Source: Bacteroidota bacterium | Lineage (GTDB): Bacteria > Bacteroidota > Bacteroidia > UKL13-3 | Reading direction: 5' to 3' | Assembly (NCBI GenBank): GCA_030699355.1 | Contig: JAUYMZ010000407.1 | Coordinates: 1 to 38,424, forward strand | Length of the DNA: 38,424 bases | In this document: piece after piece, positions 1 to 38,424 of the stretch | How positions within the stretch are numbered: position 1 is the first letter of the stretch | How the letters are laid out: each line of letters begins with the position of its first letter | Translations under genes and position numbers: made by a program | The notes under the pieces: model-generated | The model's input: the letters and a program-made list of their open reading frames with translations, nothing else | Told to the model about the DNA's origin: nothing | Databases searched by the model: none

Positions 1-1
1 A

Positions 2-181
2 AATTTAATTTCTGTTACCCTTCCCCGAGAAGATATAGCCAATATTGTTGGTACAGCTACCGAAACCGTTATCCGTTTATTGTCGGAGTTTAAGGGGGAT
101 AAGCTCATAGACATGGAAGGCAAAAAAATACGCATCTTAAATAAATCTGCCTTAGAGCGCATTTCGCATGCCTCTGTATAA
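2..181 (+). CDS. CRP/FNR-family transcriptional regulator, C-terminal fragment (5' truncated by window edge)
   Basis: Frame 2 reads NLISVTLPREDIANIVGTATETVIRLLSEFKGDKLIDMEGKKIRILNKSALERISHASV*, a Crp-type HTH with the ETxxR recognition-helix pattern. Confidence 0.8.
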   Translation, partial: NLISVTLPREDIANIVGTATETVIRLLSEFKGDKLIDMEGKKIRILNKSALERISHASV

Positions 182-197
182 TCGGCTTTAGATTTAC

Positions 198-211
198 ATG
201 ATATTTATCAT
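198..211. promoter_or_regulatory. Candidate FNR/CRP-type operator (ATGAT-ATTT-ATCAT)
   Basis: Perfect dyad matching the inner core TGAT-N4-ATCA of the FNR box, between the regulator stop (181) and the usp/cco genes. Confidence 0.5.
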
Positions 212-282
212 GGCCAGTTTTGAGATTGGTCATGTTTTTGTTTAGCGTGCCTCATTATTTTTGAAAATAAAATAATTGAGAC

Positions 283-1119
283 GTGGTAAGAAACATGCTT
301 TTATTAATGGATGGAACAACAGACGCAGAGCGTTTGTTAGATTGTTCTATCAAAATATTTCACAATCAACAAGATCATTTTAATGGCGCTTTTGTAGATG
401 GAATAAGTTCTAGCAACCTAAACAAAGTGTTTGATAGCAAGGCGCATTTAAGCAGTAGGTTTACGCGTTCAGAAATAATTGAAAAAATATTACATACCGA
501 TTTAAACAACAGCAATGAGTTTATAGATCGTTTTGTTAAAAAGTGCGAAGAGTTAAATCTGCGCACCAAAGTATTTATTGGCGAAGAAGAATCGAATGAT
601 GATTTGCTTAAAGAGAGTATGTTTAACGACTTATTCTTAATAGGAAAAGACATTTTTAGGAAGCCCAATGTTTCGCGTCAATCTTTTGATGCAATAGAAT
701 CGTTGATGCGCAATACCAAATGCCCTATTGTTCTTTTGTCTTGCGAGCAAGTTTCATTTCAAAACGTGGTATTAATCTATGACGGCAGTAAACGCTCCTT
801 CGATGCCATTAAATTATTTATGTATTTAATGAGTGATGCCATACAACAGAATAAACTTATTTTAAATGTGGTTGTAACCGATAATAGCTCTCAAAATGAA
901 AAAGGTGTTATCGATTATTTAAAAAATTATAAGCTTAATTTCTCTATCAATAGGGTATATCCAGAAAATTATTATACAGAGTTATTGAGTCTTTTGGTGA
1001 GTTTAAATTCGTTTTTACTGGTTACTGGGGTAAATAGAAACGATATTTTAGAAGACCTTATTTTTAATAAGGAAAACTCCTTTTTTATGCATGGACAACG
1101 TTCCATCTTTTTTGGATAG
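283..1119 (+). CDS. Universal stress protein family protein (GTG start at 283 or ATG at 295)
   Basis: Two-domain UspA-like layout; located at the head of the cco cluster. Confidence 0.6.
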   Translation: MVRNMLLLMDGTTDAERLLDCSIKIFHNQQDHFNGAFVDGISSSNLNKVFDSKAHLSSRFTRSEIIEKILHTDLNNSNEFIDRFVKKCEELNLRTKVFIGEEESNDDLLKESMFNDLFLIGKDIFRKPNVSRQSFDAIESLMRNTKCPIVLLSCEQVSFQNVVLIYDGSKRSFDAIKLFMYLMSDAIQQNKLILNVVVTDNSSQNEKGVIDYLKNYKLNFSINRVYPENYYTELLSLLVSLNSFLLVTGVNRNDILEDLIFNKENSFFMHGQRSIFFG

Positions 1120-1123
1120 AGAC

Positions 1124-3544
1124 ATGGAATTAGTAGAAAAAAGAAAACAAACCAGCTGTTTTCATTGCGGAGATTCTATCTCTGGAAAAGCATTACTCTA
1201 CGATGAAAAAAGTTTTTGTTGTGCAGGGTGTGAGGGAGTGTATACTTTGTTATCGCAAAATAATTTATGCGATTATTATTCGATAGAGTCGGCACCTGGT
1301 TTAACACAAAAGAATCCTGTATCGGCTGTTAAATTTAATTATTTAGAGGATGCCCAAATACAGGCTCAGCTGATACAATATAGAGATGCCCAAATTTCGC
1401 GCATTACGTTTCACATGCCAACCATGCATTGCAGCAGCTGGATTTGGTTGTTAGAAAGTTTATATAAAATAAACAAAGGGGTTCAAAATTCTCGCGTAGA
1501 TTTTTTAAAGAAGCAGCTGAGTGTTACCTTTAATCATTCCATTATTAGTTTGCGCCAATTGGTAGAGTTGCTTAGTTCTTTAGGATATGAGCCCTCGCTA
1601 AACATGAACGATTTAACAGAAAAAAAGGTAGAACAATCGAACCGCAGGTTATTGTATCAAATGGGGGTTGCGGGCTTTGCCTTTGGAAACATCATGTTAA
1701 TTAGTTTTCCTGAGTATTTTGGTTTAGATAGTCTTTCTCACCATTCCTTTTCTCGTTTATTTGGATACTTAAATATGGTATTGGCAATACCTGTTTTTTT
1801 ATATGCCGCGCAAGATTATTTTATATCTGCGTATAAAAGTATCAAGCAAGGAATTATCAATATTGATTTTCCGCTTGCCCTAGGTATTGTTGTGATGTTT
1901 TTTAGAAGCTCATTTGAGGTTATTTCTCAAACGGGAATTGGTTTTTTTGATACCCTTGCCGGATTGGTTTTCTTTTTATTATTGGGTAAATGGGTTCAGC
2001 AGAGAACCATAGATACCTTATCCTTTGAGCGCGATTATACTTCCTATTTTCCGGTAGCCGTATCTGTAATTAAAGGCGAAATGGAAACTACGGTTCCCGT
2101 AACTCAACTGAATATTGGAGATAGAATTTTAATAAGAAACAACGAAATTATTCCTGCCGATGCCATATTACTTAAGGGCAACGCGCAAATAGATTTTAGT
2201 TTTGTTACAGGCGAAAACGATCCCATAGAAAAAGTGTATGGAGAAATTATTTACGCGGGTGGCCGACAAGTTGGTGGAAGCATAGAATTGGAAGTTTGTA
2301 AGAGTGTTTCGCAAAGTTATTTAACGCAGTTGTGGAATAGCGATCATTTTGCAAAAGCGGGCGAAAGTAAGATGCAATCTTTTCAATCGCTCGTAAGTAA
2401 ATATTTTACCATCGCCTTGTTGGCTTTGGCTTTTGGTTCAGCCATTTTTTGGCTTTGGTTCGACCCAAGTAAAAGTATGTCGGCATTTACGGCTGTTTTA
2501 ATTATAGCTTGTCCTTGTGCCTTGGCTTTATCTTCTCCATTTGCTTTAGGCAATGCCATGCGCATGTTGGGAAGGGCAAAGTTTTATTTAAAATCTCCGG
2601 GTGTTATAGAAAAAATGGCCAAGATAGACCATTTGGTTTTTGATAAAACAGGAACCTTAACACAAGCCACGGAGGCAAAAATTTCCTTTGAAGGCGAAAC
2701 GCTTTCAGCGCTTACTAAGCAGCAAATAGCCGCGCTGTGTATACATTCTGTGCATCCATTGAGCAAGCAAATTTTAAGTTATTTGGCTGTTTCTACTGAG
2801 GGCAAACGTATGGCAACAGATTTTACCGAAACAGTTGGTAAGGGTTTGCAAGCGCAGGTAGATGGGGTACCTGTTGTGGTTGGTTCAGCCCATTTTATTG
2901 CCTTGGCTGAACCAAATGTAAAAGGAGATTTGAATACTTCTGTGTATGTAAAAATTGCAGGGAAAGTGCTTGGCAGATTTGTGATTGCCAATGCCTACAG
3001 AGAAAATTTAGCTGAGGTATTGAGTGGTTTAAGTGCCGGACATAAATTAAGTTTATTAAGTGGTGATAATGATTCGGAGCGTGCGCGTTTGAGCAAGTAT
3101 TTTCCAGCGCAAGCCCAAATGCTTTTTGGGATGAGTCCTTCGGAGAAAATGTTGTACATACACCAATTAAAAGAGAATGGAGAGCATGTGGGCATGATTG
3201 GCGATGGTTTAAATGACGCAGGTGCTTTAAAGGTGGCCGATATTGGCATTTCGGTTTCAGAAAATACCGCTCATTTTACACCCAGTAGCGATGCCATTAT
3301 GGATGCCAGTTCTTTTGCTAAGCTGAACCAATTTTTTACCTATGCCAAAGGAACTTTAAAGGTAATTCACATCAGTTTTGTAATATCATTGATATATAAT
3401 TTGGTGGGTTTAAGCTTTGCCATACAAGGTGTTTTGTCTCCATTAATAGCTGCTATCTTAATGCCAATAAGCAGCATAAGTGTAATTGTTTTTACAACGG
3501 CAGCCACTTATATATTGGCACAAAAAAATAACCTATTTAAATAA
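1124..3544 (+). CDS. ccoI: Heavy-metal translocating P-type ATPase, CcoI/FixI-like (ORF is open from 1091)
   Basis: CFHCG...CCAGCEGVY N-terminal metal-binding region, CPCALALSSP, DKTGTLT, GDGLNDAGAL; cco neighbourhood. Confidence 0.92.
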   Translation: MELVEKRKQTSCFHCGDSISGKALLYDEKSFCCAGCEGVYTLLSQNNLCDYYSIESAPGLTQKNPVSAVKFNYLEDAQIQAQLIQYRDAQISRITFHMPTMHCSSWIWLLESLYKINKGVQNSRVDFLKKQLSVTFNHSIISLRQLVELLSSLGYEPSLNMNDLTEKKVEQSNRRLLYQMGVAGFAFGNIMLISFPEYFGLDSLSHHSFSRLFGYLNMVLAIPVFLYAAQDYFISAYKSIKQGIINIDFPLALGIVVMFFRSSFEVISQTGIGFFDTLAGLVFFLLLGKWVQQRTIDTLSFERDYTSYFPVAVSVIKGEMETTVPVTQLNIGDRILIRNNEIIPADAILLKGNAQIDFSFVTGENDPIEKVYGEIIYAGGRQVGGSIELEVCKSVSQSYLTQLWNSDHFAKAGESKMQSFQSLVSKYFTIALLALAFGSAIFWLWFDPSKSMSAFTAVLIIACPCALALSSPFALGNAMRMLGRAKFYLKSPGVIEKMAKIDHLVFDKTGTLTQATEAKISFEGETLSALTKQQIAALCIHSVHPLSKQILSYLAVSTEGKRMATDFTETVGKGLQAQVDGVPVVVGSAHFIALAEPNVKGDLNTSVYVKIAGKVLGRFVIANAYRENLAEVLSGLSAGHKLSLLSGDNDSERARLSKYFPAQAQMLFGMSPSEKMLYIHQLKENGEHVGMIGDGLNDAGALKVADIGISVSENTAHFTPSSDAIMDASSFAKLNQFFTYAKGTLKVIHISFVISLIYNLVGLSFAIQGVLSPLIAAILMPISSISVIVFTTAATYILAQKNNLFK

Positions 3545-3550
3545 TCGTAT

Positions 3551-3757
3551 ATGAATATCATTTTTATGTTGATTGGGGTAAGTCTTTTAATGGCTTTGGG
3601 ATTCTTACTTGCCTTTGTGTGGTCTGTTAAAAGCGGACAAATGGAGGATGATTATACCCCTTCTGTTCGCATGTTGTTTGAGGATAAACCGCTATCTACA
3701 GAATTGAGCGCAAATAACGAAAAAATAAATGCTGATAAAAGTCAGCCTGAATTATAA
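3551..3757 (+). CDS. ccoS: cbb3-type cytochrome oxidase assembly protein CcoS
   Basis: Short single-TM protein, FLLAFVWSVKSGQMEDDYTPSVRMLFED, directly after ccoI. Confidence 0.9.
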   Translation: MNIIFMLIGVSLLMALGFLLAFVWSVKSGQMEDDYTPSVRMLFEDKPLSTELSANNEKINADKSQPEL

Positions 3758-3822
3758 GTTATGTCATTTTTCTGTCTGGAATACGACAATATTTTTGGTA
3801 CATCAAAATCAAACAAGAATCT

Positions 3823-5952
3823 ATGCAAGTTGAAAACTTTAACTACGACAACCGGGTAGTCCGGAACTTCATTATAGCCTCAGTAATCTTTGGCGTAGTG
3901 GGTATGTTGGTGGGCTTAATTGCAGCAATACAGCTCTATTACCCTGCCTTCAATTTTAATTTACCTTATACCTCTTTTGGTAGAATAAGGCCATTACATA
4001 CCAATGCAGTTATTTTTGCCTTTGTGGGTAATGCTATTTTTGCGGGAGTATATTACTCTCTTCAACGTTTATGCAAGGCCAGGTTATTCAGCGATTTCTT
4101 AAGTAATTTTCACTTTTGGGGTTGGCAGTTAATTATTCTTGCGGCAGCCATTACGCTTCCTTTAGGATTAACAACTTCTAAAGAATATGCAGAATTAGAA
4201 TGGCCAATAGATATTGCTATTGCTTTGGTTTGGGTGGCTTTTGGTGCGAATATGATTGGTACTATTATTAAACGCAGAGAGCGTCATATGTATGTAGCTA
4301 TCTGGTTTTATTTGGCTACCTTTATTACTGTTGCGGTATTACATATTGTAAATTCATTTGAATTACCAGTAAGTTTGTTTAAAAGCTACTCGGCCTACGC
4401 AGGTGTGCAAGATGCTTTGGTACAATGGTGGTACGGACATAATGCGGTGGCGTTTTTCTTAACTACGCCTTACCTGGGTATGATGTACTATTACTTACCA
4501 AAAGCAGTTAACCGTCCGGTTTATTCGTATAAATTATCTATTTTACACTTTTGGACATTAATCTTTTTATACATTTGGGCTGGTCCGCATCACTTGTTAT
4601 ATTCTAGCTTACCAGATTGGGCGCAGTCTTTAGGTGTGGTATTTTCTATTATGTTAATTGCTCCATCTTGGGGTGGTATGATTAATGGATTATTAACTTT
4701 AAGAGGTGCTTGGGATAGGGTAAGAGATGAGCCAGTTTTAAAGTTTTTTGCCGTGGGTGTAACTGCTTATGGTATGGCTACTTTTGAAGGTCCGTTATTA
4801 AGTTTAAAGAATGTGAATGCCATTGCGCACTTTACAGATTGGATAGTTGCCCACGTACATACAGGCGCTTTGGGATGGAACGGATTAATGACATTTGGTA
4901 TTTTCTATTGGTTGGTTCCTAAAATTTATGGTACTAATTTATATTCAAAATCTTTGGCTAATACCCATTTCTGGATTTCAACTTTAGGTATATTGTTCTA
5001 TGCTATTCCAATGTATTGGAGTGGATTTGCTCAAGGTATGATGTGGAAAGAGTTTTTACCAGAAGGGATGTTAAAGTATCCTAACTTTTTAGAAACAACC
5101 CTACAGGTAATTCCAATGCACATGATGCGCTCTATTGGTGGTACATTGTTCTTAAGTGGTTTGTTTGTTATGATTTATAACTTAATGAAAACTGCGGCTA
5201 TGGGCAAGTTAATTGCAAATGAAGCAGCATCTGCTCCAGCCTTAGAAAAAGAATATGTAGCAGAGGGTGCAAATAAATACTGGCACAAAGTTTTTGAACG
5301 TAAACCAGTAACTTTTGCTGTATTAACTGTAGTGGCTGTTTTAATTGGGGGTATGGTAGAAATTATTCCTATGTTAACCATTAAATCAAATGTAATTACC
5401 ATTAGCAGTGTTAAACCTTATACTCCATTAGAGTTACAAGGAAGAGATATTTATATTAAAGAGGGTTGCGTTGGCTGTCACTCACAAATGATTAGACCAT
5501 TTAGAAGTGAAACTGAGCGTTATGGCGAGTATTCTAAATCGGGCGAGTATGTATATGACCATCCGTTCTTATGGGGCTCTAAACGTACCGGACCAGATTT
5601 AATGCGCTTAGGTGGCAAGTATCCAGATAGCTGGCATTATAATCACATGATTGATCCTAGGTCTATGTCGCCAGGTTCTATTATGCCTGCTTATCCTTGG
5701 TTAGCAGAAAATGATTTGAACACCAGCAATACCGCCGATAAAATTAATGCCATGCGTACCTTAGGTGTTCCTTACGAAAAAGGTTTTGAAAGGGAAGCAG
5801 AAGCACATTTGATGGCTCAGGCTAAAAAGATTGCAGATGGCTTAACCAAAGAAGGATATCCTGTTGAGGCCAATAAAGAAATTATCGCTTTAATAGCCTA
5901 CATGCAAAGACTAGGTACCGATATCAAATTAAATAATACAGCAAGTAAATAA
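3823..5952 (+). CDS. ccoNO: cbb3-type cytochrome c oxidase, fused subunits I and II (CcoN-CcoO)
   Basis: Heme-copper oxidase helices with conserved His (WWYGHNAVAFFLT, AGPHHLLY, HVHTGALGWNG) followed by a CcoO domain with CVGCHSQMIRPFRSETERYG. Confidence 0.95.
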   Translation: MQVENFNYDNRVVRNFIIASVIFGVVGMLVGLIAAIQLYYPAFNFNLPYTSFGRIRPLHTNAVIFAFVGNAIFAGVYYSLQRLCKARLFSDFLSNFHFWGWQLIILAAAITLPLGLTTSKEYAELEWPIDIAIALVWVAFGANMIGTIIKRRERHMYVAIWFYLATFITVAVLHIVNSFELPVSLFKSYSAYAGVQDALVQWWYGHNAVAFFLTTPYLGMMYYYLPKAVNRPVYSYKLSILHFWTLIFLYIWAGPHHLLYSSLPDWAQSLGVVFSIMLIAPSWGGMINGLLTLRGAWDRVRDEPVLKFFAVGVTAYGMATFEGPLLSLKNVNAIAHFTDWIVAHVHTGALGWNGLMTFGIFYWLVPKIYGTNLYSKSLANTHFWISTLGILFYAIPMYWSGFAQGMMWKEFLPEGMLKYPNFLETTLQVIPMHMMRSIGGTLFLSGLFVMIYNLMKTAAMGKLIANEAASAPALEKEYVAEGANKYWHKVFERKPVTFAVLTVVAVLIGGMVEIIPMLTIKSNVITISSVKPYTPLELQGRDIYIKEGCVGCHSQMIRPFRSETERYGEYSKSGEYVYDHPFLWGSKRTGPDLMRLGGKYPDSWHYNHMIDPRSMSPGSIMPAYPWLAENDLNTSNTADKINAMRTLGVPYEKGFEREAEAHLMAQAKKIADGLTKEGYPVEANKEIIALIAYMQRLGTDIKLNNTASK

Positions 5953-5959
5953 TAATATT

Positions 5960-6121
5960 ATGTTCAAACAACATATTCAAAGCATGGTGGGAATTGAATC
6001 AGGATACCTGATATTTTCACTCATCGTTTTTCTTTCGTTTTTTCTAGGAGTTCTTTGGTGGGTGGTAAAAGCGGATAAGAAATATATCAAGGATATGGAA
6101 CAAAAACCATTTGAAAATTAA
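5960..6121 (+). CDS. ccoQ: Small membrane protein, CcoQ/FixQ-like (53 aa; not in supplied ORF track)
   Basis: ATG at 5960: MFKQHIQSMVGIESGYLIFSLIVFLSFFLGVLWWVVKADKKYIKDMEQKPFEN*; single TM, lies between ccoNO and ccoP. Confidence 0.75.
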   Translation: MFKQHIQSMVGIESGYLIFSLIVFLSFFLGVLWWVVKADKKYIKDMEQKPFEN

Positions 6122-6125
6122 AATT

Positions 6126-7010
6126 ATGATGAAGCATAAATTAGTTTCTGTGTCGGCTTTTCTTTTATTAGCTAGCACAATATCTGCACAAACTGGCAGT
6201 ATTGCCGCAGCAGAACCATCTATTATTGGCTTATCAAGTATATTGATAGCTGTGAATGTAGTTCTTCTTGTATTTGTATTATTCTTATTGGGTACATTAA
6301 CTTCTGCTATCCAAAGATTACGCTCAGGAGAAACAGAAAAAGTTCAATTAAGTTGGTGGGATAGGTTTGCTGCCCTTAAATCTGATAAAACAGAAGAAGA
6401 ACTTAGATTGGATGAGGATTATGATGGCATTCATGAATTGGATAATCCAACGCCGCCTTGGTTCAACTTTATATTCTATACGTCTATTATTGCTGCAGTA
6501 TTGTATTTATTAAACTACCATGTTTTAAAAATTGGTAACTTACAAGAAGCAGAATATACCGCCGAAGTTGCCCAATCTAAAGCTGAAGTGGATGCTTATT
6601 TAAAAACTTCTGGTAACCAAGTAGACGAGAATAATGTGCAGTATATTACCGATACCAAAGTTTTGGCAGAGGCCCAAACCATGTATGCAGAAAAATGTGC
6701 TGTTTGTCATTTAGCCGATGGTGGGGGCGTGGTTGGTCCAAACCTTACCGATGCTTATTGGTTGCATGGTGGAGATATTCAATCTATCTTTAAAACCATT
6801 AAATACGGTGTTCCTGCCAAAGGGATGATAGCTTGGCAAAATACCTATAGTGGCAAACAAATGGAAGCTTTAGCTTCTTATGTAAAATCTTTACAAGGCA
6901 CTAAACCTGCTGTTGCAAAAGAACCGCAAGGAGAGTTATACAATGAAGGGGGTGCTGTTGCAGCAGATTCTACTGCTACCACTGCCATGGTTTCTGAATC
7001 TTCAAAATAA
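6126..7010 (+). CDS. ccoP: cbb3-type cytochrome c oxidase subunit III, monoheme CcoP
   Basis: YDGIHELDNPTPPWFNFIFY CcoP motif and a single CAVCH heme c site; ATG at 6126 or 6129 preferred over TTG at 6111. Confidence 0.88.
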   Translation: MMKHKLVSVSAFLLLASTISAQTGSIAAAEPSIIGLSSILIAVNVVLLVFVLFLLGTLTSAIQRLRSGETEKVQLSWWDRFAALKSDKTEEELRLDEDYDGIHELDNPTPPWFNFIFYTSIIAAVLYLLNYHVLKIGNLQEAEYTAEVAQSKAEVDAYLKTSGNQVDENNVQYITDTKVLAEAQTMYAEKCAVCHLADGGGVVGPNLTDAYWLHGGDIQSIFKTIKYGVPAKGMIAWQNTYSGKQMEALASYVKSLQGTKPAVAKEPQGELYNEGGAVAADSTATTAMVSESSK

Positions 7011-7030
7011 AATAATGAGAATTCAATTGT

Positions 7031-7079
7031 AAAAGTTTGGTGGTTTGCAGAAAAAAAGCAAACCACCAAACTTTTTTTA
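7031..7079 (+). terminator. Strong intrinsic terminator-like hairpin between ccoP and ccoG
   Basis: 18-bp perfect stem AAAAGTTTGGTGGTTTGC / GCAAACCACCAAACTTTT, 9-nt loop, followed by a T tract. Confidence 0.8.
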
Positions 7080-7090
7080 ATTATACGCAC

Positions 7091-8503
7091 ATGAATGAAG
7101 CAAGCAAAATAGCCGATGAACATTTTAGGGATGAATTAGGCAATGTAGATAAAAAGGGTAAACGTTTATGGATTTTCCCTAAAAAACCGAAAGGGCAATT
7201 CTACAATTATAGAACTTGGTTTAGCTGGTTTTTAATGGTATTAATGTTTAGTGGTCCCTTTTTAAAATTTGAGGGTAAGCCGCTTCTTTTATTAAATGTT
7301 TTAGAAAGAAAGTTTATCGTTTTTGGAATGGTTTTTTGGCCGCAAGACCTCAATCTGTTCGCTATTCTAATGCTTTCTTTTGTGCTGTTTATTGTTTTAT
7401 TTACAGTTCTTTTTGGCCGGGTTTGGTGCGGTTGGGCCTGCCCTCAAACCATATTTATGGAAATGCTCTTTCGTAAAATTGAGTATTTTATTGATGGCGA
7501 TTATATCCAACAAAAAAAGTTGGCTAACCAAGATTGGAACACAGAAAAAATAACCAAACGTGCCATTAAACATATTTTGTTTTGGATTTTATCTTTTGTA
7601 ATTGCCAACACATTTTTAGGATATATTATTGGCATAGACCAACTCAAATTATTAGTAACCGACGGGCTTTTTGCGCATGTAGGTAAACTTACTTCTTTGT
7701 TGATTTTTACTACTGTTTTCTATTTTGTTTTTGCCCACCTGCGCGAATTGGTGTGTATTTTCATCTGCCCTTATGGTCGCTTACAAGGACTCATGCTCGA
7801 TAAAAATTCGATGGTGGTGGCTTACGATTTTGTACGTGGCGAACCCCGCGGAAAAATGAAAAAAGAGGAGGTAAATACCCATGGCGATTGCATAGATTGT
7901 AAATTGTGTGTGAACGTTTGTCCTACCGGCATCGATATCAGAAATGGTACTCAATTAGAATGTATTAATTGCACCGCTTGTATTGATGCCTGCGATGAAG
8001 TAATGCTTAAAATTGAAAAGCCAAAAGGGCTTATTCGTTTTGCTTCTTTAAATAATATTACAGAGGGTAAAAAGCTCGGTTTGAACCTAAGAAATGGTGC
8101 TTATACCGTTGTATTGATGGGCTTGTTGAGTGTGTTCTTTTATATGCTAATTACCAGAAAACAGATTGAAACAACGCTGCTAAGAACGCCCGGAATGTTG
8201 TTTCAAAAACAAGCAGATGGTAAAATTAGCAACCTGTACAGCATTGAGTTTGTAAATAAAACTTTTGATGAACTTCCTATAGAATTAAAATTGATTGAAC
8301 CCAAAGGTGAAATAAAATTGATTGATGGCGAAAAAGTAATAGTGCACAAAGAAAGTATTGGTAAAACTTCATTCTTTTTAGTGCGAGATGCCAAAGAAAT
8401 TACTAAAATTGCAACACCGGTAGTTATTGAGGTTTCGAGTAATGGAAAGTTAATAGAAACCATGAAATCTTCTTTTAATGGGCCGGTAACACAAGGAGAA
8501 TAA
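7091..8503 (+). CDS. ccoG: Cytochrome c oxidase accessory protein CcoG/FixG (polyferredoxin)
   Basis: VWCGWACPQTIFMEMLFRKIEY, CIDCKLCVNVCPTGIDIRNGTQLECINCTACIDACDEVM; upstream part of ORF 7037 lies in the hairpin. Confidence 0.93.
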   Translation: MNEASKIADEHFRDELGNVDKKGKRLWIFPKKPKGQFYNYRTWFSWFLMVLMFSGPFLKFEGKPLLLLNVLERKFIVFGMVFWPQDLNLFAILMLSFVLFIVLFTVLFGRVWCGWACPQTIFMEMLFRKIEYFIDGDYIQQKKLANQDWNTEKITKRAIKHILFWILSFVIANTFLGYIIGIDQLKLLVTDGLFAHVGKLTSLLIFTTVFYFVFAHLRELVCIFICPYGRLQGLMLDKNSMVVAYDFVRGEPRGKMKKEEVNTHGDCIDCKLCVNVCPTGIDIRNGTQLECINCTACIDACDEVMLKIEKPKGLIRFASLNNITEGKKLGLNLRNGAYTVVLMGLLSVFFYMLITRKQIETTLLRTPGMLFQKQADGKISNLYSIEFVNKTFDELPIELKLIEPKGEIKLIDGEKVIVHKESIGKTSFFLVRDAKEITKIATPVVIEVSSNGKLIETMKSSFNGPVTQGE

Positions 8504-8508
8504 AAAGT

Positions 8509-8928
8509 ATGAAATTAAATTGGGGTGGCAAATTGTTCATTTTTGCACTTATGTTTATGATTTTTGTAGTAAGCATGGTGGTGGTAATCTCTAAACAAGA
8601 TATGCCTTTGGTAGAACAAGATTATTATGAGCGTGGGCAGAATTATCAAAAGGAAATAGATAACAATGCCAATATGGATACCACTGTTCAAATGAATGTT
8701 GTTGGAAATACACTGGAAGTTTATGCTTCAGCATCTATACCTAATGCTAAGATTAAATTTTATCGTCCGTCTAATTCAGAGCTAGATAAAAACTTTTCAA
8801 CTCAATTAATGGGGGGTAAAAAAGAAGTATACGATTTATCGAACCTAGATAAAGGAAAATGGGTGCTCTCTGTTGTTTGGATGCGGGCAGACAAGGAATA
8901 TAAATTAACGCGCGACTTCGAACGTTAA
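8509..8928 (+). CDS. ccoH: FixH/CcoH family protein
   Basis: N-terminal TM, QDMPLVEQDYYERGQNYQKEID; location after ccoG. Confidence 0.85.
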   Translation: MKLNWGGKLFIFALMFMIFVVSMVVVISKQDMPLVEQDYYERGQNYQKEIDNNANMDTTVQMNVVGNTLEVYASASIPNAKIKFYRPSNSELDKNFSTQLMGGKKEVYDLSNLDKGKWVLSVVWMRADKEYKLTRDFER

Positions 8929-9617
8929 TGTTATTTCTTACCGCATTTTTAACAGGCTTGTTTGGGAGCTTTCATTGTGCCGGTATGTGCGGCCCAATTG
9001 CCTTTGCTTTGCCTGGCAGTAAAGACCAAGGCTTCCTGTTTTACCTGGGCCGACTATTATACAATTTTGGTCGTATTCAAAGTTATGCCCTGTTAGGTTT
9101 AGTTTCTGGAGCTTTTGGCTTAGGCGTTAAATTGGCTGGGGTGCAGCAAGGTTTAAGTATAAGCATTGGTGTGCTTATTATACTCTCTGTTGGGTATTCG
9201 TATGGGATTAAAAAGGGGAGGGGATTTACTTTATTTTCTCTTTTATCCGGTAAATTCATTCAAAAATTGTTTCAAACCAAAAGTGTTTTTGCGCCTTATT
9301 TCATTGGTGTTTTAAACGGCTTTTTGCCATGTGGTTTTGTGTACATAGCCATTTTGGGTGCCACGGTTACCCAAAATGTTTGGGATGGCGCTTTATTTAT
9401 GGCTTGTTTTGGTTTAGGAACTTTGCCCATGATGTACGGAGTTTCTGTTATTGGCCAATTTTTAAGTCAGAAAATGCGCAGTAGTTTGGTCAAATTAAGT
9501 CCAGTTTTTGCCATTCTTATTGCTTTGTTATTTATCCTCCGCGGATTAAATTTAGGAATCCCTTATGTAAGTCCCAAATTGGTTCAGCCCAATGCCAACA
9601 TAGAAAACTGCGAATAA
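8928..9617 (+). CDS. Sulfite exporter TauE/SafE-like family membrane protein
   Basis: LTGLFGSFHCAGMCGPIAFALP; start overlaps ccoH stop (TAATG); typical end of cco clusters. Confidence 0.85.
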   Translation: MLFLTAFLTGLFGSFHCAGMCGPIAFALPGSKDQGFLFYLGRLLYNFGRIQSYALLGLVSGAFGLGVKLAGVQQGLSISIGVLIILSVGYSYGIKKGRGFTLFSLLSGKFIQKLFQTKSVFAPYFIGVLNGFLPCGFVYIAILGATVTQNVWDGALFMACFGLGTLPMMYGVSVIGQFLSQKMRSSLVKLSPVFAILIALLFILRGLNLGIPYVSPKLVQPNANIENCE

Positions 9618-9709
9618 TATTACCTGTATTTGGTTTACATACAGAACTTCTATTACTTTACGCGCTCAAATGATGGATTTTGTGGCTTTAAATACTAATT
9701 TATTTTTAC

Positions 9710-10828
9710 ATGTTACGCCTGCTTATTGATGATGAAATCTTTATTTATCAGAGATTTGGCGGGGTTTCGCGTATTTTTTCTGAGCTCCTCAAACGCCTAC
9801 CCAATGAAAAGGATATTGAATTAAACTTTGCTTCAACCTATTCAGAAAATGAATATTTAAATGAACTCAAACGCACCCAATATCCGCCTTTTTTAAAGAA
9901 TTTTTCCTTCCCTTTAAAAGGAAAAATAATGCGGGCTTTGCTTAAATTTATCAATCACCAACATGTTGTAAAGCAATTGGGTTCAGGGAAAATAGATGTT
10001 TTTCACCCCAGTTTTTACGAAGATTATTATGTAAACGTGCTTCAAAATTCGCCTACCAAATTGGTGTTTACAGTGCACGATTTAATCCATGAAAAGTTTC
10101 CATCTAACGGTTCAGACAAAAGAATGGCGCAAAAAAAAGCAGCCAATATTGCTTGTGCCCAAAGAATTATTGTGGTTTCTGAGCATACTAAAAAAGATTT
10201 ATTGGAGCAGTATCCAAATGTTAATCCAGCTATTATTAGTGTAATTTATTTGGCTCATTCGCTTCCGGTTTTGTCTGAACCAATTGAAGATTTGCCCAAA
10301 AAATACATCTTATTTGTTGGAGAAAGAGCGGGCTATAAAAATTTTAAGCAGCTTTTGGAAGCCTTTGCCGAAGTAAGTATTTCACATCCCGATTTACATT
10401 TATTTTGCGCAGGCAGTCGCCCCTTTTCGGCCGCCGAAAAAGCCTTTTTAGCAGAGGCACAATTAGAACAAAAAGTAAAACAGCAGCCGCTGAGTGAAAA
10501 GCAATTAAAATATGCCTACGAAAATGCCTTGTTATTTGTATTTCCATCTTTATACGAAGGATTTGGAATACCCGTTTTGGAGGCATTTGCCACAAAAACG
10601 CCTGTTTTAATTAGCAATCGCTCTAGTTTACCAGAAGTAGCACAAGGTGCTGCCCAGCTTTTTAACCCAGATGAGCCCGGCGATTTAAGCAAACAATTAA
10701 AATCCTTATTAAATGATGTTAATTTGCGCCAACATTTGATAGCGTTGGGAAGTAATAGGGTGAAAGATTTTAGCTGGGAAAAACATTATGCCAAAACCTT
10801 AGAAGTATACCACTCTTTAAGCTTATAA
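9710..10828 (+). CDS. Glycosyltransferase family 4 protein
   Basis: FVGERAGYKNFKQLLEAF and PSLYEGFGIPVLEAFA GT-B motifs. Confidence 0.88.
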   Translation: MLRLLIDDEIFIYQRFGGVSRIFSELLKRLPNEKDIELNFASTYSENEYLNELKRTQYPPFLKNFSFPLKGKIMRALLKFINHQHVVKQLGSGKIDVFHPSFYEDYYVNVLQNSPTKLVFTVHDLIHEKFPSNGSDKRMAQKKAANIACAQRIIVVSEHTKKDLLEQYPNVNPAIISVIYLAHSLPVLSEPIEDLPKKYILFVGERAGYKNFKQLLEAFAEVSISHPDLHLFCAGSRPFSAAEKAFLAEAQLEQKVKQQPLSEKQLKYAYENALLFVFPSLYEGFGIPVLEAFATKTPVLISNRSSLPEVAQGAAQLFNPDEPGDLSKQLKSLLNDVNLRQHLIALGSNRVKDFSWEKHYAKTLEVYHSLSL

Positions 10829-10830
10829 AA

Positions 10831-11409
10831 TTGAAGGTTTTACTCATAGATAACTACGATTCGTTTACGCATATCTTGCGTGATTATATTGTGCAAACAG
10901 GCGCCAACTGCGATTTGTATAGAAACGATGAGCGTATTTTATTGTCGTTACTGCCAGAAAATTATGATGCTTTGGTAATTAGTCCGGGACCAGAAACCCC
11001 GGTAAAAGCGGGATTGTTAATGCAAGTTTTGCCTACTTGGTTAGAAGCCCTTCCCGTGTTGGGTGTTTGTTTGGGGCATCAAGCCATTGGGGAATACTAT
11101 GGTGCAAAATTGGTTCAGGCCAAACGACCAAGGCATGGAAAAGTAGATGAAATGAACCATTTGGGTGGTTTATTGTTTAAAGGAGTACCTAAAATATTTA
11201 AGGCTACCCGTTACCACTCGCTTATTTTGCAGCATTTGCCCGATTCTTTGATAGGTAATTGTTGGAGTAAGGATGAGTTGATGGCTTTGGAGCATAAAAC
11301 CCTGCCAATTTATGGATTGCAGTTTCATCCAGAGAGCTGCGAAACAGAATTTGGCTTGACCATGATAAAAAACTTTTTAGATTTGGTGAAAAAAGATAGA
11401 CGATTCTAA
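10831..11409 (+). CDS. pabA: Anthranilate/aminodeoxychorismate synthase component II (glutamine amidotransferase), TTG start
   Basis: LLIDNYDSFTH, GVCLGHQAIGEYYGA, YGLQFHPES triad; trpG versus pabA not resolved. Confidence 0.85.
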   Translation: MKVLLIDNYDSFTHILRDYIVQTGANCDLYRNDERILLSLLPENYDALVISPGPETPVKAGLLMQVLPTWLEALPVLGVCLGHQAIGEYYGAKLVQAKRPRHGKVDEMNHLGGLLFKGVPKIFKATRYHSLILQHLPDSLIGNCWSKDELMALEHKTLPIYGLQFHPESCETEFGLTMIKNFLDLVKKDRRF

Positions 11410-11444
11410 GATTTGTTTATATTTGATTAAGAATAATAATTTGA

Positions 11445-12212
11445 ATGGAATACAATATTCGCAAAGAAGGTAAATTCAATTACATTGATGAAGGTGAAGG
11501 AGAGGTTCTTGTTTTGTTGCATGGACTCTTTGGCGCCTTGAGTAATTGGAAGGATGTTTTAAATCATTTTAGCAAAAATCACCGGGTGGTTATTCCCTTG
11601 ATGCCCATTTTTGAAATGAACATTTTAAAATTAAGCGTGGAAGGCTTGGCCAACTTTATTCATGACTTTATTGAGTTTAAAGGTTTTACTAAAGTTCATT
11701 TGTTGGGAAATTCTTTGGGCGGGCATGTAGCTTTGGTGTATATAAAAAAGCACCCAGAAAATGTGCAAACGCTTTTACTAACTGGAAGTTCGGGCTTATA
11801 CGAAAATGCTTTTGGGGCATCGTATCCCCGCAAAGGCGATAAGCAATATTTAAGAGACCGAATAAGTTTAACCTTTTACGACCCTTCTACCACTACCGAT
11901 GAATTGGTGGAAGAGGTGTATGGCATTATACAAGATAAGGGTAAGTTATTGCGCATTTTAACCATGGCAAAATCTGCTATTAGACATAATATGCGGAAAG
12001 ATTTGCCCAATTATCAGATGCCTGTTTGTTTAATTTGGGGTAAACAAGATACAGTAACACCGCCAGAAGTTTGCGAAGAATTTCACAGTTTGTTTCCAAA
12101 TTCTGAAATGCATTTTATAGATAAATGCGGCCATGCACCCATGATGGAACACCCGCAAGAATTTAATATGCTAGCCGATCAATTTTATAAAAAACATATT
12201 CCCATTCAATAA
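11445..12212 (+). CDS. Alpha/beta fold hydrolase
   Basis: LLHGLFGALSNW, LGNSLGGHVAL nucleophile elbow, GHAPMMEHP. Confidence 0.88.
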   Translation: MEYNIRKEGKFNYIDEGEGEVLVLLHGLFGALSNWKDVLNHFSKNHRVVIPLMPIFEMNILKLSVEGLANFIHDFIEFKGFTKVHLLGNSLGGHVALVYIKKHPENVQTLLLTGSSGLYENAFGASYPRKGDKQYLRDRISLTFYDPSTTTDELVEEVYGIIQDKGKLLRILTMAKSAIRHNMRKDLPNYQMPVCLIWGKQDTVTPPEVCEEFHSLFPNSEMHFIDKCGHAPMMEHPQEFNMLADQFYKKHIPIQ

Positions 12213-12875
12213 ATGTTTGCCAATCAATTTATTTCAAATGAAATCTTCCCTTTAAAGAAGTCGGATTCTGTGGCTTCTGCCGAGGTGTTTATGCAAGATT
12301 GTATGGTAAAAGAGCTGCCCATTGTAGAAAGTGGAAAGATTTTGGGCATGGTTAACGAATCTATTCTTCAAAATACAGAACAAACACGAGTGGAAGATTG
12401 CATGAACTTGCAAATAGATACTTACACCATTCACGAGTTTGCGCATTACTTTGAATTGTGGCAACGCTTTGAGTTAACAAAATTCGATAGTTTGGCCTTA
12501 ATTAATTCGGAACAGCAATTTAAAGGAATTGTTGCAGCAAAAGATATTTTAAAGCATTCTTATGGCAAATTGGCTTTGGCACAAGAAGGCTCTTTTTTGA
12601 TTATTGAAGTTTCGGCTATACAATATTCCTTAGCAGAAATTGCCCGAATTTGCGAAAGCAACGATGCCAAAATTTTACACCTCATGGTTGAACCAAAAGG
12701 AAACGACAACAATGCCCTGCATGTTTCTATTAAATTAAATAAACTCTATCTCAACCATGTTATGGCTAGTTTAGATAGATTTGGTTACCATGTAATTCAC
12801 ACCAATTCGCCGCTCGATCCCAACCATAGCTTGGATGATAGGTACAATTGGCTACTCAAATATTTGAATACATAA
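12213..12875 (+). CDS. CBS domain-containing protein
   Basis: Tandem CBS-like segments followed by an ACT-like tail; translationally abutted to the preceding hydrolase. Confidence 0.75.
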   Translation: MFANQFISNEIFPLKKSDSVASAEVFMQDCMVKELPIVESGKILGMVNESILQNTEQTRVEDCMNLQIDTYTIHEFAHYFELWQRFELTKFDSLALINSEQQFKGIVAAKDILKHSYGKLALAQEGSFLIIEVSAIQYSLAEIARICESNDAKILHLMVEPKGNDNNALHVSIKLNKLYLNHVMASLDRFGYHVIHTNSPLDPNHSLDDRYNWLLKYLNT

Positions 12876-12878
12876 AAG

Positions 12879-13772
12879 ATGCAATTAGCCATTTTTGGAA
12901 AATATTTTAAGGAAGAAAAATTTGAAGAGATTCAGCAATTTTTTGATGTGCTGGTGCAACAAAATATTCCTTTTACTATTTATAGAAAGTACTACGAAGA
13001 CTGCCTAAGAAATGGCTTACACCTGCCTTTAAATCTAAAGGTTTTTAACGATTACGATGATTTTAACGCGGCTGAAACCGATTTTTTTATCAGCATAGGC
13101 GGCGATGGAACTATTTTAAATAGCCTCGAAATTATTCGGCAACATGCCGTTCCGGTGGTGGGCATAAATACAGGCAGATTGGGTTTTTTAGCAGGTGTTG
13201 CCGCTTCGGATGCCCACTTATTAGTAGCGCAATTAGACCACGGCGCTTTTACCATAGACAAAAGAACTTTGCTAGAATTAAGTTCTAATAAAAATATGTT
13301 TGGCGGCGTAAAGTATGCCCTAAACGATTTTGTGGTGCATAAAAAAGACAGCTCTAGCATGATTACCATTCACACCTATATTAATGGCGAATTTTTAAAT
13401 TCGTATTGGAGTGATGGTTTAATAATCTCTACCCCAACAGGTTCTACCGGATATAATTTAAGCTGTGGCGGCCCCATTTTGTATCCATCTTCCCAAAGTT
13501 TTGTAATTACGCCTATTGCCCCACACAATTTAAATGTGCGGCCCATGATTATTTCCGACCAAAATGTAATTTCTTTTGAGGTAGAAGGTAGAAGTTCCAC
13601 TTTTTTGGCCACCCTCGATTCGCGCTCTGAAAGCATTAATACCAGTACCCAAATAGCGGTAAAAAAAGCAGATTTCTGTCTGAACCTAATTAGATTAGAC
13701 GGAGATAATTACCTCAAAACCCTGCGAGAAAAATTGATGTGGGGATTTGATAATAGAAATTTTAGGAACTAA
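12879..13772 (+). CDS. nadK: NAD kinase
   Basis: ISIGGDGTILNSLEII, GINTGRLGFLAG, NDFVVHKKDSSSMITI, DGLIISTPTGSTGYNLSCGGPI. Confidence 0.95.
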   Translation: MQLAIFGKYFKEEKFEEIQQFFDVLVQQNIPFTIYRKYYEDCLRNGLHLPLNLKVFNDYDDFNAAETDFFISIGGDGTILNSLEIIRQHAVPVVGINTGRLGFLAGVAASDAHLLVAQLDHGAFTIDKRTLLELSSNKNMFGGVKYALNDFVVHKKDSSSMITIHTYINGEFLNSYWSDGLIISTPTGSTGYNLSCGGPILYPSSQSFVITPIAPHNLNVRPMIISDQNVISFEVEGRSSTFLATLDSRSESINTSTQIAVKKADFCLNLIRLDGDNYLKTLREKLMWGFDNRNFRN

Positions 13773-13855
13773 ATTTTATTGGGTTTTTTTGTATCATTTT
13801 CAGAATACTATGCGTTATTCTTGCGGGTTTCCCAAAAATCAGTATTTTTGCTTTT

Positions 13856-14785
13856 ATGGATAGTTTGAAAAGAAAATTATTATTCGTTTTTACGCTCATT
13901 AGTAGCCTGATAGTTAGCGCACAACAAGTTGAAGTTGGACTTATGTTGGGTGCGTCCAACTATTTAGGAGATTTGAGTAATGAAACTTTTGTGATGAAAC
14001 AGACCCATTTTTCGGGTTCATTGTTTGGTCGCTACAATTTTTCACCCCGTTTAGCCCTGAAAGGAAACTTCGCTTATGGCAGAGTTTCTGGCGACGACAA
14101 AAACTTTGTTTCTGAGAAAAGAGATTACGTTTTGAACCAAAATTTGGTGAAGGATTTTGAGTTTAACAAATATAGAAACTTAAATTTCGTTTCTGATATT
14201 TATGAATTCTCTATGCATGGAGAATTTAACTTATTACCCAACGACCTCAATGCCTATAATTCTAGGCCTTTTGTGCCTTATGTGTTTTTGGGAATAGGCA
14301 TTTTCAACTTTAACCCTAAAACAAGCTACAACAATACTACGGTAGAGTTGCAGCCAGTTGCCACCGAGGGTCAAGGGTCTACTACTTACAACGATTTTAA
14401 AAAGTACAACCTTACCTCAATTTGTATTCCTGTTGGTTTAGGGTTCAGACAAAAAATTGCCGATGACTTCTTTTTAGGAGTGGAGGCAGGTGTTAGGTTT
14501 ACCAGCACTAATTATTTAGATGATGTAGGTGGGGTATATGGAAGTCGCTCTGTAATTAGCGGCGCAACCGGCAGAACAGGCTTACATTTATCTGACCGTT
14601 CTTGGGAGTTAGCTCCAAGTTCCGACCCTATTAATAATCCCAATCCGCTTTCGGAAGCCTATGTTTTTAATGAAGGCGACAAACGAAGCATGAAAGAAAC
14701 CTTTAAGAACGATATGTATTTTATGGTTGGTATTACCTTATCATACACCCTTCGCTTTAGGGGACAGGGTTGCCCTCAATTTTAG
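13856..14785 (+). CDS. DUF6089 / PorG-like outer membrane beta-barrel protein, copy 1
   Basis: Signal peptide; VEVGLMLGASNYLGDLS; FVPYVFLGIGIFNFNP; neighbourhood porG-uppS-bamA-ompH. Confidence 0.75.
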   Translation: MDSLKRKLLFVFTLISSLIVSAQQVEVGLMLGASNYLGDLSNETFVMKQTHFSGSLFGRYNFSPRLALKGNFAYGRVSGDDKNFVSEKRDYVLNQNLVKDFEFNKYRNLNFVSDIYEFSMHGEFNLLPNDLNAYNSRPFVPYVFLGIGIFNFNPKTSYNNTTVELQPVATEGQGSTTYNDFKKYNLTSICIPVGLGFRQKIADDFFLGVEAGVRFTSTNYLDDVGGVYGSRSVISGATGRTGLHLSDRSWELAPSSDPINNPNPLSEAYVFNEGDKRSMKETFKNDMYFMVGITLSYTLRFRGQGCPQF

Positions 14786-14790
14786 TTAGA

Positions 14791-15582
14791 ATGAAAAACG
14801 GGCTTCTATTATTATTATTCCTTTGTTTCAATTTGCTGAGCCAAGCCCAAAAAACTGAGTTGGGTATTCAGTTGGGTGCAGGCACCTATTACGGTGATTT
14901 AGCGCCCAGTGTAAGTTTTAACGAAACACACCCAGCGGGAGGAATATTTATTAGAAGAAATTTGAATAATACTTGGGCTTTCAAAACAGAATTAAATAGG
15001 TATACGGTTTCTGGAAACGACAATAATTTTGCCTACAATGCGGCCAGAAACTTGAGTTTTCAAAGTCATATCAATGAGGCAGCCATGCTTATTGAGTTTA
15101 ATTACCTAAAATATGGTCCGTATGTATTAGATAAGAAATATACATCTTATGTTTACGTAGGTGTAGCAGGGTTTCAATACAATCCGCAAGCCCAATTGCG
15201 CGGGGTTTGGTACGATTTAAGCGATTATAGAACCGAGGGAGTTTCGTATAGTAAATTGGCCATGGCCATTCCTTTTGGCATTGGTTTTAAATACATGGCA
15301 AGCAAAAAATTTGCCTTTGAATGTCAAGTTGGATTTAGAAGAACATTTACCGATTATTTAGACGATGTGAGTACTGTTTACCCAGATGTGGTAGCCAGGT
15401 TTGAACAAAGTGGATTAATTGGTGCCACATTAACCGATAGGTCCATAGAAAAAGAAGGAATACCAAGTTATAAATTGGGGTATAAAAGGGGCGACCCCAA
15501 CACGAAAGATTGGTATATGAGTTTTACCATTGGTTGTGCCATGCGACTCAATACCAGATCTAAATGTGCAAGATTTTTTTAA
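14791..15582 (+). CDS. DUF6089 / PorG-like outer membrane protein, copy 2
   Basis: TELGIQLGAGTYYGDLAP; TSYVYVGVAGFQYNPQ; paralogous to the preceding ORF; ATG at 14791 follows the copy 1 stop. Confidence 0.75.
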   Translation: MKNGLLLLLFLCFNLLSQAQKTELGIQLGAGTYYGDLAPSVSFNETHPAGGIFIRRNLNNTWAFKTELNRYTVSGNDNNFAYNAARNLSFQSHINEAAMLIEFNYLKYGPYVLDKKYTSYVYVGVAGFQYNPQAQLRGVWYDLSDYRTEGVSYSKLAMAIPFGIGFKYMASKKFAFECQVGFRRTFTDYLDDVSTVYPDVVARFEQSGLIGATLTDRSIEKEGIPSYKLGYKRGDPNTKDWYMSFTIGCAMRLNTRSKCARFF

Positions 15583-15610
15583 TAGTGAGCTGGCTAGCGA
15601 AGAGAATAAC

Positions 15611-16354
15611 ATGAGTTTGAAAGATAAGTTAATAGCAGATAAAATGCCCCAACACATTGCCATTATTATGGATGGTAATGGAAGATGGGCAAAAGGTAAG
15701 GGGAAGTTTAGAATCTTTGGACATCAAAATGGTGTTTCAACCGTAAAAACGATTACGGAAGCTTGTGCAGAAATTGGGGTGAAGTACTTAACTTTATATG
15801 CTTTTTCAACAGAAAATTGGAGCAGGCCAGCTATTGAAGTGCGCGCTTTGATGGAATTATTGGTAGATACCATGCGCAAAGAATTGCCTACGCTAATGAA
15901 AAACGGTATTCGTTTATCGTTTATAGGAAACCAAAGTGATTTACCTGAAAAATGCCAAAAGCAAATTCAAGTAACCATGGAAGAAACCAAAGATAATAGC
16001 CGCATGAACCTAGTTTTGGCACTGAGCTATAGCGCGAAATGGGATTTGGTTCAGGCCGTAAAAAATATTAGCTTAGATACCTTAGCAGGCAAAATTGATG
16101 CTGCCGATATCAACGATAAATTAATAGACAAATACCTCTCTACCCATTGGATGCCACACCCAGAATTGTTAATAAGAACCAGCGGCGAAAAAAGAATTAG
16201 TAACTTTTTGCTATGGGAAATCGCTTATAGTGAGCTGTACTTTACAGAAAAATTATGGCCCGATTTTACAAAAGAGGATTTATATGATGCGATTTATGAT
16301 TTTCAAAACAGAGAAAGACGATTCGGTAAAACGAGTGAGCAATTAAGTAGTTAA
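15611..16354 (+). CDS. uppS: Isoprenyl transferase / undecaprenyl diphosphate synthase
   Basis: HIAIIMDGNGRWAKGKGKFRIFGH, LYAFSTENWSRP, LLIRTSGEKRISNFLLWEIAYSELYF. Confidence 0.95.
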   Translation: MSLKDKLIADKMPQHIAIIMDGNGRWAKGKGKFRIFGHQNGVSTVKTITEACAEIGVKYLTLYAFSTENWSRPAIEVRALMELLVDTMRKELPTLMKNGIRLSFIGNQSDLPEKCQKQIQVTMEETKDNSRMNLVLALSYSAKWDLVQAVKNISLDTLAGKIDAADINDKLIDKYLSTHWMPHPELLIRTSGEKRISNFLLWEIAYSELYFTEKLWPDFTKEDLYDAIYDFQNRERRFGKTSEQLSS

Positions 16355-16355
16355 T

Positions 16356-18917
16356 ATGAACCAAAAGAGTCTATTATATTTGGTGCTGTGTTTGCTTCTA
16401 GCTTCACAATTTACCTATGCGCAAAATCAAGTGTCTAAAGATGATACCTTGGCGGCAAAATCTAAGGATGCTTATTTTAATATGAACTACAATAACCCTC
16501 GTCAATACATTATTGGTGGGGTAGATATTGTTGGAACCGAGTATTATGATAAAAGTGTGCTCGTTGTTTTAAGTGGTTTGCAGGTTGGACAAAAAATAAG
16601 GATTCCATCTGAAGACATTACTAAGGCCATCAATAATTTATGGAAACAAAAGTTGTTTGAAGACGTACGATTATTGGTAAGCAAAATTGATGATGATGAG
16701 ATTTTCTTTGAAATACAAGTGAAAGAAAAACCCCGCTTATCTAATTTTACCATTAAAGGGTTAAAGAAAAGTAAAGCAGAAGAATTACGCGAGGCGCTAA
16801 CTTTGAAGGCCGGGCAGATTATTACCGAAAACGTATTAAATAGCACCAACCGAGAGATTAAATTGTTTTACGAAGAAAAAGGATTTTTAGATGCTTATGC
16901 CACTTTTGAGCAAATTCCAGACGATTTAAAACGAAATACGGTTAAGCTAAGAATTAATGTAGATAGAGGAAAAAAAGTGACTATTTCTCAACTTACTTTT
17001 TCGGGTAATACTACCATAGAATCTAAGAAGATTAGAAAAGTAATGAAAGATACCAAGCCAAAGCGTTTCTTCTTTACCAAATCTAAATACATTGAAGAAA
17101 AATATGTAGAGGATAAGCAGAAAATTATAGACAAATATTTGTCGATGGGTTACCGAGATATACAGGTAGTTTCCGACTCTATTTGGCGCGATAAAAAAGG
17201 AGTGCGCATTCATGTTAACCTTTTTGAAGGAAGGAAATATTACTTTAGAAACTTAACATTTGTAGGAAACGCAAAATATAAATCGGAAGACTTACACAAA
17301 ATTTTACGCATTAGGCCAGGTGATGTTTACGACCAATCTATCTTAGACCAACGCTTAAATATGAGTCAGGATGGCGGTGATATTAGCACGCTTTACATGG
17401 ATGATGGTTATTTGTTTTTTAGGGTTGAACCCATAGAAGTGCTTATAGAAAATGATTCGATAGACATTGAAATACGCATTGCAGAAGGTACGCAGGCATA
17501 CATAAACATGGTTACGGTAAAAGGAAATTCTAAAACCAGCGACCATGTAATTTTAAGAGAATTACGCACCAAGCCGGGTATGTTATTTAGTAGAAGTGAT
17601 GTTACACGTTCCTTGCGCGAACTTTCGCAAATTGGGTATTTTAATCCAGAGGCTTTAAATGTAAACCCAGTGCCAAACCCGGTTACAGGAACTGTTGATA
17701 TTGAATACAAAGTAGAAGAGAGGCCAAACGACCAGATTGAATTAAGTGGTGGTTGGGGAGCAGGATTTGTGGTAGGAACTTTAGGTTTAACCTTAAATAA
17801 TTTTTCTGCCAGAAAAGCACTCGAAGCAAAAAATTGGGCACCTATTCCAAGTGGTGATGGTCAACGACTTTCTTTACGCGCACAAACAAATGGAACCTTT
17901 TTTCAATCGTATTCGGCTAGTTTTACCGAGCCATGGTTGGGTGGTAAAAGGCCAAATGCCCTTACTGTTTCTTTGTTTCATTCTATCCAATCAAACGGCC
18001 GCCAAGGAGAGCTGCGCTCTGGCTTATATACAACAGGGGTAATGGTAGGTTTGGGTAAAAGATTACGCTGGCCCGATGACTTTTTTACGCTTCATTACCA
18101 ATTGGGATATCAATTATATAACAATGATCCAGATATTGCGGGCAATGTGTTTTGGTCTACCATTCCAACGGGTAAATCAAATAATTTAAGTTTTAAGGTT
18201 ACCTTGGGTAGAAACTCTTCCAACCAATTAATTTATCCGAGTGCCGGTTCAAACATAACCATGTCTATGCAGGTTACGCCGCCGTATTCCATGTTTAATG
18301 GCGTAGATTATACCAAGGCAGATGCCATAAATAAAACCAAATGGCTCGAATTTTACAAATGGAAGTTTGATGCTACCTGGTTTAATAAATTGGCCGGCGA
18401 TAAGCGCCCATTGGTATTAATGACCCGCATAAACTTTGGGTATATTGGGGCATTTAATCAAGCCAAAGGCATTACGCCATTTGAGCGCTTTTGGGTAGGT
18501 GGTTCAGGACTTACAGGTTTTAATTTAGATGGCAGGGAGTTGGTGGCTTTGCGTGGATATCAAGATAATTCTTTAACCCCTTTTGCTTTAAATCCACTTA
18601 CGGGAAATGTGCAGCAAACGGGAGCTTCCATATACAACAGATATACAATGGAGTTAAGGTATCCAATCTCATTAAATCCACAAGCTACCGTGTTTCCATT
18701 GGTTTTTGCTGAAGCTGGTGGTACTTGGCTCGATCCAAAAAAATTCAATCCGTTTGAGGTTAATCGTTCTTATGGTGTGGGTGTTCGTATATTTTTACCT
18801 ATGTTTGGTATGATTGGGTTAGATTATGGTTGGGGTATCGATTTACCGCCTAATCATCCTAGTCCGGCCAATGTAAATGGCGGTAATTTTCACTTTTTAT
18901 TGGGACAACAATTTTAA
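16356..18917 (+). CDS. bamA: Outer membrane protein assembly factor BamA
   Basis: POTRA repeats plus C-terminal Omp85 barrel (VGGSGLTGFNLDGRELVALRGY, terminal F). Confidence 0.93.
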   Translation: MNQKSLLYLVLCLLLASQFTYAQNQVSKDDTLAAKSKDAYFNMNYNNPRQYIIGGVDIVGTEYYDKSVLVVLSGLQVGQKIRIPSEDITKAINNLWKQKLFEDVRLLVSKIDDDEIFFEIQVKEKPRLSNFTIKGLKKSKAEELREALTLKAGQIITENVLNSTNREIKLFYEEKGFLDAYATFEQIPDDLKRNTVKLRINVDRGKKVTISQLTFSGNTTIESKKIRKVMKDTKPKRFFFTKSKYIEEKYVEDKQKIIDKYLSMGYRDIQVVSDSIWRDKKGVRIHVNLFEGRKYYFRNLTFVGNAKYKSEDLHKILRIRPGDVYDQSILDQRLNMSQDGGDISTLYMDDGYLFFRVEPIEVLIENDSIDIEIRIAEGTQAYINMVTVKGNSKTSDHVILRELRTKPGMLFSRSDVTRSLRELSQIGYFNPEALNVNPVPNPVTGTVDIEYKVEERPNDQIELSGGWGAGFVVGTLGLTLNNFSARKALEAKNWAPIPSGDGQRLSLRAQTNGTFFQSYSASFTEPWLGGKRPNALTVSLFHSIQSNGRQGELRSGLYTTGVMVGLGKRLRWPDDFFTLHYQLGYQLYNNDPDIAGNVFWSTIPTGKSNNLSFKVTLGRNSSNQLIYPSAGSNITMSMQVTPPYSMFNGVDYTKADAINKTKWLEFYKWKFDATWFNKLAGDKRPLVLMTRINFGYIGAFNQAKGITPFERFWVGGSGLTGFNLDGRELVALRGYQDNSLTPFALNPLTGNVQQTGASIYNRYTMELRYPISLNPQATVFPLVFAEAGGTWLDPKKFNPFEVNRSYGVGVRIFLPMFGMIGLDYGWGIDLPPNHPSPANVNGGNFHFLLGQQF

Positions 18918-18926
18918 TTTTAAAGT

Positions 18927-19520
18927 ATGAGAAAGATTGTTTTAGGATTGCTAATGCTAGCATTCGGTTTGAACCAAAGTTATGCGCAGCGTTTTGCGTA
19001 TGTAGACACAGAATATATTTTAGACATGCTTCCCGAGTATAAATCGGCGCAAAAGCAATTGGATTTAATTGCCGAAACTTGGCAAAAGGAAGCGGAAGAG
19101 AAAAAAGCTGAAATTGATAAAATGTTGCAAGATTTTCAAGCAGAGCAAATTTTATTAACCGCCGAGCTAAAGAAAAAGAAAGAAACCGACATTAAGTTAA
19201 AAGAAGCTGAACTGAAAGAGTTTATGAATAAAAAGTTCGGTTATGAAGGCGAATTATTTAAGAAAAGACAAGAATTAGTGAAGCCAATTCAAGATAAAGT
19301 TTTTGATGCATGCCAAAACATTGCAAAAAAAAGTGCCTTAGACTTTATATTTGCCAAGGGAGGAGAAATGATAATGATGTACAGCAATGCTCGATATGAT
19401 AAAAGCGATGAAGTACTCATAGAGTTAGGCGTAAATGTGACCAAAAACAAAGGAAGCGCGCCTGAACAAAATTCAGCTCCAAACAATGGCCCAACTCAAC
19501 GACCAGGTGGAGGAAGGTAA
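18927..19520 (+). CDS. OmpH/Skp family periplasmic chaperone, copy 1
   Basis: Signal peptide, RFAYVDTEYILDMLPEYKSAQKQLD, coiled coil. Confidence 0.92.
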   Translation: MRKIVLGLLMLAFGLNQSYAQRFAYVDTEYILDMLPEYKSAQKQLDLIAETWQKEAEEKKAEIDKMLQDFQAEQILLTAELKKKKETDIKLKEAELKEFMNKKFGYEGELFKKRQELVKPIQDKVFDACQNIAKKSALDFIFAKGGEMIMMYSNARYDKSDEVLIELGVNVTKNKGSAPEQNSAPNNGPTQRPGGGR

Positions 19521-19566
19521 TTGGCACGATTTTAGAATACGAAATAATAATAAATAAAACAGAAAA

Positions 19567-20079
19567 ATGAAGAACATGTTAAAATCTATGGTTGCCTTGT
19601 TTGCTATCTTAATATTGGCAAGCAGCAACGTAAATGCTCAAAAATTTGGTTATGTAGACTTGCAAGAATTAATGCAATTAATGCCAGAATACAAAAAAGC
19701 CAATACAGATATGGAAGCTTTTGGAAAATCGTTGGAAGATGAGTTGAAAAAATTAAGCGATGAATTTCAAAAGAAAGTGGCCGATTACCAAAAAGGTGAA
19801 AAAACCATGAATGAAGCTATCCGCGATTTAAAACAAAAAGAATTGCAAGATATGCAAAGTCGTATCCAGGAGTTTCAACAAGCTGCTCAAGAAAATATAC
19901 GTAAAAAAGAAGCTGATTTGTTAAAGCCAATTATCGAAAAAGCAAAAACTGCCATTAGTCAGGTTGCCAAAGAAGGTTCTTATAGCTATATTTTTGATAG
20001 CAGCGTGGCTGGTTTCTTATACAAGCCAGAAGGCGATAATGTATTAGCCGCAGTTAAAAAGAAGTTAGGAATTATTTAA
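19567..20079 (+). CDS. OmpH/Skp family periplasmic chaperone, copy 2
   Basis: Signal peptide, KFGYVDLQELMQLMPEYKKANTDME, coiled coil. Confidence 0.93.
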   Translation: MKNMLKSMVALFAILILASSNVNAQKFGYVDLQELMQLMPEYKKANTDMEAFGKSLEDELKKLSDEFQKKVADYQKGEKTMNEAIRDLKQKELQDMQSRIQEFQQAAQENIRKKEADLLKPIIEKAKTAISQVAKEGSYSYIFDSSVAGFLYKPEGDNVLAAVKKKLGII

Positions 20080-20095
20080 TTATCGATTTTTTAGA

Positions 20096-20137
20096 AGAAA
20101 AGCCGATTCCCATTTGGGTATCGGCTTTTCTTTTTTT
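20096..20137 (+). terminator. Intrinsic terminator after the second ompH gene
   Basis: AGAAAAGCCGAT / ATCGGCTTTTCT stem followed by a T tract. Confidence 0.8.
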
Positions 20138-20150
20138 ATCTTGCCCTATC

Positions 20151-20990
20151 ATGAACCATACTTTTAAAGCAAATCAACCCATCGGAATTTTTGATTCTGG
20201 TATTGGTGGACTTACCGTTGCGCGCGCCATAACCAAGTTATTGCCCAATGAGCAAATCATCTATTTTGGTGATACCGCCCACATGCCTTATGGCGAGAAA
20301 AGTGCGGAGGCCATTAAGCATTATTCTATCAAAATTGCAGAGTTTTTGAAGTTTAAAAATTGCAAAATGATTGTAATTGCCTGTAATACTGCCTCTGCTG
20401 CTGCTTATAAATCGGTGGTAAAAAGTACTGGCATGAAAGATTTGGTGGTAAATGTGATAGACCCGGCGGTAGATTATGTAGTAAAAAATCATTACCGACA
20501 AAAAGTGGGGGTTATTGCTACCAAGCGTACCATTAGTTCTAATGTATATGCTAAGCGCATTGAGACTTTAGATCCTGTTTCTGATGTAGTACAATTGGCA
20601 ACACCCTTGTTGGCACCTATGATTGAAGAAGGATTTTATAATAATAAAATCTCGCAAACCATTATTAATAGCTATCTATCTAAATCCAAATTGAGTAAAA
20701 TAGATGCCTTAATATTGGGCTGTACACACTATCCACTTATTAAAGGGGAGATTCAAAAGTTTTATGGTAAATCGGTAGAGGTTATTGATAGCAGCGAGAT
20801 TGTGGCTTTATACGTGAAGCAAGTATTAGAAAAACACCAACTATTGAACGATGCCAAAAGCAGCGTGTTTAGTTTGGGTAAAAAGTCTCAATTTTTTGTA
20901 AGCGATTACACCCAAAGCTTCGAAGAAACTAGCAAGATTTTCTTCGACGAAAAAGTGAAGTTGAAACAGTTTAATATTTGGGAGGAGTAG
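20151..20990 (+). CDS. murI: Glutamate racemase
   Basis: IGIFDSGIGGLTVARAI, YFGDTAHMPYGEKS, IACNTASAAA, LGCTHYPLI. Confidence 0.95.
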   Translation: MNHTFKANQPIGIFDSGIGGLTVARAITKLLPNEQIIYFGDTAHMPYGEKSAEAIKHYSIKIAEFLKFKNCKMIVIACNTASAAAYKSVVKSTGMKDLVVNVIDPAVDYVVKNHYRQKVGVIATKRTISSNVYAKRIETLDPVSDVVQLATPLLAPMIEEGFYNNKISQTIINSYLSKSKLSKIDALILGCTHYPLIKGEIQKFYGKSVEVIDSSEIVALYVKQVLEKHQLLNDAKSSVFSLGKKSQFFVSDYTQSFEETSKIFFDEKVKLKQFNIWEE

Positions 20991-20999
20991 GTTTTTGGA

Positions 21000-21677
21000 T
21001 TGTTGCTAATGAGAAATTTTACATCCATATTTATAGGACTACTTGGAATATTTATTTCATGTGGAGATTCCTCTTCCTCTACAGGATGCGGTACGGATTT
21101 TTTTTCGAATGAATACTCTGTTGGTTCTATTGATTTAGATTCAGTCACTAATCATTGGATGCTTCCTAAAAACATGAGTTCATTGTTGTTTAAAAATTCT
21201 AATGGTGGTGAATTTAGATTTGATGTTAAGAATTTTGGCCCTTTTAATAAACGTTATAATTTGTTTTTAAATCAAAAAGTAACTGGTCCTTGCGTAAGAA
21301 AGGATTATGTTTATGTAAATTCTACCTATAAATCATCACAAATTGGGAGTATTGATGTTCCTTTTATAATTAATATTGAGCAGCTAAAAAATATTGATGA
21401 AAGACGATTTACAGATACCCTCGATCTTTCCTTGGCCAAGATAAAAAGAATATCCGATCGGATTAAAGTACGAATTGGATATAGCGAGGCATTTTTCAAA
21501 ATACCAGATTCAAGCAGCTACTTAATTCCTAGTTTGCAATTAGTTGATTCTATATATTCCAATGTTTATGCAGTGCCAACAGAATTAAATATGGGCTTAG
21601 ATTATGTTTACTTTCAACGTGATTATGGTATTTTAGGGTTTAAATTTTCAACGAATGAAATATGGGTTCGAAAATAA
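21000..21677 (+). CDS. Hypothetical lipoprotein (likely ATG at 21009)
   Basis: N-terminal hydrophobic segment ending in lipobox-like FISC; no family recognised. Confidence 0.6.
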   Translation: MLLMRNFTSIFIGLLGIFISCGDSSSSTGCGTDFFSNEYSVGSIDLDSVTNHWMLPKNMSSLLFKNSNGGEFRFDVKNFGPFNKRYNLFLNQKVTGPCVRKDYVYVNSTYKSSQIGSIDVPFIINIEQLKNIDERRFTDTLDLSLAKIKRISDRIKVRIGYSEAFFKIPDSSSYLIPSLQLVDSIYSNVYAVPTELNMGLDYVYFQRDYGILGFKFSTNEIWVRK

Positions 21678-22306
21678 TTTACTTATGTATTTTGGTGCCT
21701 TTCTTTTTTGTTTCTTGCGGTTGTCCAGAAGAGGACGATATTATTTCTACACGCACTAGCGAACAAAAAGTTTGGCTTTCAGAGGCGCCAAACGATACCT
21801 CAATTATTTATGTGAAATCATCCAATGGACTTTCAGATATTTTTATTATTTATTTTGGAAAAACCGAAAGAAAGGATAAAACTGGAAATACTTGTTCAGC
21901 TCAAGAGGTAACTGAAAAGATTCACTTAGAATATTTTTCAGGCATTGCTGGATACTATTTTTACTTTGATATTTTTCGAAATAATAATTCTTATGTTCTA
22001 AACACAGAGGTAAAGTTGGGAGGGAGTATAAGTAGTTTTTCGTCTAGAATTATGGTGGATATTGATAATCCAAATAATATAAAAAGTGCTTTTTTTTACC
22101 CTTATTCCTCCAATATTGATAAAGGGTATTTATTTTATGGAGATTCTGTAATTAATGGAAAATCATATTCAGATTTATATATAATGAATTTACCCTATAA
22201 CGAAGAGGTGAAACCATTAACTATTACTCAATTTATTATTTCAAAAAGGAAAGGGTTAGTGGCTTATAAAACTAAGAATGGAGCGGATTGGTATTTAGAA
22301 CTTTAA
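21662..22306 (+). CDS. Hypothetical lipoprotein
   Basis: N-terminal lipobox-like FFVSCG; overlaps the upstream ORF; no family recognised. Confidence 0.6.
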   Translation: MGSKIIYLCILVPFFFVSCGCPEEDDIISTRTSEQKVWLSEAPNDTSIIYVKSSNGLSDIFIIYFGKTERKDKTGNTCSAQEVTEKIHLEYFSGIAGYYFYFDIFRNNNSYVLNTEVKLGGSISSFSSRIMVDIDNPNNIKSAFFYPYSSNIDKGYLFYGDSVINGKSYSDLYIMNLPYNEEVKPLTITQFIISKRKGLVAYKTKNGADWYLEL

Positions 22307-22316
22307 TTGTCTTTTT

Positions 22317-24311
22317 TCAAAAGGATTGTTTCCCATAAAACCGATGCATACTTATGATGTGCGGGATGCTGAGGCAAGATAACAGGATGAAAAAGATACC
22401 TAGGTAAATTTCTTGGTAATAGCTTGTAAATAGGGCTATAATTATAGCACCACCTAGGCTAAAGGGCAGTGATTGAAGCCATAGGATTTTTGGTTTTATG
22501 TGGAGTTCTTGTTTTAAATGACTCCAACCATGTAAGCTGTGCTGAAATATAAAGTAAATTCCAAAAGTGATAAGCAAGGGTAAAAAACTAGCCAACAAAA
22601 GATAGCTTAAGGTTAATGCCATTTGCTTTGATTTATACAAATAGATATAGGCTGAACCTATTCCTATAAAAGCGGTTTTGATGATCCATAGGCCGCTTGC
22701 TGATACCTCTGCTAATACCTCATTTGTTTTTAATAAGCTAATATGTTTTAATATCATCTTGGTTTCTTCGAAGTGGCCTGTTAGCATCACCATTAAAATG
22801 GTAAAACCCCACAGAAATGTTTGGGTCGACCCAACCAACCCCCATTCTTTAAAATCTGCTTGTCCGAAATGCCACGCCGAATAAAAGATAAATAGGAGTA
22901 GGGCAAAGTCGGGAATAAGGTACCAAAGCACACCAATGCCCGCTGCTTTAGATAAATACTTTATAATAAATGGCAATAGAAAGTACTTGCTTGCTGGTTT
23001 TTTGCTGGTAAGATGATCGAGGGCACCGTGGGTTAAACCAATAAACAAAAAGCCAAGCGCTAAGATACCCCAACTTAATATTTCGAAATGGAGTGCTTGT
23101 AGGAGGATGGCCAAGCAGGTGGCGATGCTTGCTATGCTTACCGGAGCTATTTTCCTGGCTAAGAAAGCAATATCTTTAAGGGCAAATTGTAAGAACAGCA
23201 AGATGGGTAAACGACAAAATATTTTTAATTCTTGCGCCATTGTGGTTCTCTCGTTTAAAAAGGATAATACCCTTTTAGTTTCTATGGCAGTAAATAATTG
23301 GGTAAAAATTACCTTTCCTTTTTCTGGTTTTAATTCTAATATTTTTAAAAGCAATCTATCGTAAAAGGCAAATCTTTTTGCTTTGGGTTTTTCGGCCAAA
23401 GGCTGATTTTGGGCAATGGATTGGCTTAACTCGTTTGCATGAATGGCCATTGCGTGAAAGGCGTAGCCTGTAGTTGGTTTAATTAAATTGGCTTTAGCGC
23501 CAGTGAATATCCAATTAGGGTGAATTTGTTTATGGGTAAGGCTGGCCGACGACATAGGAATAATGCCTTTTTCTGATTCTATAACGCGGTAGGATAAACC
23601 TTTTTTTTGGAGTTGCTCTTTTAAAATTAACTCGGCTTGTGCTTGGGTAATAGGTTCAGACCCAAAACAAGTTACCTCAAACAATGCGTGATTTTTGGAG
23701 AAAGGCAGCACATACAAAAATTGGCAACTGTTGTTTTGCGGGATATCAAAATCCATCATTGTAACGGCTTTGTTATCTATTTCTCCCGCTATAATTTCTA
23801 CTTCCAAACCATAGAAGGATTGGTATAAATGACTTTCGTTTTTTTGTGGCGCTTGGTACTTTGTTAGGCTGCTATCAAATACTTTTTTGGCAATGATGCT
23901 TGTGTTATCCAAAGTGAGTTGGAACGAGTTATCAATCACTTCTAATTTACCATCAAAAGAGGTTTCAAAATAGGTATGATTAATTTGAGGTAAAACAGAT
24001 TTAACCTCATTGTAAACATCAATACCTCTTATGTGTAAATAGCTCAAAGGAGAAATGGTTTCAAGGTTTTTACCAACCCTAATTTCATCCCATTGATACT
24101 TTACTAAGTGTTGAAGATTTAGTTTTTCGAGTTCATATTTATCCGACCAAAAGCAGAATGTTCTGTCGTTTACGTTTTTCTTTTGGGGTTCTATGATGGC
24201 TATTTGTTTATGGGCAAATAGATTTTTCTTAAACATGTTTAATAGCAACAAGCTATTGGCTGCTCCCAATCCAATGAATAGGTAATCAACTTTGTATAAC
24301 TTGTTTGCCAT
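22317..24311 (-). CDS. Fused lycopene beta-cyclase (CrtY) - beta-carotene 15,15'-dioxygenase (Blh)
   Basis: N-terminal CrtY (DYLFIGLGAANSLLL, QFLYVLPFSKNHALFEVT, IKPTTGYAFHA, RVLSFLNERTTMAQELKIFCRLPILLFLQFAL) continuous with a C-terminal Blh membrane domain (GLTHGALDHL, SAWHFGQADF, QHSLHGWSHL, SIPHIISMHRFY). Confidence 0.9.
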   Translation of the reverse strand: MANKLYKVDYLFIGLGAANSLLLLNMFKKNLFAHKQIAIIEPQKKNVNDRTFCFWSDKYELEKLNLQHLVKYQWDEIRVGKNLETISPLSYLHIRGIDVYNEVKSVLPQINHTYFETSFDGKLEVIDNSFQLTLDNTSIIAKKVFDSSLTKYQAPQKNESHLYQSFYGLEVEIIAGEIDNKAVTMMDFDIPQNNSCQFLYVLPFSKNHALFEVTCFGSEPITQAQAELILKEQLQKKGLSYRVIESEKGIIPMSSASLTHKQIHPNWIFTGAKANLIKPTTGYAFHAMAIHANELSQSIAQNQPLAEKPKAKRFAFYDRLLLKILELKPEKGKVIFTQLFTAIETKRVLSFLNERTTMAQELKIFCRLPILLFLQFALKDIAFLARKIAPVSIASIATCLAILLQALHFEILSWGILALGFLFIGLTHGALDHLTSKKPASKYFLLPFIIKYLSKAAGIGVLWYLIPDFALLLFIFYSAWHFGQADFKEWGLVGSTQTFLWGFTILMVMLTGHFEETKMILKHISLLKTNEVLAEVSASGLWIIKTAFIGIGSAYIYLYKSKQMALTLSYLLLASFLPLLITFGIYFIFQHSLHGWSHLKQELHIKPKILWLQSLPFSLGGAIIIALFTSYYQEIYLGIFFILLSCLSIPHIISMHRFYGKQSF

Positions 24312-24325
24312 GTTTTAGGTAATAA

Positions 24326-24359
24326 AATAGGGATATACTTGTGAAAATATATCCCTATT
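24326..24359 (-). terminator. Hairpin between rhodopsin and crtY-blh (candidate attenuator/leaky terminator)
   Basis: 12-bp perfect stem AATAGGGATATA / TATATCCCTATT, 10-nt loop, followed on the minus strand by TTATT. Confidence 0.6.
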
Positions 24360-24373
24360 CATATTTGTAAAAA

Positions 24374-25093
24374 TTAGTCCTCAGCGTTTCTACTTAAAGT
24401 GTAAATAACTAAACCAAAACCAATTTTGTTGATGGCATCAGCGATGTTGTATACGATGTCCATAGCATGAGTTGCTGCGGCAGGGTCGCTTACCAATTGA
24501 ATACCGAATAATCCACCTGGGGTTCCAAGGATATAACCTAAAGGATAAATAGCCCAACCAACCAATACGAACCAAGCCAATACTCTTGTAGCTTTTGCTA
24601 CTTGTACGCCAGCTGATTGAGATAGTTTTGCAACTTCACCAAACCAGATTAAGTAAACGATGTAGAAATAAGCGGCACCTGAGATAACACCCCAGAGAAC
24701 ACTGTTTTCTCTGTCGATAGTTTCACCAAAATAACCTGTTACCAACATCACTAAAGAAGCGGCGATAAGTTTCCACAATAATCCAATTTTAGCGCCGGCT
24801 TTCTTGGTAATTAAGTAGAATTCAACACACATCAAAGGTACAGTAAGAATCCAATCTACGTATCTAAAGAATGTTGGCGAATCGCCCGTTGCGAGGTTGT
24901 AGCCTCTCATGTAATAGTAATGTACAGCAGCAATAAAGGTAATTAAACCTGATACTAAAACTGAAGTACGCCATTTTTGAGGAGTGTTACCTAGCTCAAA
25001 AAAGAAGAAAACAGACGCGGCCATCATGGCCATTGTTCCGATAAAAAATGTGAATGCCACATAATTATCGCTAGCGATTTTTAAATGTTCCAT
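24374..25093 (-). CDS. Proteorhodopsin-type light-driven proton pump
   Basis: FFRYVDWILTVPLMCVEFYL (D80/T84/E91 = DTE motif, M88 at tuning site), H58 in AAVHYYYMRGY, retinal lysine K223 in ADAINKIGFG. Confidence 0.96.
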   Translation of the reverse strand: MEHLKIASDNYVAFTFFIGTMAMMAASVFFFFELGNTPQKWRTSVLVSGLITFIAAVHYYYMRGYNLATGDSPTFFRYVDWILTVPLMCVEFYLITKKAGAKIGLLWKLIAASLVMLVTGYFGETIDRENSVLWGVISGAAYFYIVYLIWFGEVAKLSQSAGVQVAKATRVLAWFVLVGWAIYPLGYILGTPGGLFGIQLVSDPAAATHAMDIVYNIADAINKIGFGLVIYTLSRNAED

Positions 25094-25310
25094 TTGTGTT
25101 TTGTTTAATTTTTGTCAATAAAAGTTCAACAAAACCTGTTTTCAAATTGTTTTAATTTTTTTAAAATTAATTTGGATAAATCTTATAAAATGCCTATTAA
25201 ATCTCACTTTTTGACTCAAAAAAAATATTTTAACATTGAAAATCAAATATTTAAAATTCTTTTATTTGTATACTTTTCGCGTAAATATGACACAGCGTTC
25301 AACTGGGATT

Positions 25311-26810
25311 TCACTTAAAGCACAAGTTTTGCAATTGAGTGAAGGTTTGAGAATCGGCGAGGTTATATGATTTCCAGGAGTAATTTTTCTTTTCGTCGCT
25401 TAAAACATGGTAAAAAATTTGGGCTTCTAAGCGGCACATTTCTGCGCTTTCACCACTAGATTTATTGGTTTCATACCAATAGGAGGCAAGAGCGGGGTAG
25501 GCCGAGTAAGATAATTTGTAGAGATATTTGGTATCGGCTATTTTATTGGTTTGAAGCGAATAATTGATGTGATGTTGGGCAATGTGTTTGTCCCAATTTA
25601 TGGTGCTGGCGCCTATCAAAAGTGTATACCAAATAAAAGAATTGGTTCGAACCAAAAAGTAGTTGCTGCGTTGGTATTGAATTTTATAAAATGTAAGGAA
25701 TAAACCAATGATTGAGCAGGCCAGAAAAAAGTAAACACCAATGCGTTTGTAGGTATATAATTCTGTTTCGTGGATGTACAAATAGTTTCTGTAAGCAGCG
25801 GTTAAAATTAACCAGACATTTAGGGCAATCCAAATATAGCTGAGTGTTTTTGTATGCGAATTTTGGTTAAAATTTTGGCTGCCTCTAAATACCCACAAGA
25901 TAATGGAAACGGCAAGAATGATAGACCAAATGAGCGCGTCTACACCTTGGTGAACATATTCAGAATAGCTAAGTCCTTGAGGCATTATTTGATTGGATAG
26001 GTGGTAGGTATCTATTAGGTTTACGAGCAGCAATAATAGGTTCAAGCCGAAAAATATTATTTTGGCCATAAATTGTTCGGTTGTTTCTGTTATGGCAATT
26101 CCAAGAATAGCGTAAGATTTGTATGCTGATTTAGCCAGATAATTTCCCAATTTTGATTCGCTTTGGGCAAGTTTGTTTAGGATATAAGGTTTGAAAAAAG
26201 TACTTAGTAGAAAAACGCCAAATAGGTAGTGAATGATAAGGGGTAGGGAGATAAATTCTGTGTTTAAATTTTTAATGAATTGGTCGAAGCCTGCGCTCAT
26301 ATTTCTATATATGGCAAAGAAAATTATAAAAATGAGGGCACTAAAAATTCCAGCAAATTTGTAATTGATATTTTTCTCGGTAGGTATTTCATCTTGGTTT
26401 GTTTGTTGGGCTGTTTTATTAAACATGGCAATAAATTTTATGAAAGGTGTGCTAATCCAAGCATACAATGCATGCAGCAGATTGCTGATTAAATTTTGAT
26501 TTTCTACCACAAGGTTGATGGAGAGCATAAGCAGGGCAGTAATGTTGGCAAGTATGGATAAAAAGTGCCCGTGGAGGAGCGCGGCTGTGGAAGAGAGCAG
26601 GGCGGCAGCACTAAAAATTAGATTGGATTTAAGGAGCATTTTTTGCGGATGAATCCAGCATTGGAGGCCAATGAGGATGATATTTAAAAGCAAAATGTTT
26701 ACCCCAATTCCTTCTTGGTAAATTAAAAATGTGTAGGCTATGCCTGCTGCTAAACTGATTTTGTTGGTTTTCATTTTTTTTGTATTATTTAAAAGTGCTT
26801 TGAGTTTCAA
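25311..26810 (-). CDS. DUF4173/DUF4153-like polytopic membrane protein (start may be ATG at 26774)
   Basis: Many TM segments; adjacent to a winged-helix regulator as often seen in Bacteroidota. Confidence 0.65.
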   Translation of the reverse strand: MKLKALLNNTKKMKTNKISLAAGIAYTFLIYQEGIGVNILLLNIILIGLQCWIHPQKMLLKSNLIFSAAALLSSTAALLHGHFLSILANITALLMLSINLVVENQNLISNLLHALYAWISTPFIKFIAMFNKTAQQTNQDEIPTEKNINYKFAGIFSALIFIIFFAIYRNMSAGFDQFIKNLNTEFISLPLIIHYLFGVFLLSTFFKPYILNKLAQSESKLGNYLAKSAYKSYAILGIAITETTEQFMAKIIFFGLNLLLLLVNLIDTYHLSNQIMPQGLSYSEYVHQGVDALIWSIILAVSIILWVFRGSQNFNQNSHTKTLSYIWIALNVWLILTAAYRNYLYIHETELYTYKRIGVYFFLACSIIGLFLTFYKIQYQRSNYFLVRTNSFIWYTLLIGASTINWDKHIAQHHINYSLQTNKIADTKYLYKLSYSAYPALASYWYETNKSSGESAEMCRLEAQIFYHVLSDEKKNYSWKSYNLADSQTFTQLQNLCFK

Positions 26811-26834
26811 AGTAAATGGGTAAAAAAATATAGT

Positions 26835-27134
26835 TTATGATTTCAGTAATTTTTCGAGGGCATTTAGGTGAACTTTAAATTCGGCCTTACCCAGTTTGCT
26901 TGCCTCAAAAACGGTATGTGGTTTTTTGCCAATAAAGTTTTTATGAACCAGCACATATTCGAGTTTTTCGAGGGCACTAATATGACTGGCTAAATTGCCA
27001 TCTGTAAGATTTAGAAGCTCTTTCATGGTATTAAAATCTACCTGGTCGTTTACCATTAGCACCGACATGATTCCGAGGCGAATTCGGCTTTCGAAGGCCT
27101 TATTTAATTGCGCTATGTTAAAAGAATTTGCCAA
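26835..27134 (-). CDS. Winged-helix transcriptional regulator (MarR/ArsR-like, short)
   Basis: NKAFESRIRLGIMSVLMVNDQVDFNTMKELLNLTDGNLASHISALEKLEYVLVHKNF; start likely TTG 27134 or ATT 27137, because the ORF's first ATG lies inside the upstream gene. Confidence 0.82.
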   Translation of the reverse strand: MANSFNIAQLNKAFESRIRLGIMSVLMVNDQVDFNTMKELLNLTDGNLASHISALEKLEYVLVHKNFIGKKPHTVFEASKLGKAEFKVHLNALEKLLKS

Positions 27135-27142
27135 AATACTGC

Positions 27143-27784
27143 TTATTTTTTTTCGAAAGTAAAATAGGCGATGGTGCCATAAATAATATGAACTAAACCA
27201 AAACCCAATGCCCAAAATAGGAGTCCGTGGTTTATAAAAACAGCGGCAAGTAAGCCAAGGCTAATCTGAACCAAACCCAGGTATTTAATATGCTCAAAAG
27301 TATATTTACTGGCATTTACAAGAGCTAGTCCGTAAAACACCAAAGTAGCAGGAGCCACCATTCCGGTATATCCTTGAACTACCATAATAAGGCAAAACAT
27401 ACCGCCTGTTGCCAAGGGAATAGCCATATTGTACATGAGTTGTTTACCAGAGTTTGTCCAAACTTTTTCGCCCGCTTTTCTTGCTTTTTTAACAGTGAGG
27501 TAAGTTGAGGTAAAAAGCGATAATACCAAAACCGATAAGGCGTCTATTAAGAAGAAGGTAACAAAGGGCATATTCATTTCTCCTTTTTCGTTTTTAGCAT
27601 ATTCAAAGTAGGGCAAATTGCCATGTTTGGTTTGTAAATAAAGATAGGCAGCTGCTGCACCCGCCAATGCAAATAATCCAACAAAAACACCCGACAGGCC
27701 ATTTAATGATAAAAAACGAGATGAGCGTTCCATCATTTTGCGGATGTCGTGGAGGGCTTCTAATTGTTCTTCGGTATTCGACAT
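27143..27784 (-). CDS. Conserved membrane protein of unknown function
   Basis: Several TM segments; immediately upstream of the winged-helix regulator. Confidence 0.7.
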   Translation of the reverse strand: MSNTEEQLEALHDIRKMMERSSRFLSLNGLSGVFVGLFALAGAAAAYLYLQTKHGNLPYFEYAKNEKGEMNMPFVTFFLIDALSVLVLSLFTSTYLTVKKARKAGEKVWTNSGKQLMYNMAIPLATGGMFCLIMVVQGYTGMVAPATLVFYGLALVNASKYTFEHIKYLGLVQISLGLLAAVFINHGLLFWALGFGLVHIIYGTIAYFTFEKK

Positions 27785-28085
27785 ATAAAAGTACTTTGAA
27801 CTGCAAAGCTAACTTTGATTTTTATATTTCCAAATTTTGGTTCAAAATAAATTCATATTAAAAATTGTAAAAGAAAAGGGTAACCCAAACAGCCAATTAA
27901 TTTTTCTTAAATACCGGATTTTATTTAAACCAGCTCTCTATTCTGGGTTTATGTTTTGCAAAGGTTTGATAGTTAGTTTAAAGCAAAAGTAGGTATCAGA
28001 AATGTTTCGTTCTAGAAAGCTGGAATATGCCCTGTTATCTATCTGGCATTTGTACCATACTTGTTCTAAGGTGCTTTATAAAACA

Positions 28086-28145
28086 TTATTTTAGTGGACA
28101 CTTAAAATGCTATGCATGGTTTTATTGAAGTGTCCACTAAAATAA
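28086..28145. repeat. 18-bp perfect inverted repeat with 24-nt loop
   Basis: TTATTTTAGTGGACACTT (28086-28103) / AAGTGTCCACTAAAATAA (28128-28145). Confidence 0.85.
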
Positions 28146-28186
28146 CATCTGTAACATTAAGAATCAATTAATCGAAAAAAATCTAT

Positions 28187-28708
28187 ATGAGTAAAAAGAA
28201 TGAGCTTCTAATTCAAGAGCGAATTACAAAGGCTATTTATGTAATTCGGGGGCAAAAAGTAATGATAGATAGTGAATTGGCTGAAATGTATGAGGTTGAA
28301 ACGAAAGTTTTAAATCAGGCAGTAAAAAGAAATATTTCACGCTTTCCTGAAGATTTTATGTTTCAATTGTCCATAGAAGAATGGGAAAACTTGAGGTCGC
28401 AATTTGCGACCACAAGTTGGGGAGGTAGAAGAACACCTCCATATATGTTCACCGAACAAGGTGTTGCCATGCTTTCATCTGTGCTAAATAGTCAAATAGC
28501 TATTCAAGTAAATATCTCAATTATGCGGGTATTTGTGAATATGCGGCAATGGGCTAGCAATTATGAAGAACTGGTTAAGAAAATTGATGAAATAAACCTA
28601 ACCCAAGGGGAGCATAATGAACATATACGTAATATCTATCAAATTATCGAAGATTTGGTTCAGCCATCATTTACAGAAAGGAAGCCAATTGGATTTAAAA
28701 GAGCATAA
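28187..28708 (+). CDS. ORF6N domain-containing (phage-type DNA-binding) protein, full-length copy
   Basis: IYVIRGQKVMIDSELAEMYEVETKVLNQAVKRNISRFPEDFMFQL...WGGRRTPPYMFTEQGVAMLSSVL. Confidence 0.9.
   Translation: MSKKNELLIQERITKAIYVIRGQKVMIDSELAEMYEVETKVLNQAVKRNISRFPEDFMFQLSIEEWENLRSQFATTSWGGRRTPPYMFTEQGVAMLSSVLNSQIAIQVNISIMRVFVNMRQWASNYEELVKKIDEINLTQGEHNEHIRNIYQIIEDLVQPSFTERKPIGFKRA
28388..28418. repeat. Near-perfect palindrome inside the ORF6N gene, copy 1
   Basis: AACTTGAGGTCGCAA-T-TTGCGACCACAAGTT, one mismatch in 15-bp arms. Confidence 0.85.
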
Positions 28709-28927
28709 TCGTGGTAAACCAATAACATAATATTAAATAGTTTTTGTGCTGAACCGATAATACCGAATGCATATCTGTAATAGTCCAATATAATTGGACT
28801 AAACATCTATTGCGTCGGTATTTACCATGTATGTTTTGGTCTAAATTATAAATCAAATTGGTATAATTATCATAATACTAGGATAGTAAAGAAGAATTTT
28901 ATATAAAAAGTATGAATATTTTAAATA

Positions 28928-29228
28928 GGGTTTTATTGATGTGGCAAACAGCATCTGTAGCATTAAGAACCAATTAATCGAAAAAAAACTATATGAGTAA
29001 AAAGAATGAGCTTCTAATTCAAGAGCGAATTACAAAGGCTATTTATGTAATTCGCGGACAAAAAGTAATGATAGATAGTGAATTGGCTGAAATGTATGAG
29101 GTAGATACGAAAGTTTTAAATCAGGCAGTAAAAAGAAATATTTCACGCTTTCCCAAAGATTTTATGTTCCAACTTAGTGCCAATGAATGGGAAAACTTGA
29201 GGTCACAAATTGTGACCTCAAGTTGGGG
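28928..29228 (+). repeat. Direct duplication of ORF6N leader plus 5' coding region (source about 28118-28424)
   Basis: Shared GGTTTTATTG...CATCTGTA(A/G)CATTAAGAA(T/C)CAATTAATCGAAAAAAA...ATATGAGTAAAAAGAATGAGC and about 235 bp of near-identical coding DNA. Confidence 0.85.
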
Positions 29229-29232
29229 ATGA
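28993..29232 (+). pseudogene. Truncated ORF6N domain protein, copy 2
   Basis: Near-identical to copy 1 up to WENLRSQIVTSSWG then stop; the WGGRR...FTEQGVAML half is missing. Confidence 0.85.
29194..29224 (-). terminator. Perfect palindrome at the 3' edge of the truncated ORF6N copy; possible terminator for fhs on the minus strand
   Basis: AACTTGAGGTCACAA-A-TTGTGACCTCAAGTT, perfect 15-bp arms, followed on the minus strand by TTCCC. Confidence 0.5.
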
Positions 29233-29248
29233 GGGAGGAAGTATTTTC

Positions 29249-30913
29249 CTACGACAAATTCACAATTTCGCCATTTACAAAATCGATGATGTTGGCGGCG
29301 GGTTCTTTGGGTAAGCCTGGCATACGCATAATTTCGCCGGCTACTGCTACCACAAAGCCTGCGCCGTTGTTTATTACCAAGTTTTCGATGTGTATGTTAA
29401 AGCCTTCGGCAGCTCCTACTAAAGCGGCATTGTCTGTAAAGCTAAACTGGGTTTTGGCTATACATACAGGCATCGCATCGCCTCCTAATTCTTTGATTTT
29501 TTTGAGCGCAGTCTTGGCGTTCTTGCCAAAAGTAATGCTGCTGCCTTTGTATATTTTGGTGACAATCTTCTTGATTTTTTCTTCAATTGGATCAGCCATT
29601 TCATAGGTGTGTATAATGGGTTTAGACGGATTGTTCTCTACAATCTCCACAACCTTTTTAGCCAATGCCACTGCGCCCTCTCCGCCTTTGGCAAAGCCTT
29701 CGTTAATGGCAAAATGGGCGCCTTTTTCTTTGCACCAATTTTCTATATAACTAATTTCCTCCTCCGTATCAAAGCCAAATTTGTTTAAAGCCAATACCAC
29801 AGTCTGACCAAATTGTTGCAAGTTTTCTATGTGGCGTTCTACGTTTTTAATTCCTGCTTTTAATCCTTCTAAGTTGGGTTGCTTTATTAATTTCTCATCC
29901 ACCTTTCCATGCAATTTAATAGACTGCGTGGTGGTAACCAATACCGTTGCTTTTGGCGCAATACCTGCGGCTCTGCACTTAATGTTTAAGAATTTTTCGC
30001 CCCCTAAATCGCTGCCAAATCCGGCTTCGGTTACGGCGTATTCGCCAAATTGCATGGCTGCTTTGGTGGCCATAATACTGTTGCATCCGTGGGCAATATT
30101 GGCAAAGGGTCCGCCATGTATAAAAGCTGCGCCGCCCTCTATGGTCTGAACCAAATTTGGGTTCACGGCATCTTTCAATAAAGTAACAATGGCACCCGCT
30201 ACGCCTAAGTCTTTTACATAAAAAGGTGTGCCATCGTATTTGTATCCAATTAAAATATTTTCGATGCGTTTTCTTAAATCATCCATCGAAGTAGCCAAGC
30301 AGAAAATGGCCATAATTTCGCTGGCGGGTGTAATATCAAAGCCCGTTTCTGTAGGAATGCCATTGCTACTTCCGTTCAGGCCACTAAGCATGTAACGCAG
30401 ACTTCTATCGTTTACATCCAATACCCTGCGCCATACTATTTGCTTTAAACCATTGGGGTTATTTTTATTAAAATATTGGTAGTTATCTATCAAAGCAGCC
30501 AAGGTATTATTGGCCGAAGTTATCGCATGAAAATCACCTGTAAAGTGCAAGTTGATATCTTCCATGGGCAATACCTGCGAGTAGCCACCGCCTGCGGCGC
30601 CACCTTTCATACCAAAAACCGGACCTAAACTAGGTTCACGCAAAGCTACAATGGCTTTTTTGCCAATTTTATTTAAGCCCTGAGCCAAAGCAACCGAGGT
30701 AGTTGTTTTACCAGAGCCACTTTTGTTTGGAGTAGTGGCCGTAACCAAAATTAAATTACTTTGAGCAATTTTTGCTTCATCCATTTGGTAAGCAACTTTG
30801 GCTTTGTATTTACCGTATTGCTCCAATTGGTCTTCGTTTACACCAATTTTGACTGCAATGTTTTGAATAGGTTCAAGCTTTACTTCACGCGCAATTTCAA
30901 TGTCTGATTTCAT
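29249..30913 (-). CDS. fhs: Formate--tetrahydrofolate ligase
   Basis: MKSDIEIAREVKLEPI, GKTTTSVALAQGL, REPSLGPVFGMKGGAAGGGYSQVLPMEDINLHFTGD; start likely ATG 30913 rather than 30940. Confidence 0.95.
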   Translation of the reverse strand: MKSDIEIAREVKLEPIQNIAVKIGVNEDQLEQYGKYKAKVAYQMDEAKIAQSNLILVTATTPNKSGSGKTTTSVALAQGLNKIGKKAIVALREPSLGPVFGMKGGAAGGGYSQVLPMEDINLHFTGDFHAITSANNTLAALIDNYQYFNKNNPNGLKQIVWRRVLDVNDRSLRYMLSGLNGSSNGIPTETGFDITPASEIMAIFCLATSMDDLRKRIENILIGYKYDGTPFYVKDLGVAGAIVTLLKDAVNPNLVQTIEGGAAFIHGGPFANIAHGCNSIMATKAAMQFGEYAVTEAGFGSDLGGEKFLNIKCRAAGIAPKATVLVTTTQSIKLHGKVDEKLIKQPNLEGLKAGIKNVERHIENLQQFGQTVVLALNKFGFDTEEEISYIENWCKEKGAHFAINEGFAKGGEGAVALAKKVVEIVENNPSKPIIHTYEMADPIEEKIKKIVTKIYKGSSITFGKNAKTALKKIKELGGDAMPVCIAKTQFSFTDNAALVGAAEGFNIHIENLVINNGAGFVVAVAGEIMRMPGLPKEPAANIIDFVNGEIVNLS

Positions 30914-31055
30914 AATTTGTTTGGTATTGTTTAGTGTCAAATTAATGCTTTAAATTTGGAAATAGCAAAGTGTAAAAAGCAATTTCATTTGATTTTTGTC
31001 ATTTTTGGTATTTAAAAAACAAGCTAATGTTTACATTTGAGAAAGTTTAAAAAGA

Positions 31056-33482
31056 ATGGAAATAGCAATTTTGTTATTTGTTGTGGGACTTATGTTTTAT
31101 CACCAAGCGGTGTTAAAAGGGAAACTCGAGTCTATGCATGGCCGAATTTGGGAGGCAGAAAATGCCTTACATGCAATAAAAAGGCAGCTAGAAAAGTCGG
31201 TTCAAACCGAAACCAAAAGCAATATACCGCCACCCCCAACTGAACCCATAAAAGAAGAAGTTGTGGTGCCTCCATTATCTACTTTTAAAACCATTGGTTA
31301 CACAGAAGTAGAAGAAATAGAAATGCAGGTTGAGCCTCCTGTTTCCGAGCCATTGGCTGCCTATGAGCAAACAGAATTGCCTGTTGTTGAAGAGCCAGAA
31401 GAAACGCTTTCGTGGTATGATAAATTTAGCAAAAATAACCCAGATTTGGAGCGATTTATTGGTGAAAATTTAATCAGTAAAATTGGTATTGCCATTTTGG
31501 TTTTGGGCATTGGTTATTTTGTGAAATTTGCCATCGATAAAAATTGGATAAACGAAATTGCCCGCGTAGGAATTGGTATTTTAGCCGGTGGCATTGTGTT
31601 GGGTTTTGCTCATTATTTGCGGGCTCAGTTTAAAGCTTTTAGCAGTGTTTTAGTAGCAGGCGGAATTTCGGTGTTTTACTTTACCCTTGGCATTGCTTTT
31701 CAAGAATATCATATTTTTTCGCAAACCATAACCTTTGTTTTACTTACTGTTGTTACGGCCTTTAGTGTATTTATTTCATTGGCTTATGATAGGCAAGAAT
31801 TGGCCATTTTATCTGTAATTGGCGGCTTTGCCGCGCCGCTTATGGTGAGCACAGGCGAAGGAAATTACATCGTTTTATTTAGCTATTTATTGCTCCTAGA
31901 TGCCAGTTTATTGGTGCTGGCATTTTACAGAAATTGGTCGGTTTTAAACGGCGTTACCTACCTGCTTACTGTTTTAATGTATGGCATTTGGCTGAACCAA
32001 AAAGTGTTGCAACAAGAAGTTTCAGAAGCCATCCCTTACTTGGGAGCATTGCTTTTTGCCGCTGCCTTTTATGTTATATTTACCTTCAGTAATTTAATTA
32101 ATCAGGTAAAAGAAAAGCAAGCTTTTAGGAGCTACGAATTAAGTTTAATTATAAGCAATACTTTTTTGTTTTTTACTTGCGGTATGCTGGTGCTAAACGT
32201 ATATAATCCGCAGCTAAAAGGAATATTTACTTTGCTTTTGGCCCTATTTAATTTTGGCATTACCTATTATATTCATGGCAATACTAAGGTAGATAAAAAT
32301 CTTTTTTACTTATTGGTTGGATTAACCTTAAGCTTTGTTACCCTTGCCGCGCCATTACAATTGGATGGCAATTATATTACCTTGTTCTGGGCGGCCGAGG
32401 CAAGCTTATTATTGTGGTTATCTCAAAAATCGCAGTTGAGCATTTATAGGTTTGTTTCTATTCCTATTTTGCTCTTGGGTATTATAAGCATGCTGATAGA
32501 TTGGAACCAATTGTATGCCGGCGATGAAATTTTACGTCCTGTATTTAATGCAGCTGTTATAAGCTCTGTTAGTATCATCATCAGTTTGTTTGTATACCTA
32601 CGCCTATTAAAACAAGATACAGAACCAAGTTATCATTTTATGGGAATGGCAATGCAACAAGCACAACAAAGCAAATGGATACAATATTTACTTTTGCCAA
32701 TTTTGTATTTCGCAGGCTTTTTTGAATGTCAGTACCACGTGTACACTGTGTTTGAATTTAGCCTACAAGCAGAATCATTTTTGTTGTTGTACCACCTCCT
32801 TTTTGTGAGTATTTTATTTTACCTATACGGCAAACAAAAAGGGTATCTATATGCCAATGTTGTAATGGTGTTGGGATTGCTGAGTTTGGTCGGGTATAGT
32901 TACTATTTTGGCATTGCTTATATCCGTGAAATTAATTTTATCATAGGAGCCAAAGGTGGAACAGCTTATGCCTATTGGGCACATTACCTCTGCCTTGTTC
33001 CGTTTGTGCATCAAATGTTTATTTTGTACCCAATCTTAAAGCAAAAATGGTATACAGCCACGGCTTGGGTATTCACCATTATGTTGTGTTTTTTACTCAG
33101 CGCCGAATTACAATGGCAAGGATTATTCTCTAATTTATCGGAGCTAGTTGCGGCACAAAACTCCTCAGAAGATGCGTATTATTTAGCCGTACAAATGAAA
33201 CAAAGTATGAATAAAACTGCCTTTCCAATTTTGTGGGGATTATTGGCTTTTGTTCTCCTCAGTTTTGGGATTAAACGTGCCTATAAACCGCTGCGTATTT
33301 CGGCCTTGGCCCTAATTGGAATTACCATTTTAAAACTGTTTTTATACGATATCAAAAATGTTTCTGAAGGTGGCAAAATTGCAGCTTTTATTTTGTTGGG
33401 ATTGGTTTTGTTGGTTATATCGTTTACCTATCAAAAAATTAAATCTATCATTTTAGATGAAGAAAGCAAAGCAGATGAATAA
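31056..33482 (+). CDS. DUF2339 domain-containing membrane protein
   Basis: GENLISKIGIAILVLGIGYFVKFAIDKNWI followed by >20 TM segments. Confidence 0.88.
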   Translation: MEIAILLFVVGLMFYHQAVLKGKLESMHGRIWEAENALHAIKRQLEKSVQTETKSNIPPPPTEPIKEEVVVPPLSTFKTIGYTEVEEIEMQVEPPVSEPLAAYEQTELPVVEEPEETLSWYDKFSKNNPDLERFIGENLISKIGIAILVLGIGYFVKFAIDKNWINEIARVGIGILAGGIVLGFAHYLRAQFKAFSSVLVAGGISVFYFTLGIAFQEYHIFSQTITFVLLTVVTAFSVFISLAYDRQELAILSVIGGFAAPLMVSTGEGNYIVLFSYLLLLDASLLVLAFYRNWSVLNGVTYLLTVLMYGIWLNQKVLQQEVSEAIPYLGALLFAAAFYVIFTFSNLINQVKEKQAFRSYELSLIISNTFLFFTCGMLVLNVYNPQLKGIFTLLLALFNFGITYYIHGNTKVDKNLFYLLVGLTLSFVTLAAPLQLDGNYITLFWAAEASLLLWLSQKSQLSIYRFVSIPILLLGIISMLIDWNQLYAGDEILRPVFNAAVISSVSIIISLFVYLRLLKQDTEPSYHFMGMAMQQAQQSKWIQYLLLPILYFAGFFECQYHVYTVFEFSLQAESFLLLYHLLFVSILFYLYGKQKGYLYANVVMVLGLLSLVGYSYYFGIAYIREINFIIGAKGGTAYAYWAHYLCLVPFVHQMFILYPILKQKWYTATAWVFTIMLCFLLSAELQWQGLFSNLSELVAAQNSSEDAYYLAVQMKQSMNKTAFPILWGLLAFVLLSFGIKRAYKPLRISALALIGITILKLFLYDIKNVSEGGKIAAFILLGLVLLVISFTYQKIKSIILDEESKADE

Positions 33483-34716
33483 AGTACTTGCCTCCCTATT
33501 ATTATTTTTTATCGGTCTGAACCCAATCTTTGCGCAAGATTTTTCGCGGGTTTATGCAGTAGAAAAAGTGGAGAAATCTGCTTGGTATAAAATTCCACTA
33601 AATGAAGATTTGTTGGGAAATGCCAAGTTTGATTATACGGATATTAGGCTGTTTTCAACAAATGATTCGTTGCTAGAAATACCCTATCTCCTACAAGAAG
33701 AATTGCCTCAAACCCCTAGCACTTGCTTTGTGCCGTTTGGCATAGAAGTTACCAGTCAAAAAGGGGTGCAGCAAGTTTTGGTTCAAACCGATGGAAGCAA
33801 TTTAAACACTTTGTTGTTAAAGGTAGGTAACCATAAAAATGCCCGTGTCTTTAGTTTGGCTGGCAGCCACGATAAGAAAGAGTGGTTTGGGATTTCTGAT
33901 AGCGAGTTTTTGCCTGTTACCTTACAAAATTTGGAGACTTTTTATTGGCATCGCTTATATTTTCCAAGTACTAAATATGCCTTTTTGCGTTTGCAGTTTT
34001 TAGATTCTACTCAGGCAAAAATTGAAATAATTTCTGTGGGAGGCAGTGTGTTTTCGAAGGCTGAAAAGCAGCCTATTTTACCATTGGTGGGTATCCAATA
34101 TTTAATTGAACATTTGCCCAATAAAACAAGTATGATTAAGGTGTTTTCAAAGCAAAAACAATGGATTCATCAAATGGCATTTAGCATCAAGAATCCAATG
34201 TTTTATTCTCGTGAGGTGAGTTTATATACCAAAGAATTGGTTCAAGCCAAAAGAAGAAAAAAGGTATGGCAAGAAACAGGTGTGGGGCATTTTGAATTGC
34301 GTGCTCATTCTAATCAATCTTTTGCTTTGAACCATTACCTAGACGATACTTTGTATATTGCCATAGATAACCAAGATAATATGCCTTTGCCTATAGCCGA
34401 AATCTTGTTTTTTCAGCGTGCAATTCATTTATTTGCCTATTTGGAGGAAGATAAATTATACTTGCTTAAGTGTGGCAATACAGCCCTTTCAAAACCCCAA
34501 TACGACCTCAGTTCTTTTGCTAAGCTTATTCAAGATTCTGTGGCGCGCAGCCTGCATTATTCTTTGGTTCCTACTACTACTGAAACTCAAATTGCCGTAA
34601 AGGAAGTTCCTTTTTATGAGCAAAAATATTTTTTATGGATATGTATATTCGTGGGGGCAATTACCCTATTTTTCTTTTCTTGGAAATTGCTCCAAGAAAA
34701 GAAAAATGGCGAATAA
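33475..34716 (+). CDS. DUF3999 family protein (ORF open from 33457)
   Basis: Signal peptide, C-terminal TM, paired with and overlapping the DUF2339 gene. Confidence 0.75.
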   Translation: MNKVLASLLLFFIGLNPIFAQDFSRVYAVEKVEKSAWYKIPLNEDLLGNAKFDYTDIRLFSTNDSLLEIPYLLQEELPQTPSTCFVPFGIEVTSQKGVQQVLVQTDGSNLNTLLLKVGNHKNARVFSLAGSHDKKEWFGISDSEFLPVTLQNLETFYWHRLYFPSTKYAFLRLQFLDSTQAKIEIISVGGSVFSKAEKQPILPLVGIQYLIEHLPNKTSMIKVFSKQKQWIHQMAFSIKNPMFYSREVSLYTKELVQAKRRKKVWQETGVGHFELRAHSNQSFALNHYLDDTLYIAIDNQDNMPLPIAEILFFQRAIHLFAYLEEDKLYLLKCGNTALSKPQYDLSSFAKLIQDSVARSLHYSLVPTTTETQIAVKEVPFYEQKYFLWICIFVGAITLFFFSWKLLQEKKNGE

Positions 34717-34717
34717 C

Positions 34718-35959
34718 TTATTGTAAATTCAGGATGGTTTCTTCTATAATATCGCAGGCCTCGTTTACCTGAGCTTCATTAATAACTAGTGGCGGGGCAA
34801 AACGGATAATATCGCCATGGGTTTGTTTGGCCAATAAGCCATTTTCTTTGAGTGCTTTGCAAACATCGTAGGCTGTTTTGCCATTGCCAAAAGGTTTAAT
34901 GATAATGGCATTTAACAATCCACGACCTCTTACCAAACTAATTAAAGGAGATTTTTCTTTGAGTTTTTCCATACGGGCTCTAAAAATTTGGCCCATTGAA
35001 AAGGCATTCTCTGCTAATTTCTCATCTAATAAAACTTGCAATGCCGCTATGGCAACGGCGCAAGCCAACGGATTTCCACCATAAGTAGAGCCATGTTCGC
35101 CGGGTTTAATGGTAAGCATTACTTCGTTGCTTCCCAAAACAGCCGAAACCGGAAGGGTGCCACCCGATAGTGCTTTGCCTAAAATTAACAAATCAGGTTT
35201 TACATTTTCGTAATTGCAGGCCAACATTTTGCCTGTTCTGCATAAGCCTGTTTGCACCTCATCGGCTATCATTAATACCTTGTATTGGCTACATAATGCT
35301 CTTACCCCTTTTAAATATCCTTCGTCTGGAACCACTACGCCTGCTTCGCCTTGAATGGGTTCAAACATAAATGCAGCAATGTTTGGATTGGCTTTAAAAG
35401 CGTTTTCTAAGGCACTTAAATCATTGTATGGGATAAGGCTAAAACCTGGCATAAATGGTCCGAACCTATCATAACTGCTGGGGTCGCTGCTAGAGCTAAT
35501 GGCGGCCATGGTTCTGCCCCAAAAGTTGCCTTCTACAAACAGCACATGCGCTTGGTTCTCGGCCACTTTTTTAACATCGTAGGCCCATCTTCTGGCGAGT
35601 TTAATGGCAGTTTCGCCTCCTTCTACGCCCGTGTTCATGGGTAGTACTTTGTCGAAACCAAAATAGTGGGTGATATATTTTTCGTATTCTCCTAATAAAT
35701 TATTGTGAAACGCCCTGCTGGTTAGGGTAAGTTTTTGGGCTTGGGTAATGAGTGCATTTACAATACGTGGGTGACAATGCCCTTGGTTTACGGCACTGTA
35801 TGCAGAAAGGAAGTCTAAGTATTTTTTGCCTTCTACATCCCAAACATGCACTCCTTCTCCCTTTTCTATCACCACAGGAAGTGGGTGGTAATTGTGCGCA
35901 CCATGTTCTTCTTCTAGCGCGATATAATAAGCAGCCGATTTTTTTGCTAGTTCATTCAT
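34718..35959 (-). CDS. rocD: Ornithine--oxo-acid transaminase
   Basis: [84 protein letters not shown]. Confidence 0.95.
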
Positions 35960-35991
35960 GCCTCAAAGGTAACACCTAAACCCCTAAGGAA

Positions 35992-36022
35992 CAAAAAAGC
36001 CCCGATAAACGAGGCTTTTTTG
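35992..36022 (-). terminator. Intrinsic terminator-like hairpin between the T9SS protein gene and rocD
   Basis: CAAAAAAGCC...GGCTTTTTTG stem, with a T tract on either strand. Confidence 0.7.
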
Positions 36023-36039
36023 ATGGGTTATTTCTCTAC

Positions 36040-37305
36040 TTAATTTTTAATGATGCGTTTGGTTTGGGTAGTTTCGCCGTCTTGTATGCGAATAAAATAA
36101 ACTCCTTTGCTTAAATGTTGGGTGTCTATTTCTACTTTTTCATTTACCTCACCTTGGATAGAAATTTTGGTTTTACCTGTAATATCTATTACCTCAGCAG
36201 TAATGGCTCTGTTTAATTGATTAGATTGTAGGCTAATGGTATTGGTAAATGGGTTTGGACTAACACTTATTTCAATCATGTCTGAACCAACTGTTATTAT
36301 TTGAGAATAGCTGCTTTTGCCATCCATGTCGATTTGTTTTAAGCGATAGAATGTTTTGGCTCCATTGATTTGATTATCGAAAAAAGAATACTGAATGCGC
36401 TTTTGGCTATTACCGCGACCAGCTACAAAGCCAATTTTTTCGAAACTTTCGGCATTTTCACTTTTTTCAATTTCAAAACCTTTGTTGTTTATTTCGCTGC
36501 TGGTTGTCCAGCTAAGTTTGTTGCCATTTTCGCTAGCAAAACCTTCAAAGCTGCTTAAGGTAACAGGTAACGGACCATCGTTCCAATTGGTGGCTAAGCG
36601 CATTCCGCCAATTCTTACAGTGGCTGCATTGCTTGCCGAGCCTTGGCGCAAAGATACTCTTCCAATGCTTGGTGAGGCCATATTACTAGTGGCATTAGAA
36701 CAAAACGAAGTTGGTGTGGCAGGCATGCTGCTTGGCACGCCGCTATTAAATACGTATAAATATACAGAATCATCTGTATTTGAGGTGGTCGTATTAAATA
36801 CATAGCGTACCACAAATAGTTGGGTTTGGTTTAAAGCAAAAGAATCTGCAGAATAGGCAGGTGTTTCTGTCCAGCGGTTCATAGCTACTCTGTAATAACC
36901 CGGGCTGCTCAATCTGGCAAACAACCTACCATGCAAATTTGAGGTGCTACTAGATGGTAAAAAGGCTAAAAAATAATCTCCTGCAGTTTGGGCCGAACTA
37001 AAATTTGCCATAAAGCTTAAAAATACTTGTCCGGTGTTTACCCCGCCCGCCAATGTAAGGTCTCTGTATATATCTTGTCCAGAAGTAATAAGATTAGCAG
37101 CTGCACCCATACCAGATGCCACATATCCAGGGTAAACTAAAGCAGGTGTGCTTTTTAAAATAGGGTTGGTAGCAGTAGTGCCAATTTGTGTCCAACCGAT
37201 GCTGGTTAATGTGTCATTTGAGCCAGCAAAATTATCCATTAAATAAGTTTGCGCATACGTATTTGTAAACCCTAAGGTTGTTAAAAATAAGAATAGTTTT
37301 TTCAT
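36040..37305 (-). CDS. Secreted protein with T9SS type A C-terminal sorting domain
   Basis: Signal peptide; VSPNPFTNTISLQ...AEVIDITGKTKIS...LSKGVYFIRIQDGETTQTKRIIKN. Confidence 0.88.
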   Translation of the reverse strand: MKKLFLFLTTLGFTNTYAQTYLMDNFAGSNDTLTSIGWTQIGTTATNPILKSTPALVYPGYVASGMGAAANLITSGQDIYRDLTLAGGVNTGQVFLSFMANFSSAQTAGDYFLAFLPSSSTSNLHGRLFARLSSPGYYRVAMNRWTETPAYSADSFALNQTQLFVVRYVFNTTTSNTDDSVYLYVFNSGVPSSMPATPTSFCSNATSNMASPSIGRVSLRQGSASNAATVRIGGMRLATNWNDGPLPVTLSSFEGFASENGNKLSWTTSSEINNKGFEIEKSENAESFEKIGFVAGRGNSQKRIQYSFFDNQINGAKTFYRLKQIDMDGKSSYSQIITVGSDMIEISVSPNPFTNTISLQSNQLNRAITAEVIDITGKTKISIQGEVNEKVEIDTQHLSKGVYFIRIQDGETTQTKRIIKN

Positions 37306-37496
37306 ATGTGTTTAAAATTAGTGTTTCAAGGCAAAAATCTGTTACAAAGAAAAGGAAAATAGATAAGAAATAGTATCAGATTTTAAATCTCATACTAATT
37401 TAACACAGAAATTTCCTAAAAGTAGGATTCTTTAAAACACTTAATAATGGCTCCCTTAAATATTAACTAACCTTTGTTTTTAGGATTTATAAGAAA

Positions 37497-37766
37497 ATGA
37501 GAGTAGGCATAAAGTTTACTGGTATTAAGGTTGACGGAGATTTAATAATTGATGGGCATCATCGATTTTTGGCGTCTATCTTGGCTGGTTTTGATCTTGA
37601 AAAATTCCCTTCATACAAAACTTCTGTTACTAATTTTATTAAATGGGAAGATGTTGAATTTGTTTATGAAGACTGGGATACAATGGCTAAAATTGAGTAT
37701 TTAAATAGGATAGATGCTGAAAACAATGGAATAACTTTAGAGGAATTAACTGTACTACTAAAATAA
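37497..37766 (+). CDS. Small ParB-like / polymorphic-toxin-tail-like protein
   Basis: GIKVDGDLIIDGHHRFLASILAGFDLEKFPS; GHHR ParB-like motif. Confidence 0.55.
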   Translation: MRVGIKFTGIKVDGDLIIDGHHRFLASILAGFDLEKFPSYKTSVTNFIKWEDVEFVYEDWDTMAKIEYLNRIDAENNGITLEELTVLLK

Positions 37767-37784
37767 TTTTTGTAAGTTCGTAAG

Positions 37785-38249
37785 ATGTTAATCTTCTTAG
37801 ATATAGATGGTGTGATGGTTCCAATTAAAAGTTAGAAAAATCCTATTTTATTAAGTGATGGGTTTCCAGATTTTAATGAGAAAGCAGCAATGGTGCTGGG
37901 GAATATTATTGGCAATAACAGCAAATTAATACTAACCACCTCTCATAAAAGTCGTTATTCTGTTTTAGAGTGGAAAAATGTGTTTTAAAAAAGAGGCATT
38001 ATCGTTAATAATATTGATAAATTGGATGAAAGTCCATTTTGTACAAGTAGAAAAGATGAGCTAATAAATTGGTTTAAAACACATTCTGTTGATGAGGAAT
38101 ATATTATAATTGATGATGACAAGTCACTAAACGATTTGCCATCTTATATGAAGAAAAATTTAATCTTGTGTAGTTCTATGATTGGACTAACAGAAGATCA
38201 TCTTAATGAAATAAATTCAGTCTTAAACCAAACCACATCTAAAACTTAA
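37785..38249 (+). pseudogene. HAD-like phosphatase pseudogene with two in-frame stops
   Basis: Frame from 37785: MLIFLDIDGVMVPIKS*KNPILLSDGFPDFNEK...LILTTSHKSRYSVLEWKNVF*KRGIIVNNIDKLDESPF...YIIIDDDKSLNDLP...; TAG at 37833-37835 and TAA at 37986-37988. Confidence 0.85.
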
Positions 38250-38347
38250 TCCCGCATGGGCGGGACTTCGCTAGCGCTCAGCACTGTGGTCTCATGAAAT
38301 AAGTTTACATAAAGTTTGTTGAAAACTTTTAAAAAACAAGTAGATTT

Positions 38348-38424
38348 ATGAGAAAATTTAAAAAAGTGAGGCGAACATTTAGCACAGAATTTAAGAAAGA
38401 AAAGGTAGGTCTTATTGAGCAAGG
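38348..38424 (+). mobile_element. IS3-family transposase OrfA, N-terminal fragment (runs off window)
   Basis: MRKFKKVRRTFSTEFKKEKVGLIEQ, HTH_Tnp_1-type start. Confidence 0.8.

Follow-up and report, generated by a model that had tools for sequence, protein, structure and literature searches.

A single-ORF fusion of lycopene cyclase and Blh, widespread in uncultured Bacteroidota, as a candidate lycopene-to-retinal enzyme beside rhodopsin

Every rhodopsin phototroph requires a supply of retinal. In the protist Thecamonas trahens, CrtI, CrtB, CrtYc/d and Blh are encoded in one protein (PMC10016063), and this is the closest precedent for the protein described here. Other fusions, namely CrtYB/CrtBY, CrtIBY and the verrucomicrobial CrtIB, join consecutive carotenoid steps and have been argued to limit the loss of intermediates (PMC10284914). 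For the dioxygenase, mutagenesis of 66A03 Blh has identified four essential histidines (His21, 78, 188 and 192), and replacing any one of them by Ala leaves <5% activity (PMC9227343). A search of open-licence PMC papers found no account of CrtY fused to Blh in bacteria.

We analyzed a stretch of 38,424 nucleotides (the window) from a member of the Bacteroidota, in which a first-pass annotation, made from the letters alone, had proposed that an uninterrupted 664-aa ORF joins the lycopene cyclase CrtY to Blh. The ORF is indeed single and unbroken and lies on the minus strand, which that annotation had left unstated, with its ATG at 24311; the plus strand across the same interval has many stops (Table 1). 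All of the CrtY and Blh motifs quoted at first pass are present in the fusion, and the domain boundaries could be set by profile search, with both halves over their Pfam cut-offs: Lycopene_cycl (PF05834) matches residues 9-371 (E 4e-43, 148 bits against a cut-off of 23.4, profile positions 1-373 of 380) and BCD (PF15461) matches residues 420-655 (E 2e-29, 103.7 bits against 28). The curated Brp/Blh cut-off of NCBIfam is also exceeded (TIGR03753, 121.1 against 95.25 bits). When the fusion is compared with its 93% identical relative, dN/dS is 0.15 in the CrtY half and 0.21 in both the linker and the Blh half, indicating that both halves are constrained by purifying selection. Within its own genome the fusion is the sole match to itself and the sole match to the BCD profile.

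Table 1. Coordinates of the fusion, its parts and neighboring features in the window.
Feature	Position	Strand	Basis
crtY-blh fusion CDS, 664 aa, ATG start	22317..24311	-	homologous single ORFs, best 80 of 288 relatives
lycopene cyclase (CrtY) half, residues 9-371, FAD fold	23199..24287	-	PF05834; geranylgeranyl reductase fold match; conservation
junction, residues 372-419, no flexible linker predicted	23055..23198	-	AlphaFold2, block pLDDT >90
Blh half (BCD, residues 420-655)	22347..23054	-	PF15461 and TIGR03753 over cut-off; model pLDDT 95.3
H428 (HGALDH), invariant in fused and stand-alone Blh	23028..23030	-	alignment
H481 (WHFGQ), invariant in fused and stand-alone Blh	22869..22871	-	alignment
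H513 (with E516), in 94/95 fused proteins	22773..22775	-	alignment
H591 (QHS), equivalent of 66A03 Blh H188, invariant	22539..22541	-	alignment
G595, at position of 66A03 Blh essential H192	22527..22529	-	alignment; PMC9227343
H598, one helical turn past missing His; His in 88/95 fused	22518..22520	-	alignment
H651 (PH), invariant in fused and stand-alone Blh	22359..22361	-	alignment
proteorhodopsin-type proton pump, 239 aa, DTE motif (D-W-I-L-T...E)	24374..25093	-	PF01036; 9jov/9jou
hairpin, 12-bp stem, 10-nt loop, T-rich tail	24326..24359	-	62-nt rhodopsin-fusion gap

To describe the junction, the fusion was modeled with AlphaFold2 from 64 fused sequences (664 residues, pLDDT 92.5, pTM 0.83). 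The C-terminal helix of CrtY (residues 370-385) is followed within about five residues by Blh helices at 390-406 and 410-429, all at high confidence, so that the very short linker remarked on at first pass is predicted to be an ordered, nearly linker-less junction. In a fold search with the whole model, it is the CrtY half that gives matches, to geranylgeranyl reductases and related FAD enzymes. The Blh half, modeled alone with pLDDT 95.3, has no fold match in the PDB at E <= 0.001, and a sequence search for a solved structure of the whole fusion returned nothing meaningful.

The fusion starts 62 nt downstream of a rhodopsin gene on the same strand, the only rhodopsin of this genome, for which the nearest solved chains are the proteorhodopsins 9jov/9jou. 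When the 68 genomes of the family are sorted by the presence of the two genes, 36 have both, none has the fusion alone, 3 have the rhodopsin alone and 29 have neither (Fisher p 4e-16, a value that ignores shared ancestry); the co-occurrence survey suggested at first pass thus finds a rhodopsin in every one of the 36 fusion-bearing family genomes. Named GTDB genomes were scanned for further relatives of the fusion; 288 were confirmed, and the best 80 loci were analyzed. In 53 of these best 80 the gene immediately upstream, on the same strand, is a rhodopsin, in 8 a rhodopsin is found elsewhere nearby, and in 19 none is seen, in several cases because the contig ends; several fusion loci with long flanks also have no rhodopsin nearby. 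One genome (G027), rated 100% complete and having no rhodopsin match, retains only a C-terminal remnant of the fusion, a 193-aa frame at L203:2540-3118 on the minus strand, and appears to have lost fusion and rhodopsin jointly.

A hairpin lies between the rhodopsin and fusion genes (Table 1), and 46 of 48 distinct gaps, from this genome and its relatives, fold with z < -2 (mean -5.2), while the stem sequences vary between relatives. The element looks like a terminator or attenuator, which would yield much opsin and little enzyme. Upstream of the rhodopsin on the same strand, the region 25311-27784 (-) encodes a DUF4153 membrane protein, a winged-helix regulator and a 213-aa protein with no Pfam match. 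In its helix E the rhodopsin carries an LWG motif that aligns with the one in 9jov, and this recalls the Gly of xanthorhodopsin that opens a carotenoid-binding window; the same genome also has a CrtZ-like hydroxylase.

The genome contains a second, unrelated lycopene cyclase. A CrtYcd-type enzyme (PF18916, TIGR03462) is encoded on another contig (C22, L186:773-1929, minus strand), where its gene overlaps that of the CrtZ-like hydroxylase by 4 nt, and elsewhere are found crtI, crtD (658 bits against a cut-off of 500), crtB, a cruF-like gene and a gene for a NUDIX protein, which we read as idi. CrtYcd is present in 63 of the 68 genomes of the family, among them 25 of the 29 in which rhodopsin and fusion are both absent, and since it occurs irrespective of rhodopsin it is best regarded as the resident pigment cyclase. 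FAD-type CrtY, by comparison, occurs in the family essentially only within the fusion, with one stand-alone exception (genome G019). With a second cyclase in the genome, the fusion looks dedicated to retinal, branching off at lycopene.

We therefore suggest that the fusion provides retinal synthesis with a cyclase of its own. The CrtY half, with reduced FAD as cofactor, would cyclize both ends of lycopene to give beta-carotene, and the Blh half, as an integral-membrane metal dioxygenase, would cut beta-carotene at the 15,15' position into two retinals, to be supplied to the proton-pumping rhodopsin encoded just upstream. General xanthophylls would be made separately, by the CrtYcd whose gene overlaps crtZ, together with the products of crtD and the cruF-like gene. 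Fusion would fix cyclase and dioxygenase at 1:1, and beta-carotene would probably be handed over within the membrane. The intact domains and retained CrtY residues, the signature of selection, the co-occurrence with rhodopsin and the fused clades described below lend strong support to the bifunctional reading of the first-pass annotation, that is, to a putative lycopene-to-retinal enzyme serving the adjacent rhodopsin. It is likely that the protein acts as a bifunctional, membrane-bound 'retinal synthase' that is dedicated to rhodopsin and insulated from the xanthophylls.

How beta-carotene would pass from one half to the other is a separate matter. Direct channeling between the halves is plausible from the predicted model. 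The boldest reading, in which the FAD cyclase delivers beta-carotene directly, along a membrane path common to both halves, to a dioxygenase whose metal site has moved (H598, H513 and E516 in place of H192), and retinal production is thus kept apart from a parallel xanthophyll pathway with its own, unrelated cyclase, is put forward only tentatively and is on balance doubtful. Channeling competes with a fusion that works without it, in which the join would only set stoichiometry and membrane co-insertion, beta-carotene would diffuse freely, and the FAD-type cyclase would be kept because a bicyclase is needed where the resident CrtYcd may be a monocyclase that makes gamma-carotene for pigments of the flexixanthin/saproxanthin type. 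This alternative, which challenges the channeling part of the explanation and not bifunctionality, has nearly an even chance. CrtD, CruF-like and CrtZ-like proteins form a set typical of monocyclic carotenoids, and all three genes are present in this genome. PMC2889829 cites the single-peptide CrtYcd of Algoriphagus, another member of the Bacteroidota, as a monocyclase; if the CrtYcd of this genome is one too, CrtY would be required for any beta-carotene. In many relatives, moreover, crtY and blh are separate neighbors. A separate crtY would meet the same need, however, and some extra benefit is suggested by the fact that one fusion has persisted in several families; the junction, too, is predicted to be ordered and not a loose tether.

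When the Blh half is compared with 66A03 Blh, it is apparent that the metal site is not canonical. The first-pass annotation recognized the His motifs of the Brp/Blh family, and these are present, but only three of the four essential histidines (the equivalents of H21, H78 and H188) are kept; the equivalent of H192 is Gly. In an alignment of 95 fused Blh domains, one row of which is missing its end, this position is Gly, Ser or Ala in 95 of 95 and never His. In its stead H513 and E516 (each in 94 of 95), H598 (88 of 95) and W596 (92 of 95) are conserved. The change was considered as a trait specific to the fusion and this was rejected, as the H192 equivalent is also missing in 10 of 36 stand-alone Blh proteins, some of them beside rhodopsins, and the unfused Blh of locus L205 has H513, E516 and H598. 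These observations mean that the four essential histidines do not define the whole family, and that the altered site is probably older than the fusion. Among the stand-alone proteins, those of L204, L198, L201 and others lie next to rhodopsins and have no H192 equivalent, and the Blh proteins of L189-L192 have (V/I)H(A/S)xxS in place of WHSxxH.

The absence of a residue that is essential in 66A03 Blh (PMC9227343) from all fused proteins would be expected if only one half were active, with a degenerate Blh half serving the cyclase as a membrane anchor or carotenoid-binding domain and retinal being made otherwise. We regard this as improbable. H428, H481, H591 and H651 are invariant and H513, E516 and H598 conserved, the dN/dS of the Blh half is low, linkage to rhodopsin is strict, the genome has no other BCD-profile match, and stand-alone Blh proteins beside rhodopsins (L204, L198) lack the same His. 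From the alignment we infer that fused Blh more probably represents an enzyme with a relocated metal ligand than a dead one.

The product of the CrtY half can be questioned on similar grounds. The fusion falls below the lycopene-cyclase cut-offs of NCBIfam (94 against 209.5 bits for TIGR01790, and 57 against 215 for TIGR01789), so that these models give no assurance of specificity for the beta, two-ring product, and 98 of 99 fused CrtY halves have another residue in place of the third Gly of the dinucleotide motif, whereas 9 of 10 stand-alone proteins keep this Gly. The first-pass annotation had flagged this motif (GLGAANS) as slightly degenerate; the third Gly is indeed replaced, but its replacement in nearly all fused proteins makes it a lineage trait and not a defect of this copy. 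Both features would fit a cyclase with another ring product, for example with one ring, the fusion then yielding retinal plus another apocarotenoid, or a product other than retinal. Such an outcome is very unlikely given that the fusion co-occurs with rhodopsin, that rhodopsin needs retinal and that this is the only Blh of the genome. E212, CFW53-55, K278 and TGY281-283 are kept in 97-99 of the 99 fused CrtY halves and in all or all but one of the stand-alone CrtY proteins of Bacteroidota. Residue 215 (codon TGT, 23667-23669, minus strand) is Cys in this copy alone and Arg in 96 of 99 fused proteins, at a position that is not conserved in stand-alone CrtY, and may be a strain variant or a sequencing error.

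The source genome is fragmented into 478 contigs, yet the chance that an assembly or annotation artefact joined two genes is negligible, being refuted by fused relatives in independent assemblies: full-length single ORFs of 93%, 60% and 57% identity occur in independently assembled genomes, 30 of the 68 genomes of the family carry one (34-93% identity), and both domains lie in one ORF in all of the best 80 of 288 GTDB relatives. The survey of the architecture proposed at first pass therefore finds a recurrent one-ORF protein, and the CrtY-Blh fusion is real and widespread in uncultured Bacteroidota. Six further family genomes have a partial copy, mostly at contig ends. Among the best 80 of 288, almost all carriers are uncultured Bacteroidota, which their records label as Chitinophagaceae, Flavobacteriales, Vicingaceae, Crocinitomicaceae and similar. 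Across the phylum, 59 of 398 genomes have a BCD match, mostly stand-alone, with fusions in this genome and in two other families. A 958-aa BCD frame of genome G303, considered as a second fusion, was rejected as a long open frame in GC-rich DNA; the cyclase beside it looks like the CrtYcd type. One scan of viral contigs with the fused profile found no viral relatives.

Domain trees were built to examine the origin of the fusion. In the Blh tree (56 fused, 33 alone) a branch with SH-aLRT 97 separates all fused domains from the rest, and in the CrtY tree (62 fused, 14 alone) a branch with SH-aLRT 98 does the same; as these are quick trees whose fused and unfused sets come from different searches, a single origin is supported and not proven. 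The sister of the fused CrtY clade is the unfused CrtY of L205, a locus with the gene order rhodopsin, crtY, blh in which the stop of crtY overlaps the start of blh. Unfused crtY/blh pairs overlap or abut in other families of the phylum, as in the rhodopsin loci L189-L192 of another family, where the two genes overlap by about 37 nt in different frames. Loss of the stop in such a pair is hence the simplest route to the fusion, most likely a single event in which an overlapping rhodopsin-crtY-blh order lost its crtY stop.

If this interpretation is correct, the last two steps to retinal would become one transferable unit beside the pump, which would explain how retinal is secured in bacteria that use lycopene for other pigments. 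Because the genome has a second, non-homologous cyclase, metabolic insulation can be tested directly, and the altered set of histidines, in a fold for which no solved relative was found, raises questions about the true metal site of the Blh family. The fusion could also be a one-gene source of retinal in engineering.

Comparison with known systems sets the fusion apart from each of them. The Thecamonas protein likewise has a lycopene cyclase and a C-terminal Blh in one polypeptide, with a proposed link to retinal, but it is eukaryotic, has four domains and uses a CrtYc/d cyclase that is non-homologous to FAD-type CrtY. CrtYB/CrtBY, CrtIBY and CrtIB differ in having neither a cleavage step nor an FAD-type CrtY. 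66A03 Blh belongs to the same family (TIGR03753/PF15461), shares the H21, H78 and H188 equivalents and has a similar rhodopsin locus, although it is not the C-terminal part of a fusion and has H192 where the fusion has Gly together with H513, E516 and H598. Stand-alone CrtY (PF05834) has the FAD fold and invariant residues in common with the fusion, in which the third dinucleotide Gly is replaced and the frame reads into Blh with no stop. Rhodopsin loci with unfused crtY and blh, such as L205, L202 and L189-L192, have the same gene order and likely the same function, but there the two genes remain distinct reading frames, which abut or share a few to tens of nucleotides.

Follow-up and report, generated by a model that had tools for sequence, protein, structure and literature searches.

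Does the proteorhodopsin encoded in this window, by which we mean the whole 38,424-nucleotide stretch of DNA analysed here, hold a carotenoid in a side pocket? A sequence-only reading had drawn attention to a glycine, Gly135, at the position that in xanthorhodopsin opens a fenestration for an antenna carotenoid, and had suggested that this pump may bind a hydroxylated one.

The rhodopsin gene and its carotenoid-site residues

The gene lies on the minus strand at 24374..25093 and encodes a 239-residue protein of the DTE/M type; the plus strand of the same interval has no open frame, its translation being full of stops. The product matches Pfam PF01036 (Bac_rhodopsin; E = 6.5e-42), and its translation shows H58, D80, T84, M88, E91, W134, G135 and K223, with every residue named in the sequence-only reading among them. 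Asp80 (codon 24854..24856, minus strand), the Schiff-base counterion and proton acceptor, and Lys223 (codon 24425..24427, minus strand), the retinal Schiff-base lysine, are invariant in the MAFFT alignment. The Bac_rhodopsin fold, the retinal lysine and the DTE motif together identify a DTE-type proteorhodopsin, and the earlier assignment to the M-type proton pumps with a fenestration glycine was right. Light-driven outward pumping and green absorption are predicted from the motif and M88. To judge from its sequence, the protein is an unremarkable light-driven proton pump, belonging to a type common among freshwater Bacteroidota; we call the clade freshwater because the record titles trace many of the named loci to samples from ponds and lakes. 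An AlphaFold model (pLDDT 87) had 9JOU as its best structural match (TM 0.90/0.93; 62% identity over the model), and its structural matches are proteorhodopsins. We found a single rhodopsin in the host genome, a 3.8-Mb draft that is 97% complete. Scans for consensus promoters and terminators returned nothing above chance near the gene. Elsewhere in the window, the translations alone suggest a cbb3-type cytochrome oxidase cluster at 283-9617 on the plus strand, which includes a 709-residue protein resembling a CcoN–CcoO fusion.

Gly135 (codon 24689..24691, minus strand) sits in an LWG motif. In a gap-free MAFFT column it aligns with the glycines of xanthorhodopsin (LWG, G156; reference sequence confirmed against the full 3DDL sequence), Kin4B8 (MWG, G153) and Gloeobacter rhodopsin (IWG), so that the site carries the small residue of the carotenoid binders rather than a bulky one, and the equivalence proposed earlier for the xanthorhodopsin and Gloeobacter proteins stands. 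A proposed pairing with GPR F152 was recovered in one MAFFT alignment, but in a second Gly135 was paired with GPR P150. This register shifts because the GPR D–E loop is shorter; whichever GPR pairing is taken, the register against the carotenoid-binding rhodopsins is unchanged.

This glycine is the main criterion for recognizing carotenoid-binding rhodopsins, to which a tyrosine, Tyr204 of Kin4B8, has been added (PMC12308411). The tyrosine, conserved in carotenoid-binding rhodopsins, is present here as Tyr187 (codon 24533..24535, minus strand), aligned with Kin4B8 Tyr204 and xanthorhodopsin Tyr207. Two further polar positions mark the 3-hydroxy type. At the first, Kin4B8 Ser208 forms a hydrogen bond to the 3-OH of the carotenoid and is needed for zeaxanthin, with S208A cutting binding to 2% (PMC12308411); the aligned residue here is Thr191 (codon 24521..24523, minus strand). 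At the second, Tyr209 of Kin4B8, where Y209F lowers energy transfer (PMC12308411), our protein has Pro192, and thus three of the four published site residues are in place. A polar residue at position 209 is not strictly required for binding, because zeaxanthin-bound NM-R1 also has proline there.

NM-R1 (9JOU, zeaxanthin-bound; 9JOV) is the closest solved structure, about 63% identical to the rhodopsin described here. The two have in common the DTE/M motif, the LWG fenestration and the glycine, tyrosine, threonine and proline of GY..GTP, and the difference listed between them is a shorter extracellular F–G loop. KR1 from Dokdonia eikasta, a flavobacterial protein, and EinA29G6 are likewise proteorhodopsins with the carotenoid-site tyrosine and threonine (PMC12308411, Table 2), but they carry aspartate or glutamate at the position of Pro192; in the class-wide alignment some close relatives of our protein have glutamate there, as EinA29G6 does. 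Both bind lutein/zeaxanthin (PMC12308411), and since they are proteorhodopsins already proven to do so, a rhodopsin of this kind is already known. More distant is Kin4B8, which shares the glycine (Gly153), Tyr204 and a polar residue at 208, but belongs to the xanthorhodopsin family, is about 31% identical and has Tyr209 in place of Pro192. The rhodopsins of Salinibacter (xanthorhodopsin, 3DDL) and Gloeobacter (6NWD) share the fenestration glycine in a WG motif but are only 30-33% identical, bind keto-carotenoids and have a hydrophobic site floor.

Conservation of the pocket and the carotenoid genes

The glycine is conserved far beyond chance: it is present in 93 of 94 close relatives and in 77 of 79 rows of the class-wide alignment, where both exceptions come from a single genome that was sampled twice (L160 = L197, G064 = G164), as identical sequence motifs and identical coordinates indicate. 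We therefore rejected Gly135 as an unusual feature, since it is nearly universal in the class-wide Bacteroidia sample; proteorhodopsins of Bacteroidia normally have it. Relatives of the rhodopsin occur in 85 of the 395 Bacteroidia genomes sampled. Some relatives have two rhodopsin genes (G041, G043, G050; L098), with the second copy in L098 flanked by broken crtY pieces. At another locus (L251, G130:C1 about 1676779-1677499) the gene is split in two and interrupted by stops, and this copy seems to have decayed.

The sequence-only reading had called for a search of the genome for crtZ, and a CrtZ-like homologue is indeed present. It is a 157-residue hydroxylase of the FA_hydroxylase family on contig C22, with a CrtZ-like histidine pattern, and it overlaps the start of a gene for a 228-residue membrane lycopene cyclase (CrtYcd-type); the name rests on that histidine pattern and the neighbouring cyclase, no NCBIfam model having matched the hydroxylase. 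Contig C82 carries CrtI (scoring as CrtID above cut-off), CrtD and a gene of the phytoene/squalene-synthase family that we take to be CrtB; a PF04240 hydratase (CruF-type) is on contig C342. Judged by these genes, the host is able to make a hydroxylated carotenoid. In the light of what is known of the pathway, these genes are consistent with synthesis of zeaxanthin or of a monocyclic, saproxanthin-like 3-hydroxy carotenoid, and the candidate pigment would be made via CrtB, CrtI, the CrtYcd-type cyclase, CrtZ, CruF and CrtD.

Within the family (64 genomes, 36 with the rhodopsin), a CrtZ homologue accompanies the rhodopsin in 35 of 36 genomes and occurs in 20 of the 28 that lack it (Fisher p = 0.008, without correction for kinship). 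A class-wide search gave a CrtZ match in 70 of 75 rhodopsin genomes. Apart from the genome G164 (= G064), those without a match are G234, G259, which has CrtI, and G354, which is only 77% complete.

G164, 95% complete, also encodes the sole relative without the glycine among those aligned (L160 6001-6714), which carries G135F, T191A and G139M. We found no CrtZ match and no CrtI above cut-off in this genome, and its CrtD-like open reading frame is N-terminally truncated to the C-terminal half; carotenoid synthesis has apparently been lost in the one closed-pocket relative found. G234 (98% complete; locus L184) is the counter-case: it too has no CrtZ and no CrtI above cut-off, yet it keeps the glycine, together with W134F, and no blh was found near its rhodopsin. 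The glycine can therefore persist without the pathway. With one event set against one counter-case (p about 0.05), the coincidence of a closed pocket with carotenoid-gene loss is suggestive, a single evolutionary event and not proof.

A CrtY–Blh fusion downstream of the rhodopsin

Starting 62 bases downstream of the rhodopsin gene, also on the minus strand, is an open reading frame for a 664-residue protein (22317..24311) predicted to convert lycopene through β-carotene to retinal. PF05834 (148 bits) and PF15461 (104 bits) both score above cut-off in this one frame, making it a two-domain fusion of an FAD-type lycopene cyclase, CrtY (residues 9–371; 23199..24287, minus strand), with a Blh-type β-carotene 15,15'-dioxygenase (residues 420–655; 22347..23054, minus strand). 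The dioxygenase model TIGR03753 is also above cut-off; the lycopene cyclase models TIGR01789 and TIGR01790 fall below theirs on the fusion. In the Blh domain, H428, H481, H591 and H651 are invariant across 25 fusions. The fusion lies near the rhodopsin in 47 of the 80 loci of named relatives, and crtY and blh are separate neighbours in four loci (L156-L158 and L165; two titled Sediminibacterium).

Between the two genes lies a terminator-like hairpin, AATAGGGATATA ... TATATCCCTATT (24326..24359, minus strand), that the simple terminator scan did not pick up. A hairpin with a T-rich tail recurs at the same place in relatives, folding better than shuffled sequences in 52 of 53 distinct rhodopsin/crtY-blh gaps, with differing stem sequences. 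Such an element may cause partial termination that favours rhodopsin over the enzyme.

The two neighbours differ sharply in protein conservation. Across 25 family genomes, mean identity is 93% for the rhodopsin and 42% for the fusion. Within the family, dN is about 0.05 for the rhodopsin and about 0.7 for the fusion; synonymous sites approach saturation in both genes, and the distances of the two still correlate (Mantel 0.53). Constraint is thus very strong on the rhodopsin and much weaker on the fusion. For CrtZ, identity is about 76-96% in the majority of these genomes. We also considered recent horizontal transfer as the cause of the 89-96% rhodopsin identity within the family and rejected it on the near-saturated synonymous sites and the low dN of the rhodopsin; a search of plasmids found only rhodopsins less than 60% identical.

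Lycopene cyclase and Blh activities are also joined in one chain in protists, among the CrtIBY and CrtIBY–Blh fusions (Thecamonas; PMC10016063), but those use CrtYc/d, whereas the bacterial fusion here joins an FAD-type CrtY to Blh. We found no report of a bacterial CrtY–Blh fusion in the open-licence literature. The least expected element of the system is the presence of this fusion alongside a distinct lycopene cyclase, presumably serving xanthophyll synthesis. Tentatively, the two cyclases of freshwater Bacteroidota may supply the pump in parallel, with CrtY–Blh turning lycopene into retinal without releasing β-carotene and the CrtYcd-type enzyme and CrtZ making the hydroxylated carotenoid that fills the pocket; where carotenoid synthesis is lost, the pocket might then close, as in the G135F, T191A relative.

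What the pocket probably holds

From the gene and its residues, its homology, the content of the host genome and the conservation of the site, we infer that this is probably a green-absorbing, outward-pumping proteorhodopsin that in vivo holds a 3-hydroxy carotenoid in its Gly135 pocket and receives retinal made next door. The neighbouring fusion would make the retinal locally for binding by K223. Gly135 would leave a gap between helices E and F in which the 3-hydroxy ring of a xanthophyll could sit, with Tyr187 and Thr191 holding it next to the ring of the retinal, and the bound carotenoid may widen light capture, speed the photocycle or both. The earlier suggestion of a hydroxylated carotenoid has thus gained ground. 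Its placement in an open side pocket, as in NM-R1, is by sequence and analogy well supported, because of the zeaxanthin-bound NM-R1 with the same glycine, tyrosine, threonine and proline, the published site residues (PMC12308411) and the carotenoid genes of the host, crtZ homologue included; the glycine-less relative points the same way.

The word 'antenna' in that suggestion may say too much, because the effect of a bound carotenoid might instead be a faster photocycle, or no more than a stabler protein. Binding with mainly these effects and little energy transfer is a substantial alternative, although one we hold to be somewhat doubtful. NM-R1 has reportedly been described with photocycle-accelerating carotenoids in marine Bacteroidota, which would fit such a role. 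Pro192 also stands where Kin4B8 has a hydrogen-bonding residue tied to efficient transfer, but KR1, a flavobacterial proteorhodopsin with the carotenoid site, does transfer energy from carotenoid to retinal (PMC12308411).

Less probable still, and in our judgement unlikely, is that the glycine is a trait inherited within the clade and that in this host lipid, or nothing, occupies the fenestration. Because the glycine is nearly universal in Bacteroidia proteorhodopsins, finding it in any one species is not very informative by itself, and G234 retains it with neither CrtI nor CrtZ; the host, however, has a CrtZ homologue, its rhodopsin keeps Tyr187 and Thr191 as well, and the only closed pocket occurs where carotenoid genes have been lost. 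We think it very improbable that the ligand is a 4-keto carotenoid, as in xanthorhodopsin and Gloeobacter rhodopsin. Although the glycine and tyrosine are the same as in those proteins, the site floor is Thr191, matching the threonine of the 3-hydroxy binders KR1 and EinA29G6 and not the methionine of xanthorhodopsin and Gloeobacter rhodopsin (PMC12308411), and among the CrtI-family genes found in the host genome the CrtO-type (ketolase) model scores far below cut-off.

The rhodopsin kind itself being known, the useful additions here are the fusion layout and a natural closed-pocket control. With the closed-pocket relative and the two-cyclase arrangement, the pairing of rhodopsin and carotenoid becomes testable by comparison, beyond mutation alone. 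The analysis also puts a very widespread rhodopsin clade in the group of pumps that probably bind carotenoids, and this bears on how much blue-green light these bacteria are estimated to use.
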